A stretch of DNA of 62,209 bases from an uncultured Oscillospiraceae bacterium (lineage in GTDB: Bacteria; Bacillota; Clostridia; Oscillospirales; Oscillospiraceae). Every line of letters begins with the position of its first letter. Positions within the stretch are counted from its first letter, which is position 1. The stretch is taken from NCBI GenBank assembly GCA_947626495.1, contig CANQSJ010000011.1, positions 1-62,209 of the forward strand, written 5' to 3'. Positions 1-62,209 of this stretch are shown piece by piece. The position numbers and the translations under genes were made by a program. The notes under the pieces are model-generated. The model was given only the letters and a program-made list of their open reading frames with translations. It searched no databases and had not been told where the DNA came from.

Positions 1-364
1 CCAGGGCCAGGGCCGCCGCCTTGGAATAGGCCCGCACCAGCCCGCCGCTGCCCAGCAGCGTGCCGCCGAAGTACCGGGTCACCACGCACAGCGCGCCGGT
101 AAGGTCCGCCCCCTTCAGCACCGCCGCCATGGGCCCGCCGGCGGTGCCCCCCGGCTCCCCGTCGTCGGACCAGCGGCAGGACCCGTCCGGCAGCACCCAG
201 GCCCAGCAGTGGTGCCGGGCGTCGGGATATTTCTTCTTCACCTGGGCGAGGCACTGCTTCGCCTGCTCCTCGCCGGCCACGGGGAACAGCTCCCCGATGA
301 ACCGGGAGCGCTTTTCCTCGTAAGTGCCGGTGCCGTATCCCGCCGGCCGCATCCGCTCACCCAT
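1..364 (-). CDS. YigZ/IMPACT family protein (3' end cut by window)
   Basis: About 121 N-terminal codons are visible and the gene runs off the left edge. The translation starts MGERMRPAGYGTGTYEEKRS and continues with the YigZ/IMPACT block, including the runs WSDDGEPGGTAGGPM and VVTRYFGGTLLGSGGLVRAY, which are diagnostic of UPF0029. The family is conserved but its biochemical role in bacteria is not settled; the eukaryotic relative IMPACT acts in translational control through GCN1. The start was chosen at the ATG that overlaps the hflX stop by 8 nt, so the gene is the last visible member of the minus-strand operon and is probably translationally coupled to hflX. Family identity is firm; function is not. 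Confidence 0.9.
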   Translation of the reverse strand, partial: MGERMRPAGYGTGTYEEKRSRFIGELFPVAGEEQAKQCLAQVKKKYPDARHHCWAWVLPDGSCRWSDDGEPGGTAGGPMAAVLKGADLTGALCVVTRYFGGTLLGSGGLVRAYSKAAALAL

Positions 365-1565
365 GGGCCACCTCATAAGGGCGCAGGCTCTCCCGCAGCC
401 CCGGCCGCACCACCGCCGTGGCCTGGATGCTGTCCTCGGCGTAATCCACGCTGAGGAGGTTGGCCTCCCGGCGCAGCCGCTCCACCAGGGCGGACTTGTC
501 GTAGGGGATGGCCAGTTCCATCCGGGTCAGCTCACCGGAGAGCTTCCGGCCGATGGCATACAGCAGCGTGCCCGTGCCCTCCCCGGTCCGGGCGCACACG
601 CACACCTCGTCCTCCCCGGACGGCAGGCGGCCGAAGTAGGCGTCGCACTTGTTATAGACCTTCAGACAGGGGGTCTGTCCCGCCCCCAGCCGCACGATCA
701 GGTCCTCCACCACCCGCACCTGGGTCTCCCAGTCCGGGTCGGAGATGTCGATCACGTGCAGCAGCAGATCCGCGTAAGCCAGCTCCTCCAGCGTGGCCTT
801 GAAGGCGTCCACCAGCTCCGTGGGCAGCTTGCGGATAAAGCCCACCGTGTCGCTGAGGAGGGCCTGGCCGCCCTCCGCCAGATCCAGCCGCCGGGTGGTG
901 GTGTCCAGGGTGTCGAACAGCCGGTCCCCGGTGTGGATGCTGCCGCCGGTGAGGGTGTTGAGCAGGGTGGATTTGCCCGCGTTGGTATAGCCCACCAGGG
1001 CCACCACCGGCACGGCGTTGCGCTCCCGCTGCCGCCGCTGGGTGCCCCGGACCCGGCGCACCTGCTCCAGCTCCTCCGCCAGCTTCTGGATGCGCCGGCG
1101 GATGTGCCGCCGGTCGGTCTCCAGCTGGGTCTCGCCGGGGCCGCGGGTGCCGATGGGGGCGGATGTGCCCGCCTGGCGCTTTAAGTGGGTCCACATGCCG
1201 GTGAGCCGGGGCAGCAGATACCGGTACTGGGCCAGCTCCACCTGCAGCTTGCCCTCCCGGGTACGGGCCCGCTGGGCGAAGATGTCCAGGATGAGCCCCG
1301 TCCGGTCCAGCACCCGCACCCCCAGTTCCTCCTCCAGCACCCGGGCCTGGGAGGGGGTGAGGTCGTTGTCAAACACCGCCAGGTCGCAGGCCTGGCCCGC
1401 CACCAGGTCCTTCAGCTCCCGGACCTTGCCCGGGCCCAGAAAGCTGCGGGGGTCCGGCTTGTCCCGGGTCTGCAGCAGGGTGCACACCGGCTCCGCCCCG
1501 GCGGTCTCCGTCAGCCGCCACAGCTCGTCCATGCTCACATCGCCGCTGCGCTCCGAGATATCCAT
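357..1565 (-). CDS. hflX: GTPase HflX
   Basis: HflX is a ribosome-associated GTPase that splits stalled or hibernating 70S ribosomes. The 402-residue product from the first ATG shows the HflX-specific RGPGETQLE motif (about 141-149), G1 GYTNAGKS (192-199), G3 DTVGF (239-243) and G4 NKCD (305-308). The ATG at 1565 looks too far downstream. The reading frame continues 20 codons upstream with a typical HflX N-terminus (KKERAALAGLAAAS), starting at an ATA codon (1625-1623) that lies 8 nt after a strong AAGGAG and just after an in-frame TAA. No ATG, GTG or TTG exists in that interval, so the true protein may begin at 1625 on ATA. It lies 17 nt (to that ATA) downstream of corA and overlaps the YigZ-like gene. 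Confidence 0.95.
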   Translation of the reverse strand: MDISERSGDVSMDELWRLTETAGAEPVCTLLQTRDKPDPRSFLGPGKVRELKDLVAGQACDLAVFDNDLTPSQARVLEEELGVRVLDRTGLILDIFAQRARTREGKLQVELAQYRYLLPRLTGMWTHLKRQAGTSAPIGTRGPGETQLETDRRHIRRRIQKLAEELEQVRRVRGTQRRQRERNAVPVVALVGYTNAGKSTLLNTLTGGSIHTGDRLFDTLDTTTRRLDLAEGGQALLSDTVGFIRKLPTELVDAFKATLEELAYADLLLHVIDISDPDWETQVRVVEDLIVRLGAGQTPCLKVYNKCDAYFGRLPSGEDEVCVCARTGEGTGTLLYAIGRKLSGELTRMELAIPYDKSALVERLRREANLLSVDYAEDSIQATAVVRPGLRESLRPYEVAHG

Positions 1566-1642
1566 GCTGGCGGCCGCCAGTCCCGCCAGCGCCGCCCGTT
1601 CTTTTTTTACCGTCGTGTCCTGTATGGCCGTATCTCCTTATG

Positions 1643-2554
1643 TCAAAGCATTTTCTTTTTCTTGAAATAGATGATCTCCGCCGTGACCACCGCCACGGCC
1701 AACACCGCCACGGCGGCATATCCGTACCGCCAGCGCAGCTCCGGCATGTAGGCGAAGTTCATGCCGTACCAGCCGGTGAGCAGCGTCAGGGGCAGAAACA
1801 GGGTGGTCACCACCGTGAGGATGCTCATGGTCCGGTTCTGCCGGGCGTCCTGCTTGGTCTGGTAGATGTCCCGCAGCTGGGCGGCATACTCCCGCAGCAG
1901 ACCCACATACCGCTGCAGCCGGCCCATGCGGCTCACGTAGCTCTGCCAGGGAGCGGCGGTGCGCACCAGCCGTCCGCCGTCCTCCGCCGCCGCGGCCATC
2001 AGCTCCCCCAGGGCGCTCATCTGCTCGTAGTGGGCGTTCAGCTCGCTGAGCCGCTTCCGGCACTGCATCAGCGCCTCGAACACCTGCACGGGGGCGTCGT
2101 CCAGAACGGCCTGCTCCAGCCGGTCCATCTGCTCCTCGATGTGCTGCAGATAGAGCACGTCGTCCTCCGCCGTCATCTCCAAAAACAGCAGCAGCACCCG
2201 GTCCGGGGCCGTGTGCTCCCCCAGCCGCTCCTTGAGCTGGCCCGGCAGGGCCTTGAGACTGCCGGCGCTCTCGATGAGCGTCAGCCGGTCCGGCTCCAGG
2301 TAGAACCCCAGCGCCAGATGGGCGGCGGCCGTCTCGCCCTTGGGCGGGATGCGCAGCACCCCCTGGATGCCCTGGGCAAAGGCCTCCCCCTTGCTGTAGC
2401 GGATGGAGCCCAGGCTGTGGAGCATCTGCTTCTGGCGGAAATACCCCTCCGCCTGCCGAAACTCCTCCGCCGACATGATGCGCAGACGGGGGCCGTCCCC
2501 GCCGGCCGCCCCCGCCGGGGAGAGCCCCCTGCTGCCGATCAGATATTCCAGCAT
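1643..2554 (-). CDS. corA: CorA family divalent cation transporter
   Basis: A 303-residue CorA-type Mg2+ (or Co2+/Ni2+) channel of the cytoplasmic membrane. The signature GMN of the pore loop is seen as WYGMNF near residue 264, after the first C-terminal transmembrane helix. A second helix (YAAVAVLAVAVVTAEIIYF) and a lysine-rich tail follow. The long N-terminal region is charged and helical, as expected for the cytoplasmic funnel. A GAGGAGGTAGGGGAT ribosome binding region precedes the ATG, 16 nt after the dnaE stop, so it belongs to the dnaE transcript. Substrate preference cannot be read from the sequence. Confidence 0.93.
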   Translation of the reverse strand: MLEYLIGSRGLSPAGAAGGDGPRLRIMSAEEFRQAEGYFRQKQMLHSLGSIRYSKGEAFAQGIQGVLRIPPKGETAAAHLALGFYLEPDRLTLIESAGSLKALPGQLKERLGEHTAPDRVLLLFLEMTAEDDVLYLQHIEEQMDRLEQAVLDDAPVQVFEALMQCRKRLSELNAHYEQMSALGELMAAAAEDGGRLVRTAAPWQSYVSRMGRLQRYVGLLREYAAQLRDIYQTKQDARQNRTMSILTVVTTLFLPLTLLTGWYGMNFAYMPELRWRYGYAAVAVLAVAVVTAEIIYFKKKKML

Positions 2555-2570
2555 ATCCCCTACCTCCTCG

Positions 2571-5500
2571 CTATTTGACCACCACGTTCTGCTCTCCCAG
2601 CAGCTCTTGCAGCTCCCGGATGAGGGCGTCGTGGATCACGCACTTGGCGCCCAGGCGCTTTTTCGTATCGGTGAAATAGACCACCAGGGACTCTGTGCCC
2701 GGGAACATGGTCAGCAGCAGCTCGATCCGGTGAAAGAGGGGGTCGTCCCGGCCGGGCAGCCGCACCCACAGGGTTTTCCCCGCCGGCGCGCCCCGGTCCG
2801 GAGTCTGGGGCGGGGGTGTCTGCTGGCCGGCGTAGCCGCCGTCCCGGGCGGCGTTTTTGATGGAGGCGACGGCGCTGTCCGTCAGCCCCTCCAGGGGATA
2901 GACCGCGTCCAGCATCAGCTGGGGGTCCTTCTCGTCCCGGACGGAGATGCGCCCGGCGCAGCAGACCGCCGTGCCCTCCGTCAGATAGCTGCCGCCCTGG
3001 TCCAGGGCCCGCTGGAAGGCGATGAGCTCCATGGAGCCGGAGTCGTCCTCCAGCGTGGCGGTGCACATGAGGGTGTTGTTTTTGGTGGTACGGGTCCGGG
3101 CGGCGGACACGATGCCCGCCAGGATGACGCGCTGGCCGTCCCGGAACCGGCCGGGGCCCTCCTCGCCGGCGAAGTCCTCCAGGATGGCGCCCATGGAGGC
3201 GGCCCCCAGCTTTTCCACGGTGTCCCGGTAGCTGTGCATGGGGTGGCCGGTGAGATACAGCCCCGTGGTCTGCCGCTCCATCTCCATCTTCTCCATGGGG
3301 GTGAACTCCTCCACGTCCGGCAGCTCCAGGGTGGAGACGGGCTCGTCCTCGTCCATGGAGAACAGGTCGAACTGCCCGGCCAGATTCTTCCGCCCGGCGG
3401 AGCTGACCCCGTCCAGGACCTTGTCCAGCACCTGCAGCAGCGCCTTGCGCTTATAGCCCAGGGAGTCGAAGGCCCCCGCCTGGATCAGGCTCTCCACCGG
3501 CCGGCGGTTCAGCTCCTTGCCGTACATCCGCCGGCAGAACTCGTCGAAGGCCGCGAAGGGGCCGGACTCGGCCCGCTCCGCCATCAGCTGGTGGACGAAT
3601 CCCTGGCCCACGCCCTTCACCGCCGCCAGGCCGAAACGGATGTTCCCGCCGGCCACGGTGAAGTCCGCGTCGGACTCGTTCACGTCCGGGGGCAGCAGCT
3701 CGATGCCCAGCTTCCGGCACTCGCCGATGTACTCCGCCACCTTGCCGGCGCTGTCCAGCACGCTGGTGAGCAGCGCCGCCATATATTCCCGGGGCCAGTG
3801 GCACTTCATCCACGCCGTGCGGTAGGCCACCACGGCGTAGCACACCGCGTGGGCCTTGTTGAAGGCGTAGGAGGCGAAGTCCAGGATCTCGTCGTAGATG
3901 CTGTTGGCCACGTCCTCGCTGACGCCGTTGGCGAGACAGCCGGGGATGTTCCGCTCCGCGTCGCCGTAGACGAAGGCCTTGCGCTCGGCGTCGATGACCG
4001 CGTGCTTTTTCTTGGACATGGCCCGGCGGATCATGTCCGCCTGGCCCAGGGAGAAGCCCGCCAGGCGCTGGAAGATGCTGATGACCTGCTCCTGGTAGAC
4101 GATGCAGCCGTAGGTCACGTCCAGGATGGGCCGCAGCAGCTCGTGCTTGTAGGTCACCCGCTCGGGATGGGCGGCGCACTCCAGAAACCGGGGGATGGAC
4201 TCCATGGGGCCGGGCCGGTACAGGGCGATGACGGCGGTGATGTCCTCGATGGACTTGGGCCGCAGCCCCACGCACACGCCGGTCATGCCCACGGATTCCA
4301 GCTGGAACACCCCGCTGGTCTTGCCGTCGGTGAGCATCTGGAAGGTCTCCGGGTCGTCCTCCGGGACCTTGTCCACCCGGAAGTCCGGCTCCACCCGGCG
4401 CACCAGCTCCTCCGCGTCCTTCAGTACCGTCAGGTTCCGCAGGCCCAGAAAGTCCATCTTCAGCAGGCCCAGCTGCTCCAGGGTCACCATGTCGAACTGG
4501 CAGACGATGGACTCGTCGTTCCGGGCCAGGGGCACATAGTCGGTGAGGGGCCTGGCGGTGATGACCACGCCGGCGGCGTGGGTGGAGGCGTGACGGGGCA
4601 TGCCCTCCAGGGCCCGGGCCGTGTCCACCAGGTCGTGGATCTTCTCGTCGGCGTCGTACATCTCCTTCAGGGGCTTGGAAAGGCGCAGCGCCTCGTCCAG
4701 GGTCATGCCCAGGGAGAAGGGGACGTTTTTTGCCACCGCGTCCGTCTCGGCGTAGCCCACGCCCAGCACCCGGCCCACGTCCCGGATGGCCGCCCGGGCG
4801 GCCATGGTGCCGAAGGTGACGATCTGGGCCACGTGGTCCGCGCCGTACTTGCGGGACACGTAGTCGATCACCTCGCCCCGGCGGCGGACGCAGAAGTCCA
4901 TGTCGATGTCCGGCATGGTGACCCGCTCGGGGTTCAGAAACCGCTCGAAGAAGAGCTTGTACTTGATGGGGTCCACGTCGGTGATGTGCAGGGTGTAGCT
5001 GACGATGGACCCGGCGCCGGAGCCGCGCCCCGGCCCCACCGGGATGTCGTGGCCCTTGGCGAAGGCGATGAAGTCCCAGACGATGAGGAAGTAGTCCACG
5101 AACCCCATCTGGTTTATCACGCCCAGCTCGTAGTCCAGCCGGTCGGCCAGGTCCTTCCCGTAGCCGGGATAGCGCTCCGCCAGGCCCTGATAACAAAGCT
5201 TTTTCAGATAGGCGAAGCTGTCCGTCTCCCCCTCCGGCAGCTGGAATTGAGGCAGGTGATAGTGGCCGAACTCGAAGTCGAAATCGCACATTTCGGCGAT
5301 CTTCACCGTGTTGTCATAAGCCTCGGGGAAGTCGGGGAACAGCGCGCGCATCTCCTCCTCGGATTTGAGGTACAGCTCCGTGCTCTCAAACTTCATCCGG
5401 TCCGGGTCGTCCACGGTCTTGCCCGTCTGCACGCACATGAGCACGTCCTGGATGTGGGCGTCCTCCCGGCGCAGATAGTGGGCGTCGTTGGTGACCGCCA

Positions 5501-6098
5501 GGGGGATGCCGGTCTCGTTGTGGATGCGGATGAGCCCCTGGGCGGCCCGGCGCTCGTCGGGGATGCCGTGGTCCTGCAGCTCCAGATAAAAGCTGCCCCG
5601 GCCGAAAAGCGCATCCAGCTCCAGGGCCCGGGCCTTGGCGGCTTCGTACTGGCCCTGGACGATCTTCTGCTGGATGTCTCCCGCCAGACACCCGGACAGG
5701 CAGATCAGCCCCTCCGCGTGCTCATGCAGCAGGGGCCAGTCGATGCGAGGGCGGATGTAAAAGCCGTTTACGAAGCCCTCCGACACCAGCGCGCACAGAT
5801 TGTGGTAACCGGTCTCGTTTTTGCACAGCAGGATCAGGTGGGAGTAGTTGTTGTCCAGGCCGTATTCCTTGTCGGCGCGGCCCCGGGGGGCCACGTACAC
5901 CTCGCAGCCGATGACGGGCTTCACGTCCGCCTCCCGGCAGGCCCGGTAAAAGTCCACCACGCCGTACATCACCCCGTGGTCGGTGATGGCAAGGGCGTCC
6001 TGGCCCATCTCCTTGGCCCGCTTCGCCAGTTCCTTGATGCGGCAGGCGCCGTCCAGGAGGCTGTATTCGCTGTGGACATGCAGATGAACGAATGCCAT
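2571..6098 (-). CDS. dnaE: DNA polymerase III subunit alpha
   Basis: The 1175-residue product is a DnaE1-type replicative polymerase alpha subunit. An N-terminal PHP domain begins HLHVHSEYSLLDG (5-17). The palm has GPGRGSGAGS (355-364) and the catalytic PDIDMDF (396-402, two of the three carboxylates). A KMDFLGLRNL block near the third carboxylate follows, then helix-hairpin-helix and OB-fold regions. The length matches DnaE1 and there is no PolC-type internal exonuclease. The start has AAGGAG upstream, 5 nt after the whiA stop. The gene sits between whiA and corA on the minus strand, an arrangement seen in other Clostridia. Confidence 0.97.
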   Translation of the reverse strand: MAFVHLHVHSEYSLLDGACRIKELAKRAKEMGQDALAITDHGVMYGVVDFYRACREADVKPVIGCEVYVAPRGRADKEYGLDNNYSHLILLCKNETGYHNLCALVSEGFVNGFYIRPRIDWPLLHEHAEGLICLSGCLAGDIQQKIVQGQYEAAKARALELDALFGRGSFYLELQDHGIPDERRAAQGLIRIHNETGIPLAVTNDAHYLRREDAHIQDVLMCVQTGKTVDDPDRMKFESTELYLKSEEEMRALFPDFPEAYDNTVKIAEMCDFDFEFGHYHLPQFQLPEGETDSFAYLKKLCYQGLAERYPGYGKDLADRLDYELGVINQMGFVDYFLIVWDFIAFAKGHDIPVGPGRGSGAGSIVSYTLHITDVDPIKYKLFFERFLNPERVTMPDIDMDFCVRRRGEVIDYVSRKYGADHVAQIVTFGTMAARAAIRDVGRVLGVGYAETDAVAKNVPFSLGMTLDEALRLSKPLKEMYDADEKIHDLVDTARALEGMPRHASTHAAGVVITARPLTDYVPLARNDESIVCQFDMVTLEQLGLLKMDFLGLRNLTVLKDAEELVRRVEPDFRVDKVPEDDPETFQMLTDGKTSGVFQLESVGMTGVCVGLRPKSIEDITAVIALYRPGPMESIPRFLECAAHPERVTYKHELLRPILDVTYGCIVYQEQVISIFQRLAGFSLGQADMIRRAMSKKKHAVIDAERKAFVYGDAERNIPGCLANGVSEDVANSIYDEILDFASYAFNKAHAVCYAVVAYRTAWMKCHWPREYMAALLTSVLDSAGKVAEYIGECRKLGIELLPPDVNESDADFTVAGGNIRFGLAAVKGVGQGFVHQLMAERAESGPFAAFDEFCRRMYGKELNRRPVESLIQAGAFDSLGYKRKALLQVLDKVLDGVSSAGRKNLAGQFDLFSMDEDEPVSTLELPDVEEFTPMEKMEMERQTTGLYLTGHPMHSYRDTVEKLGAASMGAILEDFAGEEGPGRFRDGQRVILAGIVSAARTRTTKNNTLMCTATLEDDSGSMELIAFQRALDQGGSYLTEGTAVCCAGRISVRDEKDPQLMLDAVYPLEGLTDSAVASIKNAARDGGYAGQQTPPPQTPDRGAPAGKTLWVRLPGRDDPLFHRIELLLTMFPGTESLVVYFTDTKKRLGAKCVIHDALIRELQELLGEQNVVVK

Positions 6099-6103
6099 GA
6101 TGG

Positions 6104-7006
6104 TTACTCCTTGTTCTCCCGGCCCAGCTCCGTCAGCTTCCGCAGCCGGTGGCTCATGCAGCTTTTCGACACGGGGGGCTGGGCCAGCAGGGCCAGATCC
6201 GACAGGCTGCAGGAGGGGTTGGCGATGCGCAGCAGCGCCGCATCCTGAAGCGCCGGGGGCAGGCTGTCCAGCCCGGGTCCGGCCTCGATGGCCCGGATGG
6301 CGGCCAGCTGTTCCGCCGCCGCGTCGGTGATCTTGTCGGCGTTGGCCATGTCGCAGTTGGTGATGCGGTTCATGGCGTTGGCCATGTGCTTTTCCACCTT
6401 GGCCTGCATGATGCCCATGGCGGAGACGCCGGCGCCCATGGTGGTGAGCAGGTCCTCAATGGCGCCGCTCTTTTTAAAATAGGTGATCCAGCTCCGCCCC
6501 CGGACGGCCTCCCGGGGCTCGAAGCCCATCTCCTGCAGGATTGCCCGCAGCTCCCGGCACACGCTCTCGTGGCCGGTGGCCAGTTCCAGGTGATAGCCCC
6601 GGGACGGGTCGGTGACGCTGCCGCCGGCCAGGAACGCCCCCCGCAGGAAGGCCACCCGGTCGCAGTCGGACTCCACCACCGCCAGATTGATGTGGTGGAC
6701 CAGGGTCCGGCCCGGGTCATAGCCGAAGGCGTCAAAGATGGTCCGGAGCTTGTCCGGGTCGGTGATGAGGAAGGAGCGCTTGCCGCTCTTCTCCGCCGGC
6801 GCAGCGTCCAGTTCTATCCCGAATGCCCGGCGGAACAGCCGGGGCAGCCGGGCGGCGAAGGCGTCGTTGGCCGTCATGATCCGGATCAGCCGGGGGGTGA
6901 AGGTGTTGGCGTACAGCAGCACCCCGTAGGCCTCCGCCAGGGCGCAGCACTTCTTGCCCGGATTCTCCCGGCACAGTTCGGTTTTTACATCCGCAGAAAA
7001 GCTCAT
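6104..7006 (-). CDS. whiA: DNA-binding protein WhiA
   Basis: WhiA proteins combine a LAGLIDADG-homing-endonuclease-like N-terminal domain with a C-terminal helix-turn-helix. In Actinobacteria they control sporulation septation; in Firmicutes they influence division and chromosome segregation. The 300-residue product begins MSFSADVKTELCRENPGKKC, typical of the family. It ends in an HTH-like region (PSCSLSDLALLAQPPVSKSC, then MSHRLRKLTEL). The gene directly follows yvcK (TGA-T-ATG), the standard rapZ-yvcK-whiA order, so co-transcription is very likely. No key residue appears missing. Confidence 0.96.
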   Translation of the reverse strand: MSFSADVKTELCRENPGKKCCALAEAYGVLLYANTFTPRLIRIMTANDAFAARLPRLFRRAFGIELDAAPAEKSGKRSFLITDPDKLRTIFDAFGYDPGRTLVHHINLAVVESDCDRVAFLRGAFLAGGSVTDPSRGYHLELATGHESVCRELRAILQEMGFEPREAVRGRSWITYFKKSGAIEDLLTTMGAGVSAMGIMQAKVEKHMANAMNRITNCDMANADKITDAAAEQLAAIRAIEAGPGLDSLPPALQDAALLRIANPSCSLSDLALLAQPPVSKSCMSHRLRKLTELGRENKE

Positions 7007-7007
7007 A

Positions 7008-7997
7008 TCAGTACGTTCTCGTCTCCGCCCGGCTGTGATAGAGATCCATCAGCGCGTCCGCCAGGGCCGTGGGCTCGTGTCGCACCAGTCCGCCGGCCCA
7101 GCTGGCCAGCGGCGCGTACACCGGCTCCACGCCCAGCTGCCGCAGCGCCTGTTCGTCCACCGTCACCGGCGCCACGCCCTCCTTCCGGTAGGCGGGCAGG
7201 ACCGCCTCGTCCACCGGCAGGTCGTTGATGAGCACCCAGTGGAACAGCCCCTGTCCGCCGTGGTCCAGCAGGGCCCGCACGTGGTCGGCGGCGGTATAGC
7301 GCTCCGTCTCCCCGTCCTGAGTCATGATGTTCATCACATATACTTTCACCGCCCGGGAGGCCCGGATGGCCTCGGACACGCCGGCGGTGAGCAGATTGGG
7401 GATCACGCTGGTATAGAGACTGCCCGGCCCCAGCACGATCATGTCCGCCCGGTCCAGGGCCTCCAGCACCGCCGGCAGGGCCGCCGGCCCGGCCGGCTCC
7501 AGACTCACCCGGCGGATCTCCGCGCCGGGGCTGCGCTTGTAGCCGGTGATGCGGCTCTCCCCCCGGATCACCGTCCCGTCGGCAAACTCCGCCCGGAGCA
7601 CCAGATCCTGGTCCGTCACCGGCAGGACCCGGCCTGTGATGGCCAGCAGCTGGCTCAGGGCGGCCACGGCCCCGTCGAAGGAGCCGGAGATGTCGTTCAG
7701 GGCCGCCAGCATCAGATTGCCCAGATTCTGTCCCGCCAGGGACCCCTCGCGGAAGCGGTAGCCCAGCGCCTGCTGCATCACGGGCTCGGCGTTGGCCAGG
7801 GCCAGGATGCAGTTGCGGATGTCCCCCGGCGGGAGCATGCCCAGTTCCCGGCGGAGCACGCCGCTGCCGCCGCCGTCGTCGGTGACGGTGACGATGGCGG
7901 TGAGCCGGTCGGTGCGCGTCTTCAGACCCCGCAGCATGGTGGACAGGCCGGTCCCGCCGCCCACGGCGGCGATCCGGGGCCGCTCGAACCGCCCCAT
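7008..7997 (-). CDS. yvcK: YvcK/CofD-like gluconeogenesis factor
   Basis: A 329-residue member of the YvcK family (CofD-like fold, UDP-sugar binding). In Bacillus it is needed for growth on gluconeogenic carbon sources and for cell-shape control. Sequence signs are the N-terminal GGGTGLSTMLRGLK (about 13-26), VTDDGGGSGVLRRELG, and VLGPGSLYTSVIPNLL in the C-terminal half. It lies 1 nt after rapZ and 1 nt before whiA, so translation is probably coupled. The proximity of hprK and mre-type shape genes elsewhere in the window fits a role linking carbon state to envelope growth, but that is inference from the family. Confidence 0.95.
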   Translation of the reverse strand: MGRFERPRIAAVGGGTGLSTMLRGLKTRTDRLTAIVTVTDDGGGSGVLRRELGMLPPGDIRNCILALANAEPVMQQALGYRFREGSLAGQNLGNLMLAALNDISGSFDGAVAALSQLLAITGRVLPVTDQDLVLRAEFADGTVIRGESRITGYKRSPGAEIRRVSLEPAGPAALPAVLEALDRADMIVLGPGSLYTSVIPNLLTAGVSEAIRASRAVKVYVMNIMTQDGETERYTAADHVRALLDHGGQGLFHWVLINDLPVDEAVLPAYRKEGVAPVTVDEQALRQLGVEPVYAPLASWAGGLVRHEPTALADALMDLYHSRAETRTY

Positions 7998-7998
7998 C

Positions 7999-8853
7999 TC
8001 AGACCCCCAGCTCCCGGTGGCCCACGGTCACCGCCACGCCCCGGTCCTCCAGCTCCCGGGCCAGGGCCGCGGCCATGGCCACGCTCCGGTGCTGGCCGCC
8101 GGTGCAGCCCACCGCCACGGTCAGCTCCGTCCGGTCCGCCTCATAGAGAGGCAGCAGCAGTTCCAGCAGTTCCGTCAGCTTCGTCAGCAGGGCCTGGGCG
8201 TTGCCGTTGCGGAACACGAAATCCGCCACGGGCCCGTCCAGCCCGGTGAGGTGCTGCAGATCCGGCTCATAGAAGGGGTTGGGCAGACACCGCACGTCGA
8301 ACACCAGATCCGCCTCCGGGGGCAGGCCCCGGTGATAGCCGAAGCTGAGCACGTTCACGGTGAAGCGCCGCTCCGACCGCTGCAGGCACTGGCAGATCCG
8401 GGCCCGCAGGGCGTTCAGCGGCTCGGCGTCGGTGCGGATGATGAAGTCCGCCCGGTCCCGCAGGGGGGTGAGGAAGGCCCGCTCCCGCTCAATGGCCTGG
8501 CGGATGCTCTCCCCGGGCCGGCCCAGGGGATGGGGCCGGCGGGATTCCTTGTACCGGCGCAGGAGCGTGGCGGTGTCCGCCTCCAGATAGAGGATGCGCA
8601 CCGCCTCCTCCAGCCCGTCCAGTTCCCGGATGGCCTGGTCCAGCTCCTGGGCGTTCTCCACGCTGCGCACGTCCAGACCCAGGGCCACCCGCTCGAACCG
8701 GCCCTGGCCGGACTGGCACAGGGCGGCGAACCGGCCCAGGAGGGCCGGCGGCAGGTTGTCCACGCAGTAATATCCCAGATCCTCGCAGATGTCCGCGGCC
8801 CGGGATTTCCCCGCGCCGGAAAGGCCGGTGATGACCAGGATCTCCATGCTCAT
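7999..8853 (-). CDS. rapZ: RNase adapter / nucleotide-binding protein RapZ
   Basis: The 284-residue product starts MSMEILVITGLSGAGKS, giving a Walker A at residues 9-16. It has the family C-terminal block with FGYHRGLPPEADLVFDVR and VAVGCTGGQHRSVAMAAALA. RapZ (YvcJ in Bacillus) binds nucleotides; in enteric bacteria it senses glucosamine-6-phosphate and targets GlmZ, while its Firmicute role is less clear. The ATG was placed at 8853 because it overlaps the murB TGA in an ATGA junction after GGGGAGG; the open frame upstream of it is only the antisense-free shadow of murB. Order murB-rapZ-yvcK-whiA supports the identification. Confidence 0.96.
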   Translation of the reverse strand: MSMEILVITGLSGAGKSRAADICEDLGYYCVDNLPPALLGRFAALCQSGQGRFERVALGLDVRSVENAQELDQAIRELDGLEEAVRILYLEADTATLLRRYKESRRPHPLGRPGESIRQAIERERAFLTPLRDRADFIIRTDAEPLNALRARICQCLQRSERRFTVNVLSFGYHRGLPPEADLVFDVRCLPNPFYEPDLQHLTGLDGPVADFVFRNGNAQALLTKLTELLELLLPLYEADRTELTVAVGCTGGQHRSVAMAAALARELEDRGVAVTVGHRELGV

Positions 8854-9764
8854 TTCCTCCCCAGGATGAGGACCTCCGGCTCCAGCGCCACGCCGGCGCG
8901 GGCCAGGACGGTCTGTTGGATGTGTTCCATCAGCCGCAGCACGTCCGCCGCGGTGGCGGAGCCGGTGTTCACCACGAACCCGGCGTGCTTTTCCGATACC
9001 TGCGCCCCGCCCACGGCGAAGCCCTTCAGTCCCGCCTGGTCGATGAGGGCGGCGGCGTAGCCCCCCGCCGGGCGCTTGAAGGTGCTGCCCGCCGAGGGAA
9101 GGTCCAGCGGCTGGCTGGCCCGGCGCCGCTCCGCCAGCTCCCGCATCCGGGCCTGGATGGCCTCCGGGTCCCCCGGGGCAAGGGAGAAGACCGTCTGCAG
9201 CAGGATCACGTCCCGGTGGGAAAAGACGCTGTGCCGGTAAGAGAACTGATGCTCCGGGCCCCGGACGGTCCGGCTGACCAGATCCTCGTCCAGATACTCC
9301 GTGCGCACCGCGACGTCCTTCAGCTCCCCGCCGTAGGCCCCGGCGTTCATCACCACGCCGCCGCCCACGCTGCCGGGGATGCCGTGGGCGAATTCCAGCC
9401 CGGCGAGGCCCGCCCGGGCCGCCGCCGAGGCGGCCGCCGCCAGCGTGGCGCCGCAGTCCGCCGTCACCTGGCTGCCGGAGACCCGCACCTGCCCCACCCC
9501 GGGGCAGACGGCGATGACGAACCGGTCCAGCCCCTCGTCCGGGGGCAGGATGTTGGTGCCCTTGCCAATGACCAGGGGCTTTACCCCCGCCCGGCGCAGC
9601 AGGGCGCACAGCGCCGTCAGCTGCTCCGCCGAGCCCGGCAGGGCCATGGCCGCCGCGGGCCCGCCGATGCGGAAGGAGCAGTGCTCCCGCATGGGCTCGT
9701 TTTCCCGCAGGTCCAGCTCCGGCAGCGCCTTTTGAATTTCACGAATAAGAGAAGAATACTCCAT
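8850..9764 (-). CDS. murB: UDP-N-acetylmuramate dehydrogenase
   Basis: MurB reduces UDP-GlcNAc-enolpyruvate to UDP-MurNAc in peptidoglycan precursor synthesis, using FAD and NADPH. The 304-residue product has the FAD-binding stretch HCSFRIGGPA, VIGKGTNIL, and GIPGSVGGGVVMNAGAYG. The C-terminus carries SAGSTFKRP and the GLKGFAVGGAQVSEKHAGF block. The start is placed at 9764 (MEYSSLIREIQKALP). The frame is open upstream to 9851, but that extension is entirely made of a 75-bp repeat found elsewhere in the window, and MurB homologues begin about here. The repeat's end (GCGAGGC) seems to supply the ribosome binding site. It overlaps rapZ by 4 nt. Confidence 0.94.
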   Translation of the reverse strand: MEYSSLIREIQKALPELDLRENEPMREHCSFRIGGPAAAMALPGSAEQLTALCALLRRAGVKPLVIGKGTNILPPDEGLDRFVIAVCPGVGQVRVSGSQVTADCGATLAAAASAAARAGLAGLEFAHGIPGSVGGGVVMNAGAYGGELKDVAVRTEYLDEDLVSRTVRGPEHQFSYRHSVFSHRDVILLQTVFSLAPGDPEAIQARMRELAERRRASQPLDLPSAGSTFKRPAGGYAAALIDQAGLKGFAVGGAQVSEKHAGFVVNTGSATAADVLRLMEHIQQTVLARAGVALEPEVLILGRK

Positions 9765-9767
9765 ATA

Positions 9768-9842
9768 GCCTCGCAGAGTTTGTGCCCGCAGGCGCAAATA
9801 AAGTTGGATATGATTTCCGGGGGCGTATACCTCGGAAATCAT
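9768..9842 (-). repeat. 75-bp two-hairpin intergenic repeat, copy A
   Basis: This 75-bp unit lies between hprK and murB and is 69/75 identical by eye to 60061-60135. It contains two potential stem-loops: TTTGTGCC/GGCGCAAA (9780-9799) and ATGATTTCCG/CGGAAATCAT (about 9810-9842). The second stem differs from copy B at one pair, T-A here against C-G there, so pairing is kept. On the minus strand it reads as an open frame (MISEVYAPGNHIQ...), which is why automated calls may extend murB into it. Confidence 0.85.
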
Positions 9843-9855
9843 ACTTTTCAAACGA

Positions 9856-10800
9856 CTAAAAGTCCAGCCCCTGATCCACGCTCTGATCCACCCGGTTGAC
9901 CAGATCCTCGGCGGCGTTGTAGCCGGTCTTCTTCTGCCGGTTGGTCAGCGCCGCCAGCTCCAGGATGACGGCCAGGTTCCGGCCGGGCCGCACCGGGATG
10001 GTCACCAGCGGGATGCTCACCCCCAGATACTCGGTGGTCTTGGTGTCCAGCCCCAGGCGGTCATAGTGCTTGCTGTCGTCCCAAACCTCCATCTCCACCG
10101 CCAGGTCGATCTGGCAGGAGGGCTTCACCGCGCCGATGCCGAACACGCTGGGCACGTTGATCACGCCGATGCCCCGCAGTTCCATGAAGTGGCGGATCAG
10201 CGACGGGGACCGGCCCTCCAGATGGAAGCTGGAGGTGCGCAGCAGCTCCACCGCGTCGTCGGCGATGAGCCGGTGGCCCTGCTTGAGCAGGCCCAGGGCG
10301 GTCTCCGATTTGCCCACGCCGCTGTCGCCGATGATGAGCATCCCCTCGCCGTAGACCTCCATCAGCACCCCGTGGACGGTCTCCCGGGGGGCCAGGTGGT
10401 AGCGCAGGGAGTGGATGAGCCGGGCGGAGAACTCGGAGGTGTCCATGTCGGTGGTGAGCAGATTCACGCCGTATTTGACGGCCATCTCCAGGCACTCCGG
10501 CAGCACCGGCTCGGCGTGGGCCACGATCACCGCGGGCACCCGCCCGGCCATCACCGCCTGGAAGCCCGCCAGGCGCTTGGCCCGGTCCAGCTCCTCCATC
10601 ATGGCGTTCTCGCTCTTGCCGATGACCTGGATGCGGGAAGCGTCAAAATGCTCCAGATAGCCCATCAGCTGGATGCCGGGGCGGTTGATGTCCACAGAGG
10701 AGATGCGGATGGTGCCGAAGTCCGGCGCGGCGTAGGCCACCTTCAGGTCGTGCTCTTTTACCAGCTCGGCCAGGGCCACGGAATATTTTTTGTTGCCCAT
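9856..10800 (-). CDS. hprK: HPr kinase/phosphorylase
   Basis: HprK phosphorylates HPr on Ser46 in response to glycolytic intermediates and reverses it under phosphate excess, controlling carbon catabolite repression in Firmicutes. The 314-residue protein has the Walker A GDSGVGKSE (158-166) and the HprK signature around MELRGIGVINVPSVFG, plus the N-terminal DUF/UDP-like domain. It starts at ATG 10800 after GAGGTGCCC and is the first gene of the long minus-strand cluster. The roughly 200-bp gap upstream, shared with divergent rpmB, shows no clear minus-strand consensus promoter, only a TATGAT at 10818-10823. Confidence 0.96.
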   Translation of the reverse strand: MGNKKYSVALAELVKEHDLKVAYAAPDFGTIRISSVDINRPGIQLMGYLEHFDASRIQVIGKSENAMMEELDRAKRLAGFQAVMAGRVPAVIVAHAEPVLPECLEMAVKYGVNLLTTDMDTSEFSARLIHSLRYHLAPRETVHGVLMEVYGEGMLIIGDSGVGKSETALGLLKQGHRLIADDAVELLRTSSFHLEGRSPSLIRHFMELRGIGVINVPSVFGIGAVKPSCQIDLAVEMEVWDDSKHYDRLGLDTKTTEYLGVSIPLVTIPVRPGRNLAVILELAALTNRQKKTGYNAAEDLVNRVDQSVDQGLDF

Positions 10801-10927
10801 GGGGGCACCTCGTTTCTATCATAGTATGCGGTTGGCAGTCGATGACAGTATTTTAATACATCGGCAAGGGGTTTCGCAATCGCTATCCCGGTTTTTTTCA
10901 AGTTTTTCCCGGAATTGAAAAAAACTC

Positions 10928-10956
10928 TTGCAATTTGACAACGGGTCTGTTATTAT
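10928..10956 (+). promoter_or_regulatory. Predicted sigma-A promoter of rpmB
   Basis: TTGCAA (10928-10933) and TATTAT (10951-10956) are separated by exactly 17 bp. This lies 41 bp upstream of the rpmB start, in the AT-rich gap between hprK and rpmB. Confidence 0.7.
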
Positions 10957-10997
10957 ATTGGGGCTGCCCGCTGGACAGCAGGAAGGAGCTGATTACG

Positions 10998-11186
10998 ATG
11001 GCAAAATGTGAGGTTTGCGGAAAAGGCGTGACTTTCGGCATCAAGGTCAGCCACTCCCACCGGCGTTCCAACCGTACCTGGAAGCCCAACGTAAAGCGCG
11101 TGAAGGCGATCGTGGACGGGAAGCCCCAGCATGTGTACGTGTGCACCCGCTGCCTGCGCAGCGGCAAGGTCCAGCGCGCCGTGTGA
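10998..11186 (+). CDS. rpmB: 50S ribosomal protein L28
   Basis: A 62-residue L28 starting MAKCEVCGKGVTFGIKVSHS and ending RCLRSGKVQRAV. Two CxxC pairs (CEVC near the N-terminus, CTRC near residue 47) make this the zinc-binding C+ form. The ATG at 10998 follows AGGAAGGAGCTG; an in-frame ATG at 10935 lies upstream but overlaps the promoter. The gene is monocistronic between its own promoter and a strong terminator. It is separated on both sides from minus-strand genes. Confidence 0.97.
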   Translation: MAKCEVCGKGVTFGIKVSHSHRRSNRTWKPNVKRVKAIVDGKPQHVYVCTRCLRSGKVQRAV

Positions 11187-11201
11187 TTTTCCGAGAAACC
11201 A

Positions 11202-11235
11202 AGAGCCCGGAGCAACCGCTCCGGGCTCTTTTTTT
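11202..11235 (+). terminator. Rho-independent terminator after rpmB
   Basis: A perfect 12-bp stem AGAGCCCGGAGC/GCTCCGGGCTCT with a 4-nt loop (11202-11229) is followed by seven T. It sits 15 nt after the rpmB stop and just beyond the end of the convergent gene at 11241. Confidence 0.92.
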
Positions 11236-11240
11236 GTTGC

Positions 11241-11912
11241 TCAGCGCCGGAAGAACTCCTCCAGATCCTCCTCGTCCACCTCGCCCAGCAGCGCGAAGGT
11301 GTGCTTCGTCCCGCCGGCGGTCAGGGTGAGGGTGCCGCTGTTGGGCCAGGGCAGGTTGGACACGGGGAAGGGGTCCAGCTCGTAGGATGTGAGGTCGCTC
11401 TTGGCGATCCAGATGTCCTGCTTGGCGGCGTAATCGTGGTCCACGTCGCCGGGGAACCAGCTGGGGGCCAGCTTGTCGCCCCGGACGCTGGCGGTGGCGA
11501 CGGTCTGGAACTGGATGGCGTACCAGCTGCGGGTCTCGCAGCAGGTATACAGCCGGCTGCGGCTGTCCATCAGCCGCAGGAAGGGGAACTCGTACTCCTC
11601 CTCCCCGTCCTCGCCCTCATCGTCCCCGTCCGTCGTCTGGGGACCGGCCACGGCCTCGGCCTGGGGAGCGGAGGCGTCCGGGGCCGGTCTGTCGGCGGCA
11701 TCCTTCACGGCCTTGCGCACCCGCATGGCGGTGGAGAGCAGGATGAACGCGGCCAGGGCGCCGGCGATGGACGACACCGCCGTCAGCGTCCGGCCCAGCA
11801 GATCCTGGGCGAAAAAGCCCAGCCACACGGAGCCGGCCAGCAGCACCACGGACAGCCCGATGGGCCAGGGGCCCGTCCAGAATTTCAGAGCGGGATTGTT
11901 CTTGTCATTCAT
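11241..11912 (-). CDS. Two-helix membrane protein of unknown function
   Basis: I do not recognise this 223-residue protein. It starts MNDKNNPALKFWTGPWP. Two close hydrophobic segments follow (about 17-34, IGLSVVLLAGSVWLGFFA, and about 42-60). A strongly acidic, low-complexity linker (DGDDEGEDGEEEYEF) comes next, then a C-terminal domain of about 110 residues rich in aromatic residues and ending in a helical acidic tail EVDEEDLEEFFRR. The start overlaps the preceding CNNM gene by 8 nt, so it is the third gene of that operon and may be an accessory of the two transporters. Membrane topology is predicted; no enzymatic motif is visible. Confidence 0.75.
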   Translation of the reverse strand: MNDKNNPALKFWTGPWPIGLSVVLLAGSVWLGFFAQDLLGRTLTAVSSIAGALAAFILLSTAMRVRKAVKDAADRPAPDASAPQAEAVAGPQTTDGDDEGEDGEEEYEFPFLRLMDSRSRLYTCCETRSWYAIQFQTVATASVRGDKLAPSWFPGDVDHDYAAKQDIWIAKSDLTSYELDPFPVSNLPWPNSGTLTLTAGGTKHTFALLGEVDEEDLEEFFRR

Positions 11913-13167
11913 TGCGGATCACCTTTACCTTTTCCACACGTTTGTCGTCCGCCTCCAGGACGGTTATCTCCAGATCCTGATAGGTCACCACGCAGCCCGG
12001 CGGGGCATAGCCCTCGTTCAGCTCCATGACCCAGCCGCCCACGGTCTCGCTCTCGAAGTCGAAGTCCTCCTCGTCCAGCTCCACCAGCTCCAGGAAGTCC
12101 TCGATGGGCAGGTCGCCGTCCAGCTCCCAGCTGTCCTCGGAGGTCTTGACGATGTCCTCCTCCACCTCGTCGGTCTCGTCCCAGATGTCCCCCACCAGGT
12201 ATTCCAGCACGTCCTCCATGGAGATGACGCCGGCGGTGCCGCCGTATTCGTCGGTGACGATGGCCAGGTGGGTCTGCTTCTCCCGGAGCTGTTCCAGCAC
12301 CGCGGGCAGTTTCACGGTCTTATACACGAAGCAGGGCTCGGTGAGCAGACTGCGGATGTCCACCTCCCCCTCCTCCAGCAGCGCCCGGTACAGGCTGTTC
12401 AGGTGCAGCACGCCGATGATGCTGTCCGTGCCGCCCTCATACACCGGCAGGCGGGAGTAGGGGATGTCGTCCACCTGGCGGAGGATGTCCTCCAGGGAGT
12501 CGTCGATGTCCAGGGCCACCATATCCACCCGGGCGGTCATGGCCTGGCTGGCAGAGATCTCGCCGAAGTCCAGGGCGGAGCGCAGCAGCTCCCCCCGGTC
12601 GTCGTCCAGCACGTCCTCATCCTGGGCGGTCTCGATGATGGACTGCAGCTCCTCCACCGCGGCCTCCTGCTCGTCCCCGGGGGCCTCGCCCGGCAGGGGC
12701 CGGGTGATGAGCCGGGTCAGGCGCACCGCGCACCACACCAGCGGCGAGAGCAGCACGGTCAAAAACCGGACGATCCCCGCCACCGCCAGGGTCAGGCGGG
12801 TGGCGTTCTTCTTGGCCAGGATCTTGGGCATGGTCTCGCCGAAGATGATGACCAGCACCGTCACGAGCACGGTGGCGACCGTGGAGCTGAGCCCGTCGGC
12901 GATTCCGGCCCGGGCGGCCACGGTGATGGCGATGACGGAGCTGATGGAGCTGGAGGCCACGTTCACCAGGTTGTTGCCGATGAGGATGGCGCTCAGGGCG
13001 CTGTCGAAGTCGTCCAGCAGGGAGAGGGCCGTTTTGGCAGAGCGGCTGCCGTCCTCCGCCGCGCTCTCCAGCCGCAGCCGGTTGGCGGCGGACAGGGCCA
13101 TCTCCGAGGCGGAGAAGAACGCGGACAGGGCCAGACATACCAGCAGCGACAGGATGTATGCCGTCAT
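11905..13167 (-). CDS. CNNM/CorC-type hemolysin-family membrane protein (second paralogue)
   Basis: The 420-residue protein has a DUF21/CNNM membrane domain (starting MTAYILSLLVCLALSAFFSA, about residues 1-190). A tandem CBS pair follows (TARVDMVALDIDDSLEDIL, IIGVLHLNSLYRALL, and LAIVTDEYGGTAGVISMEDV), then a C-terminal CorC/HlyC domain (GWVMELNEGYAPPG). Relatives export or sense Mg2+ or Co2+; the 'hemolysin' label is historical. The ATG was chosen because it overlaps the stop of the upstream paralogue (ATGA) and begins the first membrane helix; the longer frame upstream is only a shadow. Which ion it handles is unknown. Confidence 0.92.
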   Translation of the reverse strand: MTAYILSLLVCLALSAFFSASEMALSAANRLRLESAAEDGSRSAKTALSLLDDFDSALSAILIGNNLVNVASSSISSVIAITVAARAGIADGLSSTVATVLVTVLVIIFGETMPKILAKKNATRLTLAVAGIVRFLTVLLSPLVWCAVRLTRLITRPLPGEAPGDEQEAAVEELQSIIETAQDEDVLDDDRGELLRSALDFGEISASQAMTARVDMVALDIDDSLEDILRQVDDIPYSRLPVYEGGTDSIIGVLHLNSLYRALLEEGEVDIRSLLTEPCFVYKTVKLPAVLEQLREKQTHLAIVTDEYGGTAGVISMEDVLEYLVGDIWDETDEVEEDIVKTSEDSWELDGDLPIEDFLELVELDEEDFDFESETVGGWVMELNEGYAPPGCVVTYQDLEITVLEADDKRVEKVKVIRNE

Positions 13168-14453
13168 AGGTTCCCGCCCCCTTCCGTTCCGGCCGCCGGC
13201 AGCCGGCGGACGGTCAGCTTGCGGATGCGGTGCTGGCGCACGTCGGAGACGGTGAACTCCAGGTCGTGGTAGGTGAATTTGTCCCGCTGGGCGGGCATCA
13301 GATCGAAGTGCTCCAGCGTCCACTCGGCCAGGGGCTTGTGGACCAGCTCCTCGTCGTCCTCCGGGTCGTCGTAGTCCAGCCGCTCGAACAGCTCATCCAC
13401 GTCCAGCCGCCCGTCGGCCTCGTACCGGCCGCCGCCGATGGGGTGGAAGTACTCCTCCACCTCGTCCTCCTCGTCCCAGATCTCGCCCACCAGCTCCTCC
13501 AGTATGTCCTCCACCGTCACCACGCCCAGGGTGCCGCCCCAGGGGTCGGTGACGATGGCCATGTTGAGTCGGTTGCGGCTCAGCTCCGGCAGCAGGTCGT
13601 CCACGTTGGTGGTGGCCGGCACGAAATAGGCTGCGTCCAGCAGGGAGCGCAGGTCCACCCCGTCTCCCTGGCTCAGCCAGGCCTTGATGTATTTGCGGAT
13701 CTGCAGGATGCCGATGATGTTGTCGGTGTCGTTTTCATAGACCGGCAGCCGGGTGTGCCGCTGGGAGCGGATGAAGTCGATGATCTTCTGCCCCGGCCAG
13801 GCCACGTCGATGGCGGCCATGTCCACCCGGGCGGTGAGCACGTGCTCCACGGTGATGTCGGCGAACTCCAGCGCCGACTGGACCAGGTCGCCCTGCTCCT
13901 CGTCCAGGCTGCCCGCGTCGGTCATGTCCTCGATCAGGTCGTACAGCTCATCCTCCGTCACGGACACCTCGCCCTCCCCCTTGGAGAGCTTGGCGGCCGC
14001 CTGGCCGATGGCGGTGAGCATGGCCGAGACGGGGGCGAAAAAGCGCATAAAAAAGCACAGCGAACCGGCGGTGCCAAGACTGAACCGCTCGCTGTATTTT
14101 TTCGCGATGGATTTGGGGAGCATCTCCCCGAACAGGAACAGCACCAGCGTGGTGGCGATGGTGCCCCACACCACCCGGCCGACGCCCCAGTGACGGGTGA
14201 CGAACACGGTTACCACCGCCGCCGCGGCCAGATGGGCGATGTTGGTGCCGATGAGGATCGTGGTGATGGCCCGGTCAAAGTTGTCCAGGACATACAGGGC
14301 CTTTTTGGCCCGATGGTCGCCTTTTTCCTGACGGACCTTGATCCGGTTGCGGGACACGGAGGCGAACGCCGTCTCCGCGAAGGCGAAATACATGGCGAAG
14401 CCCACCAGGGCGAGAAGGAAAAGGACAGATAGCCAACTACTGCCATCTCCCAT
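13164..14453 (-). CDS. CNNM/CorC-type hemolysin-family membrane protein (first paralogue)
   Basis: A 429-residue paralogue of the next gene with the same order. The DUF21/CNNM membrane part comes first (FAMYFAFAETAFASVSRNRI). The CBS pair carries TARVDMAAIDVAWPGQKIID, IIGILQIRKYIKAWL and MAIVTDPWGGTLGVVTVEDI. The C-terminal CorC/HlyC domain (EWTLEHFDLMP) ends the protein. The conserved SEMAL/AETAF acidic motif of the membrane domain is present in both copies, so neither looks degenerate. It is the first gene of a three-gene operon driven by a good promoter at 14499-14527. Confidence 0.92.
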   Translation of the reverse strand: MGDGSSWLSVLFLLALVGFAMYFAFAETAFASVSRNRIKVRQEKGDHRAKKALYVLDNFDRAITTILIGTNIAHLAAAAVVTVFVTRHWGVGRVVWGTIATTLVLFLFGEMLPKSIAKKYSERFSLGTAGSLCFFMRFFAPVSAMLTAIGQAAAKLSKGEGEVSVTEDELYDLIEDMTDAGSLDEEQGDLVQSALEFADITVEHVLTARVDMAAIDVAWPGQKIIDFIRSQRHTRLPVYENDTDNIIGILQIRKYIKAWLSQGDGVDLRSLLDAAYFVPATTNVDDLLPELSRNRLNMAIVTDPWGGTLGVVTVEDILEELVGEIWDEEDEVEEYFHPIGGGRYEADGRLDVDELFERLDYDDPEDDEELVHKPLAEWTLEHFDLMPAQRDKFTYHDLEFTVSDVRQHRIRKLTVRRLPAAGTEGGGNL

Positions 14454-14498
14454 GGGGAAAAACCACCTCTTGCTTTCTCATACAAAAATCAATGTGGT

Positions 14499-14527
14499 AT
14501 TATAGCACAATGAAATTGTTTCGTCAA
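14499..14527 (-). promoter_or_regulatory. Predicted sigma-A promoter of the CNNM operon
   Basis: On the minus strand TTGACG (14527-14522) and TATAAT (14504-14499) are spaced 17 bp, with a TGC extended -10. The region is AT-rich compared with its surroundings. Confidence 0.85.
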
Positions 14528-14565
14528 CTGACCGGACCGTTTCGGCTTTTCGGGGCCGGAAACAG

Positions 14566-14599
14566 GGAAAGACGCCCCGCGGCAGCGGGGCGTCTTTCC
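14566..14599 (-). terminator. Long hairpin downstream of the EFR1 gene
   Basis: Perfect 15-bp arms (14566-14580 and 14585-14599) with a 4-nt loop follow the EFR1 stop by about 25 nt on the minus strand. The downstream T content is modest (CCCTGTTT), so termination is likely but not textbook. Confidence 0.7.
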
Positions 14600-14624
14600 G
14601 CCTGCGGGGCAGGCGCGGCGAATA

Positions 14625-15383
14625 TCAGAGGAACAGCTCGTTTTCCTTGTACTGGGAGCAGGCCTTCTTGATGGCCAGGGCCGCGGCGGATACCATGACG
14701 CTGTTGACCTTGCGGGCCTGCCGGGGACAGAGGGAAACGCAGCGCATGCAGCTGATGCACCGGCTCCCGTCCGTGGCCTGGGGCGCCTGGGGGTCGATCG
14801 CCCCGGCGGGGCACCGCTTCGCGCACAGGCCGCATTCGTCGCAGCCGGAATCGGCCTTGGGCACAAGGCCGAAGCCGCCGGCCTTTTTGTAGGGCCGGTT
14901 CCCGGGGATGGCCGGCTTGCTCTCCCCGCCGCTCTCCAGCTTCTCCCGGATCTTCGCCCCGAAGCCGGCGAGCTGGTCCCGGTCGGCGCCGTCGGGCCGG
15001 CCGGTGGCATACTGGCGCATGATGGAGTGCTCCGCCACGGCGGCGACGGCGGCGATGACCCGGAACCCGCTCTTCTCGGCGGCGTCCTCCATCTGGACCA
15101 AAGTGTCCTCGTAGGCGCGGTTGCCGTAGACGGCCACCAGGATGCACCGCGCGCCGTTGCCCCGGATGGCGGCGAGCCGATCCAGCGCCAGCTGGGGCGC
15201 CAGACCGCCGAAGGAGGGCATCGCGATCAGCGCCGCGTCCTCCGGCTGCAGGGTAATCTTTCCGTAATCCGCCCCCGGGACGGAGAGGTCCACGGTGTCG
15301 GCGGCCGGCCAATCCCCCGCAATCGCCTTTGCCACCTTTTCCGTCCCTCCCGTGGGGCTGAAGATGATCTGTACGTATTTCAT
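14625..15383 (-). CDS. EFR1 family ferredoxin (flavodoxin + 2x[4Fe-4S])
   Basis: The 252-residue protein fuses an N-terminal flavodoxin-like domain (MKYVQIIFSPTGGTEKVAKA, with the SPTGGTEKVA phosphate loop at about 9-18) to a C-terminal bacterial ferredoxin domain. The latter has two clusters, CDECGLCAKRCP and CISCMRCVSLCP. This is the layout of EFR1 proteins, presumed electron carriers whose partners are not known. It is transcribed away from an Rrf2-type regulator, with a perfect sigma-A promoter (15432-15460) next to a long palindrome, suggesting control by redox or iron-sulfur status. The exact redox partner cannot be deduced. Confidence 0.93.
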   Translation of the reverse strand: MKYVQIIFSPTGGTEKVAKAIAGDWPAADTVDLSVPGADYGKITLQPEDAALIAMPSFGGLAPQLALDRLAAIRGNGARCILVAVYGNRAYEDTLVQMEDAAEKSGFRVIAAVAAVAEHSIMRQYATGRPDGADRDQLAGFGAKIREKLESGGESKPAIPGNRPYKKAGGFGLVPKADSGCDECGLCAKRCPAGAIDPQAPQATDGSRCISCMRCVSLCPRQARKVNSVMVSAAALAIKKACSQYKENELFL

Positions 15384-15415
15384 GTGGGCGTCCCTCCTGT
15401 GGTGTAAGGTTTAAA

Positions 15416-15455
15416 ATTACATCTTTCGGCCATTATACCGCCGAAAAGGTGTAAT
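15416..15455. promoter_or_regulatory. 40-bp palindrome in the Rrf2/EFR1 control region
   Basis: The arms ATTACATCTTTCGGC and GCCGAAAAGGTGTAAT surround a CATTATACC centre. The centre contains the -10 box of the EFR1 promoter, so a protein bound here would block EFR1 transcription. The adjacent rrf2 gene makes it the likely operator, but the binding is inferred. In the EFR1 transcript the start-side half lies within the first bases, so an RNA role is less likely. Confidence 0.6.
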
Positions 15456-15460
15456 GTCAA
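15432..15460 (-). promoter_or_regulatory. Perfect-consensus sigma-A promoter of the EFR1 gene
   Basis: On the minus strand TTGACA (15460-15455), 17 bp, TATAAT (15437-15432). All twelve bases match consensus. It is embedded in the palindrome at 15416-15455. Confidence 0.9.
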
Positions 15461-15462
15461 TG

Positions 15463-15491
15463 TTTACATCAGGCCGGATTTTTGCTAAAAT
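15463..15491 (+). promoter_or_regulatory. Predicted sigma-A promoter of the rrf2 gene
   Basis: TTTACA (15463-15468), 17 bp, TAAAAT (15486-15491). Its -35 box is only 2 bp from the -35 box of the divergent EFR1 promoter, so the two polymerases would compete. Confidence 0.8.
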
Positions 15492-15513
15492 AGCACCGGG
15501 AGGATCGACGCCT

Positions 15514-15954
15514 ATGCAGATCAGCAAAAAATGCTCCATCGCCGTCCACTGCCTGATTTTTATCAACGAGTACGGCCGGCAGGAAAAGGTCACCAGCGAG
15601 CTGCTGTCCCGGTCCACGGGCTGCAACCCGGTGACCGTCCGGAATATCCTGAGCGCGCTGAAGAAAGCGGGCATCGTCGCGATCCCCTCCGGGACGGGCG
15701 GCGCCACGATCCGGGTCCCCCTGGAGGAGGTCTCCCTGTATCGGATCTGCCAGGCGGTGGAGCCGGACGCCCTGGACAAGCTGATGGGGGTGCACGCCGC
15801 CCCGTCCCCGCTCTGTCCGGTGGGGAGGAACATCGGACAGGTGCTGGAGCGGACCTACCAGACCCTCCGGGAGGATCTGACGGACAGTCTGCAGAGCGTC
15901 TCCCTGCGGCGAATGGTGGACGAATATCACGCCGCCCTGGCCCAAGAGAAATGA
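15514..15954 (+). CDS. Rrf2 family transcriptional regulator
   Basis: A 146-residue winged-helix regulator: MQISKKCSIAVHCLIFINEY, then the recognition region SRSTGCNPVTVRNILSALKK and a wing GTGGATIRVPLEEVSLYRIC. Cysteines are scattered (C7, C13 and others) and do not form the C-x5-C-x7-C cluster of IscR, so it resembles YwnA-like or thiol/redox-responsive Rrf2 members more than an Fe-S IscR. The ATG at 15514 was chosen because GGGAGG precedes it and it begins the Rrf2 domain; the upstream in-frame ATG at 15454 precedes the promoter. It is divergent from the EFR1 gene, its probable target. Confidence 0.9.
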   Translation: MQISKKCSIAVHCLIFINEYGRQEKVTSELLSRSTGCNPVTVRNILSALKKAGIVAIPSGTGGATIRVPLEEVSLYRICQAVEPDALDKLMGVHAAPSPLCPVGRNIGQVLERTYQTLREDLTDSLQSVSLRRMVDEYHAALAQEK

Positions 15955-15970
15955 CCATTTTATAGAGAGC

Positions 15971-16004
15971 GCGGGTCCCGCCTTTCGGCGGAACCCGCTT
16001 TTTT
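15971..16004 (+). terminator. Terminator after rrf2
   Basis: A stem GCGGGTCCCGCC/GGCGGAACCCGC with one mismatch and a TTTC loop is followed by six T, 16 nt after the rrf2 stop. Confidence 0.88.
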
Positions 16005-16056
16005 ATGCCCCGATGGGGGACGCATCTTTGCTCCGGACCGGGCCGCGCCGGCCCCG

Positions 16057-16425
16057 TCAGACCTCCCGCCGGTGCCAGCGCTTCATGCAGGAGAAGGTCT
16101 CCTCGCTGATGTAATGCTCCACCCGGCAGGCGTCGGCATAAGCCGTGTCCCGGCTCACCCCCAGGTCCATGAAGATCTCCGCGATCACCTCGTGGCGCTC
16201 CAAAATCCGCCCGGCGATGGCCATGCCCTTGTCGGTGAGGGTGATGTGGTTGCTGCCGTCCACGTTCAGATACCCGTCCGCGGCCAGCTCCCGCACTGCC
16301 TGGCTCACCGTGGGCCGGGAAAAGCCCAGGTGGCGGCACAGATCCGCCGCCCGCACGTCCGCTTGCCGCCGGGAGATCATCAGCACCGCTTCCAGATAGT
16401 TCTCCGCCGATTCGTGGATCTTCAC
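16057..16425 (-). CDS. DtxR/MntR family metal-dependent repressor
   Basis: The 122-residue product from a GTG start is VKIHESAENYLEAVLMISRR. The HTH region (RAADLCRHLGFSRPTVSQAV) and the dimerisation/metal region (RHEVIAEIF, CRVEHYISEETF) are typical of the DtxR family. It lacks the C-terminal SH3-like domain, as MntR does. GTG at 16425 was chosen because AGGAGG lies 7 nt upstream; the ATG at 16500 lies inside the kinase gene. No metal transporter is adjacent, so its regulon is elsewhere; it could sense Mn2+ or Fe2+. Two GGTATACC-like palindromes just upstream suggest autoregulation. Confidence 0.88.
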   Translation of the reverse strand: MKIHESAENYLEAVLMISRRQADVRAADLCRHLGFSRPTVSQAVRELAADGYLNVDGSNHITLTDKGMAIAGRILERHEVIAEIFMDLGVSRDTAYADACRVEHYISEETFSCMKRWHRREV

Positions 16426-16442
16426 GTCTCGCCCTCCTGTTT

Positions 16443-16470
16443 GGTATACCTTACATCCTCCAGTATACCA
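16443..16470 (-). promoter_or_regulatory. Twin GTATAC palindromes and extended -10 upstream of the DtxR gene
   Basis: GGTATACC (16443-16450) and AGTATACCA (16462-16470) are spaced 20 bp centre to centre, two helical turns. On the minus strand the second contains TGGTATACT, an extended -10 hexamer. It lies 18-45 nt before the GTG, where an autorepressor would bind. No good -35 is seen. Confidence 0.5.
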
Positions 16471-16477
16471 CAGGCTG

Positions 16478-17380
16478 TCAAGAGGGGGCCCGGGGCGCAT
16501 CCCCCGGGAAGGACACCGTGACGGTGAGGCGGCCGGCCTCGTATCCGGCCCCGATGGAGCCGCCCATCCGCTCCACCAGCGTCCGGGCGATGGCCAGGCC
16601 CAGGCCCGTGGAGTTGCGGGCCGCCTCCAGGGAGAAGAACCGATCGAACAGCCGGCCCACCCGCACCGGGTCCAGATCCCGGGCGGTGTTGGAGAAGGCG
16701 ATGCGGCCGTCGGCGGAGAGGGTCACATCCAGATCCCCGTCGCTGTATTTCAGGGCGTTGGAGAAGAGGTTGGAGAGGACCCGGTTCAGGGCCGCCCGGT
16801 CCAGGGAGCGGACCACGCGCTCCTCCGGCAGGGTGATGACCGGCTCGATCCCCCGGGCGGTGAGGGCGGCGTAATAGCCCGCGGCGGCGGTCTCCACCGC
16901 GGCGTTCAGATCCACCGGCTCCGGGGCCATATCCTGGTCGGTGGACAGCACCACCGAGTAGCGGAACAGCTCCTCCGTCAGCGCCTTCATGGCCTCGGTC
17001 CGCTCGGCGATGCGGGTGAGATACCGCTCCGCCGCCTCGCTCTTCTCCTCCTGCTCCAGAAGCTCCAGATACCCGCAGATGGCGGTGAGGGGCGTGCGCA
17101 GATCGTGGGAGACGTTGGTGACGGCGTCCTTCAGCTCCTGGTCCCCCTGGCGGTACCGCAGCCGCTGGGCCCGGAGGATGCGAAGCTGGCGGTTCAGCGC
17201 CGCCGCCAGACGGCGCATCTCCCTGTCGGAGGTGGACAGGGAGATGAGGGTATTGGTGTCCTCCGAGAGCTTTTCGGAGAGCTCCCGGACGATCTGCCGG
17301 GCCGCCCGGCGCATGGACCATACATGCAGGCCCAGCGCCAGGGCGGTCGCGGCCAGTATGGCGCAGGCCAGATATGCCAT
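16478..17380 (-). CDS. Sensor histidine kinase with a single N-terminal helix
   Basis: A 300-residue kinase. It has one hydrophobic helix (about 3-22), a short linker, the DHp box VSHDLRTPLTAICGYLELLE (about 90-109; phosphorylatable His in SHDLR), and an HATPase domain with LSNLFSNALKYSDGD and STGLGLAIARTLVERMGG. There is no extracytoplasmic loop, so it cannot sense ligands on its own in the usual way. The gene order with a response regulator, an ABC ATPase and three permeases suggests the transporter acts as the sensor. It is the last gene of that cluster, 15 nt after the third-from-last permease gene. Confidence 0.92.
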   Translation of the reverse strand: MAYLACAILAATALALGLHVWSMRRAARQIVRELSEKLSEDTNTLISLSTSDREMRRLAAALNRQLRILRAQRLRYRQGDQELKDAVTNVSHDLRTPLTAICGYLELLEQEEKSEAAERYLTRIAERTEAMKALTEELFRYSVVLSTDQDMAPEPVDLNAAVETAAAGYYAALTARGIEPVITLPEERVVRSLDRAALNRVLSNLFSNALKYSDGDLDVTLSADGRIAFSNTARDLDPVRVGRLFDRFFSLEAARNSTGLGLAIARTLVERMGGSIGAGYEAGRLTVTVSFPGDAPRAPS

Positions 17381-17395
17381 GGAAACACCGCCTTT

Positions 17396-18214
17396 TTACC
17401 GGATGTCTTTTCGCTTGAACAGGGCCAGGCCCAATGCCGTGGTCAGGGCGATCTCCCCCAGGGACCACAGGGGCACGTCCCAGGCCATGGGAACGCCCGT
17501 GTCCCGGTCCAGTGCCAGCAGGGCCTGCACCACGGGCAGCAGCCGGCCCGCGAGGGTCAGCATCGCCGGCGGCTTGCCGGGCGGCACGTACACCCACTCC
17601 GCCAGGCCCAGCCGCAGCAGCTCGTCCACGTCATAGCTCCGGACCACGCTGCTCAGCGCGTCCTCGTCGATCTGCAGCATGTAGGTGCTGCCGTAGGAGG
17701 CGAACTCGCTCCACACCAGCGCCCCCAGCAGGATGCCGCCCAGCACCAGGAATACCAGCGCCAGGGCCAGTACGGCCCGCTTATGCACCAGCATGCACAG
17801 GCAGGCGAGCACCGCCGCCGTCGCCGCCGAGGACAGCATCACCATCGCGACGGCCAGCGCCGCCTCGCCGGGGGTGTAATGGCCGTACGTGTTATGCCGG
17901 GCGGTGAGGATGATCCGGGGGCTGGACAGGGCCAGAAACAGCCACATCACCAGGATGGACGCCGCCAGGACGGACAGGTATATCTCTGTCCGGCTGCGGC
18001 CGGCGGCCAGCTTGTTGCGGATGGTCCCGTCGGCGTACTCCGCGCCGAAAAAGAGGCTGAACACCACCGCGCAGCACAGCGGCGGGAGGATGGCCAGCCA
18101 GGCGTTCTGGATGAACTCCAGGTACAGGCCCGCAGCCGCCGAGACGGCCGCCGCCAGCCAGAACACCGGCGCGCGCCACAGCCGGGCAAAGTGGGAGCGG
18201 ATCAGGTTCGTCAT
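17396..18214 (-). CDS. ABC-2 type permease, LanE/LanG-like (third copy)
   Basis: The 272-residue membrane protein has about six hydrophobic segments, starts MTNLIRSHFARLWRAPVFWL and ends GLALFKRKDIR. It is paralogous to the two permeases upstream, sharing the N-terminal RSHFARLWRAP motif, the central YADGTIRNKLAAGRSRTEIY loop and the C-terminal RRKD. Permeases of this size pair with a single ATPase in lantibiotic/antimicrobial-peptide immunity (LanFEG, CprABC). Substrate is unknown. It follows the second permease by 10 nt. Confidence 0.85.
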   Translation of the reverse strand: MTNLIRSHFARLWRAPVFWLAAAVSAAAGLYLEFIQNAWLAILPPLCCAVVFSLFFGAEYADGTIRNKLAAGRSRTEIYLSVLAASILVMWLFLALSSPRIILTARHNTYGHYTPGEAALAVAMVMLSSAATAAVLACLCMLVHKRAVLALALVFLVLGGILLGALVWSEFASYGSTYMLQIDEDALSSVVRSYDVDELLRLGLAEWVYVPPGKPPAMLTLAGRLLPVVQALLALDRDTGVPMAWDVPLWSLGEIALTTALGLALFKRKDIR

Positions 18215-18224
18215 GGCAGTCTCC

Positions 18225-19040
18225 TTATCGGATGTCCTTGCGCCGGAACAGGACCAGCCCCAGAGCCGTGGTGACCGCGGTCAGGCCCGCAGAATACAGA
18301 AGCATCCGGGGCGTGGCCTCCAGTTCCATGTACCGGTAGGCCTGGCAGACCGGGAGCGCGTCGTATAAAAACGTCGTGATCGCCCCGGCTTGCCCCGGCT
18401 CGCGGAACACCCACTGCTGATTGCCTGCCTCGTCGATCATCAGCTGCATGCCCCCGTTGGTGGCGGTCTCGTAAGCGTCCTGGACCTGGAGGGAGGCGAA
18501 AAGCAGAGCGACCATCAGCAGGATCAAAACCACCGCCAGGACCGACCGCCGCTGGATGAGCATACAGAGCATCACGCACACCGAGCAGTACGCCGCCAGC
18601 AGCAGCGCCGTCCCGCCCAGGCACAGCGCCAGGGCCTTCGGCTCGGGGGCGGGGAAATTGCGCACCATCCAGCCCAGCCGGGGCAGCCATGCCAGCAGCT
18701 CGGCCCCATACAGCGCCAGCGCCGCCAGGATGCCCACCGCGAGAGTCGCCAGATAGATGCTCGCCCGGCCGTGACCGGCGATGAGCTTATTGCGGAGAGT
18801 GCCGTCGGTGTGCTCCGTGCCGAAAAAGAGGCTGAACACCGTCGCCAGGACGATACCGATCAGCAGGCAAAAGCCGCACAGGGGCTGGCCCCACAGGCCG
18901 GCGGTCGAGATACCGGACTGAAAGTCGCCGATGGCGCTGTTGCAAAGGCCCAGCCCGTAGGGGAGCATCAAGAGAAGGGTCGCCCAATACAGGGGGTTTT
19001 TCCATAGCCGCGCCAGGTGGGAGCGGATAAGACTTGCCAT
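18225..19040 (-). CDS. ABC-2 type permease, LanE/LanG-like (second copy)
   Basis: A 271-residue membrane protein starting MASLIRSHLARLWKNPLYWA and ending GLVLFRRKDIR. The central loop HTDGTLRNKLIAGHGRASIY aligns with that of the other two permeases. About six hydrophobic helices are visible. It lies between the other two permease genes with 12 and 10 nt gaps. Function follows from its relatives: forming the membrane channel of the ABC exporter encoded at 19873-20787. Confidence 0.85.
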   Translation of the reverse strand: MASLIRSHLARLWKNPLYWATLLLMLPYGLGLCNSAIGDFQSGISTAGLWGQPLCGFCLLIGIVLATVFSLFFGTEHTDGTLRNKLIAGHGRASIYLATLAVGILAALALYGAELLAWLPRLGWMVRNFPAPEPKALALCLGGTALLLAAYCSVCVMLCMLIQRRSVLAVVLILLMVALLFASLQVQDAYETATNGGMQLMIDEAGNQQWVFREPGQAGAITTFLYDALPVCQAYRYMELEATPRMLLYSAGLTAVTTALGLVLFRRKDIR

Positions 19041-19052
19041 AGCGCCGCCCCC

Positions 19053-19880
19053 CTATTTCAGGTCCTTCCGGCGAAAGGCCAGAAGCCCTCCGGCGGTGGA
19101 TGCGGTCAGGATCAGCAGGGAATAAAGGCACATGGCCGCGGGGTGGACCGCCATGTCGAAATTATAGAGCAGTGCCTGGCCCATGGGGAGAAAGTCCGCC
19201 GCGAACTGGTAGACCTCCCGCTCCCGGCCCCGGAGATAGCTGGGATTCTCCCTGTCCGACGCGATTGCCGGTTCACCCTCCTCGTTCATCATGATGACCT
19301 GATGAAACTCCGGCTCCTGCAGCCGGCCCTCCAAATAGCCGCCCACGGCCAGTCCCGCCAGCACCGCCAGCAGCAGCGTCACCGCCAGCACCGCCTTCCG
19401 GGAGATGAGCAGGCTGCCCAGCGTGCACAGAGCGCACAGCGCCGCCGCCATGAGCAGCTCCCCGATAACGATCAGAGCCAGCGTGCCGGGGGTGGTCCCC
19501 AGTCCCTCGGTGACGAAGGGACCCACGCAGACCACCGGCAGGAAGTAGGCCCCGAGCATCAGAAAGCAGGCGGCCAGACTCAGAATAAGGCTGGTCAGAT
19601 ACACCGCCGGGCGGCTCTTGCCGGCGATGAGCTTGTTGCGGATGGTGCCGTGGTCATACTCCGTGCCCAGAAACAGGGCGCAGAACACCGCCGGCAGGAA
19701 CACCGTGACGATGCAGTGGTAGCGGCACAGATCGCCCATGAAGTAGACGATCCCATACTGGGAGCCATCATAGGCGCTATGGCAGACCAGGCCGCCCCAA
19801 CCCGCCATGAACGCCACGCCCAGCCAGAAGATGGGAGCCCTCCACAGCCGGGCAAAGCCCGCCCGGAGAAGGTCAGCCAT
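19053..19880 (-). CDS. ABC-2 type permease, LanE/LanG-like (first copy)
   Basis: A 275-residue membrane protein starting MADLLRAGFARLWRAPIFWL and ending GLLAFRRKDLK, with loop YDHGTIRNKLIAGKSRPAVY. An in-frame GTG at 19889 could also start translation, but the ATG at 19880 has GGAGG 8 nt upstream, whereas the GTG overlaps that site, so ATG is preferred. It overlaps the ATPase gene by 8 nt, implying translational coupling and a fixed ATPase:permease ratio. Confidence 0.86.
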   Translation of the reverse strand: MADLLRAGFARLWRAPIFWLGVAFMAGWGGLVCHSAYDGSQYGIVYFMGDLCRYHCIVTVFLPAVFCALFLGTEYDHGTIRNKLIAGKSRPAVYLTSLILSLAACFLMLGAYFLPVVCVGPFVTEGLGTTPGTLALIVIGELLMAAALCALCTLGSLLISRKAVLAVTLLLAVLAGLAVGGYLEGRLQEPEFHQVIMMNEEGEPAIASDRENPSYLRGREREVYQFAADFLPMGQALLYNFDMAVHPAAMCLYSLLILTASTAGGLLAFRRKDLK

Positions 19881-20787
19881 TTCTGCCACCTCCCACCAGG
19901 GAGACGAAATAGCTCTCCAGACTCTCGTCCCGCTCCTGCATGTCCGTCAGCTCGCAGCCCTCCGCCGAGAGCGCCGCCGTCAGCCGGGAGACGGGGATCT
20001 TTTGGTACACGTCCGCGGTCTCGCCGTCCAGGATCTTATACTCCGCGCCCATGCCGTCCAGCACCCGGGCCAGGGCGGCGGTGTCCGTGACGGTCAGGCG
20101 CACGCACTTGCGGCAGGCCGCCTCCAATTCGGCCGCGGAGATCTCCTTCACCATCCGGCCCCCGTCGATGAAGCCGTAGTGGGTGGCCAGGCGGCTCAGC
20201 TCGTCCAGGATGTGGCTGGAGATGAGCACGGTGATCTGCCGCTCCCGGTTGAGGCGCAGTATCAGCTCCCGGATCTCGATGATGCCCTGGGGGTCCAGGC
20301 CGTTCACCGGCTCGTCCAGCACCAGAAAATCCGGGTCCCCGGCCAGGGCCACGGCGATGCCAAGGCGCTGCTTCATGCCCAGGGAGAAGTGCCGGGCCTT
20401 CTTTTTGCCGGCGTTTTCCAGCCCCACCAGCGCCAGCAGCTCCGGTATGCCCTCAAAGGAGGGCAGGCCCAGCACCCGGTACTGCTGCTTCAGATTGTCC
20501 TGGGCGGACATATCCAGATAGATGGACGGGGTCTCCACCACCGCCCCCATCCGCCGCCGGGAGCGGTCGATGTCCCGGTCGGTGTGCTTGCGGCCGTAGA
20601 GGGTATAAGTGCCCGCGGTGGGCGCCTGCAGGCCGCAGATCAGCCGGATGAGGGTGGTCTTGCCCGCGCCGTTGCGGCCCACCAGGCCGTAGATGGACCC
20701 CCGGGGCACGGACATGTTCAGCCCGTTCAGGGCCGTGAAGTGACGGTAGCGCTTGGTCAGCTCCGCCGTCTGCAAAACATATTCCAT
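19873..20787 (-). CDS. ABC transporter ATP-binding protein (BcrA/LanF-like)
   Basis: The 304-residue ATPase has Walker A GRNGAGKTT (about 37-45), a signature FSLGMKQRLGIAVALAGDP, and Walker B LVLDEPVNGLDPQG. About 80 residues extend beyond the ATPase core, as in BcrA/LanF-type ATPases. It drives the three following permeases. AAGGAGGT lies 9 nt upstream of the ATG. The gene order response regulator-ATPase-permeases-kinase matches detoxification modules such as cprABC-KR of Clostridioides; the actual peptide exported is unknown. Confidence 0.93.
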   Translation of the reverse strand: MEYVLQTAELTKRYRHFTALNGLNMSVPRGSIYGLVGRNGAGKTTLIRLICGLQAPTAGTYTLYGRKHTDRDIDRSRRRMGAVVETPSIYLDMSAQDNLKQQYRVLGLPSFEGIPELLALVGLENAGKKKARHFSLGMKQRLGIAVALAGDPDFLVLDEPVNGLDPQGIIEIRELILRLNRERQITVLISSHILDELSRLATHYGFIDGGRMVKEISAAELEAACRKCVRLTVTDTAALARVLDGMGAEYKILDGETADVYQKIPVSRLTAALSAEGCELTDMQERDESLESYFVSLVGGGRNG

Positions 20788-20848
20788 GGGTCGGATACCT
20801 CCTTACTGCCCACAGGATACAGCAGGGCGGTAAAGAAAGCGGTAAAGG

Positions 20849-21529
20849 CTACTGTAAAACTTCCTCCGGCGTGCGCAGCTTGAAGCCGATGCCCCACACC
20901 GCCTCGATCCAGTCGTTGCCGTCCAGCTCCCGCAGCTTTTTGCGCAGATTGCTCACGTGCATTTTCAGACTGCTCTCCGTGCAGTCCGGGGTGTCCAGGC
21001 TGATCCGGTCCAGGATCTGGGACTTGGTGATGACCTGGCGGGGGTTGAGCATGAGCAGCTTCAGGATTGCGCACTCCGTGCGGGTCAGACGGACCTGCCG
21101 CTCCCCCAGGGCGGCGGTGCGGGTGTCCGCGTCCAGCTCCAGAGGGCCGAAGGCGAACCGGGCCACGTCCGGGGCCGGCGCCTGGCGCAGACGCACGGCC
21201 ACGCGGGCCAGCAGCTCCTTGATTTCGAAGGGCTTGGTCACATAGTCCGCCGCCCCGCCCAGCAGCAGATCCACCTTGTCCTGCACGTCCACCTTGGCGC
21301 TCACCACGATCACGGGGATGCCCTTGATCTTCGGCAGCACCTCCTCCCCCGCCAGGCCCGGCAGCATCAGATCCAGCAGCACCAGGTCCGGCCGGGCCTG
21401 GGGCAGCGCCAGCAGCGCCTCCGTGCCGGAGTATGCCCGGCTGACCCGGTATCCCTCCCGGGTCAGCGCCTCGGAGAGCATGTCCCCGATGGGGACGTCG
21501 TCGTCGATGATGAGGATGTGTTTGGGCAT
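20849..21529 (-). CDS. OmpR/PhoB family response regulator
   Basis: A 226-residue regulator. The receiver has the acidic pocket IDDD (about 8-11), phospho-acceptor D in LVLLDLMLPG (about 53), the conserved VVSAK Ser/Lys and the K in YVTKPF. The C-terminal winged helix has LTRTECAILKLLMLNPRQVI and WGIGFKLR. It is the first gene of the RR-ABC-HK cluster and has its own promoter (21553-21580). The intergenic gap to the ATPase is 61 nt, small enough for one transcript. It probably activates the cluster with the kinase at 16478. Confidence 0.94.
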   Translation of the reverse strand: MPKHILIIDDDVPIGDMLSEALTREGYRVSRAYSGTEALLALPQARPDLVLLDLMLPGLAGEEVLPKIKGIPVIVVSAKVDVQDKVDLLLGGAADYVTKPFEIKELLARVAVRLRQAPAPDVARFAFGPLELDADTRTAALGERQVRLTRTECAILKLLMLNPRQVITKSQILDRISLDTPDCTESSLKMHVSNLRKKLRELDGNDWIEAVWGIGFKLRTPEEVLQ

Positions 21530-21552
21530 GGGATGCGCCCCCTTTCGCCGCT

Positions 21553-21580
21553 ATTATACCAAACGGGCGGCCGGTGTAAA
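21553..21580 (-). promoter_or_regulatory. Predicted promoter of the response regulator/ABC cluster
   Basis: On the minus strand TTTACA (21580-21575), 16 bp, TATAAT (21558-21553), followed by a 23-nt leader to the ATG. It lies immediately downstream of the glgP terminator. Confidence 0.8.
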
Positions 21581-21618
21581 GTAAAAACAAAACGGCTCCC
21601 TCCTTCGAGGGGGCCGTT
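21580..21618 (-). terminator. Terminator after glgP
   Basis: A 12-bp stem (21591-21602 with 21607-21618, one G-T pair) with a 4-nt loop is followed on the minus strand by TTTTGTTTTTAC. It ends the glgC-glgD-glgP transcript, about 39 nt after the glgP stop, and abuts the next promoter. Confidence 0.88.
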
Positions 21619-21656
21619 CATAGAATCGCGGGGAGAGAAGGGGGCGCTTTTTTGAC

Positions 21657-24053
21657 TCAGATGTGCCAGATGTTCTCGGCGTACTCCTTCACCGCCCGGT
21701 CGGCGGCGAATATGCCGGACTCGGCGATGTTCACCAGGCTCACCCGGGCCGAGGCGATGGGGTCGGCCATGAGCTTATACAGCTCGTCGTGGGCCCGCCG
21801 GTAGTCGGCGAAGTCCGCCAGCAGCATATACTGGTCGCCGCCGTAGAGCAGGTTGCTCACCAGGTCGGAATAGCTCTTGCCGTCGGCGAAGCCGGAGCTG
21901 AACCGGTCCAGCACCGAGCGGATGACGGGGTCGGCGTCGTAGTAGCTCTGGGGGCGATAGCCCTGGCTCCGCAGGGACTCCACCTCGGCCGCCTTCAGGC
22001 CGAACAGGAACATATTGTCCGCGCCCAGCCGCTGGTACATCTCCACGTTGGCGCCGTCCAGGGTGCCGATGGTAATGGCGCCGTTCATCATCAGCTTCAT
22101 GTTGCCGGTGCCGCTGGCCTCCTTGCCGGCGGTGGAGATCTGCTCGGACACCTGGGCGGCAGGCATCAGCTGCTCGGCCATGCTCACCCGGTAGTTGGCG
22201 GCGAACAGCACCTGCAGCTTGCCCTTGCACAGGGGGTCGGCGGCCAGGTCCTTGGACAGGGAGTTGAGCAGCTCGATGATCCGCTTGGCGGTGACGTAGC
22301 TGCCCGCGGCCTTGGCGCCGAACACGAAGGTGCGGGGCAGGAACTCGGCGTTGGGGTCGCTGTGGATGCGCTGCTGCAGACTGGTGATGAGCATGGCCGC
22401 CAGCAGCTGGCGCTTGTACTCATGCAGACGCTTGACCTGTACGTCCAGCACGGCGGCGGGATCCAGCACCGCGTCCTGGTCCCGCTTCAGCCAGGCGGCC
22501 AGCCGGTCCTTGTTGCGGGACTTGATCACGTTGAGCATGCCCAGCACGGTCTCGTCGTTTTCAAATTTGCGCAGCTCGATGAGCCGCTCCGGCTCGGTGA
22601 TGAAGCCCGGGCCGATCAGGTCCTGGATCAGACCGGCCAGGTCGGGGTTGATCTGGTCCAGCCAGCGGCGGTGGTCGATGCCGTTGGTGACGAAGGTGTA
22701 CCGGTCCGGCCGCACGCCGCACAGGTCCTTGAACAGCCGGGTCTTCAGGATCTCCCCGTGAAGGGCGGACACGCCGTTGATCTTATAGCACACCGCCTGG
22801 CACAGGTTGGCCATGTGCACCTGGCCGCCGGAGAGGATGAGGCTGTACTCCACCTTCTTCTGGTCCCCGGGGAACCACTCGTTGAGCTTTTTCGTCCAGC
22901 GGATGTTCAGCTCCCGGATGATCTGCCAGCAGCGGGGCATCAGCGACTCGATGAGGCCCTGGGGCCACTTCTCCAGCGCCTCGGAGAGCACGGTGTGGTT
23001 GGTATAGGCCACCGTGCGGCACACGCAGTCCAGCGCCTCGTCCCAGCCCAGGCCGTCCTCGTCCATGAAGATGCGCATCAGCTCCGGGATGATGAGGGTG
23101 GGGTGGGTGTCGTTGATCTGGATGACGTGGTGGTCGGGGAACGAGCGCACGTCGCCCCAGTCCCGGCGGTGCTTTTTCACCAGGTCCTGGGCGGTGGCGG
23201 AGACGAAGAAGTACTGCTGCTTCAGGCGCAGCTCCTTGCCCTGGATGTGGTCGTCGGCGGGATAGAGGACCTTGGTGATGACCTCCGCCATGGTGCGCTT
23301 CTCCATGGCCTCCATATACTTGCCGCCGGAGAACAGGTACATATCCAGGTCCTGGTTGCTCCGGGCCTCCCACAGCCGCAGGGTGTTGACCCGCTTGCCG
23401 CCGTAGCCGGCGATGAGCATATCCCGGGGCACGGCCAGCACGCTGGTATAGTCCTTCAGGTGGGTCCGGCAGATGCCGGTGTGGTCCCAGACCTCCTCCA
23501 CGCGGCCGCCGAAGCGGACCTCGCAGGTGTCCTCCTCCCGGGCGTTGAGCCAGCCGATGGCCCCCAGAGGCCAGCTGTCGGAGACCTCGGTCTGGACGCC
23601 GTCCTTGATGACCTGCTTGAAAAGCCCCAGCTCATAGCACAGGGAATACCCGGAGGCGGGGATGCCCAGGGACGCCATGCTGTCGCTGTAGCAGGCGGCC
23701 AGCCGGCCCAGACCGCCGTTGCCCAGACCCGCGTCCGGCTCCAGCTCAAAGATGTCCGCCGCGCTGCGGCCCATGTCCTCCAGCGCCGCGGTGAGTTCTG
23801 TGCCGATGCCCAGGTTGTAGGCGTTCTTCATCAGGCTCCGGCCCAGCAGATACTCCATGGACAGGTAGTGCACCTGCTTTTCGTCCTTTTTCTCCCGCTG
23901 CACCGCGATGAGGCGGCTCATGATCTCCCGGATGACCTGGGCGGAGGCCAGGAACACCTGCTCGTCGGTGGCGTTGGCGCCGGTGGTGCCGAAATGGGCG
24001 CAAAGTTTGTCTTCAATGGCTGCATGCAGCTCGTCCCGTGTGATCTCTGACAT
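21657..24053 (-). CDS. glgP: Glycogen/starch/alpha-glucan phosphorylase
   Basis: GlgP releases glucose-1-phosphate from alpha-1,4-glucans using PLP. The 798-residue product starts MSEITRDELHAAIEDKLCAH. It shows YLSMEYLLGRSL, GLGNGGLGRLAACY and the PLP-lysine region EASGTGNMKLMMNGA near the C-terminus. The ATG at 24053 has AAGGAG 7 nt upstream. The open frame continues far upstream but there only shadows glgD, which is read in another frame. It lies 101 nt after glgD, completing a synthesis/degradation cluster. Confidence 0.96.
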   Translation of the reverse strand: MSEITRDELHAAIEDKLCAHFGTTGANATDEQVFLASAQVIREIMSRLIAVQREKKDEKQVHYLSMEYLLGRSLMKNAYNLGIGTELTAALEDMGRSAADIFELEPDAGLGNGGLGRLAACYSDSMASLGIPASGYSLCYELGLFKQVIKDGVQTEVSDSWPLGAIGWLNAREEDTCEVRFGGRVEEVWDHTGICRTHLKDYTSVLAVPRDMLIAGYGGKRVNTLRLWEARSNQDLDMYLFSGGKYMEAMEKRTMAEVITKVLYPADDHIQGKELRLKQQYFFVSATAQDLVKKHRRDWGDVRSFPDHHVIQINDTHPTLIIPELMRIFMDEDGLGWDEALDCVCRTVAYTNHTVLSEALEKWPQGLIESLMPRCWQIIRELNIRWTKKLNEWFPGDQKKVEYSLILSGGQVHMANLCQAVCYKINGVSALHGEILKTRLFKDLCGVRPDRYTFVTNGIDHRRWLDQINPDLAGLIQDLIGPGFITEPERLIELRKFENDETVLGMLNVIKSRNKDRLAAWLKRDQDAVLDPAAVLDVQVKRLHEYKRQLLAAMLITSLQQRIHSDPNAEFLPRTFVFGAKAAGSYVTAKRIIELLNSLSKDLAADPLCKGKLQVLFAANYRVSMAEQLMPAAQVSEQISTAGKEASGTGNMKLMMNGAITIGTLDGANVEMYQRLGADNMFLFGLKAAEVESLRSQGYRPQSYYDADPVIRSVLDRFSSGFADGKSYSDLVSNLLYGGDQYMLLADFADYRRAHDELYKLMADPIASARVSLVNIAESGIFAADRAVKEYAENIWHI

Positions 24054-24154
24054 ATATAAGCTCCTTATTGAAGATTGTTGGCATATTCGGGCCGAATCAT
24101 ACCTCCGCCCCGCGGGACGGAGGCACGTTCGGATGATGGGTTCGGTCCTCGGTT

Positions 24155-25273
24155 TCAGACCGTCTCGCCCTTGGGGATGACCAGCGGGATCCGCTCGGTC
24201 CCGGCCAGGAGCCGGCCCTCGGTGATGACGCAGTCCTTGTCGGCGATGACGCAGCTCATCTGCGCGCCGGCCTGGACGACGGTGTCCTGCATGACCACGC
24301 AGTTGGACAGCTTGGCGCCCTTGGCCACGTGGACGCCCCGGAAGAGGATGCAGTGGTCCAGCTCTCCCTCCACATAGCAGCCGTCGGCCACCAGCGAGCG
24401 GGTGACCTTGGCGGTGTCGCCGTAATAGGTGCTGGCCTCGGCCCGCTCCTTGGTGCGGATGGGCAGCCCGTCGGCGGGGAACAGGGCCTGCATGACTTCG
24501 GGTTTGTACATGTCCATGCTGGCCTCGAAGTAATCGCTGACGGAGACCAGCCGCCGGGCGTAATCGTTGTGTTCGTACACGGCGATCTTTCCGCCGCCGG
24601 CCAGATAGTGGGCGATGGCGTCCCGGTGGAAGTGGTTGTGGTTGGCGTCCGCGCAGTAGTCCATCAGCTGCAGCAGCACGTCCTTTTTGATGATGTAGAT
24701 CTCCCGGGAGAACAGGCCCGGTCCGGGGCCGCCCTCGGAGAACAGCAGCTTGCGGGCAAAGCCGTCGGCGTCCGGCACCAGCCGGTGGTGGGGGAAGGGG
24801 CCGTAGCCCTCGGAGCAGACGGCGGTGATGTCCGCGCCGGTATGGCGGTGGAGGTCCATCGCCTTGCCCAGGTCGATGTTGCCCACCCAGTCGGCGGCGC
24901 ACAGCACCACGTTGGCGGAGGGGATCTCCCGGATGTAGTTGCCCACGCTGCGCAGAGCCTCCATGCAGCCGTTGAAGTGGCCGGAATGGGACTCGGGCAG
25001 GCCGAAGGGGGGCAGCAGGCGAAGGCCGCCGCTGCGCCGGGCCAGACCCCAGTCCGCGCCGTTGGACAGGTGGTCCAGCAGGCTCTGGTAATCCCGCTCC
25101 ATGATGACGCTCACGTCCCGGATGCCGGCGTTGACCATCATGGACAGGGCAAAGTCGATCAGACGGTAGCGCCCGCCGAAGGGGATGGAGGCGCTGTTCC
25201 GGTGTTCTACCAGCTCCCGGAGCTTCGGCTCGGAGCTGAGCGTGTAGATGATTCCATGCAGATCGTTTCTCAT
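24155..25273 (-). CDS. glgD: Glucose-1-phosphate adenylyltransferase subunit GlgD
   Basis: The 372-residue product starts [20 protein letters not shown] and has [20 protein letters not shown]. The strict GlgC nucleotide loop (GGxGSRL) is absent, as expected for the regulatory GlgD subunit that pairs with GlgC in Firmicutes to make ADP-glucose. The C-terminal part is a left-handed beta-helix with repeated V/I-x-G hexapeptides. It overlaps glgC by 4 nt (ATGA). The lack of the loop is normal for GlgD, not a defect. Confidence 0.93.
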
Positions 25274-26466
25274 GTCGTCGCCACCAAATCGTCATAGAGC
25301 ATGGCGCCGGGCGCCACCATAGCGCCGGGGCCAACAGTCACATCCGGGCCGCAGGTCGCCACGCCCCAGCTATCCGTCCCGTCCGGCTCCGTGCCCACAT
25401 GGGCTCCGCGGCAGATCCGGGCGTTCTCGCCCAAAATGGCGAAGCGCACCTCCGCCCCGGCCTCCACATGGGCGCCGGGCATGAGCACGCTGTATTCCAC
25501 GCGGGCGCCCTTCTCCACCACGACCTGATTGGAGAGGACGCTGTTGAACACCGCGCCGTCCACGATGCAGCCCTCGGTGACGATGCTGTGGCGGATATCC
25601 GCCTCCGGGCCGGCGATATGGGGCGGCCGGATGGGGCTGCGGCTCATGATGGGCCAGCTGCGGTCATAGAGATCCAGGTTCTGGCTGAGCATATCCATGT
25701 TGGCGTCCCACAGGCTGGTGATGGTGCCCACGTCCCGCCAGTAGCCCTGGAACCGGTAGGGCCAGAGCTTCTCCCCGGCGGCCAGCAGCTTGGGGATGAT
25801 GTTTTTGCCGAAGTCCTGCTGGCTGTTGGGATCGGCCTCGTCCTCGATGAGGGCCTGGCGCAGGGTCTTCCAGGTGAAGATGTAGATGCCCATGGAGGCC
25901 AGGTCGCTCTTGGGGTGCGCGGGCTTTTCCTCGAACTCGTTGATGTAGCCGTCGTCGCCCACGTTCATGATGCCGAAGCGCTTGGCCTCGTCCATGCTCA
26001 CCTGGATGACGGCGATGGTGCAGGCGGCGCCTTTTTCCTTGTGCTCCCGGAGCATGTCGGCGTAGTCCATCTTATAGATGTGGTCGCCGGACAGGATCAG
26101 CACGTACTCCGGGTCCCGCACGTCGATGAAGTCGATGTTCTGGTAGATGGCGTTGGCCGTGCCGGAGAACCAGTTGCCCTTCTCCCCCGCGGACATGTAG
26201 GGAGGCAGAATGAACACGCCGCCGTCGTCGGCGCTCAGATCCCAGGGCTGGCCGGTGCCCAGGTAGGCATTGAGCTTCATGGGCCGGTACTGGGTCAGCA
26301 CGCCCACGGTGTCGATGCCGGAATTGGCACAGTTGGACAGGGGAAAATCGATGATGCGGTACTTGCCCCCGAAGGGCAGATTGGGCTTTGCTACATTGGC
26401 TGTCAGGGCATAGAGCCGGGATCCCTGGCCGCCCGCCAGCAGCATGGCGATGCATTCCTTTTTCAC
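25270..26466 (-). CDS. glgC: Glucose-1-phosphate adenylyltransferase
   Basis: The 398-residue catalytic subunit makes ADP-glucose from ATP and glucose-1-phosphate, committing carbon to glycogen. It has the nucleotide loop [14 protein letters not shown] (9-22), [15 protein letters not shown] and the [11 protein letters not shown] site. The start is GTG at 26466 after AAAAGGGGG. It heads glgC-glgD-glgP; no glgA or glgB is present in the window, so the synthase and branching enzyme must be elsewhere. No convincing promoter was found in the 65-nt gap to pth. Confidence 0.95.
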
Positions 26467-26530
26467 TGGCGAACCCCCTTTTATGAAAAATATATGTTTC
26501 GCGCTCCGCCGAACGCGCGGGTATACATTT

Positions 26531-27124
26531 TTACAGCCGGTTGTACTGGTCCATGGCCCGCTCCGGGCCCTGGGTGATGTAGGCCTCCACGGCCTTGGCC
26601 GCCCGGGCGCAGGCGGCGGAGAAATCCTCCCAGTCCTGGTTTCTCGGCACGCCCAGCACCCAGTCGATCTGCTCGTTGCCGCCGTGGGGCGGGGCGCCCA
26701 CGCCGATGCGGATCCGGGGAAACTCCTCGCTGCCCAGGTGGGCGATGACGCTCTTCAGACCGTTGTGGCCGCCCGCGGAGCCCTTGGTCCGCACCCGCAG
26801 CCGGCCGCAGGGAAGGTTGATGTCGTCGGACACCACGATCACCCGCTCCGGGGGGATCTTGTAAAACCGGGCCGCCTGGCCCACCGCCTGGCCGGACTCG
26901 TTCATATAGGTCTGGGGCTTCATCAGCAGCACGCCCTCGCCGCCCAGCTCGCACCGGTCCGTCAGGGCCCGGAAGCGGGAGCGGGCGATGCGCACGCCGG
27001 CGTGGTCCCGCTCAAAGGCCTCCGCCGCGAGAAAGCCCGCGTTGTGGCGGGTGCCGGCGTATTGGGGGCCGGGATTGCCCAGAAATACCGCCAGCCACGC
27101 CACGGACGGCTTTTTGGCGAACAT
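26531..27124 (-). CDS. pth: Peptidyl-tRNA hydrolase
   Basis: A 197-residue Pth that frees tRNA from peptidyl-tRNA dropped by ribosomes. It shows [18 protein letters not shown] (catalytic His in TRHNAGF), [30 protein letters not shown] and [11 protein letters not shown]. The start codon shares one nucleotide with the prs stop (TGATG), so translation is coupled. The prs-pth pair is a common bacterial neighbourhood. Confidence 0.96.
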
Positions 27125-28086
27125 CAGTCGAACAGGGACGCCAGGGATTCGTCCTCGTAGATCCGGTGGATGGAGGCGGCGAACACCGGCGCGCAGGACA
27201 GATAGCGGATCTTATCCACCATGGGCTGGTCCTTGGGATAGGGGATGGTGTCGAACAGCAGCAGCTCCTCCAGACAGCTGGAGGCGAGCCGCTCCAGGGC
27301 CGGGCCGGACAACACCCCGTGGCTGGCGCAGGCATAGATCTTGTTGGCGCCGCCGATCTCCTTAATGGCACGGGCCGCGCCCACCAGGGACCCGGCGGTG
27401 TCCACCATGTCGTCCAGGATGATGACGTTCTTGCCCTCCACGTTGCCGATCAGGTTCATGACCTCGGACTGATTGGCCTTTTCCCGGCGCTTGTCCACGA
27501 TGGCCAGGCCCACGCCCAGCTTCATGGCGAAGGTCCGGGCCCGGGCCACGCTGCCCACGTCCGGGGACACGACCATATAATCGCCGCTGGCCAGGTCGAA
27601 GCGCTTTTTGTAGTGGTTGGCGAACAGGGGGCCGCCGGAGAGATTGTCCACGGCGATGTCGAAGAAGCCCTGGATCTGGGGCGCGTGCAGGTCCATGGTC
27701 AGGACCCGGTCGGCGCCGGCCTCGGTGATCAGGTTGGCCACCAGCTTGGCGGAGATGGGGTCGCGGCTCTTGGCTTTCCGGTCCTGCCGGGCATAGCCGA
27801 AATAAGGGATCACGGCGGTGATGCGGCCGGCGGAGGCCCGGCGCATGGCGTCGATCATCACCAGCAGCTCCATCAGGTTGTCGTTGACGGGCCCGCAGGT
27901 GGACTGGACCAGGAACACGTCCGCGCCGCGGACCGGCTCATACACAGATACGGAGCACTCCCCGTCCGCAAAGTGGGTGCAGACGGCGTCGCCCAGGGAG
28001 ATGTTCAGGTTGTCACATATCCCCTGGGCCAGCGTGGGATTGGCGTTGCCGGTGAAGACCTTGATCTCTTTCCCGTGTGAAATCAT
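27124..28086 (-). CDS. prs: Ribose-phosphate pyrophosphokinase
   Basis: A 320-residue PRPP synthase that transfers pyrophosphate from ATP to ribose-5-phosphate, feeding purine, pyrimidine, His and Trp synthesis. Motifs are YFGYARQDRK, MDLHAPQIQGFFDI, VVSPDVGSVARAR and the PRPP loop LDDMVDTAGSLVGAA. It starts at ATG 28086 after AGGGGGTAATTT. An extended -10 element at 28178-28186 is its probable promoter, giving a 5' leader of about 90 nt. pth follows directly. Confidence 0.97.
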   Translation of the reverse strand: MISHGKEIKVFTGNANPTLAQGICDNLNISLGDAVCTHFADGECSVSVYEPVRGADVFLVQSTCGPVNDNLMELLVMIDAMRRASAGRITAVIPYFGYARQDRKAKSRDPISAKLVANLITEAGADRVLTMDLHAPQIQGFFDIAVDNLSGGPLFANHYKKRFDLASGDYMVVSPDVGSVARARTFAMKLGVGLAIVDKRREKANQSEVMNLIGNVEGKNVIILDDMVDTAGSLVGAARAIKEIGGANKIYACASHGVLSGPALERLASSCLEELLLFDTIPYPKDQPMVDKIRYLSCAPVFAASIHRIYEDESLASLFD

Positions 28087-28177
28087 AAATTACCCCCTGC
28101 CTGGATCGGCATGAATTTGTTTTTCTCTAATATTTAAATAATAGAACCAGCTATAATCAACAATATGCTCAGTATGT

Positions 28178-28186
28178 ATTATAGCA
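28178..28186 (-). promoter_or_regulatory. Extended -10 element upstream of prs
   Basis: On the minus strand TGCTATAAT, a perfect TGN-TATAAT, with no good -35. The whole stretch 28087-28310 is markedly AT-rich. Apart from this and a plus-strand TATAAT at 28152 I see no other feature in it. Confidence 0.65.
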
Positions 28187-28310
28187 AAGCCATCCACCAA
28201 ATGGAAGGGGTTTGTTATTTTCTTTACAAGTAATAGTGGACAAAATTCTACCAGTTATTTGGAAAAATTTTACGATATGTTCCCCTGGGCGTTTTCCCGC
28301 GATCCGGCGG

Positions 28311-28339
28311 TTGACAGCGGCCCGCCGGGGGGATATACT
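28311..28339 (+). promoter_or_regulatory. Predicted sigma-A promoter of the M19 dipeptidase
   Basis: TTGACA (28311-28316), 17 bp, TATACT (28334-28339). The leader is about 25 nt and includes GGGAGG. Confidence 0.88.
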
Positions 28340-28371
28340 GCCGGCAGAACACAGCGCCGGGAGGTATGGAC

Positions 28372-29310
28372 ATGAAGGTATCCGCGGGGGAGATCCCCTA
28401 TTTTGACGGCCACTGCGACACGGTGAGCCGGTGCGCCCGCCAGGGCTGGACCCTGGACCGCAGCGAGGGCCAGCTGGACCTGGAGCGGCTGGGGCGGTTC
28501 CAAAAAGCGGCCCAGGTGTTCGCCATCTTCGCCCCCGCCGGATGGTTCCCGGAGGGGGGCCTGTGGGACGAGTGCCGGAGGCAGCACGAGTGGTTCGTCT
28601 CGGAGCTGGAGAAGAACGCCGGCCGGGCGGTCCCCTGCCGCACCGGGGCGGACATAGAGGCCGCCAACGCCGCCGGAAAGACGGCGGCGCTGCTCAGCGT
28701 CGAGGGCGGGGAGCTTCTGGACTGCGAGCCGGAAAAGCTTGAGACGGCGGCATCCTGGGGCGTGAAGCTGGTCAACGTCACCTGGAACTATGAAAACGCC
28801 CTGGCCGGCTCCAACAAGGAAGGGCCGGAGAAGGGCCTGACGGACCGGGGCCGGGCCTTCGCCCGGGAGGCGGCCCGGCTGGGCATCGCCATGGACGTGT
28901 CCCATCTGTCCGACCCGGGGTTCTGGGACCTGGCGGAGATGGGGCTGGGGCCCCTGGTGGCCAGCCACTCCAACGCCCGGGCGGTGTGCGGCCACGCCCG
29001 GAACCTGACGGACGACATGTTCCGCGCGGTGCGGGACAGCGGCGGCGTGGCGGGCTTCAATCTCTGCGCCGACTTCATCGGCGGGGCCGCCGGGCTGAAG
29101 GACGCGGCGCGCCACATCGACCACTTCCTGGCGCTGGGCGGAGAGAAGACGGTGGCTCTGGGCGGCGACTGGGACGGCTGCCAGCTGGGCTGCGGCTGGA
29201 CGGGGGTGCAGGATCTGCCGGTGCTGTGGGACGCGCTGGCGGCCCGGGGCTACGGCCGGCCGCTGCTGGAGGACATCTTCTGGGGCAACTGGCTGCGGGT
29301 GCTGGGCTGA
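28372..29310 (+). CDS. Membrane dipeptidase (peptidase family M19)
   Basis: A 312-residue zinc dipeptidase of the renal-dipeptidase fold. Metal-ligand motifs are DGHCDT (HxD, near residue 15), LLSVEGGELL (bridging Glu), DVSHLSDPGFWD and VASHSNARA (His ligands) and GGDWDG. There is no signal peptide, so despite the family name it is probably cytoplasmic. The ATG at 28372 was chosen over 28366 because GGGAGG lies 7 nt upstream of it but only 1 nt from the other. It is monocistronic, converging on clpB. Confidence 0.92.
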   Translation: MKVSAGEIPYFDGHCDTVSRCARQGWTLDRSEGQLDLERLGRFQKAAQVFAIFAPAGWFPEGGLWDECRRQHEWFVSELEKNAGRAVPCRTGADIEAANAAGKTAALLSVEGGELLDCEPEKLETAASWGVKLVNVTWNYENALAGSNKEGPEKGLTDRGRAFAREAARLGIAMDVSHLSDPGFWDLAEMGLGPLVASHSNARAVCGHARNLTDDMFRAVRDSGGVAGFNLCADFIGGAAGLKDAARHIDHFLALGGEKTVALGGDWDGCQLGCGWTGVQDLPVLWDALAARGYGRPLLEDIFWGNWLRVLG

Positions 29311-29320
29311 CCGGCGCCGG

Positions 29321-29362
29321 AAAATAAAATAAGCGCCGCCGGACCCATGGGGTCCGGCGGCG
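29321..29362 (-). terminator. Terminator after clpB
   Basis: Perfect arms CGCCGCCGGACCC/GGGTCCGGCGGCG (29334-29362) are followed on the minus strand by CTTATTTTATTTT. On the plus strand the hairpin also lies 23 nt after the M19 stop but has no T run, so it serves clpB mainly. Confidence 0.85.
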
Positions 29363-29368
29363 TCGGCG

Positions 29369-31963
<2,595 letters not shown>

Positions 31964-31996
31964 ATATGGTCACTTCCTTTTTAATGCTTCTTTATT

Positions 31997-32113
31997 GCCT
32001 CCCCTGTGCAAGGGGAGGGGGACCGTGCGCAGCACGGTGGAGGGGTTGTTACTGCGGATGACAATCCCTCAGTCAGCGCTTCGCGCTGACAGCTCCCTTT
32101 GCACAAGGGAGCC
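31997..32113 (+). repeat. MITE-like multi-hairpin repeat, copy R1
   Basis: A 117-bp unit with five successive stem-loops: CCTCCCCT/AGGGGAGG, CCGTGC/GCACGG, AGGGGTTGT/ACAATCCCT, GTCAGCGC/GCGCTGAC and GCTCCCTT/AAGGGAGC. The outer hairpins are inverted relatives of each other (TIR-like). It fills most of the clpB upstream gap. Copies R2 (47583-47814) and R3 (51840-51980, inverted) share the plan but have different sequences in the second and fourth stems. There is no coding sequence inside, so it is non-autonomous. Confidence 0.88.
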
Positions 32114-32132
32114 GTCCAAAAGGTAAAGGCAT

Positions 32133-32783
32133 TTACAAAATGATATTCCCCGCCCGGAGCCAGCGGATATACTCCGCCTCCACGTCCCGGGACGACAGGC
32201 TCCCGGCCAGATAGCCCTTCATCAGCCGGTCGAACAGCCGCACGTACTCGCTGATGGCCCCGGCCACGTCGGCGCTGGTGTAGTCCCGGCTGCCCGGCAG
32301 GGCGATGGAGCGGGTGAAGCGGCCCGGATACAGGGCGTATTCCACCGGCAGGGGGTGATAGGCCGCGATGAGCCCGTCCTCCACCTGCTTCCACAGGCGG
32401 AAGAACTGCCCCATGGCGTCCAGAAGGTCCTGGGACTGGGTGCGGAACACCACGCTCAGCTCCCCCAGGGAGTCCTCCCTGTCCCGGTACAGCTCCACGG
32501 AGTACTTCACCGTGGGCCGGTAGCGGTACTGGAGGCTGGATTTCAGACTCATGGTCATGGCGTTGGGGGCCACGAAGGGCACCAGGTCCTGGTCCGTGCC
32601 CAGCAGCTCGCTGATCTGCCGGAAGATGTCCTGCACCCGGCGCTCCGGGGTCACAAGATCGGTGTACTCGGCCAGGATCTGATTGACCAGAGCGGAGCGG
32701 TTGGTGCCCATCCGGTGGGCCAGGGCGTCCACCGCCCGGACCACGTCGTCGGAGAGCATCAGGCTGTACAGGGTCTTTTTCAT
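32133..32783 (-). CDS. Ribbon-helix-helix N-terminal protein, unknown function
   Basis: A 216-residue protein starting MKKTLYSLMLSDDVVRAVDA. The first 50 residues look like a ribbon-helix-helix DNA-binding domain (basic strand, then VVRAVDALAHRMGTNRSALV). The remaining 165 residues are not recognised but contain repeated aromatic/charged segments (YRPTVKYSVELYRDREDSLG). It is not a toxin-antitoxin partner here, as no second small gene is coupled. ATG 32783 was chosen over 32804 because GAGGTGA precedes it closely. A promoter with TTGACA-17-TAACAT precedes it, and a dyad between the boxes may be its own operator. clpB follows across the R1 repeat. Confidence 0.7.
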   Translation of the reverse strand: MKKTLYSLMLSDDVVRAVDALAHRMGTNRSALVNQILAEYTDLVTPERRVQDIFRQISELLGTDQDLVPFVAPNAMTMSLKSSLQYRYRPTVKYSVELYRDREDSLGELSVVFRTQSQDLLDAMGQFFRLWKQVEDGLIAAYHPLPVEYALYPGRFTRSIALPGSRDYTSADVAGAISEYVRLFDRLMKGYLAGSLSSRDVEAEYIRWLRAGNIIL

Positions 32784-32802
32784 ATCTCTCACCTCGCAAA
32801 TC

Positions 32803-32831
32803 ATGTTACATCAGTTCATTAACTTTGTCAA
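32803..32831 (-). promoter_or_regulatory. Predicted promoter of the RHH gene with internal dyad
   Basis: On the minus strand TTGACA (32831-32826), 17 bp, TAACAT (32808-32803). The spacer carries GTTA...TAAC (32806-32824), a possible autoregulatory operator; the arms are only 4 bp. Confidence 0.7.
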
Positions 32832-32869
32832 GCGATTTATATAAATTTAAAAAATATTTTTCCTTTGGC

Positions 32870-32898
32870 TTGTGCTTTCCCGCCGCCCGTGATACACT
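32870..32898 (+). promoter_or_regulatory. Predicted promoter of the ABC-F leader
   Basis: TTGTGC (32870-32875), 17 bp, TACACT (32893-32898) with TGA just before it (extended -10). The -35 is poor, so the extended -10 is the main support. Transcription would start about 32905. Confidence 0.6.
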
Positions 32899-32929
32899 GG
32901 ATCCAACAAAACAGATCTGAGGTGAAAAG

Positions 32930-32950
32930 ATGGACTCTGCTTCCTGCTGA
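32930..32950 (+). CDS. Six-codon leader peptide (uORF) upstream of the ABC-F gene
   Basis: ATG GAC TCT GCT TCC TGC TGA encodes MDSASC. GAGGTG lies 5 nt upstream, a better site than that of many full genes here. The stop is 7 nt before a large hairpin (32958-33010). The ABC-F start is 180 nt further on. Short uORFs at this place are known for several antibiotic-responsive ABC-F genes, where a drug-stalled ribosome changes leader folding. Expression of this peptide is inferred. Confidence 0.6.
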   Translation: MDSASC

Positions 32951-32957
32951 CAGCTTT

Positions 32958-33113
32958 GGCATGACGGGAACAACGCATCCCGGCGGCGCGAGCCGCCCTG
33001 TCGTCATGCCGGCATCGCGGGAGCGGCCATTCTCTTCACCGGCTTATCGGCATGGCGACGGCCATGTCCTCCGTCGGCTGTGGGAGCGCTTCCCGCGGCC
33101 GATTCTGTATTTT
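32958..33113 (+). promoter_or_regulatory. Structured leader with terminator-like hairpin (putative attenuator)
   Basis: Hairpin 1 pairs GGCATGACG (32958-32966) with CGTCATGCC (33002-33010) and encloses GGCGGC-GCGA-GCCGCC. The last hairpin, 33075-33101, is a 12-bp stem (some G-U) with loop CGC, followed by ATTCTGTATTTT (33102-33113), resembling a terminator. CGCGGGAG (33016-33023) can pair with TTCCCGCG (33090-33097), which would break that stem. The AAGGAGG of the ABC-F gene follows at once. The switching model is inference. Confidence 0.6.
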
Positions 33114-33129
33114 AAGGAGGGCATGACCT

Positions 33130-34617
33130 ATGTCGCTGATCGATGTTTCCAACCTGTCCTTCGCCTACGGCGGGGGCTATGATTATATTTTCAAGGACGC
33201 GAGCTTCCAGATCGACACGGACTGGCGCCTGGGCTTCACCGGCCGCAACGGCCGGGGCAAGACCACCTTTTTGAAGCTGCTCATGGGCGAGTACGACTAC
33301 CAGGGGACCATCTCCGCGTCCGTGGATTTTGAGTACTTCCCCTATCCCGTGCCGGACATGGACGCGGACACCGCCGACGTGCTGGGGGCGGTCTGTGCGG
33401 ACGCGCCGGCGTGGAAGCTCCGGCGGGAGCTGGGAAAGCTGGGGGTGGACGAGGGCGTGCTGTACCGCCCCTTTGCCACCCTGTCCAACGGGGAGCGGAC
33501 CAAGGCGCTGCTGGCGGCGCTGTTTTTGCGGGAGAACGCCTTTCTGCTCATCGACGAGCCCACCAACCACCTGGACATGCGGGGCCGCGGACTGGTGAGC
33601 GACTATTTGCGCCAGAAAAAGGGCTTCATCCTGGTCAGCCACGACCGGGCGTTTCTGGACGGGTGCGTGGACCATATTCTGTCCATCAACCGGGCGGATA
33701 TCCAGGTGTGCCGGGGGGACTTCTCCACCTGGTGGGAGAATAAGCAGCGCCAGGATGACTTCGAGCTGGCGGAGAACGAGCGGCTGAAGAAGGAGGTCAA
33801 ACGTCTGAAGACCGCCGCCCGCCAGAAGGAGGACTGGTCGAACACGGCGGAGCGGCGCAAGACCGGCGTGGATCGGACCAAAGTGGACAATATCAAGGGC
33901 TGGGCACCGCTGCAGGGGGCGAAAGCCAAAAAGCAAATGAGCCGAGCCAAGGCCATTGAGACCCGGCGGGAGCGGGCCGTGGAGGAGAAGTCGAAGCTTT
34001 TGAAGAATATCGAGACGGCGGAGGAGCTGAAGCTGGACCAGCCGGTATACCGCAGTCCCCGGCTGGCGTATCTGAAGGACGTGGCGGTGGATTACGGGGA
34101 CGGCCCGGTGTGCGAGCCGGTGTCCTTCACCCTGGAGCGGGGGGACCGGGTGGCGCTGCTGGGGCCCAACGGGGCGGGAAAGAGCAGTATTTTGAAGCTC
34201 GTCTGCGGGGAGGATATCCCCCATACGGGGGTGTTCGAGCCGGGCGGCGGCCTGGTCATATCATACGTGCCCCAGGACACGGCGGGACTGGCCGGCGGTC
34301 TGACCGATTACGCCGAGAGGTGCGGCGTGGACGTGAGCCTGTTTCTCGCCATTCTGCGCAAGCTGGACTTCGAGCGCGGCCAGTTTGAAAAGGACATGGC
34401 CTCCTACTCCGCCGGGCAGAAGAAAAAGGTCCTCCTGGCCCGGAGCCTGTGCCAGCGGGCCCATCTGCTGGTGTGGGACGAGCCCCTCAATTACATCGAC
34501 CTCATCAGCCGCATGCAGATCGAGGAGCTGCTGCTGCGGGCGAAGCCCACGCTCCTGGTAGTGGAGCACGACCGGGCTTTCTGCGAGCATATCGCCACCA
34601 AGACGGTGGAGATATAA
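33130..34617 (+). CDS. ABC-F ribosomal protection protein, Lsa/CplR-like
   Basis: A 495-residue soluble protein with two ABC domains and no membrane helix. The first has GRNGRGKTT and LSNGERTK with DEPTNHLDM; the second has GPNGAGKSS and YSAGQKKK with WDEPLNYID. Between them is a Lys/Glu-rich arm with the DFSTWWENKQRQDDFELAEN motif of Lsa-type proteins and an extended interdomain linker. Relatives (Lsa, CplR) bind the ribosomal E site and dislodge lincosamides, streptogramin A and pleuromutilins. The second signature and Walker B are slightly altered from consensus (NYID instead of NHLD), as in Lsa. A strong terminator follows. Resistance itself is inferred, not shown. Confidence 0.88.
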   Translation: MSLIDVSNLSFAYGGGYDYIFKDASFQIDTDWRLGFTGRNGRGKTTFLKLLMGEYDYQGTISASVDFEYFPYPVPDMDADTADVLGAVCADAPAWKLRRELGKLGVDEGVLYRPFATLSNGERTKALLAALFLRENAFLLIDEPTNHLDMRGRGLVSDYLRQKKGFILVSHDRAFLDGCVDHILSINRADIQVCRGDFSTWWENKQRQDDFELAENERLKKEVKRLKTAARQKEDWSNTAERRKTGVDRTKVDNIKGWAPLQGAKAKKQMSRAKAIETRRERAVEEKSKLLKNIETAEELKLDQPVYRSPRLAYLKDVAVDYGDGPVCEPVSFTLERGDRVALLGPNGAGKSSILKLVCGEDIPHTGVFEPGGGLVISYVPQDTAGLAGGLTDYAERCGVDVSLFLAILRKLDFERGQFEKDMASYSAGQKKKVLLARSLCQRAHLLVWDEPLNYIDLISRMQIEELLLRAKPTLLVVEHDRAFCEHIATKTVEI

Positions 34618-34618
34618 A

Positions 34619-34657
34619 AACGCCCCCGGGAGACATCTCCCGGGGCGTTCTTTTTTT
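34619..34657 (+). terminator. Terminator after the ABC-F gene
   Basis: A long GC stem AACGCCCCCGGGAGA/TCTCCCGGGGCGTT (with a bulge) and loop are followed by CTTTTTTTG. It lies between the ABC-F stop and the convergent gene ending at 34659. Confidence 0.9.
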
Positions 34658-34658
34658 G

Positions 34659-35651
34659 TCAGTCCAGGCCCCGCTCCTTTTTCAGGATGCGGATGTCGCT
34701 GCCCACGAAGGCGAGCACCTGGTAATCCCCCTCCAGCCGGCTCATCAGCTGGGGGGTATAGAGCTTGGCCATCTGGGCGGCGGACAGGTTGGTGGTGATG
34801 ATCGTGCGCTTCTGGCCGGTCAGCCGCCGGTTCACCAGGTCGTAAAGGGCGGAGCGGGTGAAGTCCGTCACCATCTCCGTGCCCAGATCGTCCAGAATGA
34901 GCAGATCGCACTGGCGCATCCGCCGGGCCAGCTCCACGGCCCCGGCGATATCCGCGCTCTCCCGGCGGAAGTGGTCGGCCTCCATGGCCCGGGCCGCGTC
35001 CACCGCCGTCTCATACACCACGGAGTAGCCCTGCCGGGCCACCTCCCGGGCGATGCAGGCGGCCAAAAACGTCTTGCCCAGGCCGGTGCCGCCCCGGAAC
35101 AGCAGGTCCATCCGGCTCTTGCCGAAGTGCAGGGCGTAGTCGTAGCAGATGCCGAACACCGTCTCCATCTGGGTCCGGGGGGCCACGCCGGAGACCGGGT
35201 CGGGCCGCTCGTCGTACAGGCCCAGATCGAAGGTGCCGAAGCTCTCGCTGCCCAGCTTCAAAAGGGCGGACAGGTCCTGGGCCTGGGCCTGGTCGTAGAG
35301 CTTTTTCAGACAGGAGCACATCCGCCCCTGGACATAGCCGGTGTCCCGGCACTTGGGGCAGTCCCAGGCCCCGTCCAGATACTCCATGGGCCAGCCGTGC
35401 TCCACCAGCAGCTCCGCCCGCCGGGCCTGCAGCTCCAGACTCTCCCGGCGGAAGCCGTCCATGGCGGCGTCCCCGCCGGACATGGCCGCGGCCGCGGCCT
35501 GGCCTACCAGCGCGGCGATGCGCCGGTCCAGCTGCCGTATCTCCGGCACCCGGGCGTAGACCTCCTCGTGGCGGAGGCGGTCCGTCTGCACGGCCCGGCG
35601 GCGGATATTCTCTTTTTCCTCTCTGGCACGGGCCAGCAGTCTGCCGTCCAT
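34659..35651 (-). CDS. DnaC/DnaI-like helicase loader ATPase
   Basis: A 330-residue AAA+ protein. An N-terminal helical region is followed by a zinc-type cluster CPKCRDTGYVQGRMCSCL (about 117-134), then Walker A FRGGTGLGKTFLAA (about 187) and Walker B LLILDDLGTE, and a sensor-1-like IITTNLS. This matches the DnaC/DnaI family that loads the replicative helicase. It follows the dnaD-like gene by 13 nt with an AGAGGGGA site, so the two are likely a primosomal pair. Confidence 0.9.
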   Translation of the reverse strand: MDGRLLARAREEKENIRRRAVQTDRLRHEEVYARVPEIRQLDRRIAALVGQAAAAAMSGGDAAMDGFRRESLELQARRAELLVEHGWPMEYLDGAWDCPKCRDTGYVQGRMCSCLKKLYDQAQAQDLSALLKLGSESFGTFDLGLYDERPDPVSGVAPRTQMETVFGICYDYALHFGKSRMDLLFRGGTGLGKTFLAACIAREVARQGYSVVYETAVDAARAMEADHFRRESADIAGAVELARRMRQCDLLILDDLGTEMVTDFTRSALYDLVNRRLTGQKRTIITTNLSAAQMAKLYTPQLMSRLEGDYQVLAFVGSDIRILKKERGLD

Positions 35652-35664
35652 GATCTTTCCCCTC

Positions 35665-36594
35665 TCAGCCCTTGTTCAGCTTTTCCCGCAGCTTTTTCAT
35701 CCGCTCCAGCTCCCTGGCGTCCGGCTGGACGGCGGCGACGGAGCCGGTCCGGTCCGGCTTCCGGTCCCCCCGGTCGATCTCCTCCACGGTGTGCAGGCCC
35801 TTGCCGTGCCAGGAGCGGACGATGGAGTCCATGTATTTCCACTTCAGCGAGCCGGTGTTGGTGACGGTCCGGTCCGCGGCCAGGGCCAGGGCCTCGGGGC
35901 CGAAGCCCAGCTCGATCCAGTCCGTGATATACCGGCGCTCCGTGGCCGTCAGATCCCGGCCCCGGATGCCCAGCGCCTGCTGGATGCGGCCGGTGAGGCT
36001 CTTGCGCCGGGCCAGCTCGTCCAGCCAGGCCTCCGCCTGCTCGTAGGTGACGATCTCCCGGTCAAACCAGACGTAGGCCTCCTTCTCGATGGCGGCGAAG
36101 CCCAGGGGCCGGCTGGCGCCGTAGCGCTCGTCGTGCTCCTCCCGGCAGTGGTGGACCAGCAGCATGATCACCTCCGGCGGCAGGGCCAGATCGTCGTAGA
36201 TGCCGAACAGCTTTTTCAGATCCGTGGAGCTGAGCGGCCGCCCCAGAGCGGCCTGGGCGTCCTTCACCAGGTCCCGGAAGGCCGGGTCCGACTGGCTGCG
36301 GCGCACCACGTCCGCCGCCCTGTACTCGGGGATATCCCGGGCGGGCCGGGGCTCGTCCTCCCCGGCGTCCAGAAGCCCCATCCGCTCCAGGCGCAGGGCA
36401 ATGGCGCGCACCGCCTGCCGGGACAGACGCAGCGCCTCGGCGGCCCGGTCCGGGTCCAGGACGCCGCCGTTTCTCACCAGATAGAGATACAGCAGCGCCG
36501 CGTCCCCGTCGCCGGCCTCCAGCAGCCGGTCCGCGTCCCGCTGCGGCACCGCCAGAAGGCGGGGGCTGTTCAGTTTCAGCTTGGCGTCGTCCAT
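35665..36594 (-). CDS. DnaD domain protein
   Basis: A 309-residue protein starting MDDAKLKLNSPRLLAVPQRD. The first half is a winged-helix-like region (DPDRAAEALRLSRQAVRAIA), and the second half holds the DnaD/DnaB2 C-terminal domain (RRYITDWIELGFGPEALALA and GSLKWKYMDSIVRSWHGKGL). DnaD-type proteins act in replication initiation and restart with the helicase loader. The following gene is the loader. The promoter 36651-36680 lies 57-86 bp upstream. Confidence 0.88.
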   Translation of the reverse strand: MDDAKLKLNSPRLLAVPQRDADRLLEAGDGDAALLYLYLVRNGGVLDPDRAAEALRLSRQAVRAIALRLERMGLLDAGEDEPRPARDIPEYRAADVVRRSQSDPAFRDLVKDAQAALGRPLSSTDLKKLFGIYDDLALPPEVIMLLVHHCREEHDERYGASRPLGFAAIEKEAYVWFDREIVTYEQAEAWLDELARRKSLTGRIQQALGIRGRDLTATERRYITDWIELGFGPEALALAADRTVTNTGSLKWKYMDSIVRSWHGKGLHTVEEIDRGDRKPDRTGSVAAVQPDARELERMKKLREKLNKG

Positions 36595-36650
36595 GTGCGC
36601 GCGTCCTTGTCTTTGGTATGTACGGCCGTCGGAATGACCGCATCGCAGTC

Positions 36651-36680
36651 ATTATAGCATATTCGGGCAAGCTGTGACAA
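36651..36680 (-). promoter_or_regulatory. Predicted promoter of the dnaD-dnaC pair
   Basis: On the minus strand TTGTCA (36680-36675), 18 bp, TATAAT (36656-36651), with TGC before the -10. It is divergent from the next promoter, 3 bp away. Confidence 0.75.
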
Positions 36681-36683
36681 GGT

Positions 36684-36712
36684 TTGCTTAAACCGTGGGC
36701 GGGTGTTATAAT
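36684..36712 (+). promoter_or_regulatory. Predicted promoter of the PHP gene
   Basis: TTGCTT (36684-36689), 17 bp, TATAAT (36707-36712) with TGT extended -10. It excludes the in-frame ATG at 36684 as the start of the gene. Confidence 0.82.
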
Positions 36713-36731
36713 GGACGGGGAGGCGGAAGAC

Positions 36732-37580
36732 ATGGACACAGTGGATCTGCACGTCCACACCACGGCGTCGGACGGCACATATACGCCCGGCGAGACGGTG
36801 GCCCTGGCCCGGGAGATCGGCCTGGCGGCCGTGGCGATCACCGACCACGACACCGGGGCGGGCGTGGAGCCGGCGCTGGCCGCGGGGCGGGCGCTGGGGG
36901 TGGAGGTGATCCCCGGCATCGAGCTGTCCGCCGGATACGGCAGCGGCGGCGTGCATATCCTGGGGCTGTTCATCGACCCGGACGCCGCCGCGCTGCGCCA
37001 GGCGCTGGGGTGGATCGTGGCCGAGCGGGAGCGCCGCAACCGGGAGATCGTGGCCGCCATGGCGGCGGACGGCATCCCCATCCGGCTGGAGCGGCTGCGC
37101 GCCGCGGCCGGGGACGGCGCCGTGCTGGGCCGGCCCCACATCGCCCGGTGGCTGGCGGAAAACGGCTATGTGTCCGCCGTGAGCGAGGCCTTCGACCGCT
37201 ATCTGGGCCGGGGGCGGCCCTATTACCGGCCCCGGCGGCGCATCCCGCTGGGGGACGCGGTCCGCTGCATCCGGGACGCGGGGGGCGTGGCCGTCATCGC
37301 CCACCCCTATGAATACGGCTTCGAGGGTCCTGCCTGGGAGGCGTTCATCCGCGCCGCGGCGGACGCGGGCTGCCGGGGCATGGAGTGTGTCTATTCCGGC
37401 TATACCCCCGACCAGATCCGCGCCCTTCTGGACGCGGCGGCCCGCTATGGCCTGGCGGTGTCCGGCGGCAGCGATTTTCACGGCGCCGTCAAGCCCCATA
37501 TCCGCCTGGGATGGGGCGTCGCCGGGGAGGTATCGGTGCCGGCGTCGGTGCTGGCGGGGCTCCGGGCGGCCAAATTTTAA
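36732..37580 (+). CDS. PHP domain phosphoesterase (RNase AM / TrpH-like)
   Basis: A 282-residue stand-alone PHP protein. Metal-binding motifs run DLHVHTTASDGTYTPGE (4-20), AITDHDTGAGV, PGIELSAGYG, IAHPYEYG and GGSDFHGA, the full set for a trinuclear PHP site. Homologues of this size (YciV/RNase AM) degrade short RNA 5' to 3' and mature rRNA ends, or hydrolyse 3',5'-bisphosphonucleotides. ATG 36732 follows GGGGAGG by 8 nt. It is transcribed alone, divergent from dnaD. Confidence 0.88.
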   Translation: MDTVDLHVHTTASDGTYTPGETVALAREIGLAAVAITDHDTGAGVEPALAAGRALGVEVIPGIELSAGYGSGGVHILGLFIDPDAAALRQALGWIVAERERRNREIVAAMAADGIPIRLERLRAAAGDGAVLGRPHIARWLAENGYVSAVSEAFDRYLGRGRPYYRPRRRIPLGDAVRCIRDAGGVAVIAHPYEYGFEGPAWEAFIRAAADAGCRGMECVYSGYTPDQIRALLDAAARYGLAVSGGSDFHGAVKPHIRLGWGVAGEVSVPASVLAGLRAAKF

Positions 37581-37616
37581 GTTTTTGTAAAGGGTTTCCG
37601 AAATTGGGATTTTCTC

Positions 37617-37645
37617 TTGTTTTGTCAGAGGTTTGTGTTTATAAT
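37617..37645 (+). promoter_or_regulatory. Predicted promoter of the U32-maf-mre cluster
   Basis: TTGTTT (37617-37622), 17 bp, TATAAT (37640-37645), in an AT-rich gap. The leader to the ATG is about 53 nt. Confidence 0.75.
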
Positions 37646-37704
37646 GTAAAGGATTATACGGTTTTCTGACCGGCCGCAAAAGGCCGGATGAACGCGGGGG
37701 TCCT

Positions 37705-39801
37705 ATGCTGCAGATACACGCGCCCGCCGGGAGCATGGAGGCGGTCATCGCCGCCGTGCAGAGCGGAGCGGACACAGTCTATATCGGTGAGGGTCTCACC
37801 GCCGTGGGAAAGGGGGAGCGCCCCCTGGACCGGGACGGTCTGGCCCAGAGTATCCGTTATTGCCGGGTGCGCGGGTGTCTGGCGGCGGTGGCTGTGGAGG
37901 CGCTGTATACGGACGAGGGCCTGGCCCGGGGTCTGGAGCTGGCGCTGTTCGCCGCCCGGGAGGGGGCGGGGGCGCTGGTGGTCCGGGACGTGGGCCTGAT
38001 CTCCGCCCTGCGCCAGGCGCTGCCGGACATGCCCCTGTGGGGCGGCACGCGGCTGGGCCTGAGCAATGCAGACAGCGTGGCGGCCGCCGCCGCCATGGGT
38101 CTGAGCCTGGTGACGCTGGCGCCGGAGCTGAGCGCCGAGCAGATCGCCGCCATCGCCAAGCAGTCCCCCATCCCCGTGGCCGTATGCGTCCACGGGCCGG
38201 TGTGCGTGGCCCACGGCGGCCGCTGCTACATAGGCGCCATGGCCCATGAACACCGGGGGGACGGATGTCTCCGCTGTGGCCAGCCCTGCCGGGGCCGGTT
38301 CTCCCTGGGCGGCCGGATGGACGAGCACCCCCTCTCCATGGCGGACGTGTGTCTGGCGGACCATCTGGAGGAGCTGGAGAGTGCGGGGGTGCGCTGCGCC
38401 GTGATCGAGGGCCGGGGCCGCCGGCCGGAGTATGTGGCCTATGCCACCCGGCTGTATGCCCGGTCCGTGCGGGAAAAGCTGCTCCCCTCCCCGGAGGAGC
38501 GGGGCTACCTTCTCAACGCTTTCGGGGCCACGGGCCTGTCCGATGGGTACTATACCGGCCAGGCGGGGCCGGCCATGTTCGCCCCCGCGCCGGAGACCGA
38601 CAAGGTCCCGTCCCGGTTTTATTCGGAGCTGCGCCGCAGCTATATGAACGGGGAGCTGCGCCGGGTGCCGGTGAAGTTCTACGCGGTGCTGGAGCCGGGC
38701 AAGCCCGCCCTGTTCGCCGCGGAGGACGAGCTGGGCCACCGGGCGACCCACAAGGGCTTCGAGCCCATCGACCTGGGCCGCCAGGGCATCTCCGACGGCC
38801 GGGTCCGGGAGATCCTCCGGCGCACCGGGGGCACGCCCTTTCACTGCACCGAGGTCAACTGCGCCGTGGCGCCGGGACTGGATTATCCCGACGAGGCGGT
38901 GGAGGAGGCCCGGCGGGAGCTGCTGGCCCAGATCGGCGAGCAGAGCCGTCAGCCGGTGGCCGTCCGGGTGGGCGACCGGCCCGACCGGCCCCAGGGGCAG
39001 ACGCCCCCGGGACCGCCGAAGCTGATCCTGCAGGTGACCAGCGAAAAGCAGCTGACGGAGGAGCTGGCCGCCACAGGGCCGGACCTGTTGTACGTGCCGG
39101 CGGAGGTGCTGGCGGCGGGGGCCCAGGGCGTGGAGGTTTTCCGCTCCCAGGGGACCCAGATCGCGGCGGTGCTGCCGCCGGTGGTGAGCCAGGCGGAGAC
39201 GCCGGTGCTGGCGGAGCTGCTGGCCGCGCTGCGGACGATGGGCATCCGCCAGGTGGTGGCGGGGAGCATGGGACTGCTGCCCGCGGCCCGGCGGGCGGGC
39301 ATGACCGTGCGGGGGGATCTGGCCCTGAACGTGGCCAACTCCCTGACCCTGGACCGGCTGGGCCGGGCGGGCTTCGCATCGGTCACCGCCTCCTGCGAGA
39401 TGACGGTCCGGCAGATCGCCGCCATGACCAAATCCGCCCCCACCGAGATGGTGGTCTACGGCCGGGTGCCGGTGATGGTCACCGACCACTGCATCATCCG
39501 TAACAGCGCCGGACGCTGCAGCTGCTCCACGCCGGCCAGCATGGGGGACGCCTTCGGAGGCGTCTATCCGGTGACGAAGGAGTTCGGCTGCCGGAACACG
39601 GTCTACGACAGCCGGAAGATCTTCCTGGCCGACCGGCCGGAGCTGTATGCGGACGTGGGGCTGTGGGGACTGCGGCTGCTGTTCACCACGGAGAGCCCCC
39701 GGGAGTGCGTGCAGGTGACGCAGCGGTATAAAGGACAGAGCGACTACGTGCCCATCAACGCCAGCCGCGGGGCCTATCAGAAGGGAGCGCTATGGAGCTG
39801 A
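37705..39801 (+). CDS. U32 family protein (RlhA-like)
   Basis: A 698-residue U32 protein starting MLQIHAPAGSMEAVIAAVQS. The characteristic block is PVAVCVHGPVCVAHGGRCYI followed by CLRCGQPCRGRFSL, with conserved cysteines. A second U32-like half ends with TDHCIIRNSAGRCSCSTPAS. Members of this size include RlhA, which hydroxylates a 23S rRNA cytidine, and proteins annotated as collagenase-like peptidases; a protease role is not supported by motifs here. The C-rich cluster suggests an iron-sulfur or metal site. It overlaps maf by 10 nt and leads the mre cluster. Confidence 0.85.
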   Translation: MLQIHAPAGSMEAVIAAVQSGADTVYIGEGLTAVGKGERPLDRDGLAQSIRYCRVRGCLAAVAVEALYTDEGLARGLELALFAAREGAGALVVRDVGLISALRQALPDMPLWGGTRLGLSNADSVAAAAAMGLSLVTLAPELSAEQIAAIAKQSPIPVAVCVHGPVCVAHGGRCYIGAMAHEHRGDGCLRCGQPCRGRFSLGGRMDEHPLSMADVCLADHLEELESAGVRCAVIEGRGRRPEYVAYATRLYARSVREKLLPSPEERGYLLNAFGATGLSDGYYTGQAGPAMFAPAPETDKVPSRFYSELRRSYMNGELRRVPVKFYAVLEPGKPALFAAEDELGHRATHKGFEPIDLGRQGISDGRVREILRRTGGTPFHCTEVNCAVAPGLDYPDEAVEEARRELLAQIGEQSRQPVAVRVGDRPDRPQGQTPPGPPKLILQVTSEKQLTEELAATGPDLLYVPAEVLAAGAQGVEVFRSQGTQIAAVLPPVVSQAETPVLAELLAALRTMGIRQVVAGSMGLLPAARRAGMTVRGDLALNVANSLTLDRLGRAGFASVTASCEMTVRQIAAMTKSAPTEMVVYGRVPVMVTDHCIIRNSAGRCSCSTPASMGDAFGGVYPVTKEFGCRNTVYDSRKIFLADRPELYADVGLWGLRLLFTTESPRECVQVTQRYKGQSDYVPINASRGAYQKGALWS

Positions 39802-40385
39802 TACTTGCCTCCGCCTCGCCGCGCCGGCGGGAGCTCATGGGATATTTCGGCCTGCCCTTCACCATCATCCCGGCCCCGGGGCCGGAGGCGCCTCCCAAGG
39901 AGGCGGAGGGGGAAGCGGGCCGGACGGCCTGGTATCTGTCCCTGAAAAAGGCCCGACAGGTGGCTCAGGCCCACCCCGAGGCGCTGGTGATCGGCGCGGA
40001 CACGGTGGTGGGCATCAACGGCCAGGTCCTGGGAAAGCCCCGGGACGAGGCGGACGCCCGGCGGATGCTGCGGATGCTCTCCGGCCGGGAGCATCAGGTG
40101 TATACGGGCGTGAGTCTGGTGCGGTACGGCGTGTATCCGCACGTGGACTCCTACAGCGACACCCGCATGGAGACGACCCGGGTGTTCTTCCGGGAGATGA
40201 CCGACGCCGAGATCGACGCCTATGTGGCCACGGGAGAGAGCATGGACAAGGCCGGCGCCTACGGCTATCAGGGCCGGGCGGGGATGTATGTGGAGCGTAT
40301 AGAGGGGGACTACTACAACGTGGTGGGTCTGCCCCTGTGCCTTTTGGGAAAGATGCTTGCAGAAGCGGGAGTTAAGCTGTATTGA
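39792..40385 (+). CDS. maf: Maf-like nucleotide pyrophosphatase
   Basis: A 197-residue Maf protein that hydrolyses non-canonical or canonical nucleoside triphosphates and can inhibit septation when overproduced. Motifs are LILASASPRRRELM (3-16), LVIGADTVVGINGQVLGKP, and AGAYGYQGRAGMYVERIEGD. It starts within the end of the U32 gene and overlaps mreC by 4 nt. The order maf-mreC-mreD is typical of shape-gene clusters, but mreB is missing between maf and mreC. Confidence 0.95.
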   Translation: MELILASASPRRRELMGYFGLPFTIIPAPGPEAPPKEAEGEAGRTAWYLSLKKARQVAQAHPEALVIGADTVVGINGQVLGKPRDEADARRMLRMLSGREHQVYTGVSLVRYGVYPHVDSYSDTRMETTRVFFREMTDAEIDAYVATGESMDKAGAYGYQGRAGMYVERIEGDYYNVVGLPLCLLGKMLAEAGVKLY

Positions 40386-41230
40386 AGCAGTACATCAAAA
40401 AATACGGCCCCCGGATCGCCGGGGCCGTCATCGCCGTGGCGCTGGTGGCCGTGCTGGTGACGGTGCTGCTGGGCGGCCGGGCCGGGCTGCTGGCCAACGT
40501 GACCGGATCGCTGTCCGGCGCGGTGGGCCAGGCGGCCTCCGCCGCCGTGGAGTGGATCGAGGGCATCTACGGCTATATCTATGAATACGACCAGCTGGTG
40601 GCGGAGAACAACGCGCTCCGGGCCCAGCTGGCGCAGGCGCAGCAATCCATCATCAGCGCCAACGAGTTTGAGGAGGAGAACGTCCGCCTGCGGGAGCTGC
40701 TGGGCTTTCAGCAGCGGCACACCGACTATGTGCTGGAGTCCGCCAAGATCACCGAGTGGTCCAGCTCCAACTGGGAGAGCACCTTCCGGATCTCCAAGGG
40801 CGAGAACAACGCCACCAACCCCATCGAGGTGGGCGACTGCGTCATCACCGAGTACGGGGCCCTGGTGGGCCAGATCATCGAGCTGGGGGACAGCTGGTGC
40901 ACCGTGCGTACGCTGGTGGACTCCGGCATCGACGTGGGCGCTCTGGTGGGCGAGGCCGGCGCGGTGGGCATGTGCGTGGGCGAGTTTTCCCTGATGCAGC
41001 AAAACGAGCTGCGCCTGACCTATCTGTCGGAGAACGCCCAGCTGGTGGAGGGCGAGGCGGTGCTCACCTCCGGCAGAGGCTCCATCCCCCAGGGACTGAT
41101 CATCGGCTATATCAACGCCGTGCTCAGCGAGGGCAACGGCCAGACCATCTACGGCGTGGTGGAGCCCGCCTGTGACCTGGGCAGCCTGACCCAGGTGTTC
41201 GTCATCACCGACTTCACCATCCAGGAGTAA
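40382..41230 (+). CDS. mreC: Rod shape-determining protein MreC
   Basis: The 282-residue protein starts at a TTG that overlaps the maf stop (TTGA); no ATG is available near the start. It has one N-terminal transmembrane helix (about 14-33), a coiled coil (YDQLVAENNALRAQLAQAQQ region, 65-105), then two beta-barrel-like domains with TNPIEVGDCVITEYGALVGQ and RGSIPQGLIIGY. MreC organises the elongasome in the periplasm-side of the membrane. mreD follows in 5 nt. No mreB lies adjacent. Confidence 0.94.
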   Translation: MKQYIKKYGPRIAGAVIAVALVAVLVTVLLGGRAGLLANVTGSLSGAVGQAASAAVEWIEGIYGYIYEYDQLVAENNALRAQLAQAQQSIISANEFEEENVRLRELLGFQQRHTDYVLESAKITEWSSSNWESTFRISKGENNATNPIEVGDCVITEYGALVGQIIELGDSWCTVRTLVDSGIDVGALVGEAGAVGMCVGEFSLMQQNELRLTYLSENAQLVEGEAVLTSGRGSIPQGLIIGYINAVLSEGNGQTIYGVVEPACDLGSLTQVFVITDFTIQE

Positions 41231-41235
41231 GAGCG

Positions 41236-41790
41236 ATGCTGCTGGACCTTATTGATCTGTCGAAGCTGCGGCGGGCCATTGTCTATGGGCTGATGCTGGT
41301 GGTGCTGTTCATCCTCCAGAACCTGGTGGCGGCCCGGGTCCCCATCGCGGGCGTGCGGGCCATGATCGTACCGTCGGCGGTGGTGGCGGTGGGCCTGTTC
41401 GAGGGCGGCGTATGGGGCGGCCTGGTGGGCCTTGTGGCGGGGATCTTCTCCGACATCGCATACGCCAACAGCGTGGCGCTGTTCACGGTGCTGCTGCCCA
41501 CCGCCGGATTTTTTGCCGGCGTGCTGGGGAAATATATGCTGCACCGGGGCTTTGTGTCCTTCGTGGCGCTGTCGCTGCTGGCGCTGGCCGTCATCGCCCT
41601 GTGCCAGATGTTCCCGTTCCTGTTCTTCCTGGACGAGGACGCGCGCGCCTTCCGCGCCGCGCTTCTGGGCGCGGGGGCCAACTGGCCCGTCTGGCGGACG
41701 GGGCTGATCCAGATCGCTTACAGCCTGATTCTGGGCATGACCGTATACCTCCCCTGCAAGCTGATCGCCTCCCGGCCCATGGGCCGGTGA
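41236..41790 (+). CDS. mreD: Rod shape-determining protein MreD
   Basis: The 184-residue protein is almost wholly hydrophobic, with about five or six helices, starting MLLDLIDLSKLRRAIVYGLM. This matches MreD in size, topology and position between mreC and a class B PBP. It is thought to help anchor MreC and PBP2 in the elongation complex. The sequence conservation of MreD is weak in general, so the position is an important part of the evidence. Confidence 0.88.
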   Translation: MLLDLIDLSKLRRAIVYGLMLVVLFILQNLVAARVPIAGVRAMIVPSAVVAVGLFEGGVWGGLVGLVAGIFSDIAYANSVALFTVLLPTAGFFAGVLGKYMLHRGFVSFVALSLLALAVIALCQMFPFLFFLDEDARAFRAALLGAGANWPVWRTGLIQIAYSLILGMTVYLPCKLIASRPMGR

Positions 41791-41812
41791 CGGCGGCAGA
41801 AAGGAAACCCCA

Positions 41813-43903
41813 ATGAGAAAGCTGATTAGTCCCGGACGGTTCGCTTTCCTGTGCCTGGTCCTGGCGGCGGTGCTGGCGCTGTTTTTCGTCACCCTCTACC
41901 AGCTGCAGATCAAGGGCGGGAACGAGGCCTACGAGGAATCCACACAGTCCATCGTCACCGAGGAGACCATCATCGCCGCCCGGGGGAACATGATGGACCG
42001 GTACGGCCGGCTGCTGGTGTCCAACCGCAACTGCAACAACCTGCTCATCGACGAGAACGATCTGTTCTATTCCGGCCTGGAGAACGACGAGATCAACGCC
42101 GACATCCTGCAGATGTGCCAGATCATCGAGGCCAACGGCGACAGCTACAACGACGAGCTGCCCATCACCTCCTCCACCCCCTGGGAGTTCACGGACATGT
42201 CCGCCACCCAGCGGCTGCTGATGAACGCCTGGCTGAAGGCCAACAAGCTGGACGAGGACGCCTCCGCCGTGGAGGTCATGGCCGAGATGCGTACCCGCTA
42301 CGGCATCGACGGCAACTACTCCGCCGACGAGATGCGCGTCATCGCCGCCATCCGCTACGCGGTGAACGTGCGCTACGACATCGACACCGCCGATTATATC
42401 TTCGCCCAGGACGTGAACATCAACACCATCACCTCCCTCATGGAGGCGGACCTGCCCGGCGTGGACGTGCAGGTGGGCTATATCCGCGAGTACAACACCG
42501 CCTACGCCCCCCATATCCTGGGCTATACCGGCCTGATGAGCGCGGAGGAGTATGAGACTTACAAGGAAAAGGACTATCCCCTGAACGCCACGGTGGGCAA
42601 ATCCGGCGCGGAGGCCGCCTTCGAGGAGCTGCTCCACGGCACCGACGGTCTGGCCAAGCTGACCAGCACCAGCGAGGGCGTGGTCACCAGCACCGTCTAT
42701 GAAAAGGTCCCCCAGCCGGGGAACAACATCTACCTGACCCTGGACATCGAGCTGCAGGGCGCCGGCGAGACCGCCCTGGCCACCTATATCACCAACACCA
42801 ACGCCCAGACCGAGATCGCCAACGCCCAGCACCGGGCGGCGGGAGAGCTGGACCAGCTGAGGGACCTGATCGAGGGCGGCTCCCTGGTGGTCATCGACGT
42901 GAGGACCGGCGAGCCGCTGTGCATCGCCACCTACCCCACCTACAACCTGGATACCTTCCTGCAGGACTTCGCGGCCCTGAACGAGGACGAGAGCCGGCCC
43001 ATGCTGAACCGGGCCCTCCAGGGCCTGTACTCCCCCGGCTCCACCTTCAAGCCCTGCATGGCCCTGGCGGCCCTGGCGGAGGGCTTCATCGACAAGGACA
43101 CGGAGTTTGTCTGCACCGGCGTCTACGAGAAATACAAGGACGCGGGCTACGCCCCCGGCTGCACCGCGCGGCACGGGACCCTCACCGTGGACAAGGCGCT
43201 GACCTACAGCTGCAACTTCTTCTTCTACTCCACCGGCGATCTGATCACCATCAAGAACATCGACAAGTACGCCGCCCTGCTGGGGCTGGGCGAGCCCACG
43301 GGCATCGAGCTGTATGAGGAGGTGGGCCAGGTGGCCTCCCCCGAGTACAAGGCGTGGCGCTACGAGGGCCGGCGGGAGGCCAGCTGGTTCGCCGCCGACA
43401 CCATCCAGGCCTCCATCGGCCAGGGCTTCACCCTGGTGACCCCCATCCAGCTGGCCCGGTACTGCGCGGCCATCGCCAATTCCGGCACCACCTACAGCTG
43501 CTCCATCCTCAAGTCCGCCTCCAGCTACGACTACTCCGAGAGCGTCTATGAGCGGGAGCCGGAGGTGCTCAACCAGGTGGAGACCACCCAGGAGACATGG
43601 GATCTGATCCACTCGGGGATGCGGGGCGCCGTGACGGACGGTACCGCCCGGATCCCCTTCGCCGGCTTCACCTACACCGTGGCCGCCAAGACCGGCACCA
43701 CCGAGACCGGCTTCGGCACCAACGACGCCTTCTTCATCTGCTACGCCCCCTATGAGGAGCCGGAGATCGCGGTGGCGGTGGCGCTGGAGAACGGCGCCGT
43801 GGGCGCGAACCTGGCCACCATGGCCAGGGAAGTGCTGCAGTATTACTTTGACTTCAAGATGAGCACTCAACAGACGGAAAACGAGCTGACGCTCCTGCAT
43901 TGA
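41813..43903 (+). CDS. mrdA: Penicillin-binding protein 2 (class B transpeptidase)
   Basis: A 696-residue class B PBP. One N-terminal membrane helix (about 8-28), then a dimerisation domain starting at TIIAARGNMMDRYGRLLVSN. The transpeptidase domain has the SxxK active site SPGSTFKP, the YSCNFFFY SxN motif and AKTGTTETG. Its place after mreD supports an elongation-specific PBP2/RodA-partner role, though a RodA gene is not in the window. An insertion between the domains makes it longer than E. coli PBP2 (633 residues). Confidence 0.93.
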   Translation: MRKLISPGRFAFLCLVLAAVLALFFVTLYQLQIKGGNEAYEESTQSIVTEETIIAARGNMMDRYGRLLVSNRNCNNLLIDENDLFYSGLENDEINADILQMCQIIEANGDSYNDELPITSSTPWEFTDMSATQRLLMNAWLKANKLDEDASAVEVMAEMRTRYGIDGNYSADEMRVIAAIRYAVNVRYDIDTADYIFAQDVNINTITSLMEADLPGVDVQVGYIREYNTAYAPHILGYTGLMSAEEYETYKEKDYPLNATVGKSGAEAAFEELLHGTDGLAKLTSTSEGVVTSTVYEKVPQPGNNIYLTLDIELQGAGETALATYITNTNAQTEIANAQHRAAGELDQLRDLIEGGSLVVIDVRTGEPLCIATYPTYNLDTFLQDFAALNEDESRPMLNRALQGLYSPGSTFKPCMALAALAEGFIDKDTEFVCTGVYEKYKDAGYAPGCTARHGTLTVDKALTYSCNFFFYSTGDLITIKNIDKYAALLGLGEPTGIELYEEVGQVASPEYKAWRYEGRREASWFAADTIQASIGQGFTLVTPIQLARYCAAIANSGTTYSCSILKSASSYDYSESVYEREPEVLNQVETTQETWDLIHSGMRGAVTDGTARIPFAGFTYTVAAKTGTTETGFGTNDAFFICYAPYEEPEIAVAVALENGAVGANLATMAREVLQYYFDFKMSTQQTENELTLLH

Positions 43904-43967
43904 GGGGCGGACGGAGAATCAAGGCGGCCGGACGCCGGCACGCCAATCTATAGATCGGAGACTGGAT

Positions 43968-44375
43968 ATGAATATCGCATTGATGGCACACGACGGAAAA
44001 AAGGAGCTGATGGTGCAGTTCTGCATCGCTTACCGGGGGATCCTGGCGGAGCACAACATCGTCGCTACCAACGCCACCGGCAAGCTGGTGAGCGAGGCCA
44101 CGGGCCTGCCCATCGAGCTGTACATGAGTTCCGCCCAGGGCGGCGTGCAGCAGATCGGCGCCCGCATCGCCTACAACGAGATCGACCTGGTGCTGTTTTT
44201 CGCCGACCCCTATCACCCGGAGCTGTTCGGCCCGGTGAACGAGATCTCGCTGCTGTGCGCCAACCACAACATCCCCTTCGCCTCCAACATGGCCACGGCG
44301 GAGGTGCTGGTGCAGGGCCTGCGCCGGGGCGACTTCGCCTGGCGCGACATTGTCAACCCCAAGACGAGAAGATAA
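43968..44375 (+). CDS. mgsA: Methylglyoxal synthase
   Basis: A 135-residue enzyme that turns dihydroxyacetone phosphate into methylglyoxal, a phosphate-releasing bypass of lower glycolysis. It begins MNIALMAHDGKKELMVQFCI, with the active-site region NATGKLVSEATGLPIELYMS, QGGVQQIGARI and VLFFADPYHPE. Start follows GGAG. It sits between the cell-shape cluster and hisS in the same direction; in other Firmicutes mgsA also occurs near minCD/mre genes. Confidence 0.95.
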   Translation: MNIALMAHDGKKELMVQFCIAYRGILAEHNIVATNATGKLVSEATGLPIELYMSSAQGGVQQIGARIAYNEIDLVLFFADPYHPELFGPVNEISLLCANHNIPFASNMATAEVLVQGLRRGDFAWRDIVNPKTRR

Positions 44376-44428
44376 CGAAAGGCATTCCCGCGCGGCCGCG
44401 CCCCGGCCGCCGGTGACGGAGAGAACCT

Positions 44429-45772
44429 ATGGAACGGATCAAACCCCGGACCCTGTCCGGGTTTATGGAACTGCTGCCCGGGCCCCAGGCCCAGATGGAC
44501 GCGGTGCTGGACGTGCTGCGCCGCACCTACCAGCTTTACGGCTTCACCGCCATCGACACCCCCGCCATTGAATCGGCCCAGATCCTGCTGGCCAAGGGCG
44601 GCGGCGAGACGGAAAAACAGATCTATCGCTTCACCAAGGGGGACAGCGATCTGGCGCTGCGCTTTGATCTGACGGTCCCTCTGGCCAAGTATGTGGCCAT
44701 GAATTACGGCCAGCTGGCCTTCCCCTTCCGCCGGTATCAGATCGGCAAGGTCTATCGGGGGGAGCGGGCCCAGCGGGGCCGGTTCCGGGAGTTTTACCAG
44801 GCCGACATCGACGTGATCGGCGACGGGACCCTGGACGTGGCCAACGACGCGGAGATGCCCGCCATCATCTGCCAGGCCCTGCGGAATCTGGGCATCGAGC
44901 GGTTTTGCATCCGCATGAACAACCGCAAGGTGCTCAACGGCCTGTTCGCCCTGCTGGGCGTGGGGGAGCAGGCGGCCGCCGTGATGGGCGCGGTGGACAA
45001 GCTGGAGAAGATCGGCCGGGAGAAGGTGGCCGCCATCCTGACGGAGCTGGGCATGACGCCGGAGAAGGCGGATCAGCTTCTGGACATCCTGGACAGCGCC
45101 GACCCCATGACCACCCTGGAGGCGCTTACCGGGAAAAACGAGGCCCTGGATGCGGGGCTTGCCGAGCTGCGCGCCGTGACGGCGCTGCTGCCGGGACTGG
45201 GCGTGCCCGACGACAAGTGGCGGGTGGACCTGACCATCGCCCGGGGGCTGGACTACTATACCGGCACGGTGTATGAGACCCAGCTTCTGGACCACCCGGA
45301 GGTGGGAAGCGTCTGCTCCGGCGGCCGGTACGACGACCTGGCCGGGTATTATACCGACAAAAAGCTGCCCGGGGTGGGTCTGTCCATCGGCGTGACCCGG
45401 CTTTTCTACATCCTGCAGGAGCAGGGGCTGCTCAATCCCGGGCTGCCCACCGCCCCCTGCGACGTGCTGGTGATCCCCCTGGAGGAGGAGCTGGATTACG
45501 CCGTCCGCTGCGCCGCGGCGCTGCGGGAGGAAGGAATCCGCACCCAGATCTACACCGAGAAGAAAAAGACAAAGGCGAAGTTCGCCTACGCGGACAAGCT
45601 GGCGGTCCCCTACGCCCTGGTGCTGGGGGAGAGCGAGCGGGAGGCCGGGACCGTGGGGCTGAAGGACCTGCGCTCCGGCGGCCAGGTGACCGTGTCCTGC
45701 CGGGAGGCGGCCGCCATGATCCGGGAGAATTTGAAGGAGCCGGTCAAACCGGTGAAGGAGAAAGAAACATGA
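44429..45772 (+). CDS. hisS: Histidyl-tRNA synthetase
   Basis: A 447-residue class II synthetase. Motif 2 region: YRGERAQRGRFREFYQADID. His-binding motif: RGLDYYTGTVYET. Motif 3: GVGLSIGVTRLFYIL. The C-terminal anticodon-binding domain has DVLVIPLEEELDYAVRCAAA. Starts after GGAGAGAACCT. It overlaps aspS by 4 nt, the common hisS-aspS pair in Firmicutes. No T-box leader is present in the 54-nt gap after mgsA. Confidence 0.96.
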   Translation: MERIKPRTLSGFMELLPGPQAQMDAVLDVLRRTYQLYGFTAIDTPAIESAQILLAKGGGETEKQIYRFTKGDSDLALRFDLTVPLAKYVAMNYGQLAFPFRRYQIGKVYRGERAQRGRFREFYQADIDVIGDGTLDVANDAEMPAIICQALRNLGIERFCIRMNNRKVLNGLFALLGVGEQAAAVMGAVDKLEKIGREKVAAILTELGMTPEKADQLLDILDSADPMTTLEALTGKNEALDAGLAELRAVTALLPGLGVPDDKWRVDLTIARGLDYYTGTVYETQLLDHPEVGSVCSGGRYDDLAGYYTDKKLPGVGLSIGVTRLFYILQEQGLLNPGLPTAPCDVLVIPLEEELDYAVRCAAALREEGIRTQIYTEKKKTKAKFAYADKLAVPYALVLGESEREAGTVGLKDLRSGGQVTVSCREAAAMIRENLKEPVKPVKEKET

Positions 45773-47547
45773 CACAAATGCGCACCCATACCTGCAACGA
45801 GCTGCGGCTGGAAAACGCCGGCCAGAAGGCGACGATCGTCGGCTGGCTGGAGAATGTCCGGGTGGTGAGTTCCGCCCTGGCCTTCGCGGTGATCCGGGAC
45901 TTTTACGGCACCACCCAGGTGGTGGCCGAGACCGACGAGATGGTAAAGGCCTTCCGGGCCATCACCAAGGAGAGCACCGTCTCCGTCTCCGGCACGGTCC
46001 GGGAGCGGGACAGCAAGAACCCCAAGATCCCCACCGGCGACATCGAGATCGTGCCCGAGACGGTCCAGGTGCTGGGCCGCTGCCACTATAACGAGCTGCC
46101 CTTTGAGATCAACCGCAGCCGGGAGGCCGACGAGGCCATCCGCCTGAAATACCGGTATCTGGACCTGCGCAATCCGGCGGTGAAAAAGAACATCATCCTG
46201 CGCTGCAACGTGGTGGCGGCGCTGCGCAACGCCATGATCGCCCACGGTTTCCTGGAGATCACCACCCCCATCCTCACGGCCTCCAGCCCGGAGGGCGCCC
46301 GGGATTACCTGGTGCCGGCCCGGAAGCACCCGGGCAAGTTCTATGCCCTGCCCCAGGCCCCCCAGCAGTTCAAGCAGCTGCTCATGACCTCCGGCTTCGA
46401 CCGGTACTTCCAGATTGCCCCCTGCTTCCGGGACGAGGACGCCCGGGGCGACCGGTCCCCCGGCGAGTTCTATCAGCTGGACATGGAGATGGCCTTCGCC
46501 GGCCAGGAGGACGTGTTCGCCGTCATCGAGGACGTGCTGCCCCCCATCTTCGCCCAGTACGGCACCTACGACATCGCCTCCCAGCCCCCCTTCCGGCGCA
46601 TCCGCTACAACGACGCGCTGGAGATGTACGGCACCGACAAGCCGGATCTGCGCATCGACCTCACCGTGAAGGACATGACCGCCCTGGCGAAGCAGACCGA
46701 GGGCTTCGCCCCCTTCCAGGATGCGGCGGCGGTGAAGATCGTGCCCTGCACCGGCGCGGCGCTGACGAGAAAGCAGATCGACAAGCTGTGCGACGACGTG
46801 GCCGTCCAGGCCGGCGCCAAGCCCTACTGGGTGCGCATGGACGAGACCGGCGCCTTGGTGGGCGGCGTGGCCAAGTTCCTGGCCGGCCATGAGGACGCGC
46901 TGAAGGCCCTGGGCATGGAGCCGGGCAGCCTGGGCCTCATCGCCGCCGGGACGAAGGACGGCGCCTGCAAGACCGCGGGCGTGGCCCTGAAGATGCTGGG
47001 CGCGGCGGTGCCCGGCCATATAGACGAGAAGCGGTACGAGTTCTGCTGGATCGTGGACTTTCCCATGTTCGAGATCGGGGAGGAGTCCGGCCAGCTGGAG
47101 TTCTGCCACAACCCCTTCTCCATGCCCAACGGCGGGCTGGAGATCCTGGAAAAGGCGGAAATGGGCGAGGTGGACCCCCTGGACATCTACGCCTATCAGT
47201 ACGATCTGGTGTGCAACGGCGTGGAGCTTTCCTCCGGCGCGGTCCGCAACCACGACCCGGACATCATGGTGAAGGCCTTCGAGATGGTGGGTCTGGGGGA
47301 GGCGGACGTGAAGGCCAAGTTCCCCGCCATGTACAACGCCTTCTGCTACGGCGCGCCCCCTCACGCGGGCATCGCCCCGGGCGTGGACCGGATGGTGATG
47401 CTGCTGGCGGGCGAGCCCTCCATCCGGGAGATCATCCCCTTCCCCATGAACAAGAACGCCCAGGACGTGATGATGGGCGCCCCCTCCGCCGTGGAACAAA
47501 AGCAGCTGGACGAATTGCACATTGCGATCGTGGGAGTAGAGGAATAA
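45769..47547 (+). CDS. aspS: Aspartyl-tRNA synthetase
   Basis: A 592-residue bacterial-type AspRS with the N-terminal OB anticodon-binding fold (VGWLENVRVVSSALAFAVIR), the catalytic core with motif 2 CFRDEDARGDRSPGEFYQLD, the inserted GAD domain (about 290-420) and motif 3 GIAPGVDRMVMLLAG. Motif 2 reads RGDRSPGEF rather than the more usual RADRQPEF, a variant also known in some lineages. It may charge tRNA-Asn too if AsnRS is absent; that cannot be judged here. The repeat R2 follows it. Confidence 0.94.
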   Translation: MTQMRTHTCNELRLENAGQKATIVGWLENVRVVSSALAFAVIRDFYGTTQVVAETDEMVKAFRAITKESTVSVSGTVRERDSKNPKIPTGDIEIVPETVQVLGRCHYNELPFEINRSREADEAIRLKYRYLDLRNPAVKKNIILRCNVVAALRNAMIAHGFLEITTPILTASSPEGARDYLVPARKHPGKFYALPQAPQQFKQLLMTSGFDRYFQIAPCFRDEDARGDRSPGEFYQLDMEMAFAGQEDVFAVIEDVLPPIFAQYGTYDIASQPPFRRIRYNDALEMYGTDKPDLRIDLTVKDMTALAKQTEGFAPFQDAAAVKIVPCTGAALTRKQIDKLCDDVAVQAGAKPYWVRMDETGALVGGVAKFLAGHEDALKALGMEPGSLGLIAAGTKDGACKTAGVALKMLGAAVPGHIDEKRYEFCWIVDFPMFEIGEESGQLEFCHNPFSMPNGGLEILEKAEMGEVDPLDIYAYQYDLVCNGVELSSGAVRNHDPDIMVKAFEMVGLGEADVKAKFPAMYNAFCYGAPPHAGIAPGVDRMVMLLAGEPSIREIIPFPMNKNAQDVMMGAPSAVEQKQLDELHIAIVGVEE

Positions 47548-47582
47548 GAACCTTGCGTCGCAAGGCGCACACCGCTTTGAAA

Positions 47583-47814
47583 GCCTCCCCTGTGTAAGGG
47601 GAGGTGGCCGCCAAAGGCGGCCGGAGGGGTTGTCACGGGGTCCCCGCAGGAAACCAGCGCAGCGTTTCCCGTGGGGAGAGGAGGAACAGCGGAACGGACG
47701 AGCTCTGACACTTACGTCGGAGCGAGGGATGTGCAGCTTGTTCCGACGACAATCCCTCAGTCACCGCCTGACGGCGGTGACAGCTCCCTTTGCACAAGGG
47801 AGCCTTCCATAATG
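47583..47814 (+). repeat. MITE-like multi-hairpin repeat, copy R2 (expanded)
   Basis: The 232-bp copy between aspS and the comM-like gene has the same outer hairpins as R1 (GCCTCCCC... and ...AAGGGAGCC) in the same orientation. Its second stem is GGCCGCC/GGCGGCC and its fourth is GTCACCGCC/GGCGGTGAC. The central AGGGGTTGT...ACAATCCCT stem encloses an extra module of about 115 bp, with its own stems such as GGAAAC/GTTTCC and CGTCGGA/TCCGACG. The flank TTGCGTCGCAAGG...ACACCGCTT (about 47553-47577) resembles the left flank of R3. Together with flanks it accounts for the 305-nt gap. Confidence 0.86.
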
Positions 47815-47852
47815 TCGCCCTTCGGGCATTTGAGATGAAAAGAGGTGGCCCC

Positions 47853-49361
47853 ATGTATGCGCGCATCCGTTCCCTTGGCATCAAAGGAATAGGCGGGTAT
47901 GAGGTGGAGCTGGAGGTATCCATCTCCTCCGGACTGCCCCGGCTGGACATGGTGGGCCTGCCCGACGCCGCCGTGAAGGAGGCCGCCGACCGGGTCCGGG
48001 CCGCCATCAAGCACAACGGCTGGGACTTCCCGGTGAGCCGCGTCACGGTGAACCTGGCCCCGGCGGACACGAAAAAGGCCGGCACGGTCTACGATCTGCC
48101 GGTGCTGCTGGGCATCCTCACGGCCACGGGCCAGTGCAAAGCGCCCGGCCCGGACGATATGTTTTTCGGAGAGCTGTCCCTGACGGGACAGCTCCGGCCT
48201 GTTTCCGGGGCTCTGCCCATGGCCCTGGCGGCGGAGGCCGCGGGGGCAAAGCGGCTGTTCGTGCCCAGGGACAACGCCGCCGAGGCCGCCTTCGCCCAGG
48301 GGCTGGAGGTGTACCCGGTGGAGAACGTCCGCCAGCTGGCGGAGCATTTGGCGGGCGAGCGATCTATCTTTCCCGCCTCGCCCGGCGTCATCGACCCGGG
48401 CAGCGTGCCCGTGCCGGATTTCGCCGAGGTGAAGGGCCAGGAGAACGTGAAGCGGGCCCTGGAGGTGGCTGCCGCCGGGGGACACAACGTGCTGATGGTG
48501 GGCCCGCCGGGAGCGGGCAAATCCATGCTGGCCAAGCGCCTGCCCGGCATTCTGCCGGATATGAGCCGCCGGGAGGCCCTGCGCACCACGGCCATCTGGT
48601 CCGTGGCGGGGCTGACCACGGCGGACAGCCCCGTGGTGGTCCGCCGGCCCTTCCGGGCCCCCAACCAGACCGCCTCCCGCCAGGCCCTGTCCGGCGGGGC
48701 GGACCTGCGGCCGGGGGAGATGAGCCTGGCCCACAACGGGGTGCTGTTTCTGGACGAGCTGCCGGAGTTCCACCGGGATGTGATCGACCTTCTCCGCCAG
48801 CCCCTGGAGGAGGGGGAGGTCACCGTCTCCCGGGCCGGGGGCACGGTCACCTACCCCAGCCGGTTCATGCTGGTGTGCGCCATGAACCCCTGCCGCTGCG
48901 GCTGGTACGGACATCCCTCCGGCCGGTGCCGCTGCTCGGAGCGGTCCGTCCGGGAGTATCAGGGCAAGATCTCCGGTCCCCTGCTGGACCGGATCGACAT
49001 CATGGTGGAGGTCCCGGCTCTGGAATATGAGGAGCTGGAGGCCCGCCCCGGCGGGGAGAGCTCCGCCGCCATCAAGGAGCGGGTGGACCGGGCCCGGGCC
49101 GCCCAGCGGGAGCGCTTTCTCGGCACGGAGGTGCAGGAGAACGCCCGGATGGGCCCGGCGGAGATGGAGGCATACTGCGGTCTGGACGCCGAGGGCTCGG
49201 CGCTGATGAAGGGGGCCTACGAGGCCCTGGGCCTCACCGCCCGCAGCTATGACCGCATCCTCCGGGTGGCCCGCACCATCGCGGATCTGGACGGCGCGGA
49301 CTGCATCCGCCCCATGCACCTGGCCGAGGCCATCCAATACAGAACATTCCAACTGAAATGA
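47853..49361 (+). CDS. comM: YifB/ComM family Mg-chelatase-like AAA ATPase
   Basis: The 502-residue protein starts MYARIRSLGIKGIGGYEVEL; AGAGGTGG precedes the ATG at 47853. An N-terminal Lon-protease-like fold domain (about 1-170) is followed by an AAA module with VGPPGAGKSMLAK (Walker A), VLFLDELPEF (Walker B), a MNPCRCGWYG zinc-like segment and a helical C-terminal domain. ComM/RadA-like helicases promote branch migration in natural transformation and recombination in other bacteria. The nearby cinA gene also carries a competence-linked name, but linkage of function is only suggestive. Confidence 0.93.
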   Translation: MYARIRSLGIKGIGGYEVELEVSISSGLPRLDMVGLPDAAVKEAADRVRAAIKHNGWDFPVSRVTVNLAPADTKKAGTVYDLPVLLGILTATGQCKAPGPDDMFFGELSLTGQLRPVSGALPMALAAEAAGAKRLFVPRDNAAEAAFAQGLEVYPVENVRQLAEHLAGERSIFPASPGVIDPGSVPVPDFAEVKGQENVKRALEVAAAGGHNVLMVGPPGAGKSMLAKRLPGILPDMSRREALRTTAIWSVAGLTTADSPVVVRRPFRAPNQTASRQALSGGADLRPGEMSLAHNGVLFLDELPEFHRDVIDLLRQPLEEGEVTVSRAGGTVTYPSRFMLVCAMNPCRCGWYGHPSGRCRCSERSVREYQGKISGPLLDRIDIMVEVPALEYEELEARPGGESSAAIKERVDRARAAQRERFLGTEVQENARMGPAEMEAYCGLDAEGSALMKGAYEALGLTARSYDRILRVARTIADLDGADCIRPMHLAEAIQYRTFQLK

Positions 49362-49374
49362 GAGCATACTGTTT

Positions 49375-50574
49375 ATGACCGATATGATCCTTTTAAAGGA
49401 GGGCGAGGTGGTCCTGAAGGGCCTGAACAAGCGCTCCTTTGAGCAAAAGCTCCTCTCCAACATCCGCCGGCGCTTAAAGCGCTTCGGCCGCTTCGAGGTC
49501 ATCGCCCACCAGTCCATCATCTATGTGGAGCCCCAGAGCGGGGACTGCGACGTGGACGGGGCCTTCCAGGCCCTGCGGCAGGTGTTCGGCATCATGACCA
49601 TGACCCGGGCCGCCGCCTGCGAGAAGACGCCGGAGGCCATTCTGGCAAAGGCCAAGGAATATCTCTTCGACGAGCTGTCCGCGGCAAAGACCTTCAAGGT
49701 GGAGTCCCGCCGGGGGGACAAGAGCTTCCCCATGACCAGCGTACAGCTGAGCCAGTACGTGGGCGGGGAGCTGAACGACGCCTTCCCGAACCTCACCGCC
49801 GACATGCACAACCCGGAGTTCACCGTCCACCTGGAGGTGCGGGAGCGGGCGGCCTACGTCCACGGCGCCCCCATCGAGGCGGCCGGCGGCCTGCCCGTGG
49901 GCACCGCCGGGGCGGCGGTGACCATGCTCTCCGGGGGCATCGACAGCCCCGTGTCCACCTGGATGATGGCCAAGCGGGGCATGCGGCTGATCCCGGTGCA
50001 CTTTTTCTCCTTCCCCTACACCTCGGAGCTGGCCAAGCAGAAGGTGCTGGACCTGGCGAAGCTGCTGGTGCCCTGGTGCGGGCGGATGAACGTGCAGATC
50101 GTCCCCTTCACCCACATCCAGGAGGAGATCCGGGACAAGTGCCCGGAGGATTACTTCACCCTCATCATGCGCCGGATGATGATGCGCATCGCCTGCGCGG
50201 TGGCGCAGGACAACCGGTGCGGCGCCATCGTCACCGGGGAGAGCCTGGGCCAGGTGGCCAGCCAGACCATGGAGGCCATGGCCGCCACGGAGGACTGCGC
50301 CGACCGGCCGGTGCTGCGGCCCCTGGTGGGCATGGACAAGAAGGAGGTCATCGCCATCGCCGAGCGCATCGGCACCTTTGAGACCTCCATCCTGCCCTAC
50401 GAGGACTGCTGCACCGTGTTCACTCCCCGGCACCCCTGCACCCACCCGAAGATCAAAAAGGTCCGGGAGGCGGAGGCCGCCCTGGACGTGGACGCGCTGG
50501 TGGCGGAGGCGGTGGCCGGCATCGAATTTGTGAAGATCGGATACGGAGGAGTTAGCCATGGTGGAGAATTTTGA
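49375..50574 (+). CDS. thiI: tRNA 4-thiouridine synthase ThiI
   Basis: A 399-residue ThiI. It has an NFLD and THUMP region (about 1-165), then the PP-loop SGGIDSPVSTWMMA, which adenylates U8 of tRNA, and TGESLGQVASQTMEAM. The C-terminal rhodanese domain of E. coli ThiI is lacking, as in Bacillus, so sulfur comes from a separate cysteine desulfurase (not in the window). It ends 17 nt inside the next gene. Confidence 0.95.
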   Translation: MTDMILLKEGEVVLKGLNKRSFEQKLLSNIRRRLKRFGRFEVIAHQSIIYVEPQSGDCDVDGAFQALRQVFGIMTMTRAAACEKTPEAILAKAKEYLFDELSAAKTFKVESRRGDKSFPMTSVQLSQYVGGELNDAFPNLTADMHNPEFTVHLEVRERAAYVHGAPIEAAGGLPVGTAGAAVTMLSGGIDSPVSTWMMAKRGMRLIPVHFFSFPYTSELAKQKVLDLAKLLVPWCGRMNVQIVPFTHIQEEIRDKCPEDYFTLIMRRMMMRIACAVAQDNRCGAIVTGESLGQVASQTMEAMAATEDCADRPVLRPLVGMDKKEVIAIAERIGTFETSILPYEDCCTVFTPRHPCTHPKIKKVREAEAALDVDALVAEAVAGIEFVKIGYGGVSHGGEF

Positions 50575-51799
50575 CGCGAAGCTGAACGAATACGCCCGCC
50601 TGCTGGTGGAGATCGGCGTGAACGTGCAGCCCGGCCAGACGGTGCGGCTGCGCTCGGAGGTGGACTGCGCGCCCCTGGCCCGGAAATGCGCGGCGGCCTG
50701 CTATGACTGCGGCGCCCGAGAAGTGGTGGTGGAATGGCGGGACGACTTCATGACCCGGGAGAAGTATCTGCGGGCGGATGCGTCGGTGTTCACCGAGTAC
50801 CCCGCCTATATGAAGGAGCAGCTGGACTGGCTGCTGGCGAAGAACGCTCCCAGCCTCGCCATCATCGGCGGCGACCCGGAGCTGCTCAAGGGCGTGGACC
50901 CGGAGCGCATCCAGAGCTGGCAGCGGGTATCCGGCGAGGCCGGCCGGGCGTATTTCGACGCCATGACCGCCAGCCGCTTCCAGTGGTCCATCGGCGCCCA
51001 TCCCACCCCCGCCTGGGCGGAGAAAGCCTTCCCGGGGCTGAAGGGCGAGGCGGCCATGGACGCGCTGTGGGACGCCGTCTTCGACGTGTGCCGCATCACC
51101 GGGGACGGAAAGGCCGTGGAGCGCTGGCGGGAGCACATCGCCACGGTGGCCCGGCGCTGCGAGACGCTGAACCGCTATAACTTTAAGAGCCTCCGCTACA
51201 CCAACTCCCTGGGCACGGACCTGACCATACAGCTGCCGGAAAACCACGTCTGGCAGGGCGGCAGCGAGGCCAGCGCCGAGGGGATCGAATTCGTGGCCAA
51301 CATGCCCACGGAGGAGATCTTCACCGCGCCCCGGTGGGACGGGGTGGACGGCCGGGTATACGCGGCCCTGCCTCTGGCCATGGGCGGGAATCTGGTGAAG
51401 GATTTTTACCTGGACTTCCAGGCCGGCCGCATCGTGGGCGTGCACGCGGGCGAGGGGGAGGAGTTCCTGCGCCGGTCCGTGGACCTGGACGAGGGCTCCC
51501 ACTATCTGGGGGAGGCGGCCCTGGTGCCCTACGACAGTCCCATCCGCCGCAAGGGCATCCTGTTTTATGAGACCCTGTTCGACGAGAACGCCTCCTGCCA
51601 CCTGGCCTTCGGCTCGTCCTACCCCACCTGCGTGAAGGGCGGGGCGGATATGACGGCGGACGAGCAGAAGGCCGCGGGCCTCAACCAGTCCATCAACCAC
51701 GTGGACTTCATGGTGGGCACGGAGGATCTCTCCATCGTGGGCGTCACCCACGACGGGAAAGAGGTGCCGGTGTTTGTAGACGGCAACTTTGCCTTTTGA
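50558..51799 (+). CDS. Aminopeptidase, family M29
   Basis: A 413-residue M29-type (aminopeptidase T/S) metallopeptidase starting MVENFDAKLNEYARLLVEIG. Recognised blocks are NMPTEEIFTAPRWDGVDGRV (metal-ligand region), DEGSHYLGEAALVPYDSPI, FDENASCHLAFGSSYP and NHVDFMVGTEDLSIVG near the C-terminus, as in the family. It has no signal peptide and is probably cytoplasmic, cleaving N-terminal residues. It overlaps thiI by 17 nt. The R3 repeat follows. Confidence 0.93.
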   Translation: MVENFDAKLNEYARLLVEIGVNVQPGQTVRLRSEVDCAPLARKCAAACYDCGAREVVVEWRDDFMTREKYLRADASVFTEYPAYMKEQLDWLLAKNAPSLAIIGGDPELLKGVDPERIQSWQRVSGEAGRAYFDAMTASRFQWSIGAHPTPAWAEKAFPGLKGEAAMDALWDAVFDVCRITGDGKAVERWREHIATVARRCETLNRYNFKSLRYTNSLGTDLTIQLPENHVWQGGSEASAEGIEFVANMPTEEIFTAPRWDGVDGRVYAALPLAMGGNLVKDFYLDFQAGRIVGVHAGEGEEFLRRSVDLDEGSHYLGEAALVPYDSPIRRKGILFYETLFDENASCHLAFGSSYPTCVKGGADMTADEQKAAGLNQSINHVDFMVGTEDLSIVGVTHDGKEVPVFVDGNFAF

Positions 51800-51839
51800 G
51801 CGATCATAGGAAAGATTGCGCCGCAGGCACACCGCTTGT

Positions 51840-51980
51840 GGCTCCCTTGTGCAAAGGGAGCTGGCTCCGGCGTCAGCCGGAGACTGAGGGATTGTTACTA
51901 AGCTGGGATATCTTCCAAGACTGGTAACAACCCCTCCGAGCCGCCTCGCGGCGGCCCACCTCCCCTTGCACAGGGGAGGC
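51840..51980 (-). repeat. MITE-like multi-hairpin repeat, copy R3 (inverted)
   Basis: A 141-bp copy in inverse orientation to R1 and R2, between the M29 aminopeptidase and cinA. Stems: GGCTCCCTT/AAGGGAGC, CTCCGGC/GCCGGAG, AGGGATTGTTAC/GTAACAACCCCT, GCCGCC/GGCGGC and CCTCCCCT/AGGGGAGG. Its left flank (GATTGCGCCGCAGG...ACACCGCTT, about 51814-51836) resembles that of R2 even though the element is turned round. Confidence 0.86.
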
Positions 51981-52008
51981 TTTCAAAGATGTAGGGAGAT
52001 GATTATCT

Positions 52009-53259
52009 ATGAACTGCGAGATCCTTTGTGTGGGCACGGAGCTGCTGCTGGGAAATACCGTCAACACCAACGCCGCGGACCTCAGCGACATGCTGGCCGG
52101 GCTGGGGGTGAACGTCTACTGGCACACGGTGGTGGGGGACAATCCCCGCCGCCTGGCGGAGGCAGTGGCCATCGCGAAAAAGCGGGCCGATCTCATCATC
52201 ACCACCGGCGGGCTGGGGCCCACCTACGACGATCTGACGAAAAACGTGCTGGCGGAGTGCTTCGGCCGGAAGATGGAGTACCATCCGGAGGAGGCGGAGG
52301 CCCTCAAGGCCTGGTTCGCCAAAAACACCTCCATCCGCTATACGGACAACAACCTCCAGCAGGCCTATCTGCCGGAGCGGTGCACGGTGTTCCACAACGA
52401 CTGGGGCACCGCGCCGGGCTGCGCCTTTGAGGAGGGCGGCGTGCGCGTGATCATGCTCCCCGGCCCGCCCAACGAGTGCGTGCCCATGTTCCGCCACTGC
52501 GCGGTGCCCTACATCAAGAGCCTCTCCGACGAGATCATCTTCTCCCACCAGATCCGGGTGTTCGGCATCGGCGAGAGCGCGGTGGAGGACCGGCTGAGGG
52601 AGCGGATGCTGCGGATGCAAAATCCCACCCTGGCCACGTATGCCAAGGTGGGCGAGGTGATGCTGCGGGTCACCGCCAAGGCCGGATCGGAGGCGGAGGC
52701 GGAGACTATATGCGCCCCGGTGGTGGACATGGTGAAGGCGGAGCTGGGTCACGCCGTCTACGGCGTGGACGTGGACAGCCTGGAGGCGCTGTGCCTGGGC
52801 CTTTTGAAGGAGCGGGGCATCACCTTCGCCGCGGCGGAGAGCCTCACCGGCGGACTCATCGGCGAGCGGTTCACCGCCCTGCCGGGGGCCTCGGCGGTAT
52901 TTCGCGGCGGCGCGGTGACCTACTGCAACGAGGTGAAGGCCGCCATGCTGGGCATCGACCGGGATATGATCGAGGAAAAGGGCGCGGTGTCCTATGAGAC
53001 CGCCGCGGCCATGGCCAAAGGCGTCCGGCTGGCCGCCGGCGCGGACATCGGCCTGTCCGCCACGGGCCTGGCCGGTCCGGACGGGGACGGGGTCCATCCC
53101 GTGGGCACCGTGTTCGTGGGTCTGGCGGACGGGGAAAACGTCTGGGTCCGCCGGCTGCGCCTGGGCACCCGCCGGCAGCGGGTGCGGGCGCTGGCCGCCA
53201 ACCACGCCTTCGACATGCTCCGCCGGTACCTCCAGGGTCTGCCCATCGAGGAGCTGTGA
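52009..53259 (+). CDS. cinA: CinA family nicotinamide-nucleotide amidase / ADP-ribose pyrophosphatase
   Basis: The 416-residue protein joins a MoaB/MogA-like N-terminal COG1058 domain (MNCEILCVGTELLLGNTVNT, GGLGPTYDDLTKNVLAECFG) to a C-terminal CinA amidase domain (FAAAESLTGGLIGERFTALP, GLSATGLAGPDGDG). CinA proteins deamidate nicotinamide mononucleotide and act in pyridine-nucleotide recycling; the competence name comes from Streptococcus. It starts after GTAGGGAGATGATTATCT. No recA follows, unlike the pneumococcal locus. Confidence 0.93.
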   Translation: MNCEILCVGTELLLGNTVNTNAADLSDMLAGLGVNVYWHTVVGDNPRRLAEAVAIAKKRADLIITTGGLGPTYDDLTKNVLAECFGRKMEYHPEEAEALKAWFAKNTSIRYTDNNLQQAYLPERCTVFHNDWGTAPGCAFEEGGVRVIMLPGPPNECVPMFRHCAVPYIKSLSDEIIFSHQIRVFGIGESAVEDRLRERMLRMQNPTLATYAKVGEVMLRVTAKAGSEAEAETICAPVVDMVKAELGHAVYGVDVDSLEALCLGLLKERGITFAAAESLTGGLIGERFTALPGASAVFRGGAVTYCNEVKAAMLGIDRDMIEEKGAVSYETAAAMAKGVRLAAGADIGLSATGLAGPDGDGVHPVGTVFVGLADGENVWVRRLRLGTRRQRVRALAANHAFDMLRRYLQGLPIEEL

Positions 53260-53269
53260 GAAAACCGAG

Positions 53270-53296
53270 GACCGCCTCCCTTCCGGGGAGGCGGTC
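53270..53296 (+). terminator. Hairpin between cinA and the GNAT gene
   Basis: Perfect 11-bp arms GACCGCCTCCC/GGGAGGCGGTC with loop TTCCG, followed by TTAAAC. It is a terminator candidate for cinA, weak in T. Its stem is nearly the same as that of 53739-53771. Confidence 0.6.
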
Positions 53297-53321
53297 TTAA
53301 ACGGAGATTGGGAGGAGAAAA

Positions 53322-53723
53322 ATGACCATCCGGGAAATGACGACGTTTGACCTCGGGGTGCTTCTGGACCTGTATAACAGCGTCGGCTGGACAAATTATA
53401 CGAGGGCGCCGGAGATGCTCCGGAAGGCGTACGAGAATTCCCTGCTCACATTGGGGGCTTATGACGGCGACCAATTGGCGGGGATTATCCGCACGGTAGG
53501 CGACGGATACTCCGTGGTTTTTATCCAGGATATTCTGGTTTTCCCCGAATACCAGCGCAAAGGGATAGGGACACAGCTTTTGCGGGAGATCATGGGCCGC
53601 TTTCCGGACGTCTACCAAATGGAGCTGATGACCGATAACACGGCCAAAACGGTGTCCTTTTATCGGTCGGCCGGCTTTGTCAGGGCCGATGACATGGGCT
53701 GCTGCGCATTTATGAAAATGTAA
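53322..53723 (+). CDS. GNAT family N-acetyltransferase
   Basis: A 133-residue acetyltransferase. The acetyl-CoA loop is VFIQDILVFPEYQRKGIGTQ (QRKGIG, about 82-87) and the C-terminal strand-helix is TVSFYRSAGFVRADDMG. The substrate is unknown; small GNATs of this type modify small amines or peptides. GGGAGGAG precedes the ATG. The gene is visibly less GC-rich than its neighbours, with many A/T-ending codons (TTT, ATT, AAA, GAT), and is flanked by two nearly identical hairpins, suggesting recent acquisition. Confidence 0.9.
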   Translation: MTIREMTTFDLGVLLDLYNSVGWTNYTRAPEMLRKAYENSLLTLGAYDGDQLAGIIRTVGDGYSVVFIQDILVFPEYQRKGIGTQLLREIMGRFPDVYQMELMTDNTAKTVSFYRSAGFVRADDMGCCAFMKM

Positions 53724-53738
53724 GAATCAGACACGACA

Positions 53739-53771
53739 ACCGCCTCCCCGGATGGGGAGGCGGTCGTTTTT
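53739..53771 (+). terminator. Terminator after the GNAT gene
   Basis: Perfect 11-bp arms ACCGCCTCCCC/GGGGAGGCGGT, loop GGAT, then CGTTTTT. It lies 15 nt after the GNAT stop and directly before the end of the convergent lipoprotein gene. Confidence 0.85.
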
Positions 53772-55420
53772 CATGCCGCGGGAGCGGCGGAGCCGAATTG
53801 GTTCATGCCGGGCTGGAGGGTGAAGGCGTCGGTCAGCTCGCCGGCCTGGCCCTCCGGCTGCCCGCCCCAGGGGCCGAAGCCGCCGTCGGGTATTGCAGGA
53901 GGTTCGCCATCGGGCATTTCAGGCCGCTCGCCGTCGGGTATCTCGGGCCGTTCGCCGTCGGGTATTTCGGTCCGCTCACCGTCGGGCATCTCGGGCTGCT
54001 CACCGTCGGGCATTTCGGGCCGCTCACCGTCCGGCATCTGGGGTCCGAAGCCGCCGGGCATCCTCCCGCCCATGCCTCCGCCGCCGGGGACGGCCTGGAC
54101 CGGGGTCCCGTCGGCATAGAGGGCGTATCCCTCCCCCTCCGTCAGATCGGGGCTGAACAGGAGAAGGCTGGTGTGATCGTTCTCCGCCGTGAAGGCCAGC
54201 AGCTCGGTCCCGTCGGGCCCGGTGAGGGTGTAGCGCGTCCCGCCGGACTGCCGCCGGGCGAAGGAAAACAGGGCGCAGCAGGAATCCGAGACGGTGACCG
54301 GGTCCAGCATGCTGCCGGTGGCGATCACCGTGCCGCCGTTGAGACAGATGGCCTCCTCCCCGTCGATGCCCCCGTCGGCGCTGACAGAGCAGGCCTGGGC
54401 GATGACAGATCCGCCGTTGATGACCAGCCAGCCGTTGGAGTCGATGCCGTCCCCCTCGCCGGTGCTCCCGTCCACCCGGATGGAGACGCTGCCGCCGTTG
54501 ACGGTCACCACGGAGACGTTGTCCTCGTTGCAGTTGATGCCGTCGTTGCCGGAGACGATGTTGACGCTGCCGCCGTTGATGGCCAGGTGCATCTCCGTGT
54601 CCAGACCCTCGTTCGCCGCGGTGATGTTCAGCACGCCGGTGCCCGCCTCGCCGCCGTCGACGGTCATGCTCATTTTGGAGTAGAAGGCCCCGTCGTATTT
54701 ATGCAGCTTCTTGCTGTCGGTGACGGCGGTGCCCGCCTCGTTCAGGGTATAGGACTTGTAGATCCGGGCCACGTAGGAGCCGGCGATGTTGTTTACTGTG
54801 CCGTCGGCGATCACCACCCGGGCCCCGGCGCCCGCCAGATCCGGCGCGTCGCCCTGGTCCCCCTCCCGGTCGCACTCGTATACGTTGTAAAAGATCACCG
54901 CCGGGGCCACGGTGCAGGTCACATCCAGCCCGTCCAGCACCAGCGTGACCACCGCGTCCGGGTCCTCTTTGGCGTCCTCTCCCAGGTCCACCGCGATCTG
55001 TCCGTGGCTCATGGACCCGGATAGAATATATGTCCCCGGCGCGGCGATGTGCACCACGGTGTGCGCCGCCGCCTCCTCGGCGGTGTGCTCGTCGGCTTCG
55101 GTGCCCTCGCCGTAGGTGAAGTCGTGGCCGGCCTCATAATAGACGATGTCATGGGCGGCATAGACCGCCCCGTTCGGATCGGCACCGGCGCTCTCGCCGT
55201 CCACCAGCACGCCGTCGTCGCCGACCTGGACGGTTACGGCGTCGTCCGCAGCGGCGTCGCCGCTCTCCGGCGCAGCAACCTCCGGCGCAGCAGTCTCCGG
55301 AGTAGCAACCTCCGGCGCGGCGGTCTCCGCCGTCTCCGCCGGGTCCTGCAGATCCCCCTGGGCGCAGCCCGTCAGCAGCAGCGCCGCCAGCAGGGCGCAA
55401 AAAAGCTTTTTCCCGCTCAT
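53771..55420 (-). CDS. Carbohydrate-binding-domain lipoprotein with octapeptide repeats
   Basis: The 549-residue product starts MSGKKLFCALLAALLLTGCA, a lipoprotein signal with lipobox LLTGC (acylated Cys at 19). A low-complexity A/E/T/P linker follows (about 25-70). The middle (about 85-430) has repeated beta-helix turns (NGGSVNIVSGNDGINC, TVNGGSVSIRVDGS) typical of DUF4353/Cthe_2159-like carbohydrate-binding proteins. The C-terminal part holds about seven near-repeats of GERPEMPD (positions about 53900-54045). Related proteins bind acidic polysaccharides on the cell surface. The stretched repeat may cross the wall. The gene is monocistronic; TATAGT at about 55450 is a weak promoter candidate. 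Confidence 0.85.
   Translation of the reverse strand: MSGKKLFCALLAALLLTGCAQGDLQDPAETAETAAPEVATPETAAPEVAAPESGDAAADDAVTVQVGDDGVLVDGESAGADPNGAVYAAHDIVYYEAGHDFTYGEGTEADEHTAEEAAAHTVVHIAAPGTYILSGSMSHGQIAVDLGEDAKEDPDAVVTLVLDGLDVTCTVAPAVIFYNVYECDREGDQGDAPDLAGAGARVVIADGTVNNIAGSYVARIYKSYTLNEAGTAVTDSKKLHKYDGAFYSKMSMTVDGGEAGTGVLNITAANEGLDTEMHLAINGGSVNIVSGNDGINCNEDNVSVVTVNGGSVSIRVDGSTGEGDGIDSNGWLVINGGSVIAQACSVSADGGIDGEEAICLNGGTVIATGSMLDPVTVSDSCCALFSFARRQSGGTRYTLTGPDGTELLAFTAENDHTSLLLFSPDLTEGEGYALYADGTPVQAVPGGGGMGGRMPGGFGPQMPDGERPEMPDGEQPEMPDGERTEIPDGERPEIPDGERPEMPDGEPPAIPDGGFGPWGGQPEGQAGELTDAFTLQPGMNQFGSAAPAA
53900..54045 (-). repeat. In-frame tandem repeat coding for (M/I)PDGERPE units
   Basis: About six to seven 24-bp units encode near-copies of GERPEMPD with M/I, P/T and R/Q variation. 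The unit length is a multiple of three and the frame is intact, so copy-number changes would keep the protein in frame. The third-position variation shows that the copies are not all recent. Confidence 0.85.
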
Positions 55421-55508
55421 CGGTCATCCTCCCGTTTTGGAATGCTCCCACTATACCCGGGAAAAATGAACAGTTCTCCGGTTTCCTGTGGCGAAAGTGT
55501 AAATTCTC

Positions 55509-55955
55509 TCACCGCATGGCCTCGAAAAACGACCGCAGCAGCGCCGCGCACTCCTCTCCCAGCACGCCGCCGTACACGGCGGGCCGGTGGCCGTAGCGCT
55601 CCTCGAACAGGTTGATCACGCTGCCGCAGGAGCCGGTCCGGGGCTCCTTCGCCCCGTATACCACCGTGGGGATGCGGGCGTTGATCACCGCCCCGGCGCA
55701 CATGGGGCAGGGCTCCAGCGTCACATACAGGGCGCACCCGTCCAGCCGCCAGGAGCCCACCGCGGCGCAGGCGGCCTCGATGGCCTCGATCTCCGCGTGG
55801 CGGACGGCGTTTTTCCGTGCCTCCCGCCGGTTCCGGCCCCGGCCGATCACCCGCCCGGACCCGTCCGCGATGACGCACCCCACCGGCACATCCCCGGTCC
55901 GGAGCGCCGCCCGGGCCTCCTCCAGCGCCAGGCGCATATAGTCCTCCCGCTCCAT
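55509..55955 (-). CDS. tadA: tRNA-specific adenosine deaminase TadA
   Basis: A 148-residue deaminase that makes inosine at position 34 of tRNA-Arg(ACG). Zinc motif 1 is RHAEIEAIEA (H and catalytic E) and motif 2 is LEPCPMCAGAV (two Cys). Start MEREDYMRLALEEARAALRT at 55955, chosen because GGGAGGTGA lies about 7 nt upstream; a longer in-frame start at 55985 exists. Its stop is at 55509, 88 nt before the lipoprotein start; cotranscription is uncertain. Confidence 0.95.
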   Translation of the reverse strand: MEREDYMRLALEEARAALRTGDVPVGCVIADGSGRVIGRGRNRREARKNAVRHAEIEAIEAACAAVGSWRLDGCALYVTLEPCPMCAGAVINARIPTVVYGAKEPRTGSCGSVINLFEERYGHRPAVYGGVLGEECAALLRSFFEAMR

Positions 55956-56098
55956 TTGCCTCACCTCCCGGCCATTATGCCACATCCGCGGCGGGAAAAT
56001 AGTTACAAAAATTCTCTATAAATTACAATTTGGTGTTGCAGATTCGGCCTGTGGCTGTTTTATTATATATAGAAGATGCCACAGCAAGGAGGTCAGAT

Positions 56099-56677
56099 AT
56101 GCCGCCTTCCGTCTTGACCCAGGACCAGACAGACGCCCAGGAGTTCATGGTGGGGCTGTACGAGCAGTACCGCCGGCTGATGTTCTCCACGGCGCGAAAA
56201 TATACCGCCGATTCCCAGGAGGCCGAGGAGATCGTCCAGGACGCGCTGGTGAAGCTGGTGGAGAACGTGGACACCATGCGCCGGGTGGAGCGTTGCGTTT
56301 TGCCCGCCATGATTGTTATCATAGTCAGAAACACAGCCATCAACCATCTCAAGCACATCAGCGTGGTGCGCCGGCACCGGGCGGAGCTGCCGGAGGAGCA
56401 GGATGAGCCCAGCGGCGCGCCGTCCATGGATGAGCTGATGGTCCGGGAGGAACAGCTGGACGCCCTGCGCCGGGTATGGCCCCGGCTGCCGGAGGGGGAC
56501 CAGCTGCTGCTCAGCGGCCGGTACATCCTGGGTCTGGACGACCGGGAGCTGGCCCGGCTGGCCGGCTGCAAGCCCGGCAGCGTGCGGATGAAACTGACCA
56601 GGGCCCGCAGGAACGCCCTGCGGGAGATGAAAAAGGAGCGGTGCATCGATGACGAATCGGAACAGACCGACAATTGA
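56099..56677 (+). CDS. RNA polymerase sigma factor, ECF-like sigma-70
   Basis: A 192-residue two-domain sigma factor. Region 2 is LYEQYRRLMFSTARKYTADS through EEIVQDALVKLVENV, and region 4 is LPEGDQLLLSGRYILGLDDR with the HTH ELARLAGCKPGSVRMKLTRA. It lacks regions 1 and 3, as ECF sigmas do. The ATG at 56099 was chosen because AAGGAGG lies 6 nt upstream; the ATG at 56030 precedes the likely promoter region. It overlaps the next gene by 29 nt, so the two are coupled. The operon probably senses an envelope cue. Confidence 0.9.
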   Translation: MPPSVLTQDQTDAQEFMVGLYEQYRRLMFSTARKYTADSQEAEEIVQDALVKLVENVDTMRRVERCVLPAMIVIIVRNTAINHLKHISVVRRHRAELPEEQDEPSGAPSMDELMVREEQLDALRRVWPRLPEGDQLLLSGRYILGLDDRELARLAGCKPGSVRMKLTRARRNALREMKKERCIDDESEQTDN

Positions 56678-57398
56678 CCCGGAGGACGCCCTGCTCCAAA
56701 GCCTGATGGGCCAGGTGGTGGGCCAGGAGGGGGCCGCCCTGGACGGGGCGCTGGACGCGCTGGGGGAGGACCCGGACGCCGCGCCGCCGGAGGGGGCGGA
56801 TACCCGCTGCCGGGAGACCATCCGCCGGGCGCTGGTCCGCCGGGACCGGCGCAGGGCCATGGGAAAGCTCCGCCGCCGCACGGTCCAGGGGCTGATCCTG
56901 GCGGCGGTGGCGGTGAGCCTTCTCACCGCCGTATACGCCAGCAGCGACGGCTTTGCCCGCAGCCGGCCCCACCTCACGGTGGCCCGGGACGGGATGAACG
57001 CCCGGTGGCAGTTTTCCGCCGGGGAGGCGGCCCTGCCCGCCGACCAGCGGGTGGACAAGGTGTTCGACCCGGACAACGCCCCGGAGGGCTACTCCCTGAT
57101 CCAGTTTCACTCCCTGCCCGGGATGCTGGTGGCCCTGTATGGGGGCGGCCAGGACAGCACCGTGGAGCTGGACCTGACGGTGATCCGGCCGGAGGAGAGC
57201 TATACCATGTACGTGGGCTCCCCGGAGGCGGGGGAACAGATCTATGTGAACGGGGCTTACGCCCTGCTGACCGAGGACGAGGAAAGGATGAGCCTGGCCT
57301 GGGCCGACGAGGCCCGGGGGCTGTGGGTCAACATCATCTCCCAGGGAATGGACCGGGAGGCGCTGCTGACCTACGCCGAGGAACTGTTTGACCAGTAA
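56649..57398 (+). CDS. Membrane protein with DUF4367-like domain, putative anti-sigma factor
   Basis: A 249-residue protein. The N-terminal cytoplasmic part (about 1-75) is acidic and helical. One transmembrane helix, VQGLILAAVAVSLLTAVYAS (about 78-97), leads to an extracellular domain (about 100-249) with EGYSLIQFHSLPGMLVALYG, YVNGAYALLTEDEERMSLAW and LLTYAEEL, which resembles DUF4367. The overlap with the sigma gene and the topology make it the likely anti-sigma factor; no zinc ZAS motif (HxxxCxxC) is present. The role is inferred from context. Confidence 0.78.
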   Translation: MTNRNRPTIDPEDALLQSLMGQVVGQEGAALDGALDALGEDPDAAPPEGADTRCRETIRRALVRRDRRRAMGKLRRRTVQGLILAAVAVSLLTAVYASSDGFARSRPHLTVARDGMNARWQFSAGEAALPADQRVDKVFDPDNAPEGYSLIQFHSLPGMLVALYGGGQDSTVELDLTVIRPEESYTMYVGSPEAGEQIYVNGAYALLTEDEERMSLAWADEARGLWVNIISQGMDREALLTYAEELFDQ

Positions 57399-57411
57399 AG
57401 GAGGAAAGACG

Positions 57412-60057
57412 ATGAAGAAAACATGGCTGAGCGCCCTGTTGGCGGCGCTGATGATCCTGAGCCTGCCCGTGACCGCCCTGGCGGAGGGCGAGCAGGCCCC
57501 TGCGCCCGATCCGGCCCAGACGGAGGCCGCGGGCGGGGAGGCGGCCCCGGCGGCGGAGGATCTGCCGGAGACCATGGCCCAGGACGCGCCCGCGCCGGCG
57601 GCGGAGGGCGTGACGGTGAACCTCACCGGCGCGGTGGACGCCATCGAAAACATCACCTATCTGTCCGCGGACGCCTCCCGCTGCTATACGGTGGACGGGA
57701 CCGGCATCCACTACAACACGCCGGAGGGGATCGTTTGGGAGACGGAGTCGGCCGGTCTGCCGGCCCAGTTTTCCGTTGAGCCGGGCACGGAACTGACGGT
57801 CTATATGAACACGGCCTACGACCTGGCGGCGGACAACGCCACGGTGGGCGAAAACACGTGTCACAGCTTCCCCACGGGGGCCGGAGAGCTCATCTCCTTC
57901 CGGCAGGTGGCCGTGCAGACGCCTGCCGACGGGACCGTGACCATCACGGTGGCGGCCTCGGGCGACGCCGCTCCCGCCCAGATCCCCTTCACCTTCTATA
58001 ATGAGGATTGGGACAACGGCGTCATTGTGGGCGGCGGCAGCGCCGACGAGGGCCAGTATGCCTGGGCCGTGGGCGACACGGTGATCTCCGGCGGCCTTTT
58101 CGAGGTGTGGACCGGTCCGGGGTACGAAATTCAAGTGATTGAAGGCGGCTCCATCCTGAAGACCCGCGCTCCTTCCGGGGCAGGCGCAGCATACGTTCCC
58201 GCCGGGAGCACCTGCTACGTGCTGGGCGTGGACATGGGCGCGGAGCGGTTCGCCATCGCGGCGGTGGCCCAGGGCGAGAGCTTCACCGCCCCCGCCGACG
58301 AGACCGGCGATGAGACCGCTGACGGGGCGGAGAGCGACCAGCCGGCGATCACCGCCACTGGCACCTTCAAGGACGTGGCGGACAGCGCCTGGTATAAGGA
58401 TGTGGTGGAGCAGGCCTACGCCGCCGGCATCGTCACCGGCACCGGCGAGGACACCTTCTCCCCCGAGGCCTGCGCCTCCCGGGCCCAGACGGTGACCATG
58501 ATCTGGCGGGAGGCCGGTTCCCCCCAGCCGGGGCAGGAATCCGCCTTCCAGGACCTGACGGCGGACTATTATAAGGACGCGGTGTCCTGGGCCAGCTTCG
58601 TGGGCGCGGTGAACGGCGCGTCCGACACCGCCTTCGATCCGGACAGCGTCATCACCCGGGAGCAGCTGGCAGCCATGCTGTACCGCATGGCGGGCCAGCC
58701 CACCCCCTGGTCCGGCGGCCTGGTGGGCAACTGGAGCGACGGCGGCGACGTGCAGCCCTACGCCCAGATGGCCATGCAGTGGGCGCTGGATTACGGCATC
58801 ATCACCGGCTATGGGGACGGCACCCTCCGTCCCGGCGCGGCGGCCTCTCGGGCGGAGGTGTGCGCCATGCTGCTGCGGTACGACGAGCTGGTGGGCTGCT
58901 ATCCCACCAGTATGCCCGCCGCCGGCGAGGAGCCCGAGCCGGAGGACTCGGTGGTGACCTACGAGGCCCCCGCCGCCTCCCACGCCGAGCGGAACTTGGA
59001 TAACCCCAAGCTGATCAAACCCAAGCGGGACAAGATCGACGACGGCCTCTATGACAACGGCGAGGACGGCGGCCGGTGGATACAGCAGTGGAGCGAGACC
59101 TTCTGGGATCTGGACCGCTCCGGCGAGGACATCATGTGGTGCACCCGGAACCTGACTCGAATTTACGCCGGCCCGGGCGTGGAGTATGATGTGGTCTGTA
59201 CCCTTTACTCCACCTATGAGGTGTCCCGCCTGGCTCCTGACGAGAACGGCTGGACCAAGGTGGTGTACCACGAATACCTGACCGGCAGCGGCTTCACCGG
59301 CTGGGATTACACCGGCTACGTGCGCACCGAATACTTGAGCAAGGTCGTGCCCTGCCACCCCCATGTGGCGGACTTCTCCTCCGGTCCCGCGCTGGAAAAG
59401 TGGTGTTACACTGGCATTCCCGAGGGTGACCTCTATGCCGACTATGGCGCCTCTGCTAACGGCACGTTCTACCACGAGGCCTATGACCCGGCCATCGACG
59501 GTGACACCTACACCTATACCCTCCGGGGCGGCGGCCATATCACCATCCACAACGTGGATCCCGCGGGCCTGATCTCCGTGGAGGCCAGCGGCGAAGTGGA
59601 GACACACAGCCTGTTGTTGTTCATTTCCCTTGAAAACGGCTACGGCATCAAGTGTTCCGAGGGCTACGGCGGCGGCTACGGACTGAGCCCCAGCGGCGAC
59701 GGCCTGAGCTGTGAGCTGTACTGGGAGATGGACGTCTCCAACGACGAGGACATCGAGATGACGATGATCCATGGCGACGGCGCGCCCCGGGTGCTGCAGG
59801 TCACCATCAAGGACCCGCTGGGCGGCTGCAGAGCCGGCGACGGGACCTCCCGGTTCATATTCCTGGACAGCAGCGGCAGCCTTGCCTCCTATCACATGGC
59901 GGAGAATTTCTTCAACCTGAAGCCGGGCTATAAGCTGAAGAGCCTGAGCCCCTACGCCAGCGTGGGCAAGGTGGACAACAACGAGTTCCATTACTTCACC
60001 GTGCAGAACCTGCCGGAGGGCACGGATGAGATCTTCTTTGAGGTGGTCCGGGGGTAA
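57412..60057 (+). CDS. S-layer homology (SLH) domain surface protein with SH3-like region
   Basis: The 881-residue protein starts MKKTWLSALLAALMILSLPV, a secretion signal with cleavage near TALA-E (residue 24). A beta-rich N-terminal part follows a Pro/Ala/Glu linker. Three SLH motifs lie at about 317-490 (TFKDVADSAWYKDVVEQAYA, FQDLTADYYKDAVSWASFVG, YAQMAMQWALDYGIITGYGD), which bind pyruvylated wall polymer. An SH3b-like region with NLTRIYAGPGVEYDVVCTLY is near 575-640, and a C-terminal domain of about 230 residues is unrecognised. AAAGGAGG precedes the ATG. It closes the sigma/anti-sigma operon, so it is probably a target. Confidence 0.88.
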   Translation: MKKTWLSALLAALMILSLPVTALAEGEQAPAPDPAQTEAAGGEAAPAAEDLPETMAQDAPAPAAEGVTVNLTGAVDAIENITYLSADASRCYTVDGTGIHYNTPEGIVWETESAGLPAQFSVEPGTELTVYMNTAYDLAADNATVGENTCHSFPTGAGELISFRQVAVQTPADGTVTITVAASGDAAPAQIPFTFYNEDWDNGVIVGGGSADEGQYAWAVGDTVISGGLFEVWTGPGYEIQVIEGGSILKTRAPSGAGAAYVPAGSTCYVLGVDMGAERFAIAAVAQGESFTAPADETGDETADGAESDQPAITATGTFKDVADSAWYKDVVEQAYAAGIVTGTGEDTFSPEACASRAQTVTMIWREAGSPQPGQESAFQDLTADYYKDAVSWASFVGAVNGASDTAFDPDSVITREQLAAMLYRMAGQPTPWSGGLVGNWSDGGDVQPYAQMAMQWALDYGIITGYGDGTLRPGAAASRAEVCAMLLRYDELVGCYPTSMPAAGEEPEPEDSVVTYEAPAASHAERNLDNPKLIKPKRDKIDDGLYDNGEDGGRWIQQWSETFWDLDRSGEDIMWCTRNLTRIYAGPGVEYDVVCTLYSTYEVSRLAPDENGWTKVVYHEYLTGSGFTGWDYTGYVRTEYLSKVVPCHPHVADFSSGPALEKWCYTGIPEGDLYADYGASANGTFYHEAYDPAIDGDTYTYTLRGGGHITIHNVDPAGLISVEASGEVETHSLLLFISLENGYGIKCSEGYGGGYGLSPSGDGLSCELYWEMDVSNDEDIEMTMIHGDGAPRVLQVTIKDPLGGCRAGDGTSRFIFLDSSGSLASYHMAENFFNLKPGYKLKSLSPYASVGKVDNNEFHYFTVQNLPEGTDEIFFEVVRG

Positions 60058-60060
60058 GCA

Positions 60061-60135
60061 GCCTCGCAGAGTTTGCGCCCGCAGGCGCAAATAAAATCGG
60101 ATATGATCTCCGGGGGCGTGTACCTCGGAGATCAT
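60061..60135 (+). repeat. 75-bp two-hairpin intergenic repeat, copy B
   Basis: This copy directly follows the SLH gene stop. Stems TTTGCGCC/GGCGCAAA and ATGATCTCCG/CGGAGATCAT. Six differences from copy A at 9768-9842; two of them are the compensatory pair in the second stem. It carries no promoter or gene. Confidence 0.85.
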
Positions 60136-60158
60136 TCTTCTCGGCCCGCAAACGTGAA

Positions 60159-60184
60159 CGCCCCGTCCTGTTCAGGACGGGGCG
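60159..60184 (+). terminator. Terminator candidate after the SLH gene
   Basis: Perfect 12-bp arms CGCCCCGTCCTG/CAGGACGGGGCG with a TT loop, followed by CTTTGC. The T run is short. Confidence 0.6.
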
Positions 60185-60212
60185 CTTTGCGCTGCAGCGG
60201 GCCGCAGCCTTC

Positions 60213-60241
60213 TCGTTTGAAAGGCTCTGCCTTTCAAACGA
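60213..60241. repeat. Perfect 13-bp inverted repeat beside pta
   Basis: Arms TCGTTTGAAAGGC (60213-60225) and GCCTTTCAAACGA (60229-60241) with a TCT loop lie 5 nt downstream of the pta stop. The minus-strand continuation GAGAAGGCTG has no T run, so it is not a standard terminator; it may protect the mRNA end or be part of a repeat. Confidence 0.7.
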
Positions 60242-60245
60242 AATA

Positions 60246-61229
60246 TCACACCATGTTCGCCTGAGCGGCGGTGATGATGGCCATGGAGTAGACCTCCTCG
60301 GCGTTGCAGCCGCGGCTCAGGTCGTTGATGGGGGCGTTCAGGCCGCACAGGATGGGGCCGTAGGCCTCGAAGCCGCCCAGCCGCTGGGCGATCTTGTAGC
60401 CGATGTTGCCGGCGTTGATGTCCGGGAAGATGAACACGTTGGCGTAGCCGGCCACCCGGTCGTCCGGGCACTTGGTGTGGGCCACCACGGGGCTCACGGC
60501 GGCGTCGAACTGCATCTCGCCGGTGATGGGCACGCTGGGCATGATGGCCTTCACCCGCTCGGCGGCGTTGCGCATCTTGTCCACGTCCTCACCCTTGCCG
60601 GAGCCAAAGGTGGAGTAGCTGAGGAAGGCCACCTTGGGGTCGATGCCGAACAGGCGGCCGCACTTCACCGTCTCGGTGGCGATCTCCACCAGGTCGTCCT
60701 CGGTGGGGTGGATGTTGATGGCGCAGTCGCCCATGGCCAGGACGGTCCTGTCGCCGGTGGGGCTGGGCTTGACCATGATGAAGCAGGAGGAGACGATCTT
60801 GTTGCCCGGCTTGGTCTTGATCAGCTGCAGGGCGGGACGGACCGTGTCGGCGGTGGAATAAGTCGCGCCGCCCAGCAGGGCGTCGGCGTGGCCCATGGCC
60901 ACCAGCATGGTGCCGAAGTAGTTGCGGTGCTGCAGGGCCTCCCGGCACTGCTCCTCGGTCATCTTGCCGTGGCGCAGCTCCACCATTTTCTGGACCATGG
61001 CCTCGGTGTCGGGGTAGGTGTGGGGGTCGATGATCGTGGCGCCGCGGATGTTGTAGCCGTATTTCTGGGCGGCGGAGAGGATCTCCAGCTCGTTGCCCAT
61101 GAGGATGGGGGTCAGGAAGGTGCCGGACAGGAGCCGTGCGGCGGCCTCCAGGATGCGGGGGTCGTTGCCCTCGGTGAAGACGATCTTGCGGGGACGGGCG
61201 CGCAGGGAGTCGATGAGCTGTTGGAACAT
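60246..61229 (-). CDS. pta: Phosphate acetyltransferase
   Basis: The 327-residue Pta converts acetyl-CoA and phosphate into acetyl phosphate, the first step of acetate fermentation with ATP gain. It starts MFQQLIDSLRARPRKIVFTE. Motifs: GNDPRILEAAARLLSG, DALLGGATYSTADTVRPALQ, SYSTFGSGKGEDVDKM and AGYANVFIFPDINAGNIGYK. ATG 61229 has GGAGGAG just upstream; the frame is open further upstream past the promoter. No ackA lies next to it in the window. Its promoter is at 61307-61335. Confidence 0.95.
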   Translation of the reverse strand: MFQQLIDSLRARPRKIVFTEGNDPRILEAAARLLSGTFLTPILMGNELEILSAAQKYGYNIRGATIIDPHTYPDTEAMVQKMVELRHGKMTEEQCREALQHRNYFGTMLVAMGHADALLGGATYSTADTVRPALQLIKTKPGNKIVSSCFIMVKPSPTGDRTVLAMGDCAINIHPTEDDLVEIATETVKCGRLFGIDPKVAFLSYSTFGSGKGEDVDKMRNAAERVKAIMPSVPITGEMQFDAAVSPVVAHTKCPDDRVAGYANVFIFPDINAGNIGYKIAQRLGGFEAYGPILCGLNAPINDLSRGCNAEEVYSMAIITAAQANMV

Positions 61230-61306
61230 GGCGGTTCTCCTCCATTCATGAATGGTCAAATACAAAGTAAGCCACACGGGAGGCTCGTCCCGCATCGCTT
61301 GTTTTC

Positions 61307-61335
61307 ATGATAGCACGGGCCAATGGAAAATGCAA
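61307..61335 (-). promoter_or_regulatory. Predicted sigma-A promoter of pta
   Basis: On the minus strand TTGCAT (61335-61330), 17 bp, TATCAT (61312-61307), giving a leader of about 70 nt. Confidence 0.72.
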
Positions 61336-61393
61336 GGCGGCGGGCGGAAAATTTCTCCGGCCGGGTTGGCAGGCGCCGGCGGCAAAGTTCCTG

Positions 61394-61423
61394 TTTACAA
61401 AGACCGGCCCGGCGTGATACAAT
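61394..61423 (+). promoter_or_regulatory. Predicted promoter of the XRE gene and lepA
   Basis: TTTACA (61394-61399), 18 bp, TACAAT (61418-61423) with TGA before the -10. Confidence 0.7.
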
Positions 61424-61461
61424 ACGGGTTGTTATCACATCCGCAAACGAGGAAACGATCC

Positions 61462-61761
61462 ATGAACGAACGGCAATTTTGTGTGAATCTGGCCCGGCTG
61501 CGCCGGGAAAAGGGCGTCAGCCAGAGGAAAGCGGCCTCGGACCTGCATATCTCCCAGGCCCTGCTGAGCCACTATGAGAACGGCGCCCGGGAGCCGGGAC
61601 TGGCCTTTGTGTGCCGGGCCTGTGATTACTACGGCGTGACGGCGGACTTCCTCCTGGGCCGCACCGGGGACGAGAGGACCGCCCGGCCGGGGACGGAGGC
61701 CATCCGACAGCTGGCGGAGCAGCTGCGTCAGATTGCAGAACAGGCGGAGAGCTATCTATGA
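61462..61761 (+). CDS. XRE family helix-turn-helix regulator
   Basis: The 99-residue protein is an HTH_XRE domain, [20 protein letters not shown], then [20 protein letters not shown] (helices 2-3), with a short tail ending in a coiled segment ([19 protein letters not shown]). The ATG at 61462 was chosen because CGAGGA precedes it; the frame's upstream part is before the promoter. It overlaps the lepA start by 4 nt (ATGA), an unusual partner for lepA; its targets are unknown. Confidence 0.9.
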
Positions 61762-62209
61762 AGCAGGAGAACATTCGCAATTTCTCCATCATCGCCCACA
61801 TCGACCACGGCAAATCCACCCTGTCCGACCGGCTCATCGAGCTGTGCGGCGCGGTGGAGGCCCGGCAGATGGAGGACCAGATCCTGGACAACATGGATCT
61901 GGAGCGGGAGCGGGGCATCACCATCAAGGCCCGGGCCGTGACGCTGCGGTGGAAGGACTATCAGCTCAATCTCATCGACACCCCGGGCCACGTGGACTTC
62001 AACTATGAGGTGAGCCGGTCTCTCGCCGCCTGCGAGGGGGCGGTGCTGGTGGTGGACGCATCCCAGGGGGTGGAGGCCCAGACGCTGGCCAACACCTACC
62101 TGGCCATGGAGCACGACCTGGAGATCCTGCCCGTCATCAACAAGATCGACCTGCCCGCCGCCGACCCGGTCCGGGTGAAGACCGAGGTGGAGGACATCAT
62201 CGGCATCCC
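61758..62209 (+). CDS. lepA: Elongation factor 4 (LepA), 5' part
   Basis: The first 150 residues of LepA/EF4 are visible before the window ends: [20 protein letters not shown], with G1 AHIDHGKST, switch [12 protein letters not shown]3 DTPGHVDF and G4 NKIDLP. EF4 is a ribosome-binding GTPase that promotes back-translocation or assists assembly and fidelity under stress. The ATG overlaps the stop of the XRE gene. In many Firmicutes lepA precedes hemN-hrcA, which would lie beyond the right edge. Confidence 0.96.

Follow-up and report, generated by a model that had tools for sequence, protein, structure and literature searches.

The 225-nt leader of an Lsa-like ABC-F gene in an uncultured Oscillospiraceae bacterium probably works as an antibiotic-sensing transcription attenuator. 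A drug would arrest a ribosome on the first codon of a short upstream open reading frame (uORF), which would free a segment, R2, to pair with the 3' arm of a terminator and let RNA polymerase read into the gene. The basis for this reading lies in the sequence and in its comparison among relatives: a conserved uORF and terminator-like hairpin, a segment R2 that covaries with both of its alternative partners (R1 and R4), the distance of R1 from the start codon, and a complement to the ABC-F Shine-Dalgarno (SD) sequence. A uORF-controlled attenuator with mutually exclusive pairings had been proposed in a first-pass annotation of this DNA, and the conserved uORF, the terminator-like hairpin, and the covarying R2 argue for it.

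RESULTS

Layout of the leader and identity of the gene

All positions refer to the window, i.e., the whole stretch of 62,209 nucleotides that was analyzed. The parts of the leader and the gene behind it are as follows.

32870 to 32898 (+), predicted promoter: TTGTGC, 17 nt, TACACT, with TGA before TACACT (extended -10)
32919 to 32925 (+), uORF SD GAGGTGA, invariant in the 18 leaders of alignment A1
32921 to 33040 (+), predicted anti-antiterminator stem P1, in which the uORF SD, AUG, and R1 pair with 33015 to 33040, enclosing the hairpins at 32958 to 33010
32930 to 32950 (+), uORF ATGGACTCTGCTTCCTGCTGA, six codons, MDSASC; a six-codon ORF here in 19/19 genus leaders
32940 to 32947 (+), segment R1, CTTCCTGC, beginning at +10 from the A of the AUG
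33016 to 33024 (+), segment R2, CGCGGGAGC, partner of R1 in the off state and proposed partner of R4 in the on state
33049 to 33068 (+), hairpin P3 (GGCATGG...CCATGTC), 95.1% of cells paired
33063 to 33072 (+), anti-SD CATGTCCTCC, a 10-base complement of GGAGGGCATG at 33116 to 33125
33073 to 33113 (+), intrinsic-terminator-like hairpin and T-rich tail, with arms R3 (33073 to 33085) and R4 (33091 to 33103)
33116 to 33125 (+), ABC-F SD (GGAGG) and the following GGCATG
33130 to 34617 (+), Lsa-like ABC-F ribosomal protection protein, 495 amino acids, by profile matches

The downstream gene is an ARE-type ABC-F gene by profile match, with a predicted role in resistance. Its product passes the general ribosomal-protection ABC-F model NF000355 (449.4 bits, cutoff 380), is matched by Pfam ABC_tran in two stretches, and matches the Lsa model NF000167 over its full length (E of 3.7e-205) with 682.6 bits, under the cutoff of 750; by these scores the gene is Lsa-like and is not filed as Lsa proper. 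The label "Lsa/CplR-like" given to it earlier is right in its first half, while the CplR model NF043038 gives only 179.8 bits, far under its cutoff of 780. The intergenic region that holds the leader promoter is shared with a divergent gene (32133 to 32804, minus strand) for a protein of 223 amino acids, whose N-terminal ribbon-helix-helix (CopG family) match is barely over the cutoff (21.9 versus 20.5 bits). Directly past the ABC-F stop codon lies a strong terminator-like hairpin (34618 to 34660) with seven T in an unbroken run, unlike the leader hairpin, whose T tract is interrupted.

The extended -10 element is TGATACACT at 32890 to 32898, from which we infer a transcription start near 32905. 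A -10 resembling TG-N-TAyAyT is retained across the genus alignment (L003 is misaligned there), although a consensus promoter scan did not pick up the window promoter, whose -35 is poor. Both this predicted promoter and the six-codon MDSASC ORF with its strong ribosome site are present as first described, and the ORF is kept in the genus. The leader folds far better than chance (z of -5.5, with 0/200 shuffles as good), and P1 is present in both the minimum-free-energy and the centroid fold. A large hairpin had been placed 7 nt past the uORF stop; it does begin at 32958, but the structure also takes in the uORF, because the uORF SD, AUG, and coding sequence pair with 33015 to 33040 in the minimum-energy fold.

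The terminator-like hairpin (33073 to 33103) and its tail, TCTGTATTTT at 33104 to 33113, are likewise where they had been reported, with 13 bp by folding or 14 by pattern scan instead of 12 and with a T tract that is interrupted, having 7 T in 12 nt. Taken by itself, the terminator pattern is no better than chance (one found, versus 0.7 ± 0.8 in shuffles); the hairpin is backed by conservation, with 97.9% of cells paired in 18 leaders. As also predicted in the first-pass annotation, CGCGGGAG (33016 to 33023) can pair with TTCCCGCG (33090 to 33097), by seven Watson-Crick pairs and one G-U pair. The motif GGCATG occurs three times in the leader, at 32958 (inner hairpin), 33049 (P3), and 33120 (after the ABC-F ribosome site), with complements at 33005 (CATGCC) and 33063 (CATGTCC), so that several exchanges of arms are possible.

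The leader is conserved within the genus

The uORF pattern was found once per genome in 19/35 genomes of the genus, and these are the same 19 that hold the N terminus of the ABC-F protein; genome G014 has only a 52-residue end fragment of it. The ribosome site, the uORF, the 5' structure, the terminator-like hairpin, and the ABC-F ribosome site are kept in the 19. Conservation of the uORF and hairpins in relatives had been named as the test by which the switch could be refuted, and their retention leaves this reading unrefuted. All 19 uORFs have six codons, with AUG and in-frame stop retained, and encode MISASC (8, including L003), MDSASC (3), MISAAC (3), and, once each, MINASC, MINTSC, MISASF, MISSSC, and MINAAC.

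For comparison of structures, we used an alignment (A1) of 18 genus leaders, excluding L003 because of a 188-nt insertion. The off structure is paired in 87.1% of A1 cells, versus 40 to 57% when it is shifted along by one to three columns. The structure covaries modestly (score of 0.083 versus 0.075 in shuffles, 5/500 as high); pairs altered on both sides number 7 versus 4.5 (15/500 shuffles), and further pair types are no more frequent than in shuffles (389/500 as high). A1 offers little information on the R1:R2 helix, since R2 varies in length and is misplaced by MAFFT, and it is there that the low cells fall; RNAalifold on A1 picked neither R1:R2 nor P3 and kept only the SD part of the uORF stem. 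P3 carries a GC-to-AU change on both sides in 3/18 leaders. By eye, a longer R4 (TCTCCCG) and a longer R2 (extra G) occur together in eight leaders and neither occurs in the other ten, perhaps as the result of one event. A T-rich tail (6 to 10 T in 12 nt) stands behind the hairpin in the 18 leaders examined.

The insertion in L003 (positions 3166 to 3353, genome G032) is a highly structured 188-nt repeat (-101.4 kcal/mol) directly past the uORF stop. G032 holds seven full-length copies, 88 to 100% identical to the query, and one partial copy, and the window's own genome holds one (G000:C1:149869-150055); three loci tried (L255 to L257) gave no Rfam match at gathering score.

Short uORFs and terminator-like hairpins precede many Lsa-like genes across Bacillota

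We collected 171 regions upstream of Lsa-like genes, the genus included, of which 162 remained after those shorter than 240 nt and identical ones were dropped. The sources comprised 109 family matches (without G095, G226, G280, and G370, which have no usable N terminus, and G222) and 36 phylum matches (without six lacking a locus: G515, G592, G604, G616, G669, and G691). Of 80 loci, we used only the 18 whose best tblastn piece over the first 300 residues reached at least 43% identity (L051 to L067 and L069; L050 lies on the same contig as L007).

An ATG ORF of 2 to 8 codons with a strong ribosome site between -330 and -150 was present in 113/162 distinct leaders, versus a mean of 5.2 in shuffles (range of 0 to 9 in 20 rounds). 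The remaining 49/162 have no uORF by this criterion; L003 counts among them because its insertion pushes the uORF beyond the scanned range. The commonest peptides are MRK (18) and MISASC (7), followed by a long list in which many end in SC or SCK. Endings in YLA, LIA, FLA, or YPA occur in L060, L061, L165, L166, L172, L176, and L191, and in four of these leaders (L166, L172, L176, and L191) the best pairing segment stands at +9 rather than +10. A terminator-like hairpin follows in 99/113 uORF leaders, by a search that demanded T-rich tails; the other 14, with no usable terminator or too little space, were dropped wherever a terminator was needed.

R2 covaries with two alternative partners

Four segments of the leader are related in pairs. 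R1 lies in the uORF and is similar to the 3' terminator arm, R4; R2 lies on the 3' side within the first stem and is similar to the 5' terminator arm, R3. The R1:R2 duplex is more stable than in shuffles, with a mean of -34.0 kcal/mol versus -24.0 and at most 3/60 shuffles as good in 77/99 leaders. For R2:R4, the shuffle test on duplex energy gives a weak result (32/99 leaders; mean of -16.3 versus -13.8), and the four-segment motif in its strict form was found in 11/99 leaders, or in 28/99 in a form relaxed after that result had been seen.

We counted covariation over clusters at 75% identity. The antiterminator pairing proposed earlier, R2:R4, is borne out in relatives: among 152 variable positions in 38 clusters, 136 are Watson-Crick, 10 G-U, and 6 mismatched, whereas a re-dealt control gave 94.6 ± 4.9 Watson-Crick pairs and never reached 136 in 10,000, a significance that such shuffles overstate because the clusters share descent that is only partly removed. 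Position 5 alone is G-C in 21 clusters, A-T in 16, and A-C in 1 (Fisher, 7.6e-10). Watson-Crick pairs make up 107/128 positions for R1:R2 (32 clusters) and 77/112 for R3:R4 (28 clusters). At the 14 positions where R1 and R4 differ, R2 is Watson-Crick complementary to R4 alone at 9, to R1 alone at 4, and to neither at 1. A pairing of R1 with R3 was also considered; it has no significant per-position covariation (overall, 28/10,000 shuffles as high) and is not claimed.

A ribosome on the start codon is predicted to free R2

We folded 99 leaders at equilibrium with a ribosome mask from -15 to +15 around the AUG. Among the 84/99 leaders having an R2, pairing between R2 and the uORF falls under this mask from a mean of 0.89 to 0.08. 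A terminator decrease of more than 0.2 is seen in 20/99 leaders, versus 0/99 under a control mask; among the 20 are 5/18 genus leaders (L006, L007, L013, L015, and L017). In the other 79/99 there is no such drop, and in one of them the terminator rises by more than 0.2.

In the window leader, the mask frees R2 (from 1.0 to 0.01), but the terminator barely moves (from 0.94 to 0.92) and R2:R4 reaches only ∼0.02; a ribosome on the uORF stop codon likewise fails to switch the terminator at equilibrium. The comparison of stalled and unstalled folds suggested in the first-pass annotation was run on this leader with the result that the terminator did not switch, and since R2 is released while the terminator stays at 0.92, a window switch is not demonstrated at equilibrium. 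In addition, the terminator should form faster than R2:R4, because R3 adjoins R4. Kinetics, pausing, or a larger ribosome footprint would have to help the window switch, which is the main weakness of the model.

The masked folds offer two alternative pairings: in one, the ACAGC present at the uORF stop would bind GCTGT of the terminator arm, and in the other, an exchange would take place between the inner hairpin and P3. ACAGC is missing from 4/19 genus leaders (L005 to L007 and L019) and is displaced by the insertion in L003.

The mechanism that we propose would thus run as follows. In the off state, R1 and R2 are predicted by folding to be paired and the terminator to be formed. A drug would arrest the ribosome at the AUG of the six-codon uORF, rather than at a peptide motif, and the arrested ribosome would keep the uORF RNA off R2, whose release is what the masked folds predict. 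Freed R2 would then pair with R4, presumably winning it in time, and RNA polymerase would pass the putative terminator into the ABC-F gene. By analogy with vmlR and cplR, the inducers would be lincosamides, pleuromutilins, and streptogramin A. In a second layer, predicted by folding, the read-through RNA would hide the ABC-F ribosome site.

Transcriptional versus translational control

The second layer concerns the pairing of GGAGGGCATG (33116 to 33125) with CATGTCCTCC (33063 to 33072), which is kept in 99.4% of cells in 18 leaders and shows no covariation beyond shuffles (104/500 as high). RNAalifold, unprompted, chooses this anti-SD stem with the terminator at its tip. Because the 10-base complement is conserved and chosen in this way, read-through RNA could still mask the ABC-F ribosome site, a feature also reported in vmlR and cplR.

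Control might then be mainly translational, with the hairpin and the anti-SD hiding the ribosome site and little termination of transcription, an explanation that we consider unlikely. The perfect SD complement, its retention, and its choice by RNAalifold are what it would predict; it would also suit the interrupted T tract of the window leader, and a cplR mutant in poly-U is reported to remain regulated (PMC10201436, in excerpt). It is harder to reconcile with the T-rich tails of the 18 genus leaders and with the terminator-like hairpin of 99/113 uORF leaders, and the R2:R4 covariation is explained by antitermination, while the anti-SD stem itself does not covary beyond shuffles. Both layers may operate together, as they do in vmlR.

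In some relatives the position of R1, rather than the peptide, is retained

Among the 81 leaders with uORFs of 5 to 8 codons, 48, of which 13 are from the genus, have the segment YYTCYYGC starting exactly at +10 from the AUG, and elsewhere from -40 to +80 it occurs only at +7 (2) and +9 (2); strict R1 is missing from 29/81. UORFs of 2 to 4 codons have the segment at +10, +11, or +12 in 7/32 leaders, always starting past the stop codon, where by our estimate roughly 0.04 would be expected by chance at ∼1 in 4,096 per position; one further short-uORF leader has it at +39. A looser YYYYYYGY lies near the AUG in 11/32 short-uORF leaders and is lacking there in 21/32. These counts may include some false uORF calls, and many of the leaders are not independent of one another.

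On a protein tree of the 63/113 uORF leaders whose locus held the ABC-F gene, the uORF length class changes 8 times, and well-supported branches force at least 3 of these changes; for example, L144 (MRNFSC) stands beside L131, L146, and L153 (MRN, MRK, and MRN). Together with the segments found past stop codons, these changes indicate that, in part of the set, the distance of R1 persists while its coding role comes and goes. This pattern agrees with arrest of the ribosome on the AUG, which has been reported in related leaders.

We weighed these data against a true arrest peptide, in which the drug-bound ribosome stalls at the Ser-Cys end through the nascent chain, as in erm-type leaders, and find this decidedly unlikely. 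The many relatives whose uORFs end in SC or SCK would fit it, and the vmlR uORF is not neutral in sequence, since MRK induces less than MIN, MDN, and MDK (the latter two at least equal to MIN; PMC9226507, in excerpt) and sequence identity is called crucial for efficient induction (PMC10201436, in excerpt). In the leaders studied here, short uORFs (MRK, MRN, MR, and MK) end before the segment, yet 7/32 retain it at +10 to +12. A chain of six residues, moreover, hardly reaches the exit tunnel. Within the genus, changes in codons 2 to 6 are mostly nonsynonymous (D/I, S/N, A/T/S, S/A, and C/F, versus two synonymous pairs) and codons 5 and 6 never vary at their third position, which is unlike what selected peptides usually show. 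The weight that the first-pass annotation had laid on the peptide is not sustained by these two observations, i.e., mostly nonsynonymous change in the genus and an RNA segment retained past an earlier stop in some relatives. As this segment, ∼10 bases past the AUG, stays despite the earlier stop, the peptide is probably unimportant, and it looks like a by-product.

A broader proposal, to which we give about even chances, is that a single undescribed RNA switch of a ruler type is common to the Lsa-like ABC-F genes of Bacillota. It would consist of an AUG followed 10 to 12 bases on by a mimic of the terminator 3' arm. The arrested ribosome on the AUG would be the only drug sensor and would cover the segment whatever its frame; Ser-Cys peptides would be the segment read in frame, and where a stop precedes the segment, the peptide would be lost and the switch would stay.

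Amino-acid attenuation, with the uORF sensing the charging of tRNA-Cys or tRNA-Ser, is very improbable: a Cys codon stands directly before the stop in 18/19 genus uORFs, but Phe replaces it in L014, other relatives either end in YLA or lack such codons, and the gene encodes a ribosome-protection factor and is not a Cys gene. We find it just as hard to credit a ligand-binding riboswitch with an incidental uORF, as the elaborate, highly conserved inner hairpins (32958 to 33010) might suggest, given the uORF AUG and in-frame stop in 19/19 genus leaders, the short uORFs in 113/162 distinct leaders, and the lack of any Rfam match in 32800 to 33200 at E up to 1 (or across the window at gathering score).

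DISCUSSION

By its predicted workings, the window leader is best placed with the known attenuators of the vmlR/cplR type, and its distance rule is the point worth testing. We compare it with published systems as described in excerpts of the papers cited. Like the leader of Bacillus subtilis vmlR, it has a short uORF (of three codons in vmlR) within a 5' anti-antiterminator stem, a terminator, an SD-hiding stem, and an ARE ABC-F gene downstream, and the pause hairpin of vmlR is counted among the likenesses (PMC9226507). For vmlR, this logic has experimental support, with a 30S toeprint on uORF(MIN) 16 nt from the A of its AUG (PMC9226507). The two leaders differ in ABC-F subfamily and in peptide, and past the first arm of its inner hairpin the window lacks TTNTTT, the NusG pause motif of vmlR. 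In 13/19 genus leaders this motif does occur, near -100 from the ABC-F start and within the 3' strand belonging to the first stem. The R1 distance rule is not described for vmlR in the excerpts of PMC9226507.

The logic of Clostridioides difficile cplR, whose uORF is MR[I/M] and whose inducers include retapamulin and lincomycin, is experimentally supported (PMC10201436). It shares with the window leader a 5' hairpin over the uORF, a terminator, and a hidden SD; the main SD lies within the terminator stem in cplR and in a predicted separate outer stem here, and the protein family differs, as the CplR score of the window protein shows. LsaA (uORF MAGN, versus MDSASC here) and Listeria lmo0919/vgaL have short uORFs and belong to the same or a neighboring ARE ABC-F group (PMC10201436). 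For are5sc and tiaA (ARE5), toeprinting has shown that lincosamides, a pleuromutilin, and a streptogramin A arrest the ribosome on the first codon of the uORF (PMC12421871); these leaders come from Streptomyces, with another subfamily and other uORFs. The excerpts of PMC9226507, PMC10201436, PMC10219788, PMC11109978, PMC12421871, PMC6429828, and PMC2965389 do not describe the Oscillospiraceae leader or the +10 segment, which is not proof of absence from print.

If the proposed attenuator is real, drug-inducible control of ribosome-protection genes extends to uncultured gut Oscillospiraceae, and the leaders collected here suggest that Lsa-like genes in Bacillota are commonly controlled in this way. 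This bears on the question in the field of why uORF sequences are conserved even though lincosamides and pleuromutilins arrest ribosomes with little preference for context: the comparison suggests that what is conserved is RNA pairing by a segment set at a constant distance from the AUG, and not a peptide.
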